A stretch of 64,000 bases of DNA, taken from contig CALLLI010000036.1 of NCBI GenBank assembly GCA_938082635.1, positions 17,370 to 81,369 on the forward strand, written 5' to 3'. The stretch is from an uncultured Verrucomicrobiales bacterium. Lineage in GTDB: Bacteria; Verrucomicrobiota; Verrucomicrobiia; Verrucomicrobiales; DEV007. The notes under the pieces are model-generated. The model was not told the origin of the DNA. It did no database searches and saw nothing but the letters and a program-made list of their open reading frames with translations. Made by a program: the position numbers and the translations under genes. This document shows positions 1-64,000 of this stretch, one piece after another. Position 1 is the stretch's first letter. Each line of letters starts with the position of its first letter.

Positions 1-300
1 GATTGGCCCAGCAAAAGCCGATTCTCATGAGCGTAAGCGCAGCCAAGCACTTAGCGGTCCCGCCTCCCGCTATGTCAGGGCGGGGCTACCAACGGCTCCA
101 TAATTGATAAAAATTAGTAACCCCACCAGAGTGTTCACACTGCCAGATCCTTATCTACCCCGAAAGCACAACCCCTTAAGTAATTTTCCATCAACAAGTT
201 ACGCTCCAGGCCTTGGATGATTCAGGCTTCTAAAAAGCTTGGACCTGCGTTTGAATAAGATACCTTGAATTTCTTTCAAAATTTATTAAATTTAGTAGTC

Positions 301-1095
301 ATGTTCTCCCCCCACGCACAGGCAAACAGCAGCTCCGTCTCCAAGAACGCTGCTTCCAAGGTGTTTCTCGCACTCGCGATGGCTTGCATCTCCGCGTTCT
401 TGATGAGTTGTCGTAGCTACGACCAGCCGAATTACGGAGCCTACCAACAACAACCAGCCCAGGCATACGCACAAGACCAGCGCGTGCAAACACCTTCCTA
501 CGGGCAACAGGCCTATCCCTATGTGCAAGCACCCACCACATACTCTGTTTCCAACAATCCCATCACGAACCGAGCAAAAACCTGGGCTCAACAGGCTCAG
601 AGCCGCAAACCGGTCTATCCCACAAGCAACCGCTCCCAAGGGGACCGAGGGAAGCGGCGTCTCCCAAATGCGACCACCGGCGTCTTCGGCACCACTCCAC
701 AACAGCTCCCACCCAATTATAGGCAGCCTTCACCGGTCGCCGCTCCCGTCGCACAACAGCGTATGGCCACACCTCAGCCCCATGCGGCGGCCAACTGGCA
801 GCAGTCCCCGACCTACCCTCAACAGCCTGCAGCTACCGGGTATCCTAGCACCGCCGCTGCACCAGCGGGTTATGGTCCAGTGAATCAAACTCAGGGCACA
901 GGTTACTCTAACGCTGGATACGCGCCCTACCCCGCAGCAACCAGCGGTTCCAACTACATCATTCAGAAAGGCGACTCGCTCAGCGTCATCGCCAACCGTA
1001 ACAATGTCCCCCTCGGGACTCTACTAGAGGTCAATGATCTCAGCATGGACTCGGTCATCCATCCCCAACAATCGCTGACCATTCCGGGACGCTAA
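301..1095 (+). CDS. LysM-domain lipoprotein, Pro/Gln/Ala/Tyr-rich linker
   Basis: ORF 265..1095 (TTG start); ATG at 301 gives a hydrophobic signal with lipobox-like LMSC. C-terminus YIIQKGDSLSVIANRNNVPLGTLLEVNDLS...IHPQQSLTIPGR is a LysM motif. Confidence 0.85.
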   Translation: MFSPHAQANSSSVSKNAASKVFLALAMACISAFLMSCRSYDQPNYGAYQQQPAQAYAQDQRVQTPSYGQQAYPYVQAPTTYSVSNNPITNRAKTWAQQAQSRKPVYPTSNRSQGDRGKRRLPNATTGVFGTTPQQLPPNYRQPSPVAAPVAQQRMATPQPHAAANWQQSPTYPQQPAATGYPSTAAAPAGYGPVNQTQGTGYSNAGYAPYPAATSGSNYIIQKGDSLSVIANRNNVPLGTLLEVNDLSMDSVIHPQQSLTIPGR

Positions 1096-1144
1096 ATTCA
1101 TTCGATCAGTCGACACCGGTTTGGCGACGTGGTAACTCTTTAGC

Positions 1145-2104
1145 ATGCAACGCCGTCAACTCCTCCACACCGCCGCAGCCGCGACTGTCGGTGCCGCCAT
1201 CGGATCCAAATCTCTTCTCGCAGCAGACGAGAAACCCGCCACTCCAGAGAAACCCGCCACTCCAGAGAAGACCGCCTTACCCAACCGCATCGGCGTTTCT
1301 ACCTACTCGTTCTGGCGCTTTCGCGACGAGGCCTATCGCCCAATCGAGAAATGCCTCGATCTTGCCTCAGGCATGAGTTTCGACGGCGTCGAGATCCTAC
1401 AGAAGCAGATGCCAGACAACAGCAACGAAGCGTTGCAGAAGATCAAGCGGCACGCCTTCTTGTTAGGCTTGGACCTCATGGGGTTCTCCACGCACCAAGA
1501 CTTCGTCTCTCCTGACAAAGCCTCACGTCAGAAGAACATCGACCACACACTCGACACCATCGAGCAAGCCTATCGACTGGGCATCCCAACCCTACGCCTC
1601 AACACTGGCCGCTGGGGCACGATCAAGACCTTCGATGGCCTCATGGCCAATCGCGGCATCGAGCCGATTCTCGAAGGCTATACAGAAAACGAAGGCTTTG
1701 ACTGGGTGATTGATTCCATTTCAAAACTCATCCCAAAGGCAGCTGAATGCGGTGTCATCCTGGGCCTAGAGAATCACTGGGGCCTCGGACTCACACCAGA
1801 AGGCGTCTTACGCGTCATCAATGCGATCAATTCTCCATGGCTGCAGGTGACTCTAGACACAGGCAACTTCCTTGAAGACCCTTACAAACGCCTCACACAG
1901 CTCGCGGATCGTACCGTTCTCCTCCAAGCCAAGACCTACTATGGCGGAGGCACCTGGTACACGCTAGAGCTCGACTACGCCCGCATTGCCAAGATCATGA
2001 AGGAGGCGAACTACAAGGGCTACGTCTCTTTGGAATATGAGGGCAAGGAAGATTTGTTAGAGGCGATTCCTAAGAGTCTCGCACTCTTGCGCAAGCACTT
2101 CTAA
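1145..2104 (+). CDS. Sugar phosphate isomerase/epimerase (TIM-barrel, xylose isomerase-like) with export signal
   Basis: N-terminal MQRRQLLHTAAAATVGAAIG signal; body motifs such as LGLENHWGLGLTPEGVL, VTLDTGNF, GYVSLEYEGKED are typical of the family. Confidence 0.85.
   Translation: MQRRQLLHTAAAATVGAAIGSKSLLAADEKPATPEKPATPEKTALPNRIGVSTYSFWRFRDEAYRPIEKCLDLASGMSFDGVEILQKQMPDNSNEALQKIKRHAFLLGLDLMGFSTHQDFVSPDKASRQKNIDHTLDTIEQAYRLGIPTLRLNTGRWGTIKTFDGLMANRGIEPILEGYTENEGFDWVIDSISKLIPKAAECGVILGLENHWGLGLTPEGVLRVINAINSPWLQVTLDTGNFLEDPYKRLTQLADRTVLLQAKTYYGGGTWYTLELDYARIAKIMKEANYKGYVSLEYEGKEDLLEAIPKSLALLRKHF
1231..1266 (+). repeat. Perfect 2 x 18-bp in-frame direct repeat (gaaacccgccactccaga)
   Basis: Read directly; encodes KPATPEKPATPEK just after the signal peptide. 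Confidence 0.95.
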
Positions 2105-2108
2105 AATC

Positions 2109-4040
2109 ATGCCGAGCCATGTCGCGTGTTGGCTTCTTGCGTGTGTAAGCCTAACCATCTCGTTGTTAGGTCAGGCCACACTCCAAGTAGACCTGCGCGA
2201 ACCAGCAGCAAACCGCTACTCCCGTTATCAGGGAGCCTTTGGGAATGGCAGATTCGGGATACCGGTGTGCGGAGGCCATGACCGCGATGGCGATGGCGAT
2301 GGCGATGGCGATGGCCATGTTGACAGCGCCTTTGCCTCTATCAATGCATCCGTCTCAAACAGAGCCAATGCAGGCATCGTTACCCTGGTATGGGGCACCG
2401 ATAGCGGCTTTGGCGAAACGCTCGACACGCTAACCGTCAGCGAGCGCACGCTACGGATCGCTGGCGCCCAACGCCGGGAGGTCTGTGGCAGTGAAATCTG
2501 GATGGATGACGTCGATGGTGATGGTCTAGGAGATCTCATCATCGGAAGACAGAATTTTTCTCCCGACACTACACGACGCGGAGCTGGAGCCTTGACCATC
2601 CTCTTTGGAGGACCTGAACTGCGCACTCTTGCTCGCAACGGGACCTTGTTAGACCTAGCCGCGCCACCCACCACCGTAAGACGACTAGATCTCCCCGGTA
2701 GCCGCGCGTATGATCGGTTAGGCATCTGGATGCGCACAGGCGATGTCGATGGTGACGGCATCGCAGACATCGTGGTAGGTGCTAATGAAGCAGATGCACC
2801 GAGGTCAATCAATGCTGGCGAAGTCTACGTCATACGAGGCGGGCCTCATTTGCATGAGACAGCCGTGGTGGACTTCGTCGACTACCCTCCTGCAGCTCTT
2901 GGAAATGAGGTGACCCTGATCACCCCGCCAGACCGATTTCCAAACGGCCACTTTGGGGCGACCGTTCAGTTAGGCGATCTTGATGGCAATAGAAGGGCTG
3001 AATTAGTAGCCTCCACTGCCCTAGATCGTGCCGGAGCGGCACTGAAGCTAGATGGTGCACCAGCCGCCACTGGCATTCCAACCGGTGGTATCGGTCGCGG
3101 GAGCACGTTCATCCTGTGGGATAGCTGGTTTGCACCAGACCAGTGGGTTCCAGGGCGAGTCATCGCGATCGATGGCGTGGCTCCAGAAATCAGCAGGATC
3201 ACTGGTGGCCTGCGCAACGCGCACCTCGGTGAAGAACTCCTAGCCAGAGCCGACTTCGACGGAAACGGCCAGCCCGATCTGTTCTTGGGAGATCTTCGCG
3301 GACTGGGACCCAATGGCGCCTCCGCTGGAATCGGCTACGTCTTCTTCGATGCCGCCCTGATTCGTAGTCGCGGCTTCAACGTCGACGAAATGCCTCGTGA
3401 CGTCCGCTGCACCATCATTCAAGGCGTCTCCGCAGGAGCACTCAGCGGCGATGCCGCCGCTTGGGGAGATCTTGATGGCGACGGTTTCGATGACCTCGTC
3501 ATCACCAGCCCTCACGAAAACCCCAGCTTCCGAGCCAGCGCAGGCAGCCTGCACGCCCTCTATGGCCAAGCCTCAGGTTGGCCAGACGAAATCAACCTCG
3601 CCGCCAATCGCCTTCCTGACACAGCTCGAACCGTTCACATGATCGGCGCACTCGGTGGCAACGGCGCCGATGCTGGAGACACTCTCGTTTACAGCGTCGC
3701 CGTCGCAGATACAAATGCAGACGGCCTTGCCGACATCATCACCAATGAGATGCAAGGAAACGGCTCACAATCCCTGGATGTCGGCAATCTCATTCTCTAC
3801 AGCGGCAAAGCCCTTCTCCCAGCAACAACTTTGCTGACTTTAAACCTAGACCAACCTATCAACTTTAACTGTCAAAGCCACATTCAATTACACTATCAAG
3901 TAGAGCAAAGCACGCTGCTCACCGGCTGGACTCCACTCGGCGAATCCATTGAGGACACCGGTGACCAGATCAACGTGCCCATTCCAGCAAGCAACGCCCC
4001 TTCCACCTGCTACCGGCTGGCCCATCAGCTACTCGACTAA
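2109..4040 (+). CDS. Secreted FG-GAP/integrin-alpha-like repeat protein
   Basis: Signal-like N-terminus; repeated DxDGDGxxDxxxG motifs (DVDGDGLGDLIIG, DVDGDGIADIVVGA, DLDGDGFDDLVITSP). Confidence 0.8.
   Translation: MPSHVACWLLACVSLTISLLGQATLQVDLREPAANRYSRYQGAFGNGRFGIPVCGGHDRDGDGDGDGDGHVDSAFASINASVSNRANAGIVTLVWGTDSGFGETLDTLTVSERTLRIAGAQRREVCGSEIWMDDVDGDGLGDLIIGRQNFSPDTTRRGAGALTILFGGPELRTLARNGTLLDLAAPPTTVRRLDLPGSRAYDRLGIWMRTGDVDGDGIADIVVGANEADAPRSINAGEVYVIRGGPHLHETAVVDFVDYPPAALGNEVTLITPPDRFPNGHFGATVQLGDLDGNRRAELVASTALDRAGAALKLDGAPAATGIPTGGIGRGSTFILWDSWFAPDQWVPGRVIAIDGVAPEISRITGGLRNAHLGEELLARADFDGNGQPDLFLGDLRGLGPNGASAGIGYVFFDAALIRSRGFNVDEMPRDVRCTIIQGVSAGALSGDAAAWGDLDGDGFDDLVITSPHENPSFRASAGSLHALYGQASGWPDEINLAANRLPDTARTVHMIGALGGNGADAGDTLVYSVAVADTNADGLADIITNEMQGNGSQSLDVGNLILYSGKALLPATTLLTLNLDQPINFNCQSHIQLHYQVEQSTLLTGWTPLGESIEDTGDQINVPIPASNAPSTCYRLAHQLLD
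2286..2315 (+). repeat. Hexanucleotide microsatellite (GATGGC)5
   Basis: Read directly; encodes DGDGDGDGDG. Confidence 0.95.
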
Positions 4041-4048
4041 CACTTGCC

Positions 4049-4663
4049 ATGCACTGTCCTTCTTGCGAACATCGCCTCGTTGCTGGCCAAGACCGCTGTG
4101 ATCTCTGCGGTTTCCACCTGGGCGCGCTCGATGCCCGCTACGGTGGCCAAGACGTGGCCATGGATCAGATCACAGACACCACGCACTTTCTGCGCACCCA
4201 TGACCGCGATCACCTCTTGGACAGCATGGATGCCTTCGAAGATCAATTTCCTCAGCTCCACCCAGCCATCTATATCGCTGAACTACCTGCAAAAACAAAG
4301 CTCCCAGAATTCGCCACCTGGCTCATCAACCGCGCTCGCGTGTCTGTGCTAGACGAACTCCGCCAGAGCGAGAACACCTACCTCTTCGTCATCGACCTCA
4401 CCAGCCGATCCATGACCGTCACCTGCGGCTACTTCGCTGAACAATTCGTTAGTGAGAATGACCTCCGTGAACTCCTCGAAGATGCCTCTCCTTACATTGC
4501 CGCAGGCGACCTCCGCGAAGGGCTTGGCAAATTGATCGAGAACCTCCGCCTCATCCTTCGTCGCAACTATCGGCTTCTCCTCAAAAGCATGAAACCCGGC
4601 GGCCCCCTCGCCACTCGAGATCCAGGCACCCTTGCGAAGCCCCTCATGGACACCAGCGAGTAG
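4049..4663 (+). CDS. Zinc-ribbon protein with TPM/YgcG-like domain
   Basis: N-terminal CPSCEHRL...CDLCGF zinc ribbon; C-terminal part resembles TPM-domain proteins (weak). Confidence 0.5.
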   Translation: MHCPSCEHRLVAGQDRCDLCGFHLGALDARYGGQDVAMDQITDTTHFLRTHDRDHLLDSMDAFEDQFPQLHPAIYIAELPAKTKLPEFATWLINRARVSVLDELRQSENTYLFVIDLTSRSMTVTCGYFAEQFVSENDLRELLEDASPYIAAGDLREGLGKLIENLRLILRRNYRLLLKSMKPGGPLATRDPGTLAKPLMDTSE

Positions 4664-4671
4664 AAGAACCC

Positions 4672-4745
4672 GTAAAATGGCCATTCCTGGCCGTCTCACA
4701 GCATGCCCTGCCTGAACGTAAGATGGCCATTCCTGGCCGTCTTAC
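4672..4745. repeat. Two copies of a 28-bp imperfect palindrome (REP-like)
   Basis: gtaaaatggccattcctggccgtctcac (4672-4699) and gtaagatggccattcctggccgtcttac (4718-4745), each an inverted repeat around TTCC. Confidence 0.85.
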
Positions 4746-4847
4746 AGTGCGCCCCGCTAGCCGTTCTATCTCCCCCGCCAAGAAAACTTCACCCAATTTC
4801 TAAGATGCTCAGACCTCCCGAGTCTTCTTGGTGAGTGAATCGCCATC

Positions 4848-5402
4848 ATGCCCATCATCAACCTCAAGCCGCGCACTACAGCCCAACCCAAGGTGGAAGC
4901 GAAGCCGACGTTGGAAGCGCTGTTTGAGGCGGAAGAAACACCTCTGCTACGCTTTGCCCACGGCATCGTCCGACGCCGTGAGGTGGCGGAGGAGATGGTG
5001 CAAGAAGCCTTCATGCGGCTTCACAACCACTGGGAAGAGGTTGTGAAGCCGCGTGCTTGGATCTACCGAGCCGTCCGCAATCTCTGTCTCTCCCACTTAC
5101 GAAACAACTCCCGCGAGACAGAACTCGATGAAGAGCGCGATGCCCAGGCGGCCGAGAGTCCCAAACCCGATGAGACTCTCGGCCGCTTGGAAGCGGTCGG
5201 CATGGTGCGCCTACTCATGACCGAGCTGGAAGAGAGAGACCGCCAGCTCATCCAACTCAAATACTTCGAAGAGCAAAGCTACGCGCACATCGCCAAAGCC
5301 ACCGGTCTCAGCGTGAGCAATGTCGGCTACCGCCTGCATCACCTGCTCAAAGGCCTCGCCGTCTCCCTCCGTCAAGCCGGCGTCGCAGACAGCCAAGGCT
5401 AA
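4848..5402 (+). CDS. ECF-type RNA polymerase sigma factor
   Basis: Sigma region 2 (ALFEAEETPLLRFAHGIVRRREVAEEMVQEAFMRLHNHWEEV...RAWIYRAVRNLCLSHLRNN) and region 4 (DRQLIQLKYFEEQSYAHIAKATGLSVSNVGYRLHHLLKGL). Confidence 0.93.
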   Translation: MPIINLKPRTTAQPKVEAKPTLEALFEAEETPLLRFAHGIVRRREVAEEMVQEAFMRLHNHWEEVVKPRAWIYRAVRNLCLSHLRNNSRETELDEERDAQAAESPKPDETLGRLEAVGMVRLLMTELEERDRQLIQLKYFEEQSYAHIAKATGLSVSNVGYRLHHLLKGLAVSLRQAGVADSQG

Positions 5403-5426
5403 CCAAACCCATTTCCTAACACCTCC

Positions 5427-8400
5427 ATGAAACCCGAAGATCCAAACGTCCAAGCCTGGCTCGAACCCGAGCTCGAAGCCCGCCTCGTCGCGTCGCTCCT
5501 TGGAGAAGCCTCCGCCTTCGAACAAGCGGAACTGGACCGACTCCTCAAAGAGCGGCCCGAAATCGCCGTCTTCCAACGCCGCCTCCAAGCCGTCCACGGC
5601 CTCGTCGATGAAGCCGTCAAGCAAGGCCCCGATGACGACTGGAAACTATCGAAAGACAAACGCACGAAAGTGCTAGAAACAATCCGTGGCACCGCCAGCC
5701 AAGACGAAACCCCTAGCAACGTCATCGCACAGAAGCAATCCAAGCGCCAATGGATCGGCATCGCCGCAGCCGCATCGGTAGCGCTATTCGCAGGCGCCGT
5801 CGCGATGGTGAACACGATGACAGGGCTCCAGTCCAGCGATAGCGCGGACATCGCCATGACCAGAGAACGCGAGGACTACGGAGTGGAACCCAACGTCGAT
5901 GCCAAGATCGCCAGCGCTGCCAAAGAATCATTCGGCGATCTCGCACAAGTAGACAACTACGCCTATCAAGTTTCCACCACACCAAGCAAACCCCGATACT
6001 TTCAAACCGAGAATACAGGCGTAACCCTCAAAGTCGCTCCCCAGGTCGGCCCCGATGGCTACACCATCGACATGGACCTCGTTCCAGAAGTCGTCGAGTT
6101 CGACGGCTTTGCAATCTACGAACCTAAGATTGCCGCCACCAAACCTCAGTCGACCAGCGACGACCTCGCCAAACTCGGCGACTTGGAGAATTCAGCAGCG
6201 GGTGAAGCACTCGCCTATCATGAAAGCCAAGAAGAACAATTAGGCGAACTTGACCAAGCTGAACAACGTTTCTACGAAGTTCTACGTGATGATAAATTCA
6301 ATTCAGCCGCTCGCCAAGGAATCGAACGCGTTGAAAGAGACCGTAGTCGTCACCTCTCCGCAGCTTATGATCAAACGCGTGCAGAGCTAATCGATAAAGT
6401 GGACGAGGCGTGGGAAACACCCGCCCCAAAGGCATCGGCAGCCACCGATGAAGAAAAAAAAGCGCAGCCCCAAGCCCCAGAGCTACTCGCTCGTAGTAGC
6501 CGCGAAGCGGAAAGCAAAGAGGCTCTCGGATTGATCAATCAAGAAGCGCTCACCGACAACCTTACGGCCTACGCTGTAACACCCGCCACGGGGGATGATC
6601 CCCCAGAACTCGCTCAAGAATTTGGGACGACTCAGAGCCGCTCAGACGCCCCAGAAATTAATGTGCACGGTCGTCCTCGCATCGATGCGTTCAAAACCAC
6701 ACCTGAGATCATCACCCGATCAGGATCGACAGCCAAGGTCGAGGTCGTTCGCGAATTGATCTACCCAGATGAATTCGACGCGGCTAAGCTTCCCCAAGAA
6801 GTTGTCGCTACCGACGGAGCCGTTGCTTTTCCAGTCACCCCGCCCACACCAACGCACTGGAAATGGAGCTTTGAATCGGACGAATCCAAACCTTCAGCAA
6901 GTAACACGCCCAACCTTGCACAGGCCCAGGAACAACCTGACCAGCTATCCTACTTTGCGACACAAGACACGGAATGGGCAGAGAGCGGATCGACCGAATC
7001 GCTGAACTGGGCATCTCAACCAGGGATGATCCGCACCTATCCACCAGCTAACGACAGCGATCGCCAAGACGCCCCCTCCATCGAAAGCACTCAAGTTGGT
7101 GGCGCACTTACACGCTTCGAAAACATAGCTGACTACGTCACCTTTGAATTCAGTGATCCTGATAGCAAATCTCTCGCAGAGAACAAATCTGAACCCTATG
7201 CAGAACTAGCGCCCGACAATGAAGCCAGCTTTGGTCTGATTGCTGGCTTCAACCTGATAGACCGCAATTTGAAGCGTGATGAGGCAGCAACTGAAGAGTT
7301 CTTTGAAAATGATCCCGAAGCGATCTCGCCTGCTCCTGGCGTCTTTGCGGTGGCCGGCGTCCTAACTGATCCACAGTTCCAAACTGTCTTGCAAAGCGAT
7401 GCGATGAAAAAATGGACCGGTTCGAGAGGAGGTTCAGAAGTAGAAGGGCTCGCGAAAGGACTTCGCTCAAGCAGTGAATCGATTGTTGACAACAACCTTG
7501 ATGCCTTGATCACCACGCTTGAAACGGCCCCACTCATAGCTCCCGAGAAGGTAGTCGCTCTTGCAATTGCGTCGCCTAAATCCCCTGAGCAAGTCGCACT
7601 TACTCAGCAAAGCATCAAAGTAGAAGAAGCTCGCCTAAGAATGCTAGATTTCGCTGAACGGTATCGCGCCATCGATCTCGCTGCCATGCAGAACCGAGCT
7701 TCCGAAACAGGGGAACCTTTGCAAGAGGAGGAGAGCGTGCAACACTCCTCGCAGGAGAAAGAGAAGGAGAAGGAGCAACGCTACGCGAAGGCGAAGAAGG
7801 ACTACGAAGCAGAGAAGCAGAATCTTCGTGGCTTCGAAGAAGGACGGCTCAGCGAGGCGTTGGTTCAAAAGGACTTCAAAACACGGGAGACCATCCTTCA
7901 GCAGCAGTTGGACAAAGTTGCCGCCCAGGAAGCCCAAGTCGCCATGCTAGGAACGCGGTATGATATCCCAACAGTTCTCAAGCGTCAGAATGAAACCGCA
8001 GGAAGCGATAGCCTCAGCCTCGCAGAGTTCGAGACAAAGAAAGACACCGCCATGGATGATCGGCGCAAGCTTGAGGAGTATAAAGAAGCCCAACAGGAGC
8101 TGGGATTCCGCAGAAAGCTTGTCGAGAAAGTTAAGCGAGCCTTAGAGCCGGCCAAATCACAAAGCCTGAACGAGAAGCACACCAAGCAAGAGCCGTTCTC
8201 TACCTTCTCGCTTCACGTGAGCGATGTCGCCTTCAAACTCGCGAAGGCAGCTTTGCTAGAACAGAACAAATGGCCTGAGGTAGCGAAGGTGCGGATCGAG
8301 GAGTTCGTCAATGCCTTCGACTACGGCGACCCTGCACCGACACAATCGGAGAAAGTGTCTTGCCAGGTCGAGCAAGCAGCCCATCCCTTTCGCCAGCAAC

Positions 8401-9497
8401 GCAATGTATTGCGCGTGGCCATGCGCACCGCCGAGATGGGACGCTCGTCTGGCACACCACTTCAGATCACGCTTTTGTTAGACACTTCAGGCTCCATGGA
8501 GCGCGCCGATCGGCAAGAATCGATTAGCCAGGCCATGAAGGTCCTCACTTCTCAACTCACTCCAAGTGACACCGTGACCCTGATCGGCTTTGCGCGCCAA
8601 CCCCGGTTGATTCAGGATCGCTTGACTGGCGACGCTTTGGCCAACTTGCCCAAGTTCGTCAAACAAACGCCCTCCGAAGGCGGCACGAATTTGGAAGAAG
8701 CTCTCTTGTTAGGTGCTGAACACGCCAGACGCCAGTTCGTCGAAGCCGGCCAGAACCGAATCGTTCTCATCACCGATGGCGCCGCTAACCTTGGCGATGC
8801 CGATGCCGAGTCCCTGCGCGATCTCGTCGTCGGACTACGTCAGGAAGGTATCGCCTTCGATGCTTGCGGCGTGGGAGCCGAAGGCTTGAATGACACGGTG
8901 TTAGAAGCTCTCACCCGCGATGGCGATGGCCGCTACTACCTGCTGAACAAGCCCGAGGACGCTAATGCTGGCTTTGCCCGCCAACTCGCGGGCGCGTTCC
9001 GCCCCGCCGCGCGCAATGTGAAGGTGCAAGTGCGTTTCAATGATCGCCGCGTGGGCAACTACCGCCTCTTGGGCTTCGAGAAGCATCGCCTGAAGAAGGA
9101 AGATTTCCGCAATGACAAGGTCGACGCGGCCGAGATGGCATCCTCTGAAACAGGCGTCGCCGTTTATGAAATCGAGCCGCTGCCTCAAGGCGATGGCGAG
9201 ATCGGCGAAGTCTCTGTCCGCTTCCAAGACATGACTACTGGCCGGATGGTCGAACGCACGTGGCCGATCGCCTACAACGCAAACGTGACAGCGTTAGACG
9301 AAGCGTCGCCATCGCTTCAACTCGCCAGCACCGCCGCCTTTCTTGGGGAGAAGCTCAAGGGCTCCACCTTCGGAAAAGCCATCAATTTGGAAGAGCTCTC
9401 TCAGGTCCTCACCAATCTAAGACAACACTACAGCTCCGATCCACGCATCGCCTCCCTGATCGCCATGATCGAGAAAGTCAAAGAGCAGCAACCCTAA
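5427..9497 (+). CDS. Membrane-anchored von Willebrand factor A (YfbK-like) protein with putative N-terminal anti-sigma-like segment and secretin-like segments
   Basis: N-terminal cytoplasmic segment, single TM (QWIGIAAAASVALFAGAVAMVNTM), coiled-coil region, vWA MIDAS LLLDTSGSMERADRQ with ...FSTFSLHVSDVAFKLAKAALLEQNKWPEVAKVRIEEFVNAFDY typical of YfbK-type proteins. Confidence 0.85.
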   Translation: MKPEDPNVQAWLEPELEARLVASLLGEASAFEQAELDRLLKERPEIAVFQRRLQAVHGLVDEAVKQGPDDDWKLSKDKRTKVLETIRGTASQDETPSNVIAQKQSKRQWIGIAAAASVALFAGAVAMVNTMTGLQSSDSADIAMTREREDYGVEPNVDAKIASAAKESFGDLAQVDNYAYQVSTTPSKPRYFQTENTGVTLKVAPQVGPDGYTIDMDLVPEVVEFDGFAIYEPKIAATKPQSTSDDLAKLGDLENSAAGEALAYHESQEEQLGELDQAEQRFYEVLRDDKFNSAARQGIERVERDRSRHLSAAYDQTRAELIDKVDEAWETPAPKASAATDEEKKAQPQAPELLARSSREAESKEALGLINQEALTDNLTAYAVTPATGDDPPELAQEFGTTQSRSDAPEINVHGRPRIDAFKTTPEIITRSGSTAKVEVVRELIYPDEFDAAKLPQEVVATDGAVAFPVTPPTPTHWKWSFESDESKPSASNTPNLAQAQEQPDQLSYFATQDTEWAESGSTESLNWASQPGMIRTYPPANDSDRQDAPSIESTQVGGALTRFENIADYVTFEFSDPDSKSLAENKSEPYAELAPDNEASFGLIAGFNLIDRNLKRDEAATEEFFENDPEAISPAPGVFAVAGVLTDPQFQTVLQSDAMKKWTGSRGGSEVEGLAKGLRSSSESIVDNNLDALITTLETAPLIAPEKVVALAIASPKSPEQVALTQQSIKVEEARLRMLDFAERYRAIDLAAMQNRASETGEPLQEEESVQHSSQEKEKEKEQRYAKAKKDYEAEKQNLRGFEEGRLSEALVQKDFKTRETILQQQLDKVAAQEAQVAMLGTRYDIPTVLKRQNETAGSDSLSLAEFETKKDTAMDDRRKLEEYKEAQQELGFRRKLVEKVKRALEPAKSQSLNEKHTKQEPFSTFSLHVSDVAFKLAKAALLEQNKWPEVAKVRIEEFVNAFDYGDPAPTQSEKVSCQVEQAAHPFRQQRNVLRVAMRTAEMGRSSGTPLQITLLLDTSGSMERADRQESISQAMKVLTSQLTPSDTVTLIGFARQPRLIQDRLTGDALANLPKFVKQTPSEGGTNLEEALLLGAEHARRQFVEAGQNRIVLITDGAANLGDADAESLRDLVVGLRQEGIAFDACGVGAEGLNDTVLEALTRDGDGRYYLLNKPEDANAGFARQLAGAFRPAARNVKVQVRFNDRRVGNYRLLGFEKHRLKKEDFRNDKVDAAEMASSETGVAVYEIEPLPQGDGEIGEVSVRFQDMTTGRMVERTWPIAYNANVTALDEASPSLQLASTAAFLGEKLKGSTFGKAINLEELSQVLTNLRQHYSSDPRIASLIAMIEKVKEQQP

Positions 9498-9558
9498 GGG
9501 TGCTCGGTCGACATTTTACCAAACCTTTACAAACCGACCTTAGAAACAACGTCTTAAT

Positions 9559-9606
9559 GTAGCACGGGCTTCCAGCCCGTGTCCTGGGCAGGATGCCCAG
9601 GCTACC
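9559..9606. repeat. REP-like double hairpin
   Basis: gtagc-acgggcttccagcccgt-gtc-ctgggcaggatgcccag-gctacc: two adjacent perfect stem-loops (ACGGGCT/AGCCCGT, CTGGGCA/TGCCCAG) enclosed by GTAGC/GCTAC. Confidence 0.9.
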
Positions 9607-9611
9607 CTATC

Positions 9612-12600
9612 ATGAAATCATTCATCGCATTCGTCAGCCTTCTTCTGGCATCTATCAGTCTCGCTCAAGAGCCCGTCGAGATGCCTTCCACATCTAGCGG
9701 ACTCCTCATTATCGACACCAAAGGCGTCGCTCCCAAACCCGCCCTCTTCTTTGCCGCCGATGCCCGGGCCACCATCCAGCTTACGCACGAAGCCATCACT
9801 CAAAGCATCACTGTCGACGTCCACGTGCTCCAGGGCACTCCAGATGTCATCACCCTAGCACTCTTCGGCGAGGGTAAGATCACCGCCGTCACGGGAGAGC
9901 AAGTTCAGTTCTGGGCCGTGCGCCAAGGAACCGGCGAGGACGCCGCCAAACGGTTCTTAGAGATTCGACCAAAGCTTCCGAGCAAAGACGCGCCTGCCCT
10001 TTCGGCCTTCCAGGCCACCATCACAACAACACAAGCGATCGAATCGCTGCCCACGACCACACAGATGCTCACCTTGGGCCCAGGCGAGTCCGCCGGCTTC
10101 TCAACTCAGCTCGAGATCGTCTCCGATGACACCGTGTCTCCCGAGGTGACCGACAGCACCGGATGGCTCTCCGCAACAGCAGCCGAAGATGACGGGCCAC
10201 TCCGTTTTCAAACCACCGGCAATAACACTCTCGCCCTGCAGCTAGAAGCGCGTGGGGTCGCGGCCAACCTCGTTGAGTTCACCAAGGTCCGTTTAGAAGG
10301 CCAGGTAGATTCCGACACTCAAAGTGCTTCCTTCACCCTAACGGGCACCGCCATCGTGCGCGATGAGAGGGGCGGCAAACTGAAACTCTTGTCAGGACAA
10401 GCAGCCCTCCACGAACTTCCCGCAGAGGCTTCCTATCAAGTCCATCTCCGCGCCCAAGGCGAGGGCGCCCCTTACTACGAGCTTGAGTTCACCGAAGCCG
10501 GTGAGTTTCCCATCAGCCTCAACATCGACGCCCGCTTGCAAGTCAAAGGCGAATGGCAGGCTTTCGACTTCACGATTCCCGCCAGTGCCATTGTTCCCAT
10601 GCGCCTCACCGGCCTTCCCGAAGATCTCCGCTTCGACAGTGCTCGCGCCGTCTTTCCGACACGTTCAGACAACGATTGGTTAGGCTTTCTCCCGCCAAGT
10701 GGCCGAGCCGCCACGGCCTGGCGCAGCGGAAAGGAAGAAGAAGACGGCAAGCTCTTCTTTGCCACTCAAGAACAAACCGAGGTCAGTGTCAGTGCAGGCC
10801 TTCTTAGACAAGCCCTGCTCCTCCAAGTCAGCATCCTCCAAGGCAAACTCGACAGCGTGCAGGTCGACCTCTTCGGCGAAGGAGAGATTCTCGCAGTCGA
10901 AGGCCAAAATGTGCTAGGCTGGACGGTAACACCTGGCGAGGACGGCGCTCGGCGTTTGGAAATTCCTCTAAGCCAGGCGATCGAAGGCCAAGCTCAGTTC
11001 CTCATCCGCAGCCAAACGCCCGTCGGTGCCTTTCCCGTCACGGCTACGCCAGTGCGCCTCGCTCCCGTCGATTCCGTGAGGCACTCTGGCAATCTACGCA
11101 TTGGCAACCAAGGCGCGGTGCGTTTGCAACTTTCTGGGCTGGCCGGCATGACGCAACTTTCTACCGATCAGTTTCCTGGTGAACTCAGCCTAACAAACGG
11201 CGCCACGCAGGTCTACGTCTACCGTTTGCCTTCAGCAAACTATGCTTACGAGATCCAGGCAGACCAGATCACTCCAGAAGTGAATGTTTCCCAAATCGTG
11301 GTCTATCACATGGGCGATTCCGATCGACAGATCAATGCCGCGATCGAACTCGACATCCGCGACGCCCCACTTCGCGAATGGGAACTCCAGGTTCCGGAAG
11401 ACTATGCCGTGGTGTCCGTGACGGGTGCCGATGTCGTCGATCATATCCTGAGCAGCCAAGCCGACAATGGCACACGCAGTCTCAAAGTCCTCTTCGGCAG
11501 CATGGTCTCTGGCCGCCGTCTGCTCAATCTTCACCTAGAGAAGAATGAGGCACCCGCTGCTGGCGACTGGGCCCTTCCAACGCTCACCTATCCCGGCGCA
11601 AAGTCGGTTCGCGGTCATTTGGGCATTTCCGCCACGGCTGGCTATCGCGTGAGTTCGGGAACCACTGAAAAGCTTTCAGAACTCCCCCTGACACAGTTTC
11701 CAAAGCAACAAGAGAACCTTCAACAAGCCTACCGGCTTCGCGAACCCGACTGGAGCGCGACCATGACGGTGGAGGCGCTGGGCCAGAGTGTTCAAGCAGA
11801 CGTCTTTCACCTCTATGCCCTGAAAGAAGGCATGGTCTACGGCAGTGTTCTCCTCAATTACTACGTGGTAGGCGCGCCGGTCAGCAACTGGCGCCTCCAG
11901 GTCCCAGCTGAAATGGGCAATGTCGGCATCGATGGCGAAGACGTCCAGACGTGGCGGCGTGAAGGCAACGAGATTTCCGTCACCTTACATGAGCCCGCCT
12001 TAGGGCCATCTACTTTGCTCATGACATTTGAACAACCCATGAGCATAGAGGGCGGCGCCCTCGCACTCGGAGCCGTCACCCCGTTGGAGGTACAGGGAGA
12101 ACGTGGCTTCATTCAAGTCGTCAGTCCCTATCAAGTGCAGCATGAGATCATGCAAGCTTCTGACAACCTGCTTTCACTAGAGGCGAACGAACTTCCGACA
12201 GAATTTCGTCTTCTAACGAGTGCGCCTTCTCTCATCGCCTATCAATATGGAGCGCGCCCTTTCGAGCTCGCCATGAATATCCAGTGGCTGACTCCCGGCA
12301 AGACCGTAGACCAGATGATCGAGTATGCCGACCTCAGCAGCCAGATCTCACGAGATGGCCAAGTGGCGACCACAGCAGTGTTTCATGTGAAAACCCGAGG
12401 CCAGCAAGGCCTTCGATTGCGCCTACCCGATGGCGCCACCCTCTGGGATGCCCAGGTGAATGACAAAGCGGTCAATGCCCGCGCCGATGGCGACTTCACC
12501 GTCATTCCCCTGTCAGCGGCCAACGAGCCTAACCAAAGCGTCCGCGTGAAAGTCCGTATGGGGCAACCTTCTGTCGATCCCTCACACCCTATCATTGGCG

Positions 12601-15600
12601 CACCGGCTGCCGACTCCCCGATCATGATCCATGCTTGGAAAGTGAAGAGCGATCACGGCCAACTCTTACTCCCCAAGGGTGACGCGGCCAAGCAACTTGC
12701 CGCTCCGGTGCTGACAGAGACCGGGTTCGAATGGCTTCTCGGAAACCGCGATCACTGGGAAGTCAGTTTACTCGTCCTGGCCCTGGCCCTGGCCATTATC
12801 GGCTCTTGGCTCGCAGGCAGCACTCAACGTTGGCGCTTGTTTCTCGGTGGACTCGTCATTCTCGCGGCCGCAATCTTTGCTGGCTTTCTTGCCCACCAAG
12901 CTCACGACCAGGCTCGGCCAAACAACACCAAACTTGAGATCATCGCGCCCGTCGTGTCACCAGGCGAGCCTCTGACCGTGTCGTTAGCCCATGTCTCACA
13001 CTTCAGCGCGATGATGCAGCCGGTCGGCATCGGCCTGATAGTGATTGGCCTAGGATTGTTCTTTCTAAGAAAGAGACTCGCCACCTGCCTTGGCGTGATG
13101 GCGATAGGCGTCGGCCTGCTCATGCATCCGTTAGGCGCTCCGATATTCTTCGGCGCTCTCGCATTGTGGCTCTTCTTTCATCGATTCGTTGGGTGCTGGC
13201 GTGCGTTGCTAGGGTCTCCTCCGACTCAGTTTCGTGCTGAGGCTGAGTCGGCCCCTCCCACGCCGCCAGCCATTTCCACACCACTCTGGTTGGCCTGCGC
13301 TCTCAGCGCGGCTGCCCTCTTTGGGGGTGCGGATTTTGCCCAAGCTGCGGATGTTTCTGCCAGCACCCTAACTCAGCGCTGGAAGATCGAAGGCCAGCGC
13401 CTCTTTGGCGAGTTCGAGATCTCCACCAGCGGAAAGGCCGGTGACAGACTGCGTCTTCTCAAAAACCCCGCCGTTCTCACCGCCTTCACAGCCACCAGCG
13501 GTGACGTACGCGTGGCCCGTCGCGCCGTCGACGGTGGTGTCGACTATGATCTAGTCCTTGAGGCTGATGGACGCATCTCTGGGACCGCGACCTTCGAGAT
13601 GGCTCTGGAACAGCCCTTGTCTCGAGTGAACTTCCCCACCGGCATTGCAGCAGTCCACCAGATGGAGGTCACCCTAGATCAGTCAAGCTGGGAAATCACC
13701 TCACCCGCAGCCGTGCGTTTGACGACAGCGCAAGAGGGAGACGCCAACCAAAGTAGCGTCGCTCTCTCAGTGGGCTCTCAAGGAGAACAATGCCTTTCGC
13801 TGGCGCCGCGCACACGGGACCTTGGTTCCGAGACGTCGCAGTTCTATGTCGAAGTCGATCAGGTCTTTCTCCCGAAGCCCGGCGTGATCGATGCCCGGCA
13901 TCGCATCGTGGTCCGGCCTTCTCAAGGACGCGTCCGCGAACTCACGATGCTCGCACCTAACGGATTCACCGTCAGTGATGTCCGATTGGAAGGATTGCGC
14001 AATTGGCGCTTTGATCCCGATACTCGCCAATTGCGAATCGAGCTAGAAACAGCCCGAGCCGATGGTTTTCAGATCGCCGTGTTCACCCAGCAAGGGTTGG
14101 CAGGGCTGCCTACCGACGCCACACTCGAACCGTTGCGAGTCGAAGGTGCCGCCGGAGAAGTTGGCATGCTCGCTCTCGCCTTTGGGCCAGATTCCCAACC
14201 TGAGTCCGTGACTGCCACCGGCCTTTCCGCAGTCAATTTAGAAGACTTTGATGCCAGTTTGTTAGGCAAACGCGAAGGCAATCCCCTCGTTCTCCATCGC
14301 GTCTACCGGTATGGGGCCGACCCAGGAAGCCTTGCTTTGCGAGTCACGGGCGTTGATCCAGAGATTCGCATGACGACGAGACAAACCCTCTCGTTAGGCG
14401 AAGAGCGCTTGGTTCTTGTCATCGATCTCACAGCCTCCATCACCCGAGCTGGCCTCTTCCAACTACGATTCCCGATGCCTGCAGGCCTCGATGTCGAGGC
14501 GATCAGCGGTTCTCACCTTGATCACTGGTCCGAGGTCACCGAGGACGATGTCCGCCTTATTATCCTCCACCTAAAGGGGCGCTCTATGGGTGAGCTCACC
14601 TTCGCCATCAGCCTAACAGGCACTGCACCAGGTGCATTAGACTCTTGGAACGTCCCAAGGTTCACGTTAGAAAACGCCGCACGCGCCACTGGAGAACTTA
14701 TCATCAGTCCCGATCTCGGCATTCGCGCTCAAGCCGTTTCCAGACGGAATGTTTCTCAGTTAGACACTCGTAAGATCGCTCGCAAACAGGCAGGCACGCT
14801 CGCTTTCCAGCTCTTGCAGGAAGAGTGGGAACTTGCGCTCCGTATCGAGCAACTCGAGCCTTGGGTTACAGCTCAAACACTCCAAGAAGTCACCCTGCGT
14901 GAAGGCCAGACACGCACCCGCCTTGCGATTCACTATCAGATCGAGAATGCCGCCGTCAAAACACTCCAACTGCGCTTGCCAGGCCTGAGCCCAACGGATG
15001 AACAATCCGTGCACGCCACGGGCGAAGCCATCAGTGACCTTGTCAGAGTACCCGAGACCGAGGATCTCTGGGAGATTCGTTTCCAACGTGGCATGTTGGG
15101 CGACGTCCATGTGACCATTGATTTCCAGCAACCGGCTGATCGCTCGGTGAATCAGGAAGCCATCGCCCCGGTGATCCTATCAGAAGTGCGCCAGGCTACC
15201 CACTGGATGGCCGTGCGCAGCGTCGGTAGGCTCGGGCTCTCGTTAGCAGAAGCGGATCGGCGTTGGCAAACGGCCGATTGGGGCACCGTCCCAACCAAAC
15301 TGCGTCAAACACGCCAAGGAGACACCCCACGACTCTGCGTCAGGTCGATCGCCCCCGATCAGCCGCTCCAAGTGCGAGTCGAACGGCACGCGGTGGCAGA
15401 AGCTCTCAAACTGCGCGTTTCCAAAGGCCAACTCACGACGCTTCTCTCCGCTGGAGGTGCCCAAGTCACCAAGGCGGTGCTCAACATCGACGTCGCCGAG
15501 AAGAGCCCGCTTCGTGTGACGTTGCCCAACGGCTCGACACTCCTGAATGCCTTCGTCAATGGGCAGAGCGTCGATCTTGTGAACGAAGGCGAAGGAAGCA

Positions 15601-16490
15601 CGTATGCGTTCTATGTCTTTCCCCAGGACGGCTCGCCGACTGCGCAGGTCTCCTTTGCCTATGGCACCTACGAGTCTCAGTCCCGAACCACCCTGGCACT
15701 GGTGGCACCCGCCCTTGAGCTTCCACTTCAAGACATCACCTGGCAAGTCGTGTTGCCCAATGGCTACACGCTGAAGAAAAAGGTCGGGATGTTAGAACTC
15801 AAAAGCTCCGGTAAAGAGATCCGTTTCGATGTCGACCGTTACCAAGCTGCTCAAAAACAACGGCAAGCCCAACAGGCACAGAACGCCAGAACCTTGCTAG
15901 AACGCGCCAACTACTGGCTACGGGAAGGCCAACAAGACAAAGCACGCGAAGCCTTACAAAGCGCGAGCCAATCCAATTCACTCGACGCCGCCTCAAGTGA
16001 AGATGCCCGTGTCCAACTGCGCCAGTTGCAGACCGAGCAAGCACTCCTCGGCCTCAACTCACGGAGACAGTCCGTCTATCTTGAGAACCGCATTGAGACA
16101 CCCGAATTCGCCCGAAACGAACAGCTTGAGCAAGCAGCTCAGTTCAACGTGGTCCTACAGGGCCAGCTAAACTACGACCCGAACAAGGTAGATGATTTCT
16201 TGTTAGGAAACACCGCCGAAGAGAACAGCGCGCTCAAACGCATGGCCGGCCGACTCGTTAGCCACCAACAAGCCGCCGACCTTGGAGTGCGAGGACTCGA
16301 AGTGTCCTTACCAGCCCGCGGCGAACTTCTGACATTCCATCGCAGCGTGCAGGTCGACGGCAGCGAGCCCCTTCGACTAGAATTGACCCTCAGCCCGGAA
16401 GGCAAGGTGCCCTGGTGGTTCATCGGAGCGACCGTCCTCCTGCTAGGGCTGCTCGCCATCGTAGGATCACGTAATCGGGTAAAGGGATAG
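9612..16490 (+). CDS. Giant multi-domain membrane protein of unknown function (~2292 aa)
   Basis: ORF 9579..16490; ATG at 9612 gives signal peptide MKSFIAFVSLLLASISLAQ. Beta-rich repeated ectodomains, TM cluster mid-protein (SLLVLALALAIIGSWLAG, FLGGLVILAAAIFAGFLA, VGIGLIVIGLGLFFL), C-terminal TM (WWFIGATVLLLGLLAIVG). Confidence 0.85.
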   Translation: MKSFIAFVSLLLASISLAQEPVEMPSTSSGLLIIDTKGVAPKPALFFAADARATIQLTHEAITQSITVDVHVLQGTPDVITLALFGEGKITAVTGEQVQFWAVRQGTGEDAAKRFLEIRPKLPSKDAPALSAFQATITTTQAIESLPTTTQMLTLGPGESAGFSTQLEIVSDDTVSPEVTDSTGWLSATAAEDDGPLRFQTTGNNTLALQLEARGVAANLVEFTKVRLEGQVDSDTQSASFTLTGTAIVRDERGGKLKLLSGQAALHELPAEASYQVHLRAQGEGAPYYELEFTEAGEFPISLNIDARLQVKGEWQAFDFTIPASAIVPMRLTGLPEDLRFDSARAVFPTRSDNDWLGFLPPSGRAATAWRSGKEEEDGKLFFATQEQTEVSVSAGLLRQALLLQVSILQGKLDSVQVDLFGEGEILAVEGQNVLGWTVTPGEDGARRLEIPLSQAIEGQAQFLIRSQTPVGAFPVTATPVRLAPVDSVRHSGNLRIGNQGAVRLQLSGLAGMTQLSTDQFPGELSLTNGATQVYVYRLPSANYAYEIQADQITPEVNVSQIVVYHMGDSDRQINAAIELDIRDAPLREWELQVPEDYAVVSVTGADVVDHILSSQADNGTRSLKVLFGSMVSGRRLLNLHLEKNEAPAAGDWALPTLTYPGAKSVRGHLGISATAGYRVSSGTTEKLSELPLTQFPKQQENLQQAYRLREPDWSATMTVEALGQSVQADVFHLYALKEGMVYGSVLLNYYVVGAPVSNWRLQVPAEMGNVGIDGEDVQTWRREGNEISVTLHEPALGPSTLLMTFEQPMSIEGGALALGAVTPLEVQGERGFIQVVSPYQVQHEIMQASDNLLSLEANELPTEFRLLTSAPSLIAYQYGARPFELAMNIQWLTPGKTVDQMIEYADLSSQISRDGQVATTAVFHVKTRGQQGLRLRLPDGATLWDAQVNDKAVNARADGDFTVIPLSAANEPNQSVRVKVRMGQPSVDPSHPIIGAPAADSPIMIHAWKVKSDHGQLLLPKGDAAKQLAAPVLTETGFEWLLGNRDHWEVSLLVLALALAIIGSWLAGSTQRWRLFLGGLVILAAAIFAGFLAHQAHDQARPNNTKLEIIAPVVSPGEPLTVSLAHVSHFSAMMQPVGIGLIVIGLGLFFLRKRLATCLGVMAIGVGLLMHPLGAPIFFGALALWLFFHRFVGCWRALLGSPPTQFRAEAESAPPTPPAISTPLWLACALSAAALFGGADFAQAADVSASTLTQRWKIEGQRLFGEFEISTSGKAGDRLRLLKNPAVLTAFTATSGDVRVARRAVDGGVDYDLVLEADGRISGTATFEMALEQPLSRVNFPTGIAAVHQMEVTLDQSSWEITSPAAVRLTTAQEGDANQSSVALSVGSQGEQCLSLAPRTRDLGSETSQFYVEVDQVFLPKPGVIDARHRIVVRPSQGRVRELTMLAPNGFTVSDVRLEGLRNWRFDPDTRQLRIELETARADGFQIAVFTQQGLAGLPTDATLEPLRVEGAAGEVGMLALAFGPDSQPESVTATGLSAVNLEDFDASLLGKREGNPLVLHRVYRYGADPGSLALRVTGVDPEIRMTTRQTLSLGEERLVLVIDLTASITRAGLFQLRFPMPAGLDVEAISGSHLDHWSEVTEDDVRLIILHLKGRSMGELTFAISLTGTAPGALDSWNVPRFTLENAARATGELIISPDLGIRAQAVSRRNVSQLDTRKIARKQAGTLAFQLLQEEWELALRIEQLEPWVTAQTLQEVTLREGQTRTRLAIHYQIENAAVKTLQLRLPGLSPTDEQSVHATGEAISDLVRVPETEDLWEIRFQRGMLGDVHVTIDFQQPADRSVNQEAIAPVILSEVRQATHWMAVRSVGRLGLSLAEADRRWQTADWGTVPTKLRQTRQGDTPRLCVRSIAPDQPLQVRVERHAVAEALKLRVSKGQLTTLLSAGGAQVTKAVLNIDVAEKSPLRVTLPNGSTLLNAFVNGQSVDLVNEGEGSTYAFYVFPQDGSPTAQVSFAYGTYESQSRTTLALVAPALELPLQDITWQVVLPNGYTLKKKVGMLELKSSGKEIRFDVDRYQAAQKQRQAQQAQNARTLLERANYWLREGQQDKAREALQSASQSNSLDAASSEDARVQLRQLQTEQALLGLNSRRQSVYLENRIETPEFARNEQLEQAAQFNVVLQGQLNYDPNKVDDFLLGNTAEENSALKRMAGRLVSHQQAADLGVRGLEVSLPARGELLTFHRSVQVDGSEPLRLELTLSPEGKVPWWFIGATVLLLGLLAIVGSRNRVKG

Positions 16491-16687
16491 CACACCAAAG
16501 TGCGCTTTTCCCATCTGGAGGGCGCTTCCTGCCACAACCCACATCCCGGAGGGCGGGCCTCTGTATCCGCCGTGATTCCTACTCAGGGCGCCTTAATAGC
16601 ACTGATCATACCGCACTGTCGTTCAGTCACGGCGACGACTGAGCATCGCCCTCTGGGTTTGAAGGCTTCGCCTACGAGGCTTCGAAT

Positions 16688-18103
16688 TCACACGAGCTCA
16701 GCAATGGGCTGTCCTTGATCGACAAGAAATTGCGGGCGGCCTGTGGTATCAGTTAACGTAGCGGTGGGATCGATGCCCAACTGATGGTAGAGCGTCGCGA
16801 TGACGTCTTGGTAGTGAATGGGCCGATCAATGGCTTCACCTGCATAGCGATCGGTTGCACCGAGAACGGCACCACCTGGGAGACCGCCGCCAGCCATGAT
16901 GCCCATGGCGACGCGAGGCCAGTGATCGCGACCGCCCTCAGGATTGATCTTAGGCGTGCGCCCGAATTCACCCCAAGCAAGGACCGTGACGTTGTCGAGC
17001 ATCCCTCGATCTCGCAAGTCCGTGATCAATGCGTGCAAAGCGTGGTCAACGATCGGCCCCAACTGCTGCATGCGCACATTGTTATTCGAGTGCGTATCGA
17101 AATCACTGATGGAAACACTGACACAACGCACACCAGCCTCGATGAGACGACGCGCAAGCAAGAGTTTGCGACCGGCCTGTGGGCCTTCGCTTGTGTAGAA
17201 CTTGGTCCCCGCGTCGCTGGCACTGCCTGGCGCCGTGTAGCGAGCGAGCATCTTGGGATCTTCTTTCTCCAAGTCCATGGCTGCTGCAAATTCGCCCGAG
17301 GTGAGGATGCGATAGGCTTGTTGGGTAAACGTGTCCAAGGCATCCATGTGCCCATTGCTATCGATCGCCCGCCGAGTATGATCGAGACCACGCAAGAGCG
17401 AAAGCCGATCATCGAGGCGCCCGATTGAAAGCTCCTGCATGAGAGAGAGCTTAGTGGTATGCCCAGCCCCCAGCTTGGCCAACTCCACTTTCATTCCCTC
17501 TTCCAACTCACGCTGAAAGAGATGGGAAATATCGGGCCGGAACGGCCCAAAGGCGGGGCCAAGGAATCCAGGTCTGGCACTGTTGCGAGCAAGCGGCCGT
17601 CCCTGCATCAGATCAACGAAGGCAGGTGCGCCATGTTGAGGCGAGCCTAACAAGTGATTCACCACACAACCCAAGGCGGGCCGACCACCGACGCTCGCTA
17701 GGCTCTTGTCACTGAACCCTGACTGACATTGAAACGCATCATGTTTGGCTGCCGCACCGACCAAGGAGCGAAGAAAAACCAATTCATTCGCGATAGAGGC
17801 CACCTTGGGCAGGAGTTCGCTCACATGAAATCCAGGGATAACGGTGGGGATGGAAGAGAACGGACTGCGATACTCCGAAGGCGCTTCCGGCTTGGGATCA
17901 ATGAGATCCATCTGAGGCGGCCCACCATCCAAATGGATATTGATCACCGCCTTCTGCGAAGCACCCGCTCCCGCTGCCTGCTCCGCTTTGAGAACATCTG
18001 CCAGGGTCAATCCAGCGAGCCCCAAGGAGCCCGCTTTGAGGAAACTCCGGCGAGGAACGCCATCGCAGTGGCGATGTGAGCGGTGCCCTAATACCGAGAA
18101 CAT
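16688..18103 (-). CDS. DUF1501 family protein (sulfatase-like fold)
   Basis: RRSFLKAGSLGLAGLTLADVLKAEQ signal; INIHLDGGPPQMDLIDPKPEAPSEYRSPFSSIPT, VLAWGEFGRTPKINPEGGRDHWPRVAMGIMAGGGLPGGAVLGATD typical of DUF1501. Confidence 0.93.
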   Translation of the reverse strand: MFSVLGHRSHRHCDGVPRRSFLKAGSLGLAGLTLADVLKAEQAAGAGASQKAVINIHLDGGPPQMDLIDPKPEAPSEYRSPFSSIPTVIPGFHVSELLPKVASIANELVFLRSLVGAAAKHDAFQCQSGFSDKSLASVGGRPALGCVVNHLLGSPQHGAPAFVDLMQGRPLARNSARPGFLGPAFGPFRPDISHLFQRELEEGMKVELAKLGAGHTTKLSLMQELSIGRLDDRLSLLRGLDHTRRAIDSNGHMDALDTFTQQAYRILTSGEFAAAMDLEKEDPKMLARYTAPGSASDAGTKFYTSEGPQAGRKLLLARRLIEAGVRCVSVSISDFDTHSNNNVRMQQLGPIVDHALHALITDLRDRGMLDNVTVLAWGEFGRTPKINPEGGRDHWPRVAMGIMAGGGLPGGAVLGATDRYAGEAIDRPIHYQDVIATLYHQLGIDPTATLTDTTGRPQFLVDQGQPIAELV

Positions 18104-18315
18104 AAGGCCAAAGTATCCCGCTCACGTTTGCCCGACAAGCGCAGACTTGACCCGAAACCGTCTATCGAAGCTCAAGAGAACCTCACTTGGTCCGACTCGA
18201 CTTCAACAAGCCGAAATTTCTTCGCAGATGGCCCTCATGAATAACAGTGCTCGACGGGGGAAGATCGGTCATAGTTGGCGGGTTGTCCTCGCCAGTTCTA
18301 CCTCGTTGTCGACCA

Positions 18316-18878
18316 ATGAACCTTTCACACATAGCTGCTTCCTGGCGCTCCAAGCAGAGCGCGCCTCGCGGCAACAGGACCAGAGTGCTTTGGGCAACCC
18401 TACTCTTCTTCCTGGCGGGGCCTCTAGCGTCCTATGCAGCCACTCCTCAAACCATAGCCTTCCCGGAAATAGGGCCTTCATCTAACAACCGATGCGCCCA
18501 TTACTTTGCGAGCTACAGCCACCAGCGGCCTACCCACAGAGAGACGAGTCATGGACTCGTGTTGAACCCGTTACGCGAACCATAGAGGCGCTAGGCACGA
18601 GCGCCTCTGCTAGAGACGCCTTCAATGCGTTCATGACAGCAAACAGTTCACTCACCGGGCCAGACGCCGAGCCCATGGCGATTCCCTTTGCCGGTGGCTT
18701 GCCAAATCTCTCGAAATTCGCCTTTCACACGGACTTCTCCGCAATCGGCGTTCAGGGTTACGAACCTAGCAGAGCCTCTCGGGGGCTACCCACAATCACG
18801 GTGAATTTAGAATCGAAGGAAACCACATCAGACGCCTCGGGCGCTGTTGTCATCATTGATCGACCACTCCCCCTATAG
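18316..18878 (+). pseudogene. Small secreted protein apparently split by a frameshift
   Basis: Signal-peptide-bearing frame (MNLSHIAAS...VLWATLLFFLAGPLASYAATPQTIAFPEIGPSS...) overlaps a different frame (ORF 18492..18878) that continues as plausible coding sequence. Confidence 0.4.
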
Positions 18879-19260
18879 AATAACTCTCTGCTAGGCATTG
18901 AGGAATTCCCGAGTGGCCGAGCGAAACATTGGTTCCAGCAAAGGGGCCAGACGTGATCACGCCATAAGGTGTTCGGAGTATCCCCCGGGTGGCAGTATCC
19001 CAAGTCCGGTCTCCCGTCCTGCGGATACCCGTGCTTTGAGCAAGGGCTCCTATCCGAGTCCCCATCGTGGCCTTGGTAACTAAACGCGTAGGAATGATAA
19101 CGTGAGCATTGCCAACTCGATAGAGTTCTACAGATTGCTTAAGCACTAACGGTGGTGCGTTGGACGGAGGACGTATAGGAACCGTAGCACACCCACTCAG
19201 GCTTAACAGTAGTCCGAGGAGGCAGGAGCGGATGCTCCGCCTGTGGATCGCCGGTTTCAT
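18853..19260 (-). CDS. Small lipoprotein of unknown function
   Basis: Lipobox-containing signal RSCLLGLLLSLSGCATVP; overlaps the upstream ORF end (ATGA-type). Confidence 0.6.
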   Translation of the reverse strand: MKPAIHRRSIRSCLLGLLLSLSGCATVPIRPPSNAPPLVLKQSVELYRVGNAHVIIPTRLVTKATMGTRIGALAQSTGIRRTGDRTWDTATRGILRTPYGVITSGPFAGTNVSLGHSGIPQCLAESYSIGGVVDQ

Positions 19261-19979
19261 TGCCTAGAGTAACCCCGCTCGAGGCAGTGCATCATAATAT
19301 TCACGCCCTGACTATGACCTACCAAGACATAGTCGACCGAGGACCAAGAGAGCCACTTCGAAACGAGCTTAGGGCCCGTCGGGGCCTTGTGGCGTGAAGC
19401 TCTCCAAGTCCGTCGACGCCGCGTCTTGCTTGTTCGGCGCCAACCCTTCCTCATCGTTGTCGGACTGGGACGCATAAATTCGCGGAAAGCATGCGCACGG
19501 CTAAACAGACCACCCGAGATATTGTGAATCACGTAGAGACAGGCGCGTCCTCCGGTGAACTTGTTCCAATAGTTGTAGGTGTCCGGTCGAAACAGCCCTT
19601 GGTTCGGCACCGCATCATTGGGTGACCAGTAGATAGACATCTCAAGTCCCGATTCTCGAGGCGGTTTCGTTGTCGTCTTAGGCGCGGCGAGCAAGGCAAG
19701 AACGCGCTTTCCAAGGAAAGCGCCTGGCGTGATGTCTAGAAGACCATTGACACCGCTTGCAAACTCACGCGCTTCTTCGTCCAGCTTGGCTTCCGACTGA
19801 AATCCAACCACCCGCTGTGCCCCTTGGTAATAACGGCCGGTGCCCAGCGCACTTACATAAAGGCGATCAGGCTCGGTCAAACCGCCTCTAACAGCGAGCG
19901 TTTCCGAAACATAATCGACCAGCTCGCCTCGCGATTCGTCGTAGCTATTGATTCCTGAAAAAGTCCAATATTGTGGCAT
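19257..19979 (-). CDS. Putative alpha/beta-hydrolase-like protein; internal segment possibly frame-swapped
   Basis: C-terminal VDYVLVGHSQGVNIMMHCLERGY resembles a GxSxG nucleophile elbow; Arg-rich middle looks out of frame (see findings). Confidence 0.5.
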   Translation of the reverse strand: MPQYWTFSGINSYDESRGELVDYVSETLAVRGGLTEPDRLYVSALGTGRYYQGAQRVVGFQSEAKLDEEAREFASGVNGLLDITPGAFLGKRVLALLAAPKTTTKPPRESGLEMSIYWSPNDAVPNQGLFRPDTYNYWNKFTGGRACLYVIHNISGGLFSRAHAFREFMRPSPTTMRKGWRRTSKTRRRRTWRASRHKAPTGPKLVSKWLSWSSVDYVLVGHSQGVNIMMHCLERGYSRQ

Positions 19980-20183
19980 CAGGCTCCCCCCCTTGGGGTG
20001 AAAGAATGCACGAAAGGGCGATCTTGAGTCAATGAAGAATGCGAGAACAAGACGGACGCGATAGCAGGACAGGTCTTTTTTATGGATAGGCTACGTCTGG
20101 GATATTCGGCTGAAGTCGGGACCCCTTACGGTCTCGAGTTGGGGATCCGAGGTTGGTGGATCTTGTCTATTTCCACACAGCAA

Positions 20184-20215
20184 GAAGCCACAGCCCAACA
20201 TTGGGATGTGGCTTC
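20184..20215 (-). terminator. Hairpin terminator-like structure downstream of pilT
   Basis: gaagccaca-g-ccca-acat-tggg-a-tgtggcttc stem-loop 26 bp beyond the pilT stop; no strong U tract. Confidence 0.5.
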
Positions 20216-20240
20216 GCTTTGAAAGGGTTTTCTATTCTCG

Positions 20241-21338
20241 CTACAACTCTGCGCCAGCAGAGTCCCCAAGGGCAGCGTCTTCAGGCGGTAGGAGGTTCTT
20301 GAAGCGGTTCTTATCGATCGCTTTCATGTAGGCTTCCTTGGCATTGATCATGCCGGCTTCGAGCTTGTCGTTGATGGCTTCGTCCATGAAAATCATGCCG
20401 CGTCCCTTTCCACCGGTAATCACGTCATAAAGCTTCTGGGTAGCACCTTCACGAATGATGGCACCGACAGCGGGCGTGGAGACGAGGATCTCATTGACCG
20501 CGCAACGGCCACCGTTGTCGCAGCGCTTACAGAGAAGCTGGGCCACGACGCCCTGCAAAGAGGCGGCGAGCATGGTGCGGACCTGGGATTGCTGATCGGA
20601 CGGGAACACGTCAATAATACGGTCGACGGTTTTACGAGCGTTGTTCGTGTGCAGGGTCCCGAACACTAACAGACCCGTTTCCGCAGCGGTGAGCGCCAAA
20701 GAGATGGTCTCCAAGTCACGCATCTCACCCACGAGAACAATGTCAGCGTCTTCACGCAAAGTCGCACGTAGACCATCGGCAAACGTTGGCGTTTGGATAG
20801 GCACCTCACGCTGGGTAATGATCGATTTCTTGTTCGAGTGCACGAACTCGATGGGCTCCTCAACCGTGATGATGTGGCGAGAGAAGTTCGTGTTAATGTA
20901 ATCAATAAGTGCCGCCAGCGTGGTGGATTTGCCTGAACCAGTCGGACCGGTGACAAGAACGAGACCACTACGAAGGTGACCGAACTCTTTCACAACGGAA
21001 GGAATGCCTAACTGCTCCAGCGTGGCGATCTTCGTCGGAATCAGCCGGAAGACGGCAGCGATGCCGTGACTCTGCTTAAGGTAGTTGCAACGGAATCGAG
21101 ATTTTTCGTCCATCTCATAGGCGAAGTCGAGATCACCACGATCCATAAATTTCTCCCATGCGGAGGGCTCGCAGATCTCCTTGAGCATCGGGTGAATCAC
21201 CTCATCAGTGAGAACTTCTTCGGAGATGGGAACAATGTTACCATGAAGACGCAGCTTGGGCGGTGAGCCTTGGCTGAGGTGGAGGTCGGATGCGCCCTGG
21301 TCGACGAGCATCTGGAAGAATTTATCAATAACGGCCAT
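20241..21338 (-). CDS. pilT: Type IV pilus twitching motility ATPase PilT
   Basis: Walker A GPTGSGKSTTLAALIDYIN, Asp/His boxes, GEMRDLETISLALTAAETGLLVFGTLHTNNA. Confidence 0.93.
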   Translation of the reverse strand: MAVIDKFFQMLVDQGASDLHLSQGSPPKLRLHGNIVPISEEVLTDEVIHPMLKEICEPSAWEKFMDRGDLDFAYEMDEKSRFRCNYLKQSHGIAAVFRLIPTKIATLEQLGIPSVVKEFGHLRSGLVLVTGPTGSGKSTTLAALIDYINTNFSRHIITVEEPIEFVHSNKKSIITQREVPIQTPTFADGLRATLREDADIVLVGEMRDLETISLALTAAETGLLVFGTLHTNNARKTVDRIIDVFPSDQQSQVRTMLAASLQGVVAQLLCKRCDNGGRCAVNEILVSTPAVGAIIREGATQKLYDVITGGKGRGMIFMDEAINDKLEAGMINAKEAYMKAIDKNRFKNLLPPEDAALGDSAGAEL

Positions 21339-21408
21339 GAAATTAGTGTCGTTGCTAGCTACCTAAAGAAAGTAATTAATTGGAATGATAGGGTGGTAGA
21401 CGCGTCGA

Positions 21409-22491
21409 TTAGACATCGAAATGCGCTTTCATGTTGGCCTGGTCATTGGCCCGGCTCATGCACTCATCTTGCGAGATAAGTCCCTGGTTGTAGAGATTCT
21501 TGAGTGAATCGTCCATGGTGATCATGCCCACCTTTCTACCCGTCTGCATGATGCCGCCGAGCATGTAGGTCTTGCCCTCGCGGATACAGTTGGAAACAGC
21601 CGGTGTGTTCACAAGATATTCGAGAGCGAGCACACGTCCTTCGCCGTCAAGACGAGGCACGAGGTTCTGACTGACAATGCCGCGCAGAGACTCACTGACC
21701 ATGATCCGGATCTGATCGCGCTGATCGACCGGGAACACGTCGAGCACACGGTCCAAGGTACGAGGGGCGTTTCCGGTGTGGAGCGTTCCCAATACCAAGT
21801 GACCCGTTTCCGAAGCGGTGATCGCGAGCTGAATGGTTTCCAGGTCGCGCATCTCTCCGACCATGATGATATCGGGATCTTCACGCAAGGCACCGCGCAG
21901 GGCAGCAGCAAAGGAAGCGGTGTGCGTGTGCACCTCGCGCTGATTCACGTGACAGCTGCGAGACTCGAAGAGGTATTCGATAGGATCTTCCAGCGTGATG
22001 ATGTGGTCCTGGCGAGAGGCATTCACCTGATCGACCATGGCAGCCAGTGTGGTCGACTTTCCGGAACCGACGGGACCAGTCACGAGGACAAGGCCGTTGT
22101 GATACTGCGTGAGAGGCTTGAGCGTCTCCGGCAAATTCAGCTGATCCATGGAGCGGACCTCCGTGTTGATGATCCGGAAGGCCATGTCGAGACCGAGGCG
22201 GTGGCGCACGACACTGGCACGGAAACGGCCCAGCTCAGAAGCGTAGGCAAAGTCGACATCACCGATCTTCTCAAGACGAGCGAGCTCTTTCTCCCCGAGG
22301 AAACTCTTCACGAGACGATCCGTATCAGCAGCAGTGAGCGGCTCGGCATCGTCCCAGATGGGCGCGAGGTGACCATGGCGGCGCCAGTGAGGCTGGCTAT
22401 TCACAGCTAAATGAAGGTCCGAGGCTTCGTAATCCTGGCCAACTTTGAGATAGCTATCGACGTGTTCTAGGGTCTTGACGGTTTCAGACAT
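21409..22491 (-). CDS. Second PilT/PilU-type ATPase
   Basis: Walker A GPVGSGKSTTLAAMVDQVN, GEMRDLETIQLAITASETGHLVLGTLHTGNAPRTLDRVLDVFP. Confidence 0.92.
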   Translation of the reverse strand: MSETVKTLEHVDSYLKVGQDYEASDLHLAVNSQPHWRRHGHLAPIWDDAEPLTAADTDRLVKSFLGEKELARLEKIGDVDFAYASELGRFRASVVRHRLGLDMAFRIINTEVRSMDQLNLPETLKPLTQYHNGLVLVTGPVGSGKSTTLAAMVDQVNASRQDHIITLEDPIEYLFESRSCHVNQREVHTHTASFAAALRGALREDPDIIMVGEMRDLETIQLAITASETGHLVLGTLHTGNAPRTLDRVLDVFPVDQRDQIRIMVSESLRGIVSQNLVPRLDGEGRVLALEYLVNTPAVSNCIREGKTYMLGGIMQTGRKVGMITMDDSLKNLYNQGLISQDECMSRANDQANMKAHFDV

Positions 22492-22891
22492 GAGATAATG
22501 GAGGCTTGGAAGCGCTTAGGAGTCGGTCCTTTACCACGCTGGAGAGTAGAGGTTCAAATGCTAAAAGTAACCTTTTCAGGAGCTGCCCCTTCGCCATCTG
22601 CACCAATGTAGACCATCGGCTACGATTATAGGTAGGTTTTCCATCCTTTGGAAGCTCTTTCTTTCGAAAGATGAGGCGAGTGGTAACAAAGCCCAGTCCC
22701 AATAGGCCCAGGCCCCAAGCAGAGGGACGACTGCGAAACGAGCGTGTGATCTGGCCTTTCACGCTGAGTTTATTCGAAAGGTCGTCGCCAAACTCGCGCG
22801 CGTCCCGGCTGAGTTGCCAGCGGGCGCTATCGAGTCGGGCAATAAGCTCTAACTTACTTACCACCAAGGTTTCGTCGGATTGGAGAGCCAT
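22484..22891 (-). CDS. Small membrane-associated protein (YqjK-position, unknown)
   Basis: Overlaps both flanking ORFs; one hydrophobic segment (AWGLGLLGLGFVTTRLIF). Confidence 0.6.
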   Translation of the reverse strand: MALQSDETLVVSKLELIARLDSARWQLSRDAREFGDDLSNKLSVKGQITRSFRSRPSAWGLGLLGLGFVTTRLIFRKKELPKDGKPTYNRSRWSTLVQMAKGQLLKRLLLAFEPLLSSVVKDRLLSASKPPLSHV

Positions 22892-23313
22892 TCGCGGTCT
22901 TTGGCTAGTTCGTTGATAGACTCCTTAAATAAGGGGTCTTCTGGAGGGCGTTTGGCGAGTCTGAGGCAGAGGTAGCCGATGACGAGGTGCCCCGGTGCCA
23001 GGAGAAGGCAGACAAACCACCAAGGAACGCTTGTGAAGTGATCGATAACAATAATGGATCCTGCGAGGAGCAAGGCGTAGCCGAAGACGAGAAAGACCAG
23101 GGCAACGAGCGCCAGGACGACTCGTTTCGAAAAATAACCGAAAGCTTCCTTAAACTCGATCCCGAAGAGGAGGTGCCGAGCCTGAACATAGAGGACCAGG
23201 CTTCGAAGGACCTTCTGAAACCGGTTCTGAAAAACGCCGTCGTTCTGATAATCGTCGGGTGGAGGCTGCACGCGCGGACTAGCGGCGGAAGAGGAGGCCA
23301 AGCACGAAGCCAA
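22858..23313 (-). CDS. Phage holin superfamily III / YqjE-like (DUF1469) membrane protein
   Basis: Two TM segments (VVLALVALVFLVFGYALLLAGSIIVI; WWFVCLLLAPGHLVIGYLCLRLA). Confidence 0.65.
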   Translation of the reverse strand: MASCLASSSAASPRVQPPPDDYQNDGVFQNRFQKVLRSLVLYVQARHLLFGIEFKEAFGYFSKRVVLALVALVFLVFGYALLLAGSIIVIDHFTSVPWWFVCLLLAPGHLVIGYLCLRLAKRPPEDPLFKESINELAKDREWLSNPTKPWW

Positions 23314-23608
23314 CTCCTAGAGCCGTCGCAACTGACTTTCCAGGATTCTCACGTACGTAGACTTCGCCTTCCTGCATGCAGTCCTGCACCTTGACCTTGG
23401 CTTCTTCCCAGCCCGTCTCAGCGGCTTGGCGTAGCTGATCAGCCCGTTCTGAGGCAATCTCGGAGACCTGGTCAGTCTTTCGCTCCACGACTTCGCCAAA
23501 CTGGCTGGCCCGCGAGGCGGCAGCTGAACGCAATTCCTCGGCTGCCTGCACTGCTTGTGATTTGAGATCGACCCCGTTTCCTGGGTCTACTACGTGCGAT
23601 TCACTCAT
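23279..23608 (-). CDS. DUF883/YqjD-ElaB-like membrane-anchored protein
   Basis: Amphipathic helix followed by VYVRENPGKSVATALGVGFVLGLLFRR, the characteristic C-terminal anchor. Confidence 0.85.
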   Translation of the reverse strand: MSESHVVDPGNGVDLKSQAVQAAEELRSAAASRASQFGEVVERKTDQVSEIASERADQLRQAAETGWEEAKVKVQDCMQEGEVYVRENPGKSVATALGVGFVLGLLFRR

Positions 23609-23851
23609 GATTCTGATCGGGTATAACGAGGTTCACGGCATTGCAGCCCTATTAGCCACACCGATGGGTCCCATGATGACGTAAGTTTCTCACGAAATCA
23701 ACCTTGCTAGTATCGTAGCTGGAATCCGCGAAAGCGCCAGTTGACTGGCTTCCTCGCTACTGCTAAGTAGCGCCGAATTCGCTATAGAATGGCAACAATT
23801 TGCCGCACCGGCGTCTTCATTTCTTCAACGCACTGCATACTACAAGACACA

Positions 23852-24856
23852 ATGGCAACCTTCGCAATCAACGGATTTGGCCGCATCGGCCGCATGGTAC
23901 TTCGGGCAATGTCCCCGGAAACTCTCAAGCAAGTCGTCGCTATCAACGACCTGACGGACAACAAGACGCTCGCCCATTTGCTCAAATGGGACTCCGTCGC
24001 TGGCAAGTATGACGGTGATGTGAGCTACGATGATGAGTCCATCACCGTGAATGGCCACAAGATCAAAGCCTACGCAGAGCGCGACCCTGCAGCTCTCCCT
24101 TGGGGTGACCTCGGTGTCGACGTCGTTCTTGAATCTACTGGTTTCTTTGCCAGCCGCGACGGTGCTAGCAAGCACATCACCGCAGGTGCCAAGAAAGTCG
24201 TTATTTCCGCACCAGCCAAAGACCCAGACATCACGATGTGCCTCGGCATCAACGATGGTGACTACGATCCTGCAAATCACCACATCGTTTCCAACGCTTC
24301 CTGCACGACGAACTGCTTGGCTCCTATGGTCAAGGTTCTCAATGACACCTTCGGCATCGAAGGCGGCGTCATGAGCACGATCCACAGCTACACGGGCGAC
24401 CAGTGTCTTCTCGATGCTCCTCACAGCGACCTCCGCCGGGCGCGTTCCGCTGCTGTGAACATCATCCCTTCATCCACGGGTGCTGCTCGCGCCATCGCTG
24501 AAGTAATCCCAGCGATGAAAGGCAAGTTAAACGGCGGTGCTTTCCGTGTCCCAACACCTACGGGTTCTGTGACTGACTTCACGGCTGTTCTCACGAAGGC
24601 CGCAAGCAACGAAGACGTGAATGCTGCGCTTAAAGAAGCTGCCGAAGGTCCTCTCAAAGGCATCCTCGAATACAGCGAAGAGCCTCTCGTCCTCCAAGAC
24701 ATCGTTGGTAATCCTCACTCTTGTATCCTCGACGGCCTCTCCACGATGGGCGTCATGGAAGGCAAGATGGTCAAGGTTGTCGGCTGGTATGACAACGAGT
24801 GGGGCTACAGCAACCGTGCTGTGGACATGATGAACAAGCTCGGCGCGTCCATCTAA
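23852..24856 (+). CDS. gap: Glyceraldehyde-3-phosphate dehydrogenase, type I
   Basis: [20 protein letters not shown]..., [19 protein letters not shown] active site. Confidence 0.98.
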
Positions 24857-24876
24857 GACACCGTCACCATCCTTCA

Positions 24877-26076
24877 ATGCCGAAACTCAGTTTCCGCGAC
24901 CTCGATCCGAAAGGGAAGCGCGTCTTCGTTCGGGTCGATTACAATGTGCCGTTGAAAGACGGTGAGATCACGGATGACACACGTATCCGTGCCAGCCTTC
25001 CCACGATCCAGCATCTCCTGGGTCGTGGGGCTCGGCTGGTCCTCGCCTCGCATCTCGGTCGACCCAAGGGCGAGAAGAACCCAGCGTTCTCCCTCGCTCC
25101 CGTGGCCAAGCGCCTCGGGGAATTGGTCGATGCCAAGGTGCATTTCCTCGGTGAAACTGTGGGTCCGGAAGTCGAGAAGGCTGCCAACGAACTCCCCGAA
25201 GGAGAAATTCTCCTCCTGGAGAACGTCCGTTTCTTCCCTGGCGAAACCAGCAACGATCCTGAGTTCGCAAAGCAATTGGCTGCTCTAGCAGACGTCTTTG
25301 TGAATGACGCTTTCGGCACCGCGCACCGCGCACACGCCTCAACAGCAGGCATCGCCGAGCATGTCGAGAAGGCAGCCATGGGCTCGCTCGTGGAGAAGGA
25401 ACTCAAGTATCTTCAAGGCGAGCTCAAAGATCCGGCACGTCCATTCGTCGTTATCCTCGGTGGCAAGAAAGTCAGCGACAAGATCGGCGTCATTGATGCA
25501 TTGTTAGACAAAGCAGATACCATTCTGATCGGTGGTGCCATGCAGTATGCTTTTCGTAAAGCGCAAGGGCACGCTATTGGCACAAGCTACGCCGTCGACG
25601 AAGACATCCCGATCGCGAAAGAAATCCTCGCCCAGGCAGAAGCCAAGGGAACGAACCTCTTACTCCCCGCAGACTCTTTAGAAGCCGATGACTTCTCGAA
25701 CGAAGCGAACACCAACAGCATCACGCCTTACGCGGATGGTGGTGGCATTCGTGACGGCTGGGAAGGCCTCGATATCGGCACCAAAGCCATCGAAGAATTC
25801 GATGCGGTCTTAAAAGATGCCAAAACGGTGATTTGGAATGGCCCCATGGGCGTGTTCGAAATCGACGCCTTCGCCAAAGGCACTAGAGCTATCTGCGAGG
25901 TGCTCGCAAACAACACCGAAGCCACGACCATCATCGGTGGTGGCGATTCAGTCACGGCGGTCAATAAGTTTGGCCTCGGTGACAAGATGACCTTCATGAG
26001 CACCGGCGGCGGTGCTTCACTCGAACTTCTCGAGGGCAAGACGCTTCCTGGCGTCGCCGCTCTCTCGGAGGCTTAA
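24877..26076 (+). CDS. pgk: Phosphoglycerate kinase
   Basis: GKRVFVRVDYNVPLKDGEITDDTRIRASLPTI, LASHLGRPKG, GGGDSVTAVNKFGLGDKMTFMSTGGGASLELLEGKTLPGV. Confidence 0.98.
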   Translation: MPKLSFRDLDPKGKRVFVRVDYNVPLKDGEITDDTRIRASLPTIQHLLGRGARLVLASHLGRPKGEKNPAFSLAPVAKRLGELVDAKVHFLGETVGPEVEKAANELPEGEILLLENVRFFPGETSNDPEFAKQLAALADVFVNDAFGTAHRAHASTAGIAEHVEKAAMGSLVEKELKYLQGELKDPARPFVVILGGKKVSDKIGVIDALLDKADTILIGGAMQYAFRKAQGHAIGTSYAVDEDIPIAKEILAQAEAKGTNLLLPADSLEADDFSNEANTNSITPYADGGGIRDGWEGLDIGTKAIEEFDAVLKDAKTVIWNGPMGVFEIDAFAKGTRAICEVLANNTEATTIIGGGDSVTAVNKFGLGDKMTFMSTGGGASLELLEGKTLPGVAALSEA

Positions 26077-26130
26077 GACCTCTGCCGAAACCAACACTTC
26101 TCATCCTGCCGACCCACTAGTCACTTTTTT

Positions 26131-26916
26131 ATGAAACGCAAACCGATCATCGCGGCCAACTGGAAGATGCACATGACGCCGCAAGAGACGGAAGAATTCC
26201 TTCGCTCTTTCGCTCGCCTGTTAGGCTCACGCGACGCCGTTGATGTCGTCATCGCGCCACCCTTCGTATCTCTGGCCGCAGCGGCTGGTTCTACCAGGCC
26301 TGCGGACAATATCGCTCTAGCCGCCCAAAACATGTCTCCTGAGCCAGCCGGTGCCTTCACCGGTGAGATCAGCGCACGCATGATCAAAGAGCTCGACTGC
26401 GCGTATGTCATCCTCGGCCACAGCGAGCGCCGCTCCCTCTTCGGAGAGTCAGACGACTACGTCCAACGCAAAGTCGCAGCCGCACTCGATGCGCGCATCA
26501 AGCCGATCCTCTGCGTTGGCGAAACCCTCGAAGAGCGTGACGCCAACAAGTTGGAAGAGGTTCTCGAGCGCCAACTCAAAGCTGGCATGAAAGACGTCAA
26601 TCGCTCCCGCGCAGACGATCTCGTCATCGCTTACGAACCCGTCTGGGCGATCGGCACAGGACGCACTGCATCCGCTGAGCAAGCGCAAGAAGCCCACGCC
26701 TTCATCCGTAAGGTCCTCACAGACCTCTACGATGCTGAAGTCGCTGGCCAACTCCGCATCCAATACGGTGGCAGCGTCAAGCCTGGCAACATCGCTGAAC
26801 TTATCTCTCAAGAAGACGTCGACGGCGCTCTCGTCGGTGGCGCTAGCCTGGAAGTCGATAGCTTCTTTGGCATCATCAAAGGAGCCGAAGAGCATGTGCG
26901 CAACGCCACTGCTTAA
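26131..26916 (+). CDS. tpiA: Triosephosphate isomerase
   Basis: KPIIAANWKMHMTPQE, ILGHSERRSLFGESD, VIAYEPVWAIGTGRTA, QYGGSVKPGN. Confidence 0.98.
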   Translation: MKRKPIIAANWKMHMTPQETEEFLRSFARLLGSRDAVDVVIAPPFVSLAAAAGSTRPADNIALAAQNMSPEPAGAFTGEISARMIKELDCAYVILGHSERRSLFGESDDYVQRKVAAALDARIKPILCVGETLEERDANKLEEVLERQLKAGMKDVNRSRADDLVIAYEPVWAIGTGRTASAEQAQEAHAFIRKVLTDLYDAEVAGQLRIQYGGSVKPGNIAELISQEDVDGALVGGASLEVDSFFGIIKGAEEHVRNATA

Positions 26917-26949
26917 CAGAGACTTCCAACGAACCATTTAAAGAACACC

Positions 26950-26981
26950 AAAGAGGGAAGTCGGCAACGGCTTCCCTCTTT
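26950..26981 (+). terminator. Stem-loop downstream of tpiA
   Basis: aaagagggaag-tcggcaacgg-cttccctcttt: perfect 11-bp stem, 10-nt loop. Confidence 0.75.
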
Positions 26982-27024
26982 GCCGTTAGGCCCATTTCAC
27001 CCAACTCAGAAACCTAACAGATTC

Positions 27025-27627
27025 ATGATCGGACTCATCGACTACGGAGCAGGCAATCTCCACAGCGCTCACAACGCACTCACCAAGATCGGCGCCTCCA
27101 GCAAACTCGTGCGCGGCCCAGCCGACTTGGCAGGCGTCGACCGCCTCGTCCTCCCCGGCGTGGGCGCCTGTGTCGACTGCGTCAAACAACTGAAGGAACA
27201 AGATCTCTGGAGCCCCCTGCGTGACTGGCTAGAAGCCGACAAGCCCTACTTCGGCATCTGCATTGGTTACCAAATCCTCTTCGACCACAGCGAAGAATTT
27301 GAAGGTGCCGATGGCCTCGGAATCTTAGCGGGCGAAGTCATCCGCTTCCCTCGCAATGACCTCAAGGTACCTCACATGGGCTGGAATGAGATTGAGCCTG
27401 TCGATAAGACAGACCCACTCTGGCGCGGTCTTCCCGAGAACCCGCACGTCTATTTCGTCCACTCCTACTACCCGCAGCCGAAAGACGACTCCATCGTCAG
27501 CGCTTACTGCGACTACGGCGTCCGCTTTGCCGCCGCCATCCGCAAAGGAAACATCGTCGCGACCCAGTTCCACCCCGAGAAGAGTCAGGCTCTTGGCCTC
27601 GGAATCTTACGAAACTTCGCGAGTTAG
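27025..27627 (+). CDS. hisH: Imidazole glycerol phosphate synthase glutaminase subunit HisH
   Basis: MIGLIDYGAGNLHSAHNAL, PYFGICIGYQILF, VPHMGWNEI, ATQFHPEKSQALGLGILRNF. Confidence 0.96.
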   Translation: MIGLIDYGAGNLHSAHNALTKIGASSKLVRGPADLAGVDRLVLPGVGACVDCVKQLKEQDLWSPLRDWLEADKPYFGICIGYQILFDHSEEFEGADGLGILAGEVIRFPRNDLKVPHMGWNEIEPVDKTDPLWRGLPENPHVYFVHSYYPQPKDDSIVSAYCDYGVRFAAAIRKGNIVATQFHPEKSQALGLGILRNFAS

Positions 27628-27647
27628 AATCATCGGCAATCCACACC

Positions 27648-29105
27648 ATGAAACAACCAGCATTCGTCGCCTTTCTTGCCATCATCACATTAGGTGCTGC
27701 GATCGCCGCGCCGCCTAACCTCATGCTCATCCTGAGCGATGATCACCGCCATGACTTCCTGGGGTTTCACCCTGACGCTCCAGAATGGTTGGAAACTCCC
27801 AACCTCGATCAACTCGCTGCCGGTGGTGCCCATCTCGCCAATGCCTTTGTTAGCACCTCGTTGTGTTCTCCAAGCCGCGCCTCTGTTCTCACCGGCCAGT
27901 ACATGCATCACCACCGCGTGGTCGACAATCAGCGCCCCGTTCCTGAGGGCACGATGTTCTTCCCTCAGTATCTTCAGAAAGCAGGCTACCACACCGCCTT
28001 CATCGGCAAGTGGCACATGGGACACGACGATGACAGCCCCCGCCCTGGCTTCGATCACTGGGTCAGTTTCGAAGGCCAAGGCGAGTACTTTGACCCAACA
28101 CTCAACATCAACGGCAAGCAGAAGCCGTTCAAAGGCTACCTGACTGACATTCTGACAGACCAGGCACTGGATTGGTTCGAGAATCAGCGACCGAAAGACA
28201 AGCCCTTCCTCCTCTATCTCTCTTACAAAGCCGTTCACTATCCCTTCACACCGTCATCACGTCATCACGGTCGTTACCAGGACAAACCCATCCCCTACCC
28301 AGAGACGATGGCGAACACGGAAGAGAACTACGCCTCGCAATCAAACTGGATCCGCGAACGACGCTACGGGATCCACGGCATTGATCACATGGAAACGGGC
28401 GCTTTCGACAAAGATCCGGTGCCGTCCTTCGATAATCTCTACTGGCGTTTCTGTGAGACCGTACACGGCCTCGATGAGAACATCGGCCGCGTCATGAAGA
28501 CGTTCGAGCCCATTCAGAAAGACACGGTCACGCTCTACATGGGCGACAACGGATTCGCGCTCGGAGAACACGGCTTCTACGACAAACGCGATGCCTTCGA
28601 AGCCTCCATTCGAGTTCCCATGATCGCCCACGCACCAGGCAGGATCGCCCCCAATACGAGCATCGCTCACATGGTTCAGAACATCGACCTCGCACCCACA
28701 TTGCTCGACTTCGCTGATGTCAAAGTTCCAGACGGCGCTCCCAAGATGGATGGACAATCATTCACTCCCCTCCTCCGCGGTCAATCCATGCCTGACTGGC
28801 GCAAACACATCCTCTACGAATACCACTGGGAATGGAATTTCCCCGCCATGCCGACTTGCCTCGCCATCCGCACGGACAGATTTAAGTACATCTACTACCA
28901 CGGCGTATGGGATCGCAATGGCTTCTACGATCTACAGACGGACCCTCACGAACGCCACAATCTCATCCAAATTCCCGCCTATCAGGAACAGATTGAAGCC
29001 CTCCGTGAGCAGCTCTTCACGGAACTCGCTGAATCCGGCGGCATGACCATGCCCCTACGGCCCCCCAAGGGCGTGCAGTTTTATGACCGGAAGCTGAGAC
29101 GCTGA
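27648..29105 (+). CDS. Secreted sulfatase (Cys-type formylglycine site)
   Basis: Signal peptide; PPNLMLILSDDHRHDFLG; CSPSRASVLTGQYMHHH; GKWHMGHDDDSPRPGFDHWVSFEGQGEY. Confidence 0.95.
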   Translation: MKQPAFVAFLAIITLGAAIAAPPNLMLILSDDHRHDFLGFHPDAPEWLETPNLDQLAAGGAHLANAFVSTSLCSPSRASVLTGQYMHHHRVVDNQRPVPEGTMFFPQYLQKAGYHTAFIGKWHMGHDDDSPRPGFDHWVSFEGQGEYFDPTLNINGKQKPFKGYLTDILTDQALDWFENQRPKDKPFLLYLSYKAVHYPFTPSSRHHGRYQDKPIPYPETMANTEENYASQSNWIRERRYGIHGIDHMETGAFDKDPVPSFDNLYWRFCETVHGLDENIGRVMKTFEPIQKDTVTLYMGDNGFALGEHGFYDKRDAFEASIRVPMIAHAPGRIAPNTSIAHMVQNIDLAPTLLDFADVKVPDGAPKMDGQSFTPLLRGQSMPDWRKHILYEYHWEWNFPAMPTCLAIRTDRFKYIYYHGVWDRNGFYDLQTDPHERHNLIQIPAYQEQIEALREQLFTELAESGGMTMPLRPPKGVQFYDRKLRR

Positions 29106-29171
29106 AGTTCAGTGACCAAAGTGTACTTTTCCGAGTAACCTTTCTCTCATGAGCGCTCAGGAAAGGCCGAC

Positions 29172-30738
29172 ATGAACTCTGATCCTTCCATGACCTGCCC
29201 GAAGTGTGGCACCACACTCACAGCCGATTCTCCAGAGAGCCTCTGCCCGAACTGCCTGCTGGCGAGCGTCATGGCCCCCACAGAACCTGCGGAGAGCGAA
29301 GCGGCACCCACGCTCGAAGCGGTCGCCGCCGCCTTCCCGCAGTTAGAAATCGACTCACTCATTGGGCGCGGCGGCATGGGTGCCGTCTACAAAGCCCGCC
29401 AACCACACCTTGATCGTTGGGTGGCGCTCAAAGTCCTCTCCTCTGGCCTCGCGTCAGACAAGGCCTTCGCGGATCGCTTTACGAGAGAAGCCCGTGTCTT
29501 AGCAAAGCTAAATCATCCTAACATCGTCACGCTACACGATTTCGGCCAAGCAGGAGACTACTTCTTTCTCCTCATGGAGTACGTGGATGGCGTGAACCTT
29601 CGCCAAGCCATGCGCACGGGCAAGTTTACCCCAGAGCAAGCGCTCAGCGTCGTGCCCAAGATCTGCGAAGCACTCCAATACGCGCATAGCGAAGGCATCC
29701 TCCACCGCGACATCAAACCAGATAATATCCTGTTAGATTCGCGTGGCAATCTGAAGATCGCCGACTTTGGCATCGCTAAAGTCGTGGGGACGGAAGCCGA
29801 TCCCTTCTCAACGAGCAGCAGTAGCGGCGCAGTGACTGCACTCACTCACGCTAGCACTTCTTTGGGCACTCCCCAGTACATGGCCCCAGAGCAAGTCACC
29901 GATCCAAACAAGGTAGATCATCGTGCCGACATCTATTCTCTGGGCGTCGTATTCTACGAAATGCTCACAGGCGAGCTACCCACCGGAGAGTTCGTGCCGC
30001 CCTCACAAGTCTCTCAAGTCGATGCCCGCATCGATGCCGTCGTCCAGCGAGCACTTGAGCAAGAACGGGAACAGCGTCAGCAAAGTGCCGATGAGGTCCG
30101 CACTCAGGTGGAGACGATCGTCAGAACACCACCTCCCGCCCCCCCAGCCGGAGCAATCCACTCGGAGAACCGGTGCCGGAAAGGCAGCCGGCCTCGTCGT
30201 CTTCAGTCTCATCTTACCGCTGCTAGCAATGTTCGAAGTCAGTTTGCTCCGAGCGAAACTCGCCGATCTTGACTCCGAACAGAGCGACGCCGCACGCCAA
30301 ATCTCACAAGCGCCTGCCACGGTCGTCGCCAAAGTCGGAGCGATTGCTTTGCTAGGCGTCAGCATTCTCATGCTAGGCGCAGGTACGTTGCGAGGTTGGA
30401 GCCATCTCAAAAGCATACGAGAAGGCCGGGCTCAGCACGGCACGGGCCTCGCCATGTTCGCAGCACTGTTCCTACCTCTTATCCTCCTCTTCATTGCCGT
30501 CTTAGCCCTCATCTACATTCCGGCATCAAATGCAAACGGCTTAGGTCGGTCTATTGGCACGTCACTCGCATTCATCGCCGCGTTTGGCGCATGCTTCTGG
30601 TCCATACGTAGCACCTGGCGATGGATTCATCCTAGACCTGACACCCGATCAACGTCGGCTGGCCCCATCGTAGGATGTCTAGCCGCTTTCGTCGTCGTCG
30701 CCGTCATCGCAATTCCTGTAGCAATGATCGCGTATTGA
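29172..30738 (+). CDS. Ser/Thr protein kinase, frame-interrupted at a C7 tract (30139-30145)
   Basis: ORF 29172..30272: zinc ribbon CPKCGT..CPNC, IGRGGMGAVYKARQPHLDRWVALKVL, HRDIKPDNILL, DFGIAK. TM-rich continuation lies in the +1 frame (ORF 29923..30738: GLVVFSLILPLLAMFEV..., AMFAALFLPLILLFIAVLALIYI). Confidence 0.85.
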
Positions 30739-30828
30739 CGCACAGCCGCCGCACCCGCACCTTCCTTCTTTGCACCGAGTTCAAAGTCCGTTGGCAACAA
30801 AACCTACTGTGTCTATGAAGAAGATAAC

Positions 30829-31905
30829 GTGCACTTTATCCTTCATTCCACCGACGACTTCAGCACGAGCTCGTCCAGTTCTTCCAATACCGTCAACCAT
30901 GCCTGGAGCAACGACGGTACTCTAACCTTACCCAACGAGCTTAAGATTGCATTCTATCATCATTCTGGAGATCCCAACACCCTGCGACTCAATGGAACCG
31001 TCTATCGGCTAAACGAAGGCCGCGTCTTCTTGATCGATCACACCGCTAGCATCGAACAGATCGAGATGACGCCATCTCCCGTGCGGGACAAAGAAGAGCT
31101 CCACGAATTCACGGAGTCTCTTTGGAACTATGATCTCAACCATGCTGTCCCATTTGAAGGCAAGCCAGAGATCCTCTGCTTGCAATGGCAAGTTGGAGGC
31201 GACGAGCAACCTGTCACTTGGGCTCGAGATGGCCGGCTAATGAATAACCTCGAAGATCTGACATGGCTTGAGACGCTCGACTTTCCGGTCGGTCAGGATC
31301 CAGGACCATACGATGAGGGCTTCGACTATCAGGTCCTTAAACTAGCCATCGACCATCCGGCTTTCGACCCCTCAACTTCGCTGACTTGCAACTTCTACGA
31401 CAAGGAAGGACAAAGCTTGTCGCATGGTTCACAGGGGCGACCTCCATATGAGACGACTTATCGTTTCTCAGCGGACCTTAAGATACCACCTCCAATGCTC
31501 AATACCATCTCGCTCAAGCTCACTGCATCAGGCGGGCAGTGGCAAAGGCGCCCCGAACGCTTGACGGAAGAGACATTCAACAAACGAATTCACTTCCTTG
31601 AGTTTGACAACTTTACTCTCAATGACCCGGGCGGCCAAGAATTCACCATCGATGTGCAAGTCATAGAGTCTACGGAGGCCCATCAGCTCAAGATCGTGCC
31701 GATTCTGCACACTGGCGAACGGGTCGATCACCGTTCTGGCAGGCAACGCAGTGGGAGGGTCGACAGCTATTCGTTTAAAGGAGTCCCGATAGAAGAAATT
31801 CAGGCTTTCGAGTTCTACACTCGCCCCCTGCGTGAGTTCACCTATCCAGACTTACCACTCATGCCTTACCCTAAAAGTAACGGAATTCGAGGATATCGTG
31901 AGTAA
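30829..31905 (+). CDS. Hypothetical protein lacking a convincing start; possible remnant of the kinase sensor region
   Basis: Only a GTG start at 30829; coding-like sequence extends upstream in the same frame to the TGA at 30736-30738 that ends the kinase TM ORF. Confidence 0.5.
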   Translation: MHFILHSTDDFSTSSSSSSNTVNHAWSNDGTLTLPNELKIAFYHHSGDPNTLRLNGTVYRLNEGRVFLIDHTASIEQIEMTPSPVRDKEELHEFTESLWNYDLNHAVPFEGKPEILCLQWQVGGDEQPVTWARDGRLMNNLEDLTWLETLDFPVGQDPGPYDEGFDYQVLKLAIDHPAFDPSTSLTCNFYDKEGQSLSHGSQGRPPYETTYRFSADLKIPPPMLNTISLKLTASGGQWQRRPERLTEETFNKRIHFLEFDNFTLNDPGGQEFTIDVQVIESTEAHQLKIVPILHTGERVDHRSGRQRSGRVDSYSFKGVPIEEIQAFEFYTRPLREFTYPDLPLMPYPKSNGIRGYRE

Positions 31906-32590
31906 CGGCGCCTTCTTCACAACGCGCTGGACACGTGTGGCCCGGTCTCGTGGCGCCTCGGAAGAGGCGAAACTAGCACTCTCTGAACTCTGCGAAGCCT
32001 ATTACGAGCCTGTGCAAGGCTTCATCCGAGCCACCGTTCGCCATGACGAGAAAGCACGCGATCTTACGCAGGGATTCTTCGCCAACGTGCTTAGCAAATC
32101 TGCCTTTGACGGTGCAGATCCGAATCGCGGTCGCTTCCGCGCCTTTTTGTTAGGCGCGGTAAAACACTACTTGTGGGATCGACAGCGTCATGATCTTACA
32201 GCTAAGCGGGGCGGCGGCGCGACAACGGTCCCTCTAGAGGAGGATCAAACGCCCAGCCCAGAGCTACCTCCAGATCAAGAGTTTGATCGGCGCTGGGCCC
32301 TCACCATTCTAGCCAAAGCGCTATGTGAACTGAGGGAATCCATGGAGGCGAACAACGAGTGGGCCAAGTTCGACGCCTTGAAGCCGTTGCTCACCGGGGA
32401 TAGCACCGGCTTACGACAAGCCGATACTGCCGAACAGTTAGGCCTAAGCGAGAATGCGACCAAAGTAGCTATCCATCGGCTACGCCGCAAGTTTCGTGAA
32501 ACCGTCAAAGCCGAGATTGCCCAGACGCTGGACGATCCCGATCACATCGACGCTGAGTTGGCCTACTTGCAGGAGGCGCTAAGATCCTGA
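31898..32590 (+). CDS. ECF sigma factor of the PVC/kinase-associated type
   Basis: NGAFFTTRWTRVARSRG...ALSELCEAYYEPVQGFIRATVRHDEKARDLTQGFFANVLSKSAFDGADPNRGRFRAFLLGAVKHYLWD; C-terminal QADTAEQLGLSENATKVAIHRLRRKFRE. GTG at 31898 proposed (ORF opens at 31832). Confidence 0.9.
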   Translation: MSNGAFFTTRWTRVARSRGASEEAKLALSELCEAYYEPVQGFIRATVRHDEKARDLTQGFFANVLSKSAFDGADPNRGRFRAFLLGAVKHYLWDRQRHDLTAKRGGGATTVPLEEDQTPSPELPPDQEFDRRWALTILAKALCELRESMEANNEWAKFDALKPLLTGDSTGLRQADTAEQLGLSENATKVAIHRLRRKFRETVKAEIAQTLDDPDHIDAELAYLQEALRS

Positions 32591-32596
32591 AACGCA

Positions 32597-32668
32597 GAAC
32601 GGACAGAGCGTCGCCGCCCTGCCCGTTCGTTAATCGTCTTATTTGGTAACGTCTATCAGCGACGTTAC
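32597..32668. terminator. Pair of hairpins between convergent genes (bidirectional terminator candidate)
   Basis: gaacggacag...ctgcccgttc (32597-32628, one G:T) and gtaacgtc-tatcagc-gacgttac (32646-32668, perfect 8-bp stem). Confidence 0.6.
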
Positions 32669-35600
32669 TGCTTCGCGCGATAGAAGCCAGCGGGAGCAGC
32701 GATGCGGTCCGCGTCCGTCTCTTCGAGCGCGCCACCGAGGCCAGGAGCGATGACCTCCCAGTTCTCAAGGTCCGTCGAGTATTCGATGTCCACTGTGAAC
32801 CCATCAGGAATGGTAAGTCCGAAGACACCGTTCTCGGTAATGCCGACGTCTTCCAAGATTAGATTCGTTGGAGTGGGCATAACCTCAGGCTGCAATGTCA
32901 GAGGAGTCTCAGCGCCATTAAATAAGTCTAACAAGTCACTTTCACTCAGGGCCACGTCCCAGATCGAGATATCGTCCATCAATCCGTCGAAGTTACGCGC
33001 TGTGCCACAGCAATTGTCCTTACCAAAGAACCATGAGGTGTTCATGTTCATTTGTGCTAGCTGGGGAACCGCATTGACGGCGGAGTTCAGTTCACCACCT
33101 GAGCCGACATACAAGGTCGCTTCGTCTTCCGTCAATGAGAGGGCAATGAAGACCCACTCATTTGGTGGGATGGCGACCCCACTCTCGAAGCCCCAGGAGG
33201 TGTTGGAATTGTCGTTCCACGTGTAACCTATATTCCCAGAACCGCCACTGAAGCCGATGCCTATGGGCTGATCAGGAGCCTCGCCGCCACGGGCTTGAAT
33301 CAGCCCAGACCAATCCCCCGTGTGGGCGCCGTTAATCCAACCCGTGATCGTGATCTGCTCGAAGGTCTTGCCTGTGGCCGGCACTTCGACATAACTGCCG
33401 CCGCCATCCTCACCGGTGACCTCAAAGCCTCCGCCACTTGCACCCGCACCCCAGGTACCGCCGACCAATGTACCGTCGAGGCCATTGCCACTCACATCTG
33501 CCACCGTCGTGCCTTCACCTTCATCGGCTGGCCAATAACCCACCAAGTTTGGCGAGGGATCACCGCCAACACCAGCCGCCCATCGGATGGAGTTCACGAA
33601 CAACTGCTTGCCTGCATCCGTTAGGTCATTGAATGATGAATCCGTTATTGGGAAAGCCACTCGTCGCGCAGGCGACACATTGTCTGTCACTCCTGCGCCG
33701 TCGGCCACAGCCGCTCCAGCCTCTGTGGCGAAGAGCATGGCAAGATCCACAATGCTACCATCGGCAGCTGTTCCCACCGCCTCGGTTCCAGCTGAGAGTG
33801 AAGAGGACCCTAGCGTTTCCGCGCCTGGCGCAGAGAAGAAGTCGATCGTGGTTCCAGCCAGATCTCCAGCGATGGGGTGATCGGACAAGGCCATCTGAAC
33901 CGTGTCGGTGGACTTGGTCATGATCACCGAGCTTTGACCAAACTCGCCTTCCGCGCTTGCATCCATGACCGCTTCTTCCCAGTTCACAATAGGTACTGCG
34001 GCGTTGTGGAATTTCCCTCGCACGGACCCCGAACCAAACGTCGACGAGAAGATAATCACATCAGCCGCCTCGGTGCCATCCGTAGCCCCAGAGTTTTGAT
34101 AACGCACATTCTCGGCACCAAACGTCTCCCCAAGGAAAGCAAGCACATTGGCATCGGCCCCCGTCTCCCCAGTATCATCGGCTCCCAATACGAGGAGGTC
34201 GAGCGGTCCGTCACCACCTGTTGGCACCGTTAACGTAATATCGTCCCCCTCGGTCCGCCCCACATTAGAGGCAGAGATGAAGCTCCCAGCGGCATCTGTT
34301 AGAATAAAACCACTGAGACCAGGATCCACACCATTGTCAGTGCCTGAAACAATCATGATATCCTGAGTCGCTCCAGTCGCGGTGAAACTCCCGATGACCG
34401 AACTATTCCCCCGAGGGAAATCACTACTGACATTCGTCCCATCAGAGGCCGCTTGATTCCGCGTGTTACAGCAGCCTCGTGTATCTCCCGCGCCTAACAA
34501 TTGCACTTGGTAGGACTCGCCGGCCGTCAAGCCATCGAGCGTGATCGACGCGCCATCGCCATTCCAGCCATGGCTGTTGTAAACCGAGTCCAGAATATCG
34601 TCGCCCGTCGTTCCGCCATCACCTGTCCAGAACGTGCCTTCAGCGTTCCCGCCATCATAGGCGAACGGCGCAAACGTGATCGAAGAACCACCGATCAAGT
34701 CGCCCAGCGTCGTATCGAGGTCGACGTCTCCCCAAGTGATGTTGCTAGTCTCCATGGGCACTTCGACAGCGCCCAACACCGTGCCTGGCGTCGTAAAGAG
34801 CTCAGCCACATCGTCGGCTGAGATGACGCGATCATAGATCTGCACATCATCGATCAGGCCAGAGAACGCAAGGCCACCGTCAAAGGCACCGATGAAGTAG
34901 CTATCAAGAGGGTCAATGGAGACTTCGACAGGGTCGTCCTGGGTCGCAACTGCCACACCATCGAGATAAAGGACGGCCTGAGTCGCTGTGTAACTCGCAA
35001 CCACATGGTACTTCGTTCCTGCGGTGATCGCACCTGCAACACCGAACTCAGGAGCTTCGCCCGAGAACCAGTTTAGGTCACCATCCTGAACAAGAACCGC
35101 AAAGGTCGGTGTGCTCACGCCTTGACCAATCACGGTCTGCAAAGCGGCAAGTTCCGATGGCTGAATCCACATGGAAACTGTAAAGTCTGTGATTTCGCCG
35201 AGGCCCTCTCCGGGAACAACGCCTTGCGCTCCTCCACTGACGTTCAGAGAACCACCCGTAGCGAGTGTGGCTCCACCCAAGGTCGCGCCGTCTAACGTCC
35301 CGTGACGGTTGTAGCCCGTGACATCTCGCAGCTCAGTGCCACCAGCATCATCGTCCATGGCATAATGGGCAGCAGGTCCCGTGAAGTTGATCACAGCTGC
35401 ATTCACTCTCGTCGTCCGAGTCTGATCATCAGCATCGACGTCGTCACTTTGGATTTCGATCGTAAAATCAAAGGCTCCTGTTCGACCCACCGTGTCCAAC
35501 GTTACCGCAAGCTTACCAACGCCACTTGCAGGGACACTGGCAAGTTCTCCAACGGTGACGAGGTCTTTGTCAGGCCCAGTCACGGAGATGCTCGAAATAG

Positions 35601-36477
35601 TCAACGCATTGTCTTGACCCACATTCCCCACCTCGAGTTCAAACTGAACGGGCACACCGGCAGAAACTCTCCCGAGATCGAGTGCTTGTTTCACAAAGAT
35701 GTCAGGACCCGGCCCCTCTGGGAAGAGTAATTCCACATCCGGAAAGGTTGTAGGATCATGCCACTGCTCAGTGCTATCTGTAGCCCAGCTAAGCTGCGTT
35801 TGTCGTTCGCCTTCGGCTTCGTCGTCATCATTGATGGCCACGCCGAAGCCAAAGAAACCACGTTCAAGGATTTCCGCCGGAGTGAAATCAGTGAGGGTAG
35901 ACCAAGGGATGGCCCACTCTATCGTATAACCTGTGTCTGATGTGGCGGCAATCGCATTCAAGTCTGCCACATCTCCATTCTCAGTCACCCAACGCTCGTG
36001 ATTGATGCCGTTGGTAACCTCAACCTCACCCGGTACAATCGTAAGCTGATAGATCGGGTGTTCTTTATCGACATTGTAGTCAGGAACCGTAGGACCGTCG
36101 TCTTTACCGAGCCCATCTGCGTCGAGGTAAAGCTCAAAACTATCATCCTGCCAAGCATCAGGGCCGTCGTTGGAGAAATAGTCGTCTGTGACTACTGCGT
36201 AGAAATAGAAGTTGTCATCATCCCACAGCGCCTTCCACGTGCAGGAGAGGTCATCATCATCATCAGGCATGTCGCCTACTGCGGTGAACGATTCGCCATT
36301 GAGGGTATACTCATTGGCCGTCGCCCAGGCAGCATCATCGGGGTTGCCATCGATGACGATTGCTTGGGAGGTGTGTCTAATGGAGCCTTTGATGTCTTGA
36401 GCACTGGCCACGGAAATACCCGCGATTAGAATTGCCAACGCCACACACCAAGAGGCAAGAGTAGGAACTCTTGTCAT
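32665..36477 (-). CDS. Secreted CBM9/DOMON-like plus LamG (concanavalin-like) multidomain protein
   Basis: IVIDGNPDDAAWATANEYTLNG...ALWDDDNFYFYAVVTDDYF...DDSFELYLDADG (CBM9-like); LamG repeats (HYAMDDDAGGTELRDVTGYNRHGTLDGATLGGA; GYWPADEGEGTTVADVSGNGLDGTLVGGTWG). Confidence 0.8.
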   Translation of the reverse strand: MTRVPTLASWCVALAILIAGISVASAQDIKGSIRHTSQAIVIDGNPDDAAWATANEYTLNGESFTAVGDMPDDDDDLSCTWKALWDDDNFYFYAVVTDDYFSNDGPDAWQDDSFELYLDADGLGKDDGPTVPDYNVDKEHPIYQLTIVPGEVEVTNGINHERWVTENGDVADLNAIAATSDTGYTIEWAIPWSTLTDFTPAEILERGFFGFGVAINDDDEAEGERQTQLSWATDSTEQWHDPTTFPDVELLFPEGPGPDIFVKQALDLGRVSAGVPVQFELEVGNVGQDNALTISSISVTGPDKDLVTVGELASVPASGVGKLAVTLDTVGRTGAFDFTIEIQSDDVDADDQTRTTRVNAAVINFTGPAAHYAMDDDAGGTELRDVTGYNRHGTLDGATLGGATLATGGSLNVSGGAQGVVPGEGLGEITDFTVSMWIQPSELAALQTVIGQGVSTPTFAVLVQDGDLNWFSGEAPEFGVAGAITAGTKYHVVASYTATQAVLYLDGVAVATQDDPVEVSIDPLDSYFIGAFDGGLAFSGLIDDVQIYDRVISADDVAELFTTPGTVLGAVEVPMETSNITWGDVDLDTTLGDLIGGSSITFAPFAYDGGNAEGTFWTGDGGTTGDDILDSVYNSHGWNGDGASITLDGLTAGESYQVQLLGAGDTRGCCNTRNQAASDGTNVSSDFPRGNSSVIGSFTATGATQDIMIVSGTDNGVDPGLSGFILTDAAGSFISASNVGRTEGDDITLTVPTGGDGPLDLLVLGADDTGETGADANVLAFLGETFGAENVRYQNSGATDGTEAADVIIFSSTFGSGSVRGKFHNAAVPIVNWEEAVMDASAEGEFGQSSVIMTKSTDTVQMALSDHPIAGDLAGTTIDFFSAPGAETLGSSSLSAGTEAVGTAADGSIVDLAMLFATEAGAAVADGAGVTDNVSPARRVAFPITDSSFNDLTDAGKQLFVNSIRWAAGVGGDPSPNLVGYWPADEGEGTTVADVSGNGLDGTLVGGTWGAGASGGGFEVTGEDGGGSYVEVPATGKTFEQITITGWINGAHTGDWSGLIQARGGEAPDQPIGIGFSGGSGNIGYTWNDNSNTSWGFESGVAIPPNEWVFIALSLTEDEATLYVGSGGELNSAVNAVPQLAQMNMNTSWFFGKDNCCGTARNFDGLMDDISIWDVALSESDLLDLFNGAETPLTLQPEVMPTPTNLILEDVGITENGVFGLTIPDGFTVDIEYSTDLENWEVIAPGLGGALEETDADRIAAPAGFYRAKQ

Positions 36478-36635
36478 GGGAATTTATGGGTAGTGGGGTT
36501 TGTAATACAGGTGAAGACAAGACTCTGCGAGACAGTTCTCCATAATGTCCAGAAGATTCCATACAATCGCCTAACTAAGGCGAGGTCGGTTAATTTACCT
36601 AACCAATCAAAGATCAGTAGATCTAATGGCAATTC

Positions 36636-37868
36636 CTACCTATCAACAACCACACGTAGCCGACCATGCGAGGCGTCCGTAAGGATTGCCGTCGTCACAC
36701 GCTCTACACCGTGAGCTAAAACATCGATCTCTTCGACCCCCGTAACCTGGCCATTGGGGCTATTCGTCTCCCAACTGTCCATACCGCTAGATACTTCGAT
36801 CTGGTAACTCAAATCGGAGACCTCTGAGAAACGTTGGAAGACAAAGAAGGCCTTCCCATCCATCACCTCCACCGCCACTTGCGGGGTCAAATCCCGGCGT
36901 TCCGGATGACTGGCCAACCCATATTCGAGTAACTGGCTCGCCCCATCTTGATCAAAGTCTCCTTCGGTAGCCGTATCCGCCTCGCTACGAGAGGTTCGGA
37001 AATAACGTGCCACGTACTGAGCATAGCTCGTCGTGCGCAGATCGAGGTCCGCATCCCACGGCTGAGAAAGGGATACAATCGTCTCCATCGGCCCGGCCAC
37101 ATCGAGGTCGGCTCGGTTGATCGCTTGGCCACCGTTGTTATGATTATCAGTGCCGGTATCGCACCAATACGCTTTCCTCGCCACTGGATCGATGACCAAT
37201 CCATGCGGCGTGTCTAAATCCGTGATCACTGTTTTGACAGGCCCACCATCCACGAGCCGTCGCTGGATATGATTCGACGCACGGTTGCACCAGAAGAGTT
37301 CCCCTTTCGCGCGATCCAACTTCACTCCGCGAATGCGTGGCTGGCCCGTAAAGAGATTGGTCGAGGCTCCTCCATCGAGTGAACAACGATTGATGTTCCC
37401 GGCGGAGAAATCGCCCCAATACAGAACGTTGTTAGGCACATCGAGTTCTAAATAATAGGGGCTCGGCGTCGCGACCACCGTTTCCACGCCTGACCCATCG
37501 AGATTGGCACGCTCAATCACACTACGCGCCTCATCACACCAGTAGAGTTTACGATTCGCCAGATCCAACGTCACATCCGCCGGGAAGCCTAGACCATTCA
37601 CAATCGCCGTCACACCATCGCCATCCAGCATGGCCTTCGAGATGCTCTTAGCTTTGTTGTCAGCGAAGTAGAGCGTATCATCCGCCACATCGATGGCGAT
37701 CCCCCGCAAGTTGTTCGAGTTTACTTCAATCAGAGTCTCTATCTCGGAACCATCTAGATTCGAACGCTGCACCTTCCCAGCACTACGATCTACCCAATAC
37801 AGCTTACCTCCATCTGCCACCAGCGGAGCCAAGCACAAGATACATCCTAGAAACGCCCTGCTTATCAT
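36636..37868 (-). CDS. Secreted YWTD/LDLR-class-B-like beta-propeller protein
   Basis: Repeated KLYWVDRSAGKVQRSNLDGSEIETLI / KLYWCDEARSVIERANLDGSGVETVV / VLYWGDFSAGNINRCSLDGG motifs; start at 37868 gives signal MISRAFLGCILCLAPLVADG. Confidence 0.85.
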   Translation of the reverse strand: MISRAFLGCILCLAPLVADGGKLYWVDRSAGKVQRSNLDGSEIETLIEVNSNNLRGIAIDVADDTLYFADNKAKSISKAMLDGDGVTAIVNGLGFPADVTLDLANRKLYWCDEARSVIERANLDGSGVETVVATPSPYYLELDVPNNVLYWGDFSAGNINRCSLDGGASTNLFTGQPRIRGVKLDRAKGELFWCNRASNHIQRRLVDGGPVKTVITDLDTPHGLVIDPVARKAYWCDTGTDNHNNGGQAINRADLDVAGPMETIVSLSQPWDADLDLRTTSYAQYVARYFRTSRSEADTATEGDFDQDGASQLLEYGLASHPERRDLTPQVAVEVMDGKAFFVFQRFSEVSDLSYQIEVSSGMDSWETNSPNGQVTGVEEIDVLAHGVERVTTAILTDASHGRLRVVVDR

Positions 37869-37916
37869 GTGGAGACGATAGCAAAGAACGACCTTCCCGG
37901 CCAAGACAAACTCAAT

Positions 37917-40900
37917 CTAACGCTCTCTCTGAATTTCTACAGCTGGCACACGATAACTACGGTGAGACTCGCCCGTCGCTTGGAAGAAGAACGCCCGGTC
38001 TCCCATGAAGAGCGTGGAGTGATCTTCATCCGTAAGATCCGGGTCCGTCGCCCCCGTCCAGTACTCGTGACCATCCGCCTCGAGCAAGAAGTAGCCTCGA
38101 TACCCAAGTATTCCCTGAACCAGATCCCCAAGCCAGAGCTGCACCTGATCCGCACCCGTCGGGTCCGAGTCTCCTAAGAAGCCATTGGACAACGTCAGCC
38201 CGCGTGTCGAAGGGCTCATATCAAGGGGCGCACTCGGCGCAAGTAAGTTATATCCCTGCTGAAGCGGTTGTATGAACGCGTGGTCACGCAAATGCCCTGT
38301 CACCAGAACAGATGCCCCTAGACTATCACTTGAAAGCCTAACAAAGGCTCCAACTCCAGGCGGAATCACCATTTGATGCGCGTTGTCGAGATCCGTATCT
38401 CCACTAGCAACCCAGTGTCGCCGACCACCCGCGTCTAAGAGATAGTAGCTATCGTAACCCGTTCCATTAAAGAACTGCATTTGGTCCGCGCTCGCAGGAT
38501 CATTGGATCCTTGGAATTGGCCAACGGGATACACCTCACCAAGTAAGCGATGTGGACGAATAACGGCCTGGCTGAATCGAAGCCCCGACGTGGGAAGAGC
38601 ACTCAAGGTGTTGTGCAAACCGCGAAGATCTATAGAGACGACCTGATCCGTCGTTCCTGCTAGATCGATATCAAAGCGATGCCCCTCATGCTGGCCACTC
38701 GCCAACTCAAGATAGTACGCACCTTCCCCAAGAAATTCTCTCAGGCCAGGCGCAGCAAGGGTGAAGCGGGCGCCGTCCACATCCACTTCAGCAATGCTAC
38801 TCGCGTAGATTGGAGACGCATTCAGACTCACACCATGGGTTTGGTAACCAGAACTGAATGAAGTTCGATACCAACCGCAAATCGGTGTCGTCGTTTCATA
38901 GTTCCAATCATGATGCCAAATACGCAACCTGACAAAACCACGCTCCAGACTCACACCAGGCAAATCTTCTAGATGGTCATAGTTCACTTTCTCCCAGCCA
39001 TAACGCAGGGTCTCGATCTCACTCTCCCGCAGGACGGTCGACCAAGAAACGAGGTCCGCACTAACCTCCAGCCAATAATCGATATTGCTATGGCCGGCCG
39101 GACGTTTGTAGGAAACGGATAGACGTGTGCCTTCCTCGTGAGCTTGCAGATCGATCCCCACATCCTCCATAGACGCGACATAAGGGTTCCGACCGAGCGC
39201 ATACTCTGCCGCCAAATCTAGCAGATCTCCATCCGCATTATCATGGGTTGGCACCCGCCGCCCTACATGATGAAACCCTAAATTCTCTCCGGTTTCATTC
39301 ACCGTGATCGCGCTATTCGGTAACTCCTCACGTGCAAAGCCAGGGCCTGCCCACGAGACCTCCAGGGTCTCCGCTCCTTCGCGTTCGAAGTAGTGCACCT
39401 CCACAGGATGCATTCCGGCCGCTAGTGTGATTGTCTCAGAAACTTCTGCTACGTCGTGAACACCGTCGTTGTCCACGACCAAGTTGCCGTCCAGATAGAG
39501 ACGGCTACCTTCATCTGACCGGAGGAACAAGGTATAGTCTCCATCTGCGGGGATCGCGAGACAGCCACGGTAGCGTATGGCAAAGAAATCGTCGCGTGCT
39601 CGCGGTGTCAGATTAATGGAAGAAAGGGTACCTGTTAGAACCGGATTCATCGTCGTGAAATCAGGCAACTGAGTCCAAGTCCCCTCGTAATAGGAATAGG
39701 TCATGCCATTGACCAGAGCCCCACCTAGCGAGCCGTAGACCTCCACCTCTGCAAGGCTAAGATAATTTACTCCGCTCAACTGAACCCGAACATAGCGCGC
39801 AGCTCGATTCACATCGATTCGCTGTGTCGGCAGCGGCACTTCGTTGTAGGTGAACTTAGACACGCCAAGTTGGTTGCTCACCTCCGAAACGTCCGTGGAA
39901 ACAAAGGGCTCTTTACTAACAAAGACATTGTAAGGCACGAGACGATCACCGCAGCAATCATTTCGATTCCAGAGCAGAAGATGGTCCACAGCGCGCACGC
40001 TGCCTAGATCGAGGTCCCACCATGCATCAACGTCCAGTTCCGTATGGGTCACACTGCCATTGCGCCAATCACCATCCGTATTGCCGTCACGGGCGAGATC
40101 GGCCTCGAAGACGGTTCCATAAACCGAAGCCTGAGTCGCGCTCGCAGTTGGGAGAACCGCCAGGTTCACAAGATCCGTCGCTCGCTCGTCCACCTGAGCA
40201 TCTTTGTAGAAGGCATCAAAGGCCTCATCTGAATCTGCCCACCCTTCAGGAAGCAAACGCACGGCCCAGATGTAACCGGCACCGGGACGGGCATCGCCGA
40301 CGATGCCGATATTGAACGTTTGCGAGCCAATGCCAGGATCCACTTTGACCAATCCCTGCCCGATCGTACGCCAACCATCCGTTGAATCATGCAGCCAGAT
40401 ACCAAGGTCCCGCCGAACTGTCGCTTCATAGTCCACCTGCACCTCGACCACCGTCGCGGGTTGGACCGCACTCGGAGCCTCCACACTCGTCACGATGTCT
40501 TGGGTCGCGGGACCTCCTGAGTTCCTCTCCACGGTCGCATTGCCATAGTCGGCGTCCAAAGCATCATCGTCCGTCGTCGCTCCTAACGGAAGCAAACGCA
40601 CCGCCCAGACATAACCATCACCTTCGCGGGCACCGGTAACGACAGGCAGGGTAAACGCATGGGCACCAAAGCCAGGCTCAACCGTCGCGTTGCCCTTGGC
40701 CACGGTGAACCAGCCGTTCTGCGAATCATGCAGATAGACCCGTAGTTCACGACGCTCCGTCACTTGAAAGGGAATATCCAGCGTTATAGTGTCAGGACTC
40801 ATGACGAGTTCCGGAAGCACGATGGCTCCCAACGCATCCACTTCCGGCGGGGCCGTTCCCGCTCGCACATCAGCGAGGCCGAAGTCCTCTGCCAGGGCAT

Positions 40901-43900
40901 CGGCGGCCGTCGCCCATCCCACTGGCAACAAACGCAAAGCCCAGACATAGCCATCGCCAACACGCGCACCCGTATCGATGACCAAATCAAACGTGTGGTT
41001 TCCAGATCCCGCCGCCAGACTCACATTGCCCTGAGCTGCCGTCCGCCAGCCACCGTTAGAATCCTGCAGCCACACCCACAACTCGCGCGTCTCCGTAGCC
41101 GCATACTCGACACTCACGGTCACCGTCTCCCCATGTACCACACTACCCGGGACACTTAGATTCGCCAAACCATCTTCGGTAGGCAGCGAGCGATCCACCG
41201 TGATCGTGGTCGTCGCAGAAACGCTCCCCACGCCATTCGTAGTCGTTAGCGTGTAAGTCGTGGTCACACTCGGCGTCACCACGACGCTACTCTGTCCGAG
41301 CACATTGCCCAGGTTCGGGGTGATTGTGAGCGCCGTGAGAGGCGTGCCACCATCCAGCACCGACCACTGCAAATCCGTCGGCTCTCCTTCAGTGAGAACC
41401 GACGCACTACTAGCAAAGCTTTCCACAACAGGTGCCGTGAAGGGCAACTCATAGATCACGGGAAGAGTATTCGAATCCAAGTTTCCACGCGATCCATCAT
41501 CCGTTGCGGAATCGGCAGGCAACCGAACCGCGATCGCCCCAGGAGCAGCCGGCGTCACATCGAATCGATAAATGTCGCCAGCGCCAGACAGCGAACTGAC
41601 AGTCGCATTCGACAGCGCGAAATCACCTAACGAAAGCCCAGTGACTGCGGCGGTGAAACGTACGGTGACTTCAAAGGGGCCCATGACAGAGGCAGCACTC
41701 GTCGACAAGACCACCGCTGGAGCAGACTCAGGTGGGCGCACTTCCCAAGAGAACGATTGCGACACGGTTGACCACGGATCACTTACACGCACGAGCACGG
41801 TATAATTTCCCGCACTACTTTCGCTCAGTGTCCCAGAAACGACGCCATTGCTCTCATCGATCTGCAAGCCCGGCGGCAAGTTCACGGCGGTGAAGGTCAG
41901 AACATCGTTCGTCGGGTCCGATCCAAGAATTACCAATTCGACAACTTCACCAACTTGATTGGCCTGCGGTCCAGGGTTCGCTAGGACAGGCGCAGCAGCA
42001 CCACCTTCACGAAGTTTCAGGAATTGGTTAGGCGCTGGATCCAGCACTTCCTCGACGAGCCCTGAAGGCCACCGGACCCAGAGCTTCTCGATGCTTAGCG
42101 CATTCCCCAAACCGAAGATCTGCGTGAAACTGTGACTGATTCCGTAGCTCTCGCCCCCACGCACCTCTCGCACCTGCACTCCCCACGGACCATGCAGCTC
42201 CATGCGCGCACCAATCGCGGATTTGTTAGACGCCTCACCTTCAAGGCTAATCGAAAGGAAGCCATTGCCGTTTGGAGAAGCGAGGAAGAGCTTGTCCGGA
42301 CGGCTAGTCTGCGGCGTGTTATAGATCTTCGCGTACCCCGCATAGACATCGGTAAATCCATCGCGATTAAGATCACCCACCGCACAAGACTCGATCGTGG
42401 TAGAGGTAAAGGCCTCTCCAGAACGTGTAAAGGTGCCGGCACGATCATTAAGCCAGAGTTCGTGATCCTGCCCTACTAGCAGAAGATCCAACCAACCATC
42501 GTTATTGAAATCTCGGAATACAGTCTGGATCACCCGCCAATTCACTGAGATTCCGCACGCAGCCGTGATATCCGTGAACGTGCCGTCTCCATTGTTCTGC
42601 ATCACGACGCTTGGATCGTGGTGGTTTCCAACGAAGCAATCCAAATCACCGTCGTTATCAATATCACCAAAGTCCGCCGCCCAGGACTGTTCGCCAAAGG
42701 CCATGCCAAGATCAGAAGCGACGTTGGTGAATCCCGCCGCTCCGTCATTGCGGAAGAACATGTTAATCCGACGCGGATCTGTGTAGCTACTGACGCCGCC
42801 GCGACACTTCGAAAGATAGAGATCGAGGTCCCCATCATTGTCATAGTCCGTCCACACAGTCCCATAGTTTCCCGAGTTATCGCTCGAAGGCGTCGTCCGC
42901 GTGTTTATAAGACTGTTATCATACACAAAACTGCGTCCATTTCCGCCGCGGAACTTCGCGTTGTCCCCCACATCGTGGCAGGCAAAGATATCGAGATAGC
43001 CATCCCCATTGATATCCGCAAAGTTTACCGCCTGGAGGAAGACGCGTGGGCTAGTGAGATTAGTTGTGTTGTAAACCGTTCGACTACCATTGTTCCATTT
43101 GAGATGTAGATTGTCGTAGTAGCCGCCACTGAGTACATCCGGGTAACCATTGTCATCAGCATCGGCAAGGCACAGCCCCCACTGACGTTGATTGCTTACT
43201 TTTCCAAGATTCTGGGCAACGAAACGAGCCCCGCCAGCGGACTGGTGATCAATGAACAAGTTCTTTGCTCCATTCAAATGGACGATATCGTCAAGGCCAT
43301 CCTGATCCATGTCAGCGATCCCCATGGCCACGCCGCTTGCGTGAGACGGGTTCGCCAATCTGCTAGAGCGATCAAAAAAAGTGATCGCAGCCGCATTCGT
43401 TCCCGAGATCACTTGAATCGTCACTGTGCTCGCGTTAGAAACGCCGCCAGCTCCATCGTTCACCACATAGGTGAAGCTATCCGTCCCTAAGAAATCAGTA
43501 TTCGGCGCGTAACGCGCATAGCCGTTGGAAAGCCATTCCAACGATCCTTGAGAAGGCTCGGTCGAGCTTTCTCGAACTAACACATCGTTATCGAGGTCAG
43601 TATCGTTGGACAAGACTGGGATATCCACGAACTCCCCTTGCAACGTGCTCGCTTCATCATCTTGCGCCACCGGTGATCGATTGAGCCCGCCACCATCAGG
43701 GTCAGGCGTCAGAGCAAGAATCCACTCACTAATCGCAGTCACGGCCTCGTCATGCACGACGTTCCGACCAATCGGCGGCATCTGATGGATCCCAACTGAA
43801 CTGACCCGCCGATGCAAGATGCTCCTCTGGATGCTCTGCGGCACGACCACGCGCGCATCTTCTACTCCAAGATCATAGAGCACGGAACCATCAATAAGAT

Positions 43901-44852
43901 TCTGCTCAGCAGATGGCGTTGTAAAACGCGTGTCAAAGGAGGTCGCCAAAGCGTCAGGCCGATGGCAGTGCGCACAGTTTGCATCGAGATAGGAACGCAC
44001 CCGCGTTTCGATAGACGCGTTGGTGTCGTCCAAAGATACAGAACTCAAATACCCAGGAATCGCTGACTCATCGAGAGCTGGCGATAACAGCCCCAAGTGG
44101 TTTAACGTCCGCAGCTGGTTATCATTCCTCCCGGTGCTCGGATACGTAAAATCACCGTTCAGTTGATGCGTGTTCAAACCTAACATGTAGCCCGAATCGG
44201 GATTGTGACAGCTCAGACAATCAGTGCGACTCGGATAAGACCACGTTTGCGTGCTCACGGTACCACTCGCATCAGTCACCGTGATCTCTTCGGACGCTCC
44301 ATCTAACAAGAGATCGGCATCGGACCCATCTTCGCGCCATTGATAGGTCACTCCGTAGATACCACCATTGGCTGCGCGTACAATGAAGCGTGTTTCCACT
44401 CGGCGAATATGTGAGGGATCGCGCCCATCGGTCGGCAAGTCGAACTGCTTCACCGCCACAGTACCGACCGGGAAGTCCCAAGGAGACTCTGGAGAAAACT
44501 GTATCTGCTCTGCAGCCGAATCGGCTGCACCATCATTCGGAACAGCGACCCAACGCTGCTTCACAGAACCATCCGTCCAAAGTGGCGAGTTCACGCCGTA
44601 AGGCACCAAACCAGCACGGGGCGAAAGCGAGGCCAGATCCGTGAACGCCCCAGTCTCAGAAAGGAGACTCGGTGGCTGCGGAGCCCCGGCCACGCCAGGC
44701 TCGGTCGAGGGAAAGATGCCGTCCAAATAAGCACTAATCGGCGTCAGCGCATCTTGCCCATACTGCTGGGCCTTCCCCAGCTGGAGACCGCACACCAGCG
44801 TCATCAAGCCCAGAACCAAGGCACAGGAGGTCGTCGAAACACATCGCTTCAT
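37917..44852 (-). CDS. Giant secreted protein (2311 aa): diheme-cytochrome-like N-terminus, cadherin/Ig-like, FG-GAP/UnbV, triple repeat module, discoidin-like, PA14
   Basis: CxxCH motifs DCLSCHNPDSGYMLGLNTHQLN and NCAHCHRPDA; FG-GAP VWTDYDNDGDLDLYLSKC and IGARMELHGPWGVQVREVRGGESY (UnbV/ASPIC-like); PA14-like FFAIRYRGCLAIPADGDYTLFLRSDEGSRLYLDGNLVVDNDGVHD. Confidence 0.85.
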   Translation of the reverse strand: MKRCVSTTSCALVLGLMTLVCGLQLGKAQQYGQDALTPISAYLDGIFPSTEPGVAGAPQPPSLLSETGAFTDLASLSPRAGLVPYGVNSPLWTDGSVKQRWVAVPNDGAADSAAEQIQFSPESPWDFPVGTVAVKQFDLPTDGRDPSHIRRVETRFIVRAANGGIYGVTYQWREDGSDADLLLDGASEEITVTDASGTVSTQTWSYPSRTDCLSCHNPDSGYMLGLNTHQLNGDFTYPSTGRNDNQLRTLNHLGLLSPALDESAIPGYLSSVSLDDTNASIETRVRSYLDANCAHCHRPDALATSFDTRFTTPSAEQNLIDGSVLYDLGVEDARVVVPQSIQRSILHRRVSSVGIHQMPPIGRNVVHDEAVTAISEWILALTPDPDGGGLNRSPVAQDDEASTLQGEFVDIPVLSNDTDLDNDVLVRESSTEPSQGSLEWLSNGYARYAPNTDFLGTDSFTYVVNDGAGGVSNASTVTIQVISGTNAAAITFFDRSSRLANPSHASGVAMGIADMDQDGLDDIVHLNGAKNLFIDHQSAGGARFVAQNLGKVSNQRQWGLCLADADDNGYPDVLSGGYYDNLHLKWNNGSRTVYNTTNLTSPRVFLQAVNFADINGDGYLDIFACHDVGDNAKFRGGNGRSFVYDNSLINTRTTPSSDNSGNYGTVWTDYDNDGDLDLYLSKCRGGVSSYTDPRRINMFFRNDGAAGFTNVASDLGMAFGEQSWAADFGDIDNDGDLDCFVGNHHDPSVVMQNNGDGTFTDITAACGISVNWRVIQTVFRDFNNDGWLDLLLVGQDHELWLNDRAGTFTRSGEAFTSTTIESCAVGDLNRDGFTDVYAGYAKIYNTPQTSRPDKLFLASPNGNGFLSISLEGEASNKSAIGARMELHGPWGVQVREVRGGESYGISHSFTQIFGLGNALSIEKLWVRWPSGLVEEVLDPAPNQFLKLREGGAAAPVLANPGPQANQVGEVVELVILGSDPTNDVLTFTAVNLPPGLQIDESNGVVSGTLSESSAGNYTVLVRVSDPWSTVSQSFSWEVRPPESAPAVVLSTSAASVMGPFEVTVRFTAAVTGLSLGDFALSNATVSSLSGAGDIYRFDVTPAAPGAIAVRLPADSATDDGSRGNLDSNTLPVIYELPFTAPVVESFASSASVLTEGEPTDLQWSVLDGGTPLTALTITPNLGNVLGQSSVVVTPSVTTTYTLTTTNGVGSVSATTTITVDRSLPTEDGLANLSVPGSVVHGETVTVSVEYAATETRELWVWLQDSNGGWRTAAQGNVSLAAGSGNHTFDLVIDTGARVGDGYVWALRLLPVGWATAADALAEDFGLADVRAGTAPPEVDALGAIVLPELVMSPDTITLDIPFQVTERRELRVYLHDSQNGWFTVAKGNATVEPGFGAHAFTLPVVTGAREGDGYVWAVRLLPLGATTDDDALDADYGNATVERNSGGPATQDIVTSVEAPSAVQPATVVEVQVDYEATVRRDLGIWLHDSTDGWRTIGQGLVKVDPGIGSQTFNIGIVGDARPGAGYIWAVRLLPEGWADSDEAFDAFYKDAQVDERATDLVNLAVLPTASATQASVYGTVFEADLARDGNTDGDWRNGSVTHTELDVDAWWDLDLGSVRAVDHLLLWNRNDCCGDRLVPYNVFVSKEPFVSTDVSEVSNQLGVSKFTYNEVPLPTQRIDVNRAARYVRVQLSGVNYLSLAEVEVYGSLGGALVNGMTYSYYEGTWTQLPDFTTMNPVLTGTLSSINLTPRARDDFFAIRYRGCLAIPADGDYTLFLRSDEGSRLYLDGNLVVDNDGVHDVAEVSETITLAAGMHPVEVHYFEREGAETLEVSWAGPGFAREELPNSAITVNETGENLGFHHVGRRVPTHDNADGDLLDLAAEYALGRNPYVASMEDVGIDLQAHEEGTRLSVSYKRPAGHSNIDYWLEVSADLVSWSTVLRESEIETLRYGWEKVNYDHLEDLPGVSLERGFVRLRIWHHDWNYETTTPICGWYRTSFSSGYQTHGVSLNASPIYASSIAEVDVDGARFTLAAPGLREFLGEGAYYLELASGQHEGHRFDIDLAGTTDQVVSIDLRGLHNTLSALPTSGLRFSQAVIRPHRLLGEVYPVGQFQGSNDPASADQMQFFNGTGYDSYYLLDAGGRRHWVASGDTDLDNAHQMVIPPGVGAFVRLSSDSLGASVLVTGHLRDHAFIQPLQQGYNLLAPSAPLDMSPSTRGLTLSNGFLGDSDPTGADQVQLWLGDLVQGILGYRGYFLLEADGHEYWTGATDPDLTDEDHSTLFMGDRAFFFQATGESHRSYRVPAVEIQRER

Positions 44853-45013
44853 TCATACGGATATTATAATTACCACCATAAGTAAAGCATTTGATTATAA
44901 CTTCCATAACAATAACTCAGATCTGAGACACGATCGCCCGCCCTGACCACCAAAAGCTCAAGAATGGCCCCATCACTTCCTGACAGCGCCTGCGTAGACC
45001 AGAGCGACAAATC

Positions 45014-45847
45014 ATGAGCATCTCGCTCTCTCACCGCCCCTTACAGTTCGCCCCCACCCTGGTTATTCTAGGTCTTGGGCACCTTCTCATCGCCGCAAAT
45101 CTCTTAGCCGGCATTCATCCCAATTCCCTACCACGCCCTCCTCTGGAAACCGATATCTTCGTTTCGGGCACCAATATGGCAAAGAACGCTGGCTTTTTCG
45201 AGATCACCAACAGTATCGGCGCGGCTATTCACAAAGTGAAGAAAGGGGATTCCATGCTCATCCGCTGTATCCGGCCGCCTGACAGATCCGGCAGACCAGG
45301 AAGCATCGCCTTCACCCGCTACAATCGCGGAACACTCAATCGCGGCACTGAACAAGTCATCATCGTTGAGAACAAAGGAAACGCCACAGACTCCTTTCGA
45401 CTCAGAGTGACCGAATCGAATGCCACCGATTGGGAGAACGATTACCTCCTTGAAGGCAATGATGAGAGAGCCGCAATGACCAGCCCTGACGGAGACCTCC
45501 TCGCCAATCTCCCGTCGGGTGAGAAGCGCCAATTCGACGCTAGCCTGCGACCAGGAAACGCCTCACTCACTCCAGGCTCCTTGGACACCACCATGGAGAT
45601 CGAACCCGTCAGCGAAATGCCTGATCACTTCGAAGTAAGAATCACCGTCACCAACAGGAATACGGCACAAGCAACCTCCACATCGCCTCGAATCGTCTTT
45701 CCTCCTGGAGCTTCGTCTTCCGAAGGCACGCTTCCCTATCACTTTGTCAGCGGTACTTATCTCAATCCTGTCTTCGTCAATATTGATGCGGGCACGTCAC
45801 ACACCTACATCGGAACAATGGAACTCCCTCTACCAGACCCTCATTAA
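45014..45847 (+). CDS. Secreted hypothetical protein
   Basis: N-terminal hydrophobic signal FAPTLVILGLGHLLIAANLLA; codon usage plausible; no family recognised. Confidence 0.6.
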   Translation: MSISLSHRPLQFAPTLVILGLGHLLIAANLLAGIHPNSLPRPPLETDIFVSGTNMAKNAGFFEITNSIGAAIHKVKKGDSMLIRCIRPPDRSGRPGSIAFTRYNRGTLNRGTEQVIIVENKGNATDSFRLRVTESNATDWENDYLLEGNDERAAMTSPDGDLLANLPSGEKRQFDASLRPGNASLTPGSLDTTMEIEPVSEMPDHFEVRITVTNRNTAQATSTSPRIVFPPGASSSEGTLPYHFVSGTYLNPVFVNIDAGTSHTYIGTMELPLPDPH

Positions 45848-46062
45848 TTTCTTGCAGACACATCAGACTGTGTCACCGCAGGCATAAGCACTATCACAAA
45901 CGTCATTCTCTAAAACTTCATCAGGGCAAATTCAGATGGATCGCCTGTCGGCACTAGTGAACCCGACCAGATTCCACTCGGCGATTGGAACTTCAATCTA
46001 GATGCCGAAATGGTCACCATGATTTGGGACTCTGAAATCGGAAGAAGGACGAAGAGACCCAG

Positions 46063-47965
46063 CTACTGAGCGGCGGGACTGACCCCGAGAGAAAAGAAGG
46101 CCCTAACGTCGGCTGAGAAATCCCCTGGGAGCTCCACTTGGAGGTGATCGTATAAGAGGCCGTCGGTCATCGTCGTGGTTGTTGAATCCGTCTGCGGGAG
46201 CCACATAGTAAGGTCACTGCTGCTTAGGATGTCCCAATCCACCCCCATGGTATGATCGGCTCTCATGAAGTCGATCACGACAGGCCCTTCGAAACTGCTA
46301 GCATCCAACGACGCGAGCCCATCAGGGACCAACGGATTCAATCCCAGAAAATACTCTGCTAGAGTGTTAAACCCATCGCCATCAAATTCGGCGTCATCTC
46401 CCCAGTGGGTGGCCTCTTTGCATGCGTCCGCCAAGTCTGCTGCGGGAAAACAACGTGTGCGCCAAGTCCCCAATTCAATCGGAGCGGAATCGCCACCATC
46501 AACAGCGGATTTGGTGATCCTGACCTCGTCTACATAGCCCTCAAAATTACCGATCGTCAGATCCCAATGAGATATGCTTGTGGCGTTTAACGACGCAGGT
46601 TCCTCCGCGACCAGATTCTCGTTTAGATAGACCCGCATCATGGAACTCTCACCACCTTCCTCATAGACGATCTTCAGATGGAACCATTGATCTTCGCTCC
46701 AGAACGCGCCAAAGGTCGATTCGGGGTCGAGCGCACTGTGGTTGAAGGTCATCTCTGGATCATTCGTGTATTTATTCTCGTCTAATCGGAGCCCACCGAA
46801 GGACAGAAACGTCACTCGATCGTCATTCTGTTCTTTGGCATGGTCCACGTAGAGCAGCGCCTCGATGGTCAGGCTCTGGCCAGGATCCGGTTGGATGTCG
46901 TCATCATGAAAGACGGCGACGATGAAGTCATCTCGTCCAGTGAATTTGATAGCTTGCGATCCAGGCAAGGGTGACGCCATCCACCCCATGTTGTCAGAGG
47001 CCAATGAAGTGTTTCCGTAGGCGCGAAAGTGATAGAGATCCTGGCTGCCATTTCTAAAAGAGTCATCGAAGTGATAATGAGCAACGGTGGGAGACTGAAT
47101 GGATTTCAAGATTTCGTGAGAGGGAGACGAACCCAGTGGGAGGACTGGATCAACACTGGAAGATCCCTGGTCCCAGCCGTCACAACCGGACACCGGCAAC
47201 TCTCGGATGAAGATATTAGGAAATTCAATCCGGTCGAACCCTTCAGCCAAACCCTCACCTTGAAGGCAGATGGTTCCTTTGTGATGATACAGAGGGTCCA
47301 CGATGGGATGCTGGGTAATGACCACGCCATCGATCTCGATCGTCACGAACTGATTCATCACCAAGATGCGCATGTGTGTCCACACATTGTCCACGGTGGG
47401 AGAAGGAGAAACGTCATCATCGGTCGTGGTTGGGCCCACGGGAAAGAGATTCCCTGTACGACGATTGGTCGCTGCAACCGCCGTGTTGTTGATCTGGGCC
47501 TCAAGATCGTTGTACTTTTCAGGAAAATCCACAGCCTGATAGCGGCTTCGAAAATACACCCCCGAATTGGTTCCAATTTCGGTGCGAAACTCACAGACGA
47601 GTTCCAGATCGGACCATCCATCGTCGTCTGAGCGAGCTAGTCGGATCTGGTCCCATGGGCAGCGCCGGCCCTTCGTAGTATGTGTGGTTCTCCCCGCTCC
47701 AATTCTCGTGGGTCAGGATGCCATCGACGACTTTCCAGATGTTGGTTTCGAAATGGTCGACGTCCGGCTTGCTCGGGTCGATGTCGGTGGCCTCCCGCCA
47801 ATCGTCTAAATCCTCGGGATCCCCGTCAAACAAGGCCACCCAACCTTCGCCTTGAGGGGGCATGCCAATAGGCGCGGGGCAATTGAACTCCTGGGCAGGA
47901 AGAACCGAGATGCCTAACCAGAGAAAAAAGCACCCTAGAACCCCTGAGAAACGATCGTGCGACAA
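46063..47965 (-). pseudogene. Secreted DUF1080 (3-keto-disaccharide hydrolase-like) plus LamG protein, split by a frameshift near 47.65 kb
   Basis: ORF 47591..47965 (EGWVALFDGDPEDLDDWRE...WKVVDGILTHEN) and ORF 46063..47559 (YFRSRYQAVDFPEKYNDLEAQINNT...HHKGTICLQGEGLAEGFDRIEFPNIFIREL) are complementary parts of one family in different frames. Confidence 0.8.
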
Positions 47966-48399
47966 ACACGTGAACTACCCTAAAAGCTTCGGTGCTCTTG
48001 TCGCCAAAATTCCCCAACGGCTCTTCAAAAAGAGTCATTGCTGAGAGGATTGGCTAACTTCGAAGGTCACTCACGGCATTCCGAAGAGCCTCCGATGACA
48101 CGTCATCCAAAAGGTGGGCGTGTCCGAAACTACCTCGCCCGGTGTGTTAGCGCTCAATATCAAGGCATCGACAATCATCGGAGCCTTCCAATGTGTCGTC
48201 TATCTATCGACACAATAACGAAGCCTCGAAATCTAACATTATCTTTCATAACCATTCGGCACACTCCCCTTCAGAGATACACAGGACCAACTAAGGATGG
48301 CCTATCACGTATGTGACAGACGACATCCTATGCGACACACAAATGCAAAGCCAACCCACATTCAGCGATCCTCCATGATAATCATTGAACGATAGAACA

Positions 48400-48710
48400 C
48401 CAGAAACATGTTAGCCAATGTCCTTAGCGAGCTCCTCTTCCAACCACTCGGATACTGATTCCGATGTCGCTCATGTCGTCGGAAGTTTGCTGTTCCTCGT
48501 AGCTCTGACACCTCGTTGCCGAGCCAATCGTTTGGACTTGCGAGCGACCAGGGTGAACACGTTCTGCGCCACCTCCTCGGCAGCTGTCGTCTTTCCAAGC
48601 CGACGTCTCGCAATCCCATAAACCATGCCCGAGCAAACGTGAACAAATTCCATAAAGGCCCGCTCCTCTCCCGAGTCCGCGTAACGTTGAAGTAGGACAT
48701 CAGCATCCAT
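48400..48710 (-). pseudogene. ECF sigma factor remnant (truncated, frameshifted)
   Basis: From ATG at 48710: MDADVLLQRYADSGEERAFMEFVHVCSGMVYGIARRRLGKTTAAEEVAQNVFTLVARKSKRLARQ = sigma region 2; no region 4, other frames carry a degraded continuation. Confidence 0.75.
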
Positions 48711-48982
48711 AGGTTCGTCTATTCGAGAGATTACCGTTATCCTGGCGCAGAAATGTGCCGGAATTCGCCACAAATTCTGGTGTTTGTTCCTGACAACGAC
48801 GATTGCTGAAACGCTCCACTCTCGGATTCGTCCATTTCTATTTGCGAGAGAACTAAGCCTGCGCGTGATCCCGAGTCTGAGTCGCACGAGCGCGATAGGA
48901 ATCACGTGTGTAGCCCCACTATCGGATTCCTTGATAAGTCGATGGAGATTCCGGCGTATTAAAGGACTGGTCAATAATTACC

Positions 48983-51900
48983 ATGAATACGAGCTTTCGA
49001 CGTCCTGGGGCGCTTCTTCTATTTCTGCTACTGTGCGTGCTAGGAACGGCACCCGCAGAACTAGTACATCGGTGGAACTTTAACAACGCGGCCGGCGCCG
49101 CTCCTGCTGGCACCACGGTGACGGATTCCATTGGCAGTGCTAACGGAACCATCTTGGGTACCGGTGCCACGCTCACCGGGACAGAGGTGTCGCTTCCTGG
49201 AGGCACGTCAGCGACCTCGCCTGCCTTTGTAAATTTGCCTAACGGATTGCTCTCGAGCCATGCAGCGGTAACGTTTGAGGCTTGGTACACGGTCGACGCG
49301 ATTCAGGACTGGGCCCGGGTGTGGGACTTCGGTTCAAATTGGTTAGGCGAGTATGACGACTTCGCAGAAACGTCAAGCGCTCGGGATTCGTTTATGTTTG
49401 CCCCGCATCGAGGCACAAACTTAAGCAATCAGGAGTTAAGTGTGCGAAATCAAGATCCAGCTACACTTGGAACCGGCACGTCAGCAACTGGGGGCACTGT
49501 TTCTACACAGGGAAATTTCACCACCACCACCGGCACCCGCTATCATGTGGTCGGCGTCTGGGATTCCTTCCAAACCGGCGAATCTCGAATCACCTATTAC
49601 CGAGATGGCATTCGCGCCGCGACTGTGGTCGCTCCCTACGTGGCAGCTGACATGAACGACATTAATAATTGGTTAGGTCGTTCCAATTATCTGTCAAATG
49701 GCTATCTTGAAGGAAGCATCGATGAATTCCGGATTCACGACCATGCCATGTCAGCTTGGGAGGCCGCACTGTCTCATCAGTTGGGTTCTGAAATCATAGA
49801 TAGCGATAGTGATGGTTTGCGAGATGAGTGGGAGACGTATTTCTTCGAAAATCTCGCGCAAGCAGCGAGCGGGAATACAGATGGCGATGCCCTCACGCAT
49901 GCCCAGGAACAGGCGCGGGGCGCTAATCCTACAAAGCCTGATACGGATGGCGATGGTTTGATGGATGACGTCGAGACGCGAACAGGAATCTATGTTTCAA
50001 TAAGTGATCGCGGGACGGACCCCGGCGAAGTGGATTCGGATCACGATGACTTGGATGATGCTGTCGAATCAGGGACTGGAAGCTTCGTCTCGGAAACGAA
50101 TACCGGAACCAATCCTAGCCATATTGATAGTGATGGCGACGGATCAGATGATGCGTTCGAGGTCCGCGTCGGACGAGATCCCAATAGCGCAGCAAGTGTG
50201 CCTACGCTGCTGGCTGATTCGGCTTCTGGTTGGAGCTCCTCTGGAATTCAGGGAGAGAACGGGTGGACCTTTGGATATCGGGATGTGGCCATGTCGATTG
50301 CCAAGGCATACGACCCTATCAATGACTTCGAAGATTTTCCTACAACGTGGTGGACTGGCTCCTACTGGGATCATCCGAATGGAAATCCTCCTTGGACAGA
50401 AATCCGGGAGGGAAGTTCTCATCCAGGATCAGAGAGCATTGATGCGACTACAGAACTCGACGGAGAAGTACAATGGCCTGTCAGGCGTTGGCTTTCCACC
50501 TTGTCCGGCGAGAAAGCGGTGACCTTGGCCTTTCATGTGCGCAAGACACATACCACGTGCGGCAACGGTGTCACCGCCATCATCGCTGTGAATGGGATTG
50601 AGCGCGGGCAAATCGTGATCGAATTCGATAATGAAGACGGGGCATGGGGAATCGTCCCACTGAGCGTGCAGCCGAATGACATCGTGGATCTCATTCACTC
50701 TCCCATGGGCCCAGACGGAGAGTTCAGTGAGGGGTGTGATGGTTCTCAGTTGCGCTTGGAGATTCTCGATGCGGCAGACAGCGACGCAGACGGCCTAGCA
50801 GATCTTTGGGAAATGGCCTGGTTTAATGACTTGGACGAGATCGGCACGAGCGATCCAGACAATGATGATTTGAACCATTTGGGAGAGCAGCGCTGGGGCA
50901 CCAATCCCAACGACGATGATAGTGACGACGACACGTTGAAAGATGGCGTGGAAACCGCGACCTGGGTGTATGTCAATGCCAGCAATCGCGGCACGAGCCC
51001 CGTCTTAGCCGATACCGATGGCGACGGCCTTAGCGATGCCGTTGAAGACAACAGTGGAACCTTTGTCAGTGCCACACAGACCGGCACGAACCCCTTGCTG
51101 ACAGACTCAGATACGGATGGGTACCGCGATGACAAGGAAATCGCGGTGGGAAGTCTGCCCACCTCTTCAGCAAGTGTGCCCGTGAATGGCGCAGGCTTGT
51201 TAGCTTATTGGGACTTTGACGACGCAACGGACCCAACAAAGGCACTCGACGAGGTGGCTGGCCGCGTCGGTATCTTTGATAGTAGAGCTGCATTCTCGGC
51301 AGACACGGGCGGCCACAGTGGCACGGTCGGTGATCGCTCGCTTGATCTGGGTACCTCGCAAGTAAATCAGCGAATGCGTTCACTGGAAACAGCGTGGCTG
51401 CATGGTGCGGCGGCGCGAGACACGATCACGGTATCATTCTGGCAGCAGCTCGATGGACTGACGGCCTCAAGCGCCTTCTGGATCGACTCGCCAACGGTGG
51501 ACCGCGCGGCACAGGCACATGCGCCTTGGTCGAACAACAACATCTCTTGGGACACAGGAGAAGGCTACGAAGATGATACACGACTCAACGTGAAGGTGCC
51601 CGCTGACACCGATGTGACCTCCGGCTGGCATCACTTTGTCTTCGTAAAAGAAGGCAATCGCAAGTCTGTGTGGCTCAACGGCACGTTGTTAGCATCAGGC
51701 GTCAACAGCGGAGAGCTCGCCTTGGACATGGAGACGCTCACGGTCGGTGCAAGTCGAACAGGCTGGGGAAGCATCAGCGGACAAATCGATGAATTTTCCA
51801 TCTTTGCTGACGCGCTCAACTCTACTGACATTGCGGCATTATCTGGCGGCAGCACGCCTCTCGATATCCGGCCAATCATTGATACGGATGATGATGGCAT

Positions 51901-54900
51901 GACGGATGATTGGGAGAACCAGTTCGGACTGAACCCTGCAGTGAACGACGCGGCACTGGACAAAGACCTCGATGGCGCGACGAACCTAGATGAGTTTCGT
52001 TTGGGAACAGATCCCATCGTGAATCCCTCGCCATTCTTGAGCGCCGGCAATTGGCGGGTGCGCATGGTCCGGAGCGACGATGGTCTCTGGCACTTGAATT
52101 CGGAGCCCTACCGTGTGGGCGTGTTAGAAGTGCTTCGTCCTCGGCACCGCTCCGTGACAAACGAATCGCGCACCGAGGAAGCCCTGATCAATTTCAAAGG
52201 AGATCTCTTCGACAACTCGTGGATTTTCGGCGGCTCCGTCCAGCCATTCCCGCTCTTTGGACTGTATCAACGGGAGCAGCACTATGCCATGGAAGTCACG
52301 GGTGCCATCTATGCGAAAGCTGCTGGCGACGTGACGTTAGGCTTCAACAGCGGCGATGGCGGCGCGCTATGGATCGATGATCAACTCGTGGCCATCTACA
52401 ACCAAGCACGTGGTCGTGACAATACCTTTACCACGGTGACGCTCACCGAAGGCCTCCATCGGTTACGCTTTGTCTATTGGAATGGCGAAGGCAGTTCTGG
52501 CGTGAGCCTCTTCGGTGGACGTGGCTACGGTCCGATCACTGAGGTGACGACCGGTACTGTCCAGCTATTGCAGGCCTTTGATGTGCATGAAGTGGCCACG
52601 GCCGATGCCGACATGGACGGAATGGACGACTTCAAAGAACAGCTCTTCTTTAGCAACTTAGCTAGGGATGGCTCAGGCGATGCTGACGGTGACAATCTCA
52701 CGGACACAGCAGAGCTGACAGCTAAGACTGACCCGACCAAAGCAGACACCGATGACGATGATCTAGATGACGAAACAGAACTGTTAGCATCAAGTGACCC
52801 TCGCGTGGCGAATATCGGAATCGATACGGACAGTGACAGCTTCGACGATGACTACGAGCAACTCGTGGGCACAGATCCACTGGCGAATGGCAGCTATCCA
52901 GGTGCCTACACGGGGCCTTTAGTAGAAGTCACGTCTTACGAGCAAGACTTCACTGGCGTTGCCGATGGCACACTCGAGCTATCAGATGGTTCGCTCATCG
53001 TGAATCGGCAGCAGGAAGCAGCCATGGTCGAAGGTGAAGCCCTTCGCCTCAGTGACGCGACCATTGGCTCAGCGCGAGCGAACTATGCGCTCCCCTCCAT
53101 GGGACGCGCCCCCACACAGAGTTTCCAAGCGAGCTTCCTATTCAAGCTGGCCACAGGCAATACTGCAGGAGACGGGTTTTCATTCAATTATGGCGCCATT
53201 GACGCCAATCTCACAGGCAGCGAAGAAGGCTTCAGTCGCGGGCTCTCCATTGAGTTTGATACCTGGTCTGACGGAACGCCCGAGGATCCCATTGGTTACA
53301 ACGTCGCTGTGGATGGCACCGATGTCGCTGGCGGCTCCAACCCACAGGCCATTCCAACCGATGACGCCTGGCACACCGCCGTGATCACCTGAGAGAAGGC
53401 TGGCGCTACTTCCGGCCAAGCCAATTTCGCAATCGATGGCACCCCCATCTTCACCAATCTCCCCACACCTGGCTTTGTGCCTTGTGAGGATGCACGAATC
53501 ATCTTTACGAGTCGCACAGGCGGCGCACGAGAGGACGTGTTTATCGATGACATTGTGGTGCTCACCCCAGCCGATCAAACGGACAGCGACAATGACGACT
53601 TGTTAGACTCTTGGGAGCAAGCCTACTTTGAAAATCTCACAGCAAGCGCGACTGGCAACCCCGACGGAGATGGACTCACAAATCTTCAGGAACAGACCAA
53701 CGCCACTTCGCCCAACGCTGCGGACACAGATCTTGACGGGCTGTTAGATCACTTCGAAACGAATACGGGTGTCTTTGTCAGCGCCACGAATACCGGCACG
53801 GATCCCTCAAGAGCAGACAGTGATCGCGATGGCCTGGGAGACGGACGCGAAGTCGCCGCCCTGGATCACGTGACGAATCCCACGCTCTTTGACACAGATG
53901 GTGACGGTCATGGAGATCTGCACGAACTCTTCTGGGACATGGATCCAAACGATGCGAACAGCGTCCCAGATCGCGTGCCCTTGCCCTGGTACTCTGCCTA
54001 TGATGGGTCCTGGGTTTGGCGCTTGGAGAAACTCCGCGTACTCTGGGATCGGACGTCCACCGTACCCGTGCAGAATCAGTGGCGCGAACAACGTCTCTTT
54101 GGCGCCACCGTGCAGAACACGTCGACCGATTGGGGCCGCGAGATCAATTTCACTCTCCGCTATCATGCGACAAACGGAATGGGCTTCCTACTTCGCGCAG
54201 ACAATCTCGGGGTGTTAGAGCGCCCCTCAGGAAACGGTCTTTCGCGGAATGAATGGCGGCCCAATGACGACTGGAACGATCCGTTAGGCTTCTCGGGTGT
54301 CGGACGTATGGATGAATCCGATCCGTTAACCTTCGAAGCCCGTGTCTGCCCAGGAGAGGATTCGCCCTCCGGCGGCATGGTCCTCCTGCGCTTGATCAAT
54401 GAACGAACAGGCGACGTCGTCGTGGAAGCCAGGGAAGCGGGTATCAGTCCTGCGTCACTCCGAGATGGGTCTGCCGTCTGGTTGTCCCGTTACAACGAGT
54501 CAGAGGGCACACTATGGTCAGCGCCTGGAATCAACGTGACCATGGGGCCTCCCCAAGCTCCACTCGACTCAGATGACGACGGCATGACAGATGCTTTCGA
54601 AACGATGCATGGCTTGAATCCAAACGACGCTTCAGATGCCGGGCTTGATCCTGACTTGGATGATCTCACCAATTTCGAAGAAGCTTTCTGGATGACAGAT
54701 CCAACCGTGGCGCATTCCGACAGCGATGGCGTCAGTGACGGGGAAGAGGTGCGACGGGGCTACTCACCGACGTCGGATTCTTCGACACCTCCATACTTCA
54801 GTTTCCCCCCCCCAACAAACCGCGAAGACATCGACGGCAATGGCCTAACGGACCTCTGGGAGAAATCGTTAGGGCGTGGTCAACCACTGGATCCCGATGG

Positions 54901-56980
54901 CGACAAAGACGGCGATGGCCAAACCAATGCGATGGAAGACCTCGCAGGCACCGACCCCTTCGATGCGGAGTCCGATCTCGAAGTGACGATGGATTTGTTA
55001 GACGAAGATGTCGATGTCCAGTGGGATGCCGTCCCAGGAAAGCGCTATCGATTGCTAGGATCCGATAATCTAGACGTCTGGGGCCCTATCACAACCCGGA
55101 GCGCAGCTGCAGGCGAGCGCAGGATGGCCGAAACGCTCACGGGAGACGGCAAGGATACAAGAAAGATGTATCAAGTGGAAGTCAGCAGCGTGGATACGGA
55201 CGGCGACGACGTGCCGGACGATGCGGAAATGATCATCGGCACGGATGCCACTCGAGCAAACAGCGGTGGGTCCAGCGAGACCGGCTCTGGCGGCAGCACG
55301 CTCTCGGGCGACTATGTGAAGCTACTGGAAACAATCCAAGGTGCCAACGGCAGCGCGACAAGTGGGCAACCATCACGCACACAAGCGTCGCGTTTCCTAA
55401 TGCAGGCAAGCTTTGGACCTTCGTTAGAAGCAATGGACCGCGTAGTTGATCTCGGATACGAGGCCTGGATTGATGATCAGATTGCCAACCAAGGCATGTA
55501 CCTTCACGAGCCCTACATTGCCGCACTCGACCAAGATCATCGCTATGGATTTGGGGAGATTCGGAACTACCGCAAGGGTCAGTTTGGCGTGCCCGGCGAG
55601 AACACGACGACCCCATTCTTCCGCGGCGCCCTTCAAGAGAGTGACCAACTCCGTCAGCGCGTCGCCTTCGCTCTCAGCCAGATCTTAGTCGCGTCACGAG
55701 CCGACACCAATTTAGAGGATCGTCCGCAGGCCATGTGTCAGTTCTACGACATCTTCATCCGGCATGCCTTTGGGAACTACGAAGACATCCTGTGGAAAAT
55801 CTCTATGCACCCCGTCATGGGCCGTTACCTCAGCCACCTCGGAAACCAGAAAGCACGACCAGAGATTAATCAATTCCCCGACGAGAACTATGCTAGAGAG
55901 ATCATGCAGCTCTTCACCATTGGCATTTGGGAACTCCATCCCAATGGCGAGCGCATCCTTGATGGCGAGGGCGAACCGATTCCCACCTACGACAACGATA
56001 CGATCAAAGAGCTAGCGCGCGTCTTTACAGGCGTTTGGTATGGCGGCTTAAACTTCGGTCAGGGAAATGATTACCTCCAACCCATGGTCGTGCATGCCGA
56101 GCGGCATGACTTCGAGGCTAAGCCTATCTTTGTCGACCGCACCGCCCCTGGTCGACCAGACATCACGCTGCCAGCCCGCCTCGAGTCGGTGGCGAACGCC
56201 GAGCAGGACATTCGAGACGCCGTAGCCATGCTCTTTGAGCACCCGAACACCGCGCCATTCGTTTCCCGCCAATTAATTCAGTTCCTCGTCACCGCAAATC
56301 CAAGCCCGAGCTACGTCGAGCGTGTTCAAGCCGTCTTTGGTAACAATGGCAGTGACGAACGAGGTGATCTTAGCGCCGTCGTTAAAGCGATTCTGCTAGA
56401 TGAAGAAGCGCGTTCGCCCGAGCACTTTCTAAAAGAAGATTTCGGCAAACTGAAAGAGCCCGTTCTCCGGATGACCAGCCTAGCACGCGCCTTCAACCTC
56501 GGCCGTTACGACGACCTCGTATGGTGGGATCTCAATGCCTTCCAGAGTGCTGGCTTCCAGGTGCCTACAATGGCGCCGAGCGTCTTCAACTACTTCCGCC
56601 CAGACTATCAGGCCCCTGGCGAAGTTCGCGCGGAGAACTTAGTCAGTCCGGTCTTCCAGATCACGGATAGTTTCACCACCATCGCCATGCCGAACTACCT
56701 CTGGGAGATCCTCTCCGAAGGTTTCCCTGGAGGCACTGGAAATGACGACGATGATCGATTCGCGTTGGATTTCTCGACCCTCACCGCCTTGGCCGACTCC
56801 ACGGAAGCCTTGATTGATCGCATGAACCTTCTCTTCTGTGCAGGTCGCATGTCGGTCGCCACGCGCGACGAGCTCATTGCCGCGATCGACGTGCTTACTG
56901 CCGATTACCTCCCGCAGCAGAAAGCTGTCCTCGCGGCCTACCTGACACTTTGCTCTCCAAACGGCGCCATCCTCAAGTAA
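48983..56980 (+). CDS. Giant secreted LamG / TSP3 / PA14 / L-type-lectin-like / DUF1800 protein interrupted by an in-frame TGA at 53390-53392
   Basis: ORFs 48983..53392 and 53477..56980 are in the same frame with 28 coding-like codons between. LamG (LVHRWNFNNAAG), TSP3 repeats (DTDGDGLMDDVETRTG), DUF1800 (ASRFLMQASFGPSLEAMDRVVDLGYEAWIDDQIA, RQRVAFALSQILV, DENYAREIMQLFTIGIWELHPNG). Confidence 0.85.
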
Positions 56981-57005
56981 CCACTCTCAAGCCTAACTGA
57001 CTCTC

Positions 57006-58454
57006 ATGGAAATCCATTCAAAGAAGACATCCCGTCGCCGGTTTCTCAAACAAGCCAACTGCGCAGCCATCGGCTCGTCCTCGATTCTATCGACCGTGCT
57101 CAATCTGCGCATGGCAAATCAAGCTGCGGCAGCCGATCTCGGTGGCGGCGAAGATTGCAAGTCCTTGGTCTGTATCTACCTAGGTGGCGGGATGGACTCC
57201 TACAATCTCCTCGTTCCCAGAGACACCACGCCCTATCAAGACTACGTCACCACGCGGAGCAATCTCGCCCTTCCTCAGTCAAGCCTCACACAGCTAAATC
57301 AAGCTAACGGCGGAGATGGAGACCTCTACTCCATGCATGGCTCAGCGACCGGCATGTCAGACATGTTCAATGGCACCGGCGACTTTTCAGGCAACCGGAG
57401 GCTCTCCTTTATCACCAATGTGGGCACGCTGATCCAACCGACTAGCCTTAGTGATTACTTGGGCAAGAGGGTCCCGCTCCCCAAAGCACTGTTCTCACAC
57501 AAAGATCAAACAGAACAGTGGCAAACTTCGGTGCCGCAAGGCATGCAGCAACTCACCGGTTGGGCCGGGCGCGCAGCCGATGTGCTGCACTCGACGCTCA
57601 ACACCGGGGCCACCTCGATGAACATCTCTTTGAGTGGGAACAATGTGATGCAAACTGGAGAACAGGTGACACAGTTTGTCGTCACGCCGGATGGTGCCTT
57701 GCAGTTTTCAGAATCCAGCCAGAACGAGCCTCTCTTTGTCACGAAGAACAGCGCGCTGAAAAGCCTCATGGACCAAGAGTATTCCAACCGCTTTGAGCGC
57801 ACGTTTGCTGGCCTTACCAAGGACAGTGTGGAAACGAGCGCTGAATTCACCAAAGCCTTCTCTGAAGCCCAGACGCCAGCCAATCCGTTCCCAACGGACC
57901 GGTTTGGACAGCAACTCCTCTCCATTCTCAAGACGATCGAAGCGCGCGATAAGCTCGAATTGCGCCGCCAAACCTTCTTCGTCGATTTCGGCGGCTGGGA
58001 TCACCATGGAGAATTGCTCGAGTCTCAGGCCGCTTTGTTAGAACGCTTGAGCCCAGCCTTGGCAGCGTTTCAGCTAGGCCTGGATAATTTGGGTTTGGGC
58101 AATGACGTCATCACCTTCTCCTGCTCGGACTTTGCTAGAACCTTGCGCTCCAATGGCCGGGGAACCGACCATGCCTGGGGCGGCAATGCCTTCGTCATGG
58201 GTGGCCCGATCGACGCTGGCAAGGTCCACAGCACCACCTTGCGCCCGTCTGGTTACCCCTCCATTGCCCTCGGCGGCCCAGACGACATTGGCCGGGGTGG
58301 ACTCATCTTGCCAACCACCTCTGTTGATGAATACCTTGGCGAAATGTTAACCTGGTTTGGCGTGTCGAATGCAGCAATGGATGACGTCTTGCCCAACCTC
58401 GACGAGTTCTACAATCCGGCCGTAACTCCAAAGCCAATCGGATTCCTTGCATGA
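57006..58454 (+). CDS. DUF1501 family protein with Tat-like signal
   Basis: TSRRRFLKQANCAAIGSSSIL; SLVCIYLGGGMDSYNLLVPRD; FVDFGGWDHHGELL; FSCSDFARTLRSNGRGTDHAWGGNAFVMGG. Confidence 0.95.
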   Translation: MEIHSKKTSRRRFLKQANCAAIGSSSILSTVLNLRMANQAAAADLGGGEDCKSLVCIYLGGGMDSYNLLVPRDTTPYQDYVTTRSNLALPQSSLTQLNQANGGDGDLYSMHGSATGMSDMFNGTGDFSGNRRLSFITNVGTLIQPTSLSDYLGKRVPLPKALFSHKDQTEQWQTSVPQGMQQLTGWAGRAADVLHSTLNTGATSMNISLSGNNVMQTGEQVTQFVVTPDGALQFSESSQNEPLFVTKNSALKSLMDQEYSNRFERTFAGLTKDSVETSAEFTKAFSEAQTPANPFPTDRFGQQLLSILKTIEARDKLELRRQTFFVDFGGWDHHGELLESQAALLERLSPALAAFQLGLDNLGLGNDVITFSCSDFARTLRSNGRGTDHAWGGNAFVMGGPIDAGKVHSTTLRPSGYPSIALGGPDDIGRGGLILPTTSVDEYLGEMLTWFGVSNAAMDDVLPNLDEFYNPAVTPKPIGFLA

Positions 58455-59011
58455 ACCGGCGCAGACTCGTCTTCGCCAGTGGACTCGTCCTCGTACTGAG
58501 CGGGTGGTGGCTACAGACTCGGCCACATCCCGATCAACCCCAGGTTATTCCGCCCAAGGCTTCGGTTCAGATTGATCGACCGATCAAAGCGCCCGAGGTC
58601 GTCTCGGACGAGACCGCAATCGGGACAGCCATCTTAGAAGGGTACGGCAAAGTCACACAAGGCCTGCACGAAGATCTCGATCAGTTAGGCAAATTGCTAA
58701 CAAGCTACTTCACAATCAACAAAGCTGCCGATCCCCTACCCATGGCGTCTAATCTCGACATCGCCGCCGCCATGCGCGGCGTGAACTCCTTCCGCATGGC
58801 CTTGCTTCCCGCAAAGCATGCCGCGTTCAGCCCCGGCGGGGAGATCATCGATCGCTTTGGAACTCCCATCTTCTTCCACGCGCTCTCTCAATATCTGGTC
58901 GAGATAAGATCCGCAGGACCAGACGGCGCCATGTGGACAGAGGACGATCTCCAACGTCAGCCTAACGGGACGTTTCTACATCCGACGTCGGCGGACACTG
59001 AACACGAATAG
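58451..59011 (+). CDS. Membrane-anchored protein with GspG-like C-terminal signature
   Basis: 4-bp ATGA overlap with the DUF1501 gene; N-terminal TM; C-terminus DRFGTPIFFHALSQYLVEIRSAGPDGAMWTEDDLQ resembles the pseudopilin GspG tail. Confidence 0.65.
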   Translation: MNRRRLVFASGLVLVLSGWWLQTRPHPDQPQVIPPKASVQIDRPIKAPEVVSDETAIGTAILEGYGKVTQGLHEDLDQLGKLLTSYFTINKAADPLPMASNLDIAAAMRGVNSFRMALLPAKHAAFSPGGEIIDRFGTPIFFHALSQYLVEIRSAGPDGAMWTEDDLQRQPNGTFLHPTSADTEHE

Positions 59012-59560
59012 ACCAAACAAGCCTAACAAGGCGACGTCTGGCTCTGGAATCGCAGCCGAGCTTTGAAATTCAAAGACAGCGCTGGAAGTCGTGCCCGTCT
59101 CATTCATCCAGAAAGCATAGTTCCCCGCCTGTAAGGGACCAGCTGGACTTCCGCCTAACTGAAGCATGCGCGGGAGAAGGTTCTCATTCAGGTCGAGAGC
59201 CCCATAGAGGGAGTAGTTGATCTGATCTGAAAAGCCACTGAACGGAAATCCTGAAAGCGTCGTACGGTTCGATTGGAAGCCGATAAACGAGACGTTCCCC
59301 ACAGCCGTCGACTGGTAGTTGCGAAGAATGATCGAGTCGAGTTGGAGGCCAAGAGGTATGTGTAGGGTCAGAAGATCCGTATCGAACTCGCCCACCGTAT
59401 AATCAAGCAAGCTCGATCCTTGCGAAAGCGCGAGGGTTGTCGGTGACATGTAATTGTCTCCAAGATCAGCCCCTACCGATTCATTGTGCAAGTAGACCTG
59501 AGCGTGGAGCGAGCCAATGCAAAGCAAGAACCAAAGCAGGACGTAACGGGAAAAGAGCAT
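58976..59560 (-). CDS. PEP-CTERM sorting-domain protein
   Basis: C-terminus AAIPEPDVALLGLFGLFVFSVRRRRM; signal peptide from ATG at 59560 (MLFSRYVLLWFLLCIGSLHAQ). Confidence 0.85.
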   Translation of the reverse strand: MLFSRYVLLWFLLCIGSLHAQVYLHNESVGADLGDNYMSPTTLALSQGSSLLDYTVGEFDTDLLTLHIPLGLQLDSIILRNYQSTAVGNVSFIGFQSNRTTLSGFPFSGFSDQINYSLYGALDLNENLLPRMLQLGGSPAGPLQAGNYAFWMNETGTTSSAVFEFQSSAAIPEPDVALLGLFGLFVFSVRRRRM

Positions 59561-59754
59561 GATGAGTGAAAGGCTCCATGAGGATGCCGCAGGCGTCAAT
59601 TTCCATGCAAGGACCACCAGAAATGAGGGAGACAGGGAAATCACAACCATCTCAGCAATGAACTCCGTTCTGAAGCAGAGTAACAAGCACAGAACCACTC
59701 CAAATACAACATAATGTTAGAAACGAGCGATTCACGCGACAAAGCTACTTAAGA

Positions 59755-60588
59755 CTATGCAGAACGGCGACGGCGACGGAAGCCTACGACACCTGCCAAG
59801 AAAGCGAGCGAGAGGGCGGCACCAGGCTCTGGCACCGCTTGCGTCGGCTCAGCACTCACCGTGACGCTAATGAGGCCATTTGGATAGAGCGCTGAGTCAT
59901 TGAAGTTCAGGTTTGCTGGGACTCCACCTGCAGGAGCATTCGCAAAGCCACCAAAGGGATCGCTTGCAGCCACAGATGTGATCGAGCCGCCTTGGCCCGT
60001 CCCACCGGGTGGGTTGGTAGGCTCGCCATTGAGGAATGGAAAAAGCGGCGCACTGTTAGGAGGTGCAGAGAAGGCAAAGTCTTCAAGCTCAGTACCCGCA
60101 TCATAGACCGTGCTACCGACATCGAATGACAAAGGGCCACCACCGTTGAGAACACTTGAGATGTCATACGCCAGTGGATTGCCGTTGTTGATGAAGAAAT
60201 CGTTCGAGGGCAGGGCCATGCCGAGAAGAGACAGGTAATCGTTAGAGCCATCAGCTGCGAGGTCGAGAGTAAGCTCAAGCATGCCTCCAGCTGGCAACGC
60301 ACCACCTGCGCTACCGTCCACGCCACCAGTAGCAGCAGCGCTAAATTCCGTGCTGAACAGGGACGTGTTGCCAAGTTCGGCCAGAAGTTCCAGGCCTGGA
60401 GAGGCTGCCTGTCCGGCGTTCGCATCAAAAGAGTCGAAAGAGCCATCGTGCGCACCAGCCCAGACAGGAGCGAGGGCGACACCGCCATCAGCGTCAAGGC
60501 TAGTAATTTTTACGTTCACAGTAACAGCGGAGGCCATGCCAACTGAGAGTACGGAGGCCAACGCGGTCGCTAAGGTAAGTTTCTTCAT
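59755..60588 (-). CDS. Spondin-domain-like PEP-CTERM protein
   Basis: APVWAGAHDGSFDSFDANAGQAASPGLELLAELGNTS (spondin-like); C-terminus AVPEPGAALSLAFLAGVVGFRRRRRSA. Confidence 0.85.
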   Translation of the reverse strand: MKKLTLATALASVLSVGMASAVTVNVKITSLDADGGVALAPVWAGAHDGSFDSFDANAGQAASPGLELLAELGNTSLFSTEFSAAATGGVDGSAGGALPAGGMLELTLDLAADGSNDYLSLLGMALPSNDFFINNGNPLAYDISSVLNGGGPLSFDVGSTVYDAGTELEDFAFSAPPNSAPLFPFLNGEPTNPPGGTGQGGSITSVAASDPFGGFANAPAGGVPANLNFNDSALYPNGLISVTVSAEPTQAVPEPGAALSLAFLAGVVGFRRRRRSA

Positions 60589-61225
60589 AGTGGTGTATTA
60601 AGTAAGTACAATTGTATTTGGTTTCTTGAACGCGACAGAATGGATGTCGCGTGAAAGCGACGGCTTGTTACCTACTCTACTCCCAGCAATACGGACTATT
60701 TATGAAATACCATGACGACTGTCTATTTCTCTATAGCTACCATAAAAAAGTCATCGCGACCACGGAGGGACAGACGGCTTCGCTAGTCCTGACAAATGGC
60801 GCTTGTTTCAACAGATGGTCTTACAGGATAGAACGGAGGCTCATGCTCAGCCGCTTCGCGCCACATTCTTGGCCTGGGGCAGCCCCCCAGGTTTCCGTTA
60901 TACGGAACTGTTAGTGATTCAGCGGATGATTACCCAGAGCGATTCACTTTGAATCACGGCTTCAGCGCTAGGGGAATGGTGTCAATGGTTCCTAAGGCCT
61001 TTCCCTAAGCTAACATAGATCGCACCGTTGGTGCTGCTATGACATGAGCTCATTCCCGTTTCTAGGGTAATACGTTGATCTCCTATTCCAGCGTGATGCC
61101 CACCACCAATAATGCGGTGGCGAGATTCTGAAGGGCTGCCAGCAAGGGCGATCGTCACTCGAATCCGCGAGCACGTCCTACTAGGTCACTCTTGACGCCG
61201 AGTGCTGAGCACGGGAGTCTGATCC

Positions 61226-62452
61226 ATGCTTAAGAACGCTCTTTCTACAATCCTCCTCTCGATCACTGCTGCGTGGACTGTGTCCGCAGACGATTGGCAC
61301 CGCTGGCGTGGCCCCCAGTTGAATGGCGTTTCCAGCGAAGCTGGCTGGCTCACGCAATGGCCGGATGGTGAACCCACCGTTTCATGGAAGGCATCTGTCG
61401 GCACGGGCTTCTCAACCGTGGCTGTTTCCAAGGGGCGCCTCTACACCATGGGCAATGAAGACGACGTTGAAACCGTCTTCTGCCTCGATGCCGACAAGGG
61501 TGAGGTCATTTGGAGACACGAGTATCCCTGTGCACTGGATCCGAAGTATTTCGAAGGGGGGCCCACATCGACGCCAACGATCGATGGCGATGCCGTCTAC
61601 ACCCTAAGCCGACGCGGCCATTTGTTCTGCTTCGATGCCACTTCAGGTGAGATCCGGTGGTCAAAGAACGTTCAAGAAGAGACCGCAGCCGCCATTCCAA
61701 GCTGGGGTTTTTCAGGGGCACCGTTAGTTCATGAAGAATTGTTAGTTATCAATGTCGGGGACTCCGGAATGGCTCTTCACAAAGAGAGTGGCGATGTCAT
61801 TTGGAAGTCGGAGATCACGGAATCGGGTTACTCAACTCCCTACCCTTACAAAGTAAACGATACCCAATGGGCCGTGATTCTGGGTTCCGCCAAATCCTAC
61901 GTCGCTGTGGATATTAAAGATGGGAAAGAACTCTGGCGTTATCGCTGGCTCACACGGTTCGGCGTCAATGCGGCCGACCCCATTGTCAGTGGCGATCAAG
62001 TGTTTATCTCCTCTGGTTACAACAAAGGATCGGCTCTGCTTCAGCTAGGCACGGAGGAACCGAAGCTCATTTGGAAATGCAAAGAGTTGCGAAGTCAAAT
62101 GAACCCTAGCGTGTTACTCGACGGCTATCTTTACGGAACGGATGGCGATGCCGGGAACGATGCCACCTTGAAATGCATCGCTTGGAAGACAGGCGAGGTC
62201 AAATGGTCGCAGAAAGCCATTGGAACAGGAGGTGTTACCGCTGCGGACGGAAAGCTCATCGTCCTCACATCCCGAGGCGAATTGATAGTGGCCCCTGCTT
62301 CACCAGAGAAATTCCAGCCCATCACACGGGCACACGTGCTCGGTGGAAAGTGTTGGACCTGTCCCGTTCTCTCGAACGGGAGAATTTACTGTCGGAATGC
62401 CGCCGGTGATCTTGTTTGTATCGACGCCAGGAGGCCCAAGCCGCAAGATTGA
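61226..62452 (+). CDS. PQQ-binding-like beta-propeller protein
   Basis: DDWHRWRGPQLNGVSSEAGWLTQWPDGEPTVSWKASVGTGFSTVAVSKGRLYTMGNEDDVETVFCLDADKGEVIWRHEYPC. Confidence 0.93.
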   Translation: MLKNALSTILLSITAAWTVSADDWHRWRGPQLNGVSSEAGWLTQWPDGEPTVSWKASVGTGFSTVAVSKGRLYTMGNEDDVETVFCLDADKGEVIWRHEYPCALDPKYFEGGPTSTPTIDGDAVYTLSRRGHLFCFDATSGEIRWSKNVQEETAAAIPSWGFSGAPLVHEELLVINVGDSGMALHKESGDVIWKSEITESGYSTPYPYKVNDTQWAVILGSAKSYVAVDIKDGKELWRYRWLTRFGVNAADPIVSGDQVFISSGYNKGSALLQLGTEEPKLIWKCKELRSQMNPSVLLDGYLYGTDGDAGNDATLKCIAWKTGEVKWSQKAIGTGGVTAADGKLIVLTSRGELIVAPASPEKFQPITRAHVLGGKCWTCPVLSNGRIYCRNAAGDLVCIDARRPKPQD

Positions 62453-62464
62453 TCTATCGAACGC

Positions 62465-63793
62465 ATGAAACGACGAACCTTTATTCGATCCACCGGAACA
62501 GCCGCTGCTGGCTCCGTTCTCACGCAAGCGCCTTTTATTCTCGCGGCAGACAAAGGTCTCAAGCGCTATCGCACCGCCTTAATCGGTTCCGGATGGTGGG
62601 GCATGAACATTCTTCGTGAAGCTCTCGCATTGGAAAAATCTCAAGTCGTCGCCTTGTGCGACGTCGATGCGGACGCCTTGGAAATCTCTGCTGAAGAGAT
62701 CGAAGACATGACCGGTGAAAAGCCTCGGATCTACAAAGACTTTCGCGAACTCCTAGAGAACGAGAAGCCGGAGATCGTCATCAACGCCACGCCCGATCAC
62801 TGGCACGCCTTGATCTCCATCGCCGCCATGGAATCTGGCGCTCATGTCTTCCTTGAAAAACCTACCGGGCACACGATTCAAGAAAGCCGGGCCGTATTAA
62901 ATACGGCCCGAAAAACTGAGCGCATTGTCCAGGTCGGACTGCATCGACGCATAGGACCGCATCACGTCTCTGGAATGAAATTCCTCAAGGACGGCAGCGC
63001 GGGCACGATTGGCTCCGTCAGGATGTTTGTCCAGAGCAGTGGCGGCACTGAGCAAGCAAGTCCTAACAGTGCGCCTCCAGAAGGATTGGATTGGGACATG
63101 TACTGCGGGCCTGCGCCTCTTCGCCCCTTCAATCGCAAGATCCATCCAGGCGGCTTTCGCAACTTTCTCGATTTCGCCAATGGAACGCTCGGCGACTGGG
63201 GCGTTCACTGGCTCGATCAAGTGCTGTGGTGGACGGAAGAGAAGTATCCCAAGCGCGTGTATTCAACTGGCAATCGACACGTTCGCGGCGAAGCCATCCT
63301 ATCAGAGAATGAACAAACCACCGACGCGCCCGATTCTCAGATCGCCGTGTACGAATTTGAATCATTCCATGCCACATGGGAGCACCGAAAGTACGCTGGC
63401 AAGGGCGCAGAGAACACCGGTGTCGGATGCTATTTCTATGGAAGTAAAGGCACCTTCCACATGGGATGGCGTGATGGTTGGACGTTCTACCCTTCCAAGA
63501 AAGGCGGCAAGGTCGTGCGCCAAGCCCCACAGTTTGATCATGAGAAGGACGGTCACAATGTGAAGATGCTCTGGGCGGACTTCCTAGCGGCCATCGAGAA
63601 CAACACCCGCCCAGTGGCCGATGTCGAGATCGGTCATTTGTCGACCAATCTCAGCCTGCTTGGCATGCTCTCTCTCAAAGTTGGCCGCAGCATTGCTTGG
63701 GACGGCGAGAAGGAGCAAGTCATCGGCGACCCAGAAGCAAACGCCTTGCTCAAGCGGGACTATAGGCAGCCTTGGGAGTATCCGAAGGTCTAG
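62465..63793 (+). CDS. Gfo/Idh/MocA family oxidoreductase (exported)
   Basis: KRRTFIRSTGTAAAGSVLTQAPFILA signal; RTALIGSGWWGMNILREALALEKSQVVALCDVD; FLEKPTGHTIQES. Confidence 0.95.
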   Translation: MKRRTFIRSTGTAAAGSVLTQAPFILAADKGLKRYRTALIGSGWWGMNILREALALEKSQVVALCDVDADALEISAEEIEDMTGEKPRIYKDFRELLENEKPEIVINATPDHWHALISIAAMESGAHVFLEKPTGHTIQESRAVLNTARKTERIVQVGLHRRIGPHHVSGMKFLKDGSAGTIGSVRMFVQSSGGTEQASPNSAPPEGLDWDMYCGPAPLRPFNRKIHPGGFRNFLDFANGTLGDWGVHWLDQVLWWTEEKYPKRVYSTGNRHVRGEAILSENEQTTDAPDSQIAVYEFESFHATWEHRKYAGKGAENTGVGCYFYGSKGTFHMGWRDGWTFYPSKKGGKVVRQAPQFDHEKDGHNVKMLWADFLAAIENNTRPVADVEIGHLSTNLSLLGMLSLKVGRSIAWDGEKEQVIGDPEANALLKRDYRQPWEYPKV

Positions 63794-63814
63794 TGTCGTG
63801 CGCGCTAAGTTCAT

Positions 63815-64000
63815 TTAGTTAAAGCTATCAGCAAGTTTCTCTAAGATTTGTTCTGGAGTCGCGACCCAGGCGAACGGTTTGGAGTCGTCGTTGTGGGTTT
63901 CAATGTATTGCATGATTGCCTCTTCAAGCTCTTTCACTGATCGAAAGCTTCCTCTCCGGATTCGTTGTGACGTGATCAATCCGAAGAATCGTTCTACCTG
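63815..64000 (-). mobile_element. IS630-type transposase C-terminal fragment (window-truncated)
   Basis: Reverse strand reads QVERFFGLITSQRIRRGSFRSVKELEEAIMQYIETHNDDSKPFAWVATPEQILEKLADSFN*, a canonical IS630 DDE transposase C-terminus. Confidence 0.9.

Follow-up and report, generated by a model that had tools for sequence, protein, structure and literature searches.

Why should a protein that is laid out like a membrane-anchored regulator contain pieces of a type IV pilus secretin, and contain them in shuffled order? The question is raised by one gene in the window, by which we mean the whole stretch of 64,000 nucleotides analysed here, from an uncultured Verrucomicrobiales bacterium. A first-pass annotation had described four secretin-like blocks (a to d) in the product of this gene and had suggested that the protein may mimic, dock to or regulate a secretin or pilus machine.

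Secretin segments in permuted order within an anti-sigma-like/vWA protein

The blocks were said to lie between an anti-sigma-like N-terminus with a transmembrane segment and a C-terminal vWA domain, and this layout is right (Table 1). The N-terminus gives a weak profile match to an NCBIfam anti-sigma model (22.6 bits, cut-off 100). The C-terminal third contains PF12450 (E=7.5e-14), PF00092 (2.7e-11) and PF12034 (7.8e-24), all three above their gathering thresholds (51.9/25, 44.4/23.8 and 85.3/25 bits, respectively), and the DxSxS motif of the MIDAS is intact (DTSGSM, residues 1019-1024). When the window protein was searched against the PDB, the vWA domain was the only match, and a locus search with the whole protein returned a single vWA-only relative, from another phylum. 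A single-sequence AlphaFold model of residues 131-920 (mean pLDDT 43.5) predicted helices at block b and in the Wzz part only, with pLDDT of 60-78 in parts of these two helical pieces and below 50 for blocks a, c and d; this model is too poor to judge the fold and says little either way.

Table 1 Features of the mosaic gene and its neighbours, in positions of the window.
Feature	Position	Strand	Basis
ECF sigma factor gene directly upstream of the mosaic gene	4848..5402	+	Pfam
Mosaic anti-sigma-like / YfbK-type vWA protein, 1356 aa	5427..9497	+	open frame, Pfam
N-terminal anti-sigma-like cytoplasmic region	5427..5711	+	34-60% conserved in orthologues; NF052375 E=9e-5, below cut-off
Single predicted transmembrane stretch, WIGIAAAASVALFAGAVAM	5751..5807	+	sequence itself
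Block a, secretin beta-domain segment, nearest S1	5952..6143	+	HMM 663-726
Block b, secretin TPR segment, nearest S2	6234..6473	+	HMM 188-267
Block c, secretin beta-domain segment, nearest S2	6696..6860	+	HMM 617-679
LNWASQPGMIRTY (WASQPG piece), like Verru_Chthon cassette protein A (IGWASQPGAIRTW); short, tentative	7002..7040	+	
Block d, secretin segment, nearest S1	7308..7397	+	HMM 579-606
Block f, GLRSSSESIVDNNLDALITTL, secretin segment directly preceding d in secretins; tentative	7458..7520	+	
Wzz/Wzc (polysaccharide co-polymerase) periplasmic coiled-coil segment, residues ~722-907	7590..8147	+	phmmer
vWF_A N-terminal, vWA (MIDAS motif DTSGSM) and YfbK C-terminal domains	8175..9479	+	Pfam
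~2300-aa membrane protein directly downstream of the mosaic gene	9579..16490	+	

All four blocks were found where they had been reported. A tblastn search against the genome of the organism itself matched two adjacent secretins, open frames of 866 aa (S1) and 858 aa (S2) lying side by side on contig C47, as well as a third secretin on C291. S1 and S2 score 904 and 837 bits, respectively, for the NCBIfam Amuc_1098 secretin family (curated cut-off 750) and are genuine members of it. Identity to these own-genome secretins is 71% over 55 aa for block a (E=5.6e-18), 64% over 66 aa for b (E=5.1e-21), 55% over 56 aa for c (E=2.1e-11) and 60% over 35 aa for d (E=2.6e-6), and an HMM that we built from 50 secretins of the family recognised the same blocks with E-values of 3e-19, 3e-25, 1e-14 and 6e-10. 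Their positions on this HMM give the order a-b-c-d in the window protein versus b-d-c-a in a secretin, exactly the permutation that the first-pass annotation had given. Because a and d are closer to S1 while b and c are closer to S2, the protein draws on two secretins; in a tree, block b groups with S2 of the genomes G000 and G052 (UFBoot 93). The Amuc_1098 profile itself (NF042912) hits three stretches of the window protein (E=3e-47), and its score of 161 bits falls below the cut-off of 750. The segment corresponding to HMM 740-841, the C-terminal signature of secretins, is absent from the window protein, which has no full-length or contiguous secretin match and is not a secretin.

The secretin blocks are not the only borrowed pieces. 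The annotation had missed the Wzz/Wzc coiled coil, which matches the Wzz of a congener by phmmer (E=4e-19) and has own-genome relatives on contigs C304 and C70, and possibly two more short pieces. One of these is the WASQPG piece, whose score against L167 was reached by 0 of 2000 shuffles; the other, block f, is weak, as 7 of 2000 shuffles reached its score against S2 and its HMM E-value was 0.47. Another piece (HWKWSFES / HWYFKSDE / RWEWSFEAEG) recurs in several mosaics, including the window protein (~6854-6890) and its orthologues, and its source was not found. We are close to certain that the middle region is a collage of secretin and other envelope-protein pieces.

The genes on either side also travel with the mosaic gene. 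The product of the upstream gene matches Sigma70_r2 (8e-14) and Sigma70_r4_2 (5e-11), and a homologue, 48-76% identical, adjoins the orthologous mosaic gene in 23 of the fetched family loci. The downstream ~2300-aa protein matched no Pfam or NCBIfam family; its homologue, 37-59% identical, adjoins the mosaic gene in 20 orthologous loci, and each of the two neighbours is retained in most fetched orthologous loci. Elsewhere in the window (48983-53392) we noted a protein of 1469 aa that carries Laminin_G_3 together with a PA14 match below threshold.

Recurrence of the mosaic in relatives

We searched 76 genomes of the same family for orthologues, in which both ends of the protein are conserved and the middle is not, and read 44 relatives, of which 32 belong to the family and 12 to different families within the phylum. 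At E<0.01 the secretin HMM detected 46 pieces in 23 of the 32 family relatives. Across all 44 relatives secretin pieces occur in 30, 18 of which hold several, and in 15 of these 18 the pieces are non-collinear or repeated, so that the permuted arrangement does recur in homologues. BamA pieces were found in 16 members, Wzz/Wzc pieces in 9 and Verru_Chthon A pieces in 8, and haemagglutinin-like and outer-membrane-protein pieces are present as well. At least one of the four HMM-tested source families was found in 35 of the 44 relatives and at least two in 20, and one protein can hold pieces of up to four unrelated machines. The sets and orders of pieces vary between close relatives. None of the four sources was found in 9 of the 44, implying that these pieces are not universally required.

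With a few marginal matches and the models of vWA-type, anti-sigma and generic TPR kind set aside, a Pfam/NCBIfam scan of the 32 family proteins returned mostly envelope families (secretin, Secretin_N, STN, POTRA, autotransporter repeats); Amuc_1098 was matched by 21 proteins (best E 1.5e-104), BamA by 5 and Verru_Chthon A by 4. The sources are thus envelope-only among the families recognised. With lengths of 20-110 aa, many pieces are short and may be unable to fold by themselves. Five long copies begin at secretin HMM 38-42, three of which end at 260-263, and other copies end at 257-269; long secretin copies are found in G010, G007 and G355.

As in the window protein, the pieces in relatives can be traced to genes of the same genome. 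The middle region of G007 is 74% identical over 283 aa to its own secretin, and that of G071 matches both its own Wzz-type kinase (61% over 229 aa) and its own secretin (64% over 98 aa). G067 matches its own secretin, Wzz and BamA; G063 its own secretin (67% over 220 aa), a Verru_Chthon A-type protein and a haemagglutinin-like protein; and G065 its own BamA (66% over 38 aa), Verru_Chthon A, Wzz and secretin. In the one-contig genome G329 the secretin HMM is matched at 114-264 and then again at 39-154. In G175, a one-contig genome from another family of the class, a piece starting with VVLSPFEVKGEPLGGYAASSTLAGARVR matches more than 20 long ORFs; the three that we examined read as TonB-dependent receptors, one of them by a receptor profile, and the match falls at their N-terminal plug. 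In this TonB-receptor-rich genome, a receptor N-terminal/plug segment with an apparent TonB box stands in place of the secretin pieces (L219:3094-3996).

Some other proteins with secretin pieces were seen along the way. Four distant vWA paralogues, ~30% identical in the vWA part (L076, L077, L085 and L086), carry secretin, BamA or Wzz pieces. In G067, a BlaR1/M56-type sensor peptidase (blaR1 E=2e-19; L163:1100-3151, contig C596) is another regulator with a secretin piece, as it is joined to a beta-domain module of an Amuc_1098 secretin (E=4e-46). Two proteins of ~500 aa in the same genome (L161:424-1950 and L159:1312-2793) apparently consist of two tandem secretin c-a segments, the rest of the secretin being absent.

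Could the mosaics be products of assembly or binning, or of chance similarity between low-complexity sequences? Most of the genomes are drafts, and in one of them (G021) the mosaic gene seems split between two contig ends (L058 and L084), perhaps because repeats broke the assembly. Set against this are continuous open frames and recurrence in dozens of independent assemblies; G329 and G175, each in one contig, carry pieces, which excludes an assembly artefact. The coding frame holds every one of the 108 HMM matches, and the other five frames hold none. The secretin HMM at E<0.01 matched neither the reversed sequences nor ten shuffles of the whole set, and reversed or shuffled middle regions, like 56 control ORFs (24,925 aa), gave no match to the source families. 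Chance or low complexity is rejected by these controls, and the probability that we would still grant to an artefact of either kind is negligible.

Origin of the pieces and selection on them

A simple account would be a single ancestral fusion with a secretin, later eroded and rearranged in place. The long copies in three genomes would fit it, as would the pieces of the order-level relatives G355, G329, G255 and G321, which form one clade (UFBoot 97), implying that some pieces were inherited. In family f1, on the other hand, the pieces cluster with the secretins of their own genus and not with each other. The best match was a same-genus secretin for 32.2 of the 46 pieces, compared with 10.0 expected by label permutation (0/5000); within the genus, the preference for the own genome was weak (14.2 versus 10.6 expected, 116/5000). 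In trees, the pieces group with secretins from their own genome or genus: that of G054 with its own S2 (UFBoot 96), those of G071 and G067 with support of 93 and 92, and that of G063 inside its genus clade (100). In addition, the window blocks come from two different secretins, and the BamA, Wzz, Verru_Chthon A and TonB-receptor pieces require separate captures. The single fusion is therefore very improbable overall, and for family f1 it is rejected by the trees and the nearest-relative test.

Comparing pieces with their sources, we found synonymous differences at or near saturation (pS 0.57-0.98) together with pN of 0.16-0.33. Recent copying at the DNA level, or gene conversion, is unsupported, the synonymous sites being near saturation. 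Where it could be computed, dN/dS was 0.12-0.31, a low value to which the source branch contributes part. Between 53 and 77% of the residues are kept between piece and source despite the near-saturated synonymous sites, which is unexpected of neutral sequence at that age, so the amino-acid sequence has been kept by selection. At codon positions 1 and 2 the piece branches are faster than the source branches (for example, 52/35/90 versus 18/5/62), showing that the constraint is real but relaxed.

Rather than mimicry, this selection could reflect the need for the pieces to fold or stay soluble in the periplasm, and the main rival to the sensor proposed below builds on that point. In this explanation, an insertion-tolerant periplasmic linker gains pieces by illegitimate recombination and nothing is mimicked; only in-frame, periplasm-adapted pieces survive, and selection keeps them soluble and compatible with export. 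It would account for the different piece sets and orders in close relatives, for the relatives without any detected piece and for the faster change on piece branches at the first two codon positions, and it predicts envelope-protein sources as well. A mere spacer, however, has no need to keep the conserved residues of its source, whereas source-family residues are retained after synonymous saturation, and the motifs IxGNxxTKDxVIRREL of BamA and PEVVEFDGF of the secretin are held in many relatives even though their flanks cannot be aligned. We consider captured spacers a possible explanation, but a doubtful one.

The pieces may instead serve for docking, with each segment inserting into or capping the matching machine and thereby tethering the vWA/anti-sigma protein there; secretin beta-hairpins, for instance, would pair with secretin subunits, and the TPR segment would bind the secretin's own partner. 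That some pieces are whole modules, as the shared boundaries of the long copies indicate, and that pieces cluster with same-genus secretins are in keeping with this explanation. Up to four unrelated machines represented in one protein are hard to square with one docking place, and many pieces are too short to be a module, so we regard docking as unlikely.

A putative envelope sensor built from the cell's own proteins

The permuted order, the recurrence with different pieces, the occurrence in the coding frame only, the origin at the level of the genus, the linkage to an ECF sigma gene and the action of purifying selection are established. The reading that we prefer, at a probability of roughly 0.4 with its mechanism included, is that the protein is an envelope sensor, built repeatedly from the export and outer-membrane proteins of its host. 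The protein would be a membrane-anchored anti-sigma factor with a cytoplasmic N-terminus, which would hold the ECF sigma factor, one transmembrane stretch, a periplasmic collage and then the YfbK-type vWA domain. The collage has been assembled in each lineage from its own genes, in shuffled order: from S1, S2 and Wzz here, and from BamA, Verru_Chthon A, haemagglutinin-like proteins or TonB-dependent receptors in other lineages. As self-mimics, the segments may bind the partners of the real proteins, such as assembly partners, chaperones, proteases or machine subunits. When envelope biogenesis is disturbed, the real clients would compete or accumulate and binding to the mimics would change; the anti-sigma part would then lose its activity, possibly through proteolytic cleavage, and set the ECF sigma factor free. 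The structural side of the sensor would consist of the vWA domain and the ~2300-aa partner.

The suggestion of the first-pass annotation, that a secretin or pilus machine is mimicked, docked to or regulated, is thus too narrow, because BamA, Wzz/Wzc and other pieces are used as well; docking or regulation as such may apply. With BamA, Wzz/Wzc, Verru_Chthon A, haemagglutinin-type, outer-membrane and TonB-receptor pieces among the sources, the target would be the export and outer-membrane machinery as a whole. A further and tentative extension of the sensor reading is that the periplasmic half serves as a library of the cell's own envelope-protein fragments under continual reconstruction, an inventory from which the state of the pilus, BAM, polysaccharide and TonB systems could be read. 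Such pieces would have to match the current versions in the host, and the locus would therefore be refreshed by repeated capture from the host's own genes.

Comparison with known systems

Each component is of a known kind, whether vWA/YfbK, ECF anti-sigma or secretin. Like YfbK-type vWA proteins, the window protein has PF12450, VWA and PF12034 with an intact DxSGS MIDAS in its C-terminal third, but E. coli YfbK has been described as a free periplasmic protein (PMC12204202) whereas the vWA part here is fused to an anti-sigma-like N-terminus with a transmembrane stretch and a long mosaic region. Blocks a-d derive from type IV pilus secretins of the Amuc_1098 family, PilQ in Akkermansia (PMC4960237), here permuted and lacking the C-terminal signature. 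In its predicted architecture, with an adjoining ECF sigma gene, a cytoplasmic N-terminus, one transmembrane stretch and a periplasmic sensor region, the protein resembles RseA-type ECF anti-sigma factors. The nearest parallel in principle is the sigma-E system, where unfolded outer-membrane proteins trigger, through their C-termini, the cleavage of RseA by DegS (PMC6737893), and envelope-protein segments are thus already known as signals. In that system the peptide acts on DegS from outside, whereas here the segments are built into the putative anti-sigma protein itself.

Chimeric or composite genes are mostly single fusions of whole domains. The mosaic gene differs in that a single locus has been remade time after time with numerous short pieces of host envelope proteins in shuffled order; it shares with genes that arose by fusion or partial duplication (PMC5992828) that a new gene is made from parts of others. 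Our search of a library of open-access papers found no paper that joins Verrucomicrobia, vWA and ECF sigma or secretin, and no description of such a self-mosaic regulator. To our knowledge, a repeatedly rebuilt, permuted and selected collage of self envelope segments is new, and we base this newness on what the sequences show, not on the function that we propose. Automatic annotation may mislabel such proteins as secretin or BamA homologues.

Point changes and the exchange of whole domains are the usual routes by which regulators evolve their sensor regions. At this locus, in at least three families and numerous genera of one class, shuffled in-frame pieces of the host's own envelope machines have repeatedly entered one orthologous gene, where selection has maintained them. 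Should these pieces act as mimics, they would represent a new way of building an envelope-stress sensor, and the collages would provide a natural catalogue of the short PilQ, BamA, Wzz and TonB-receptor motifs that are recognised in the periplasm.
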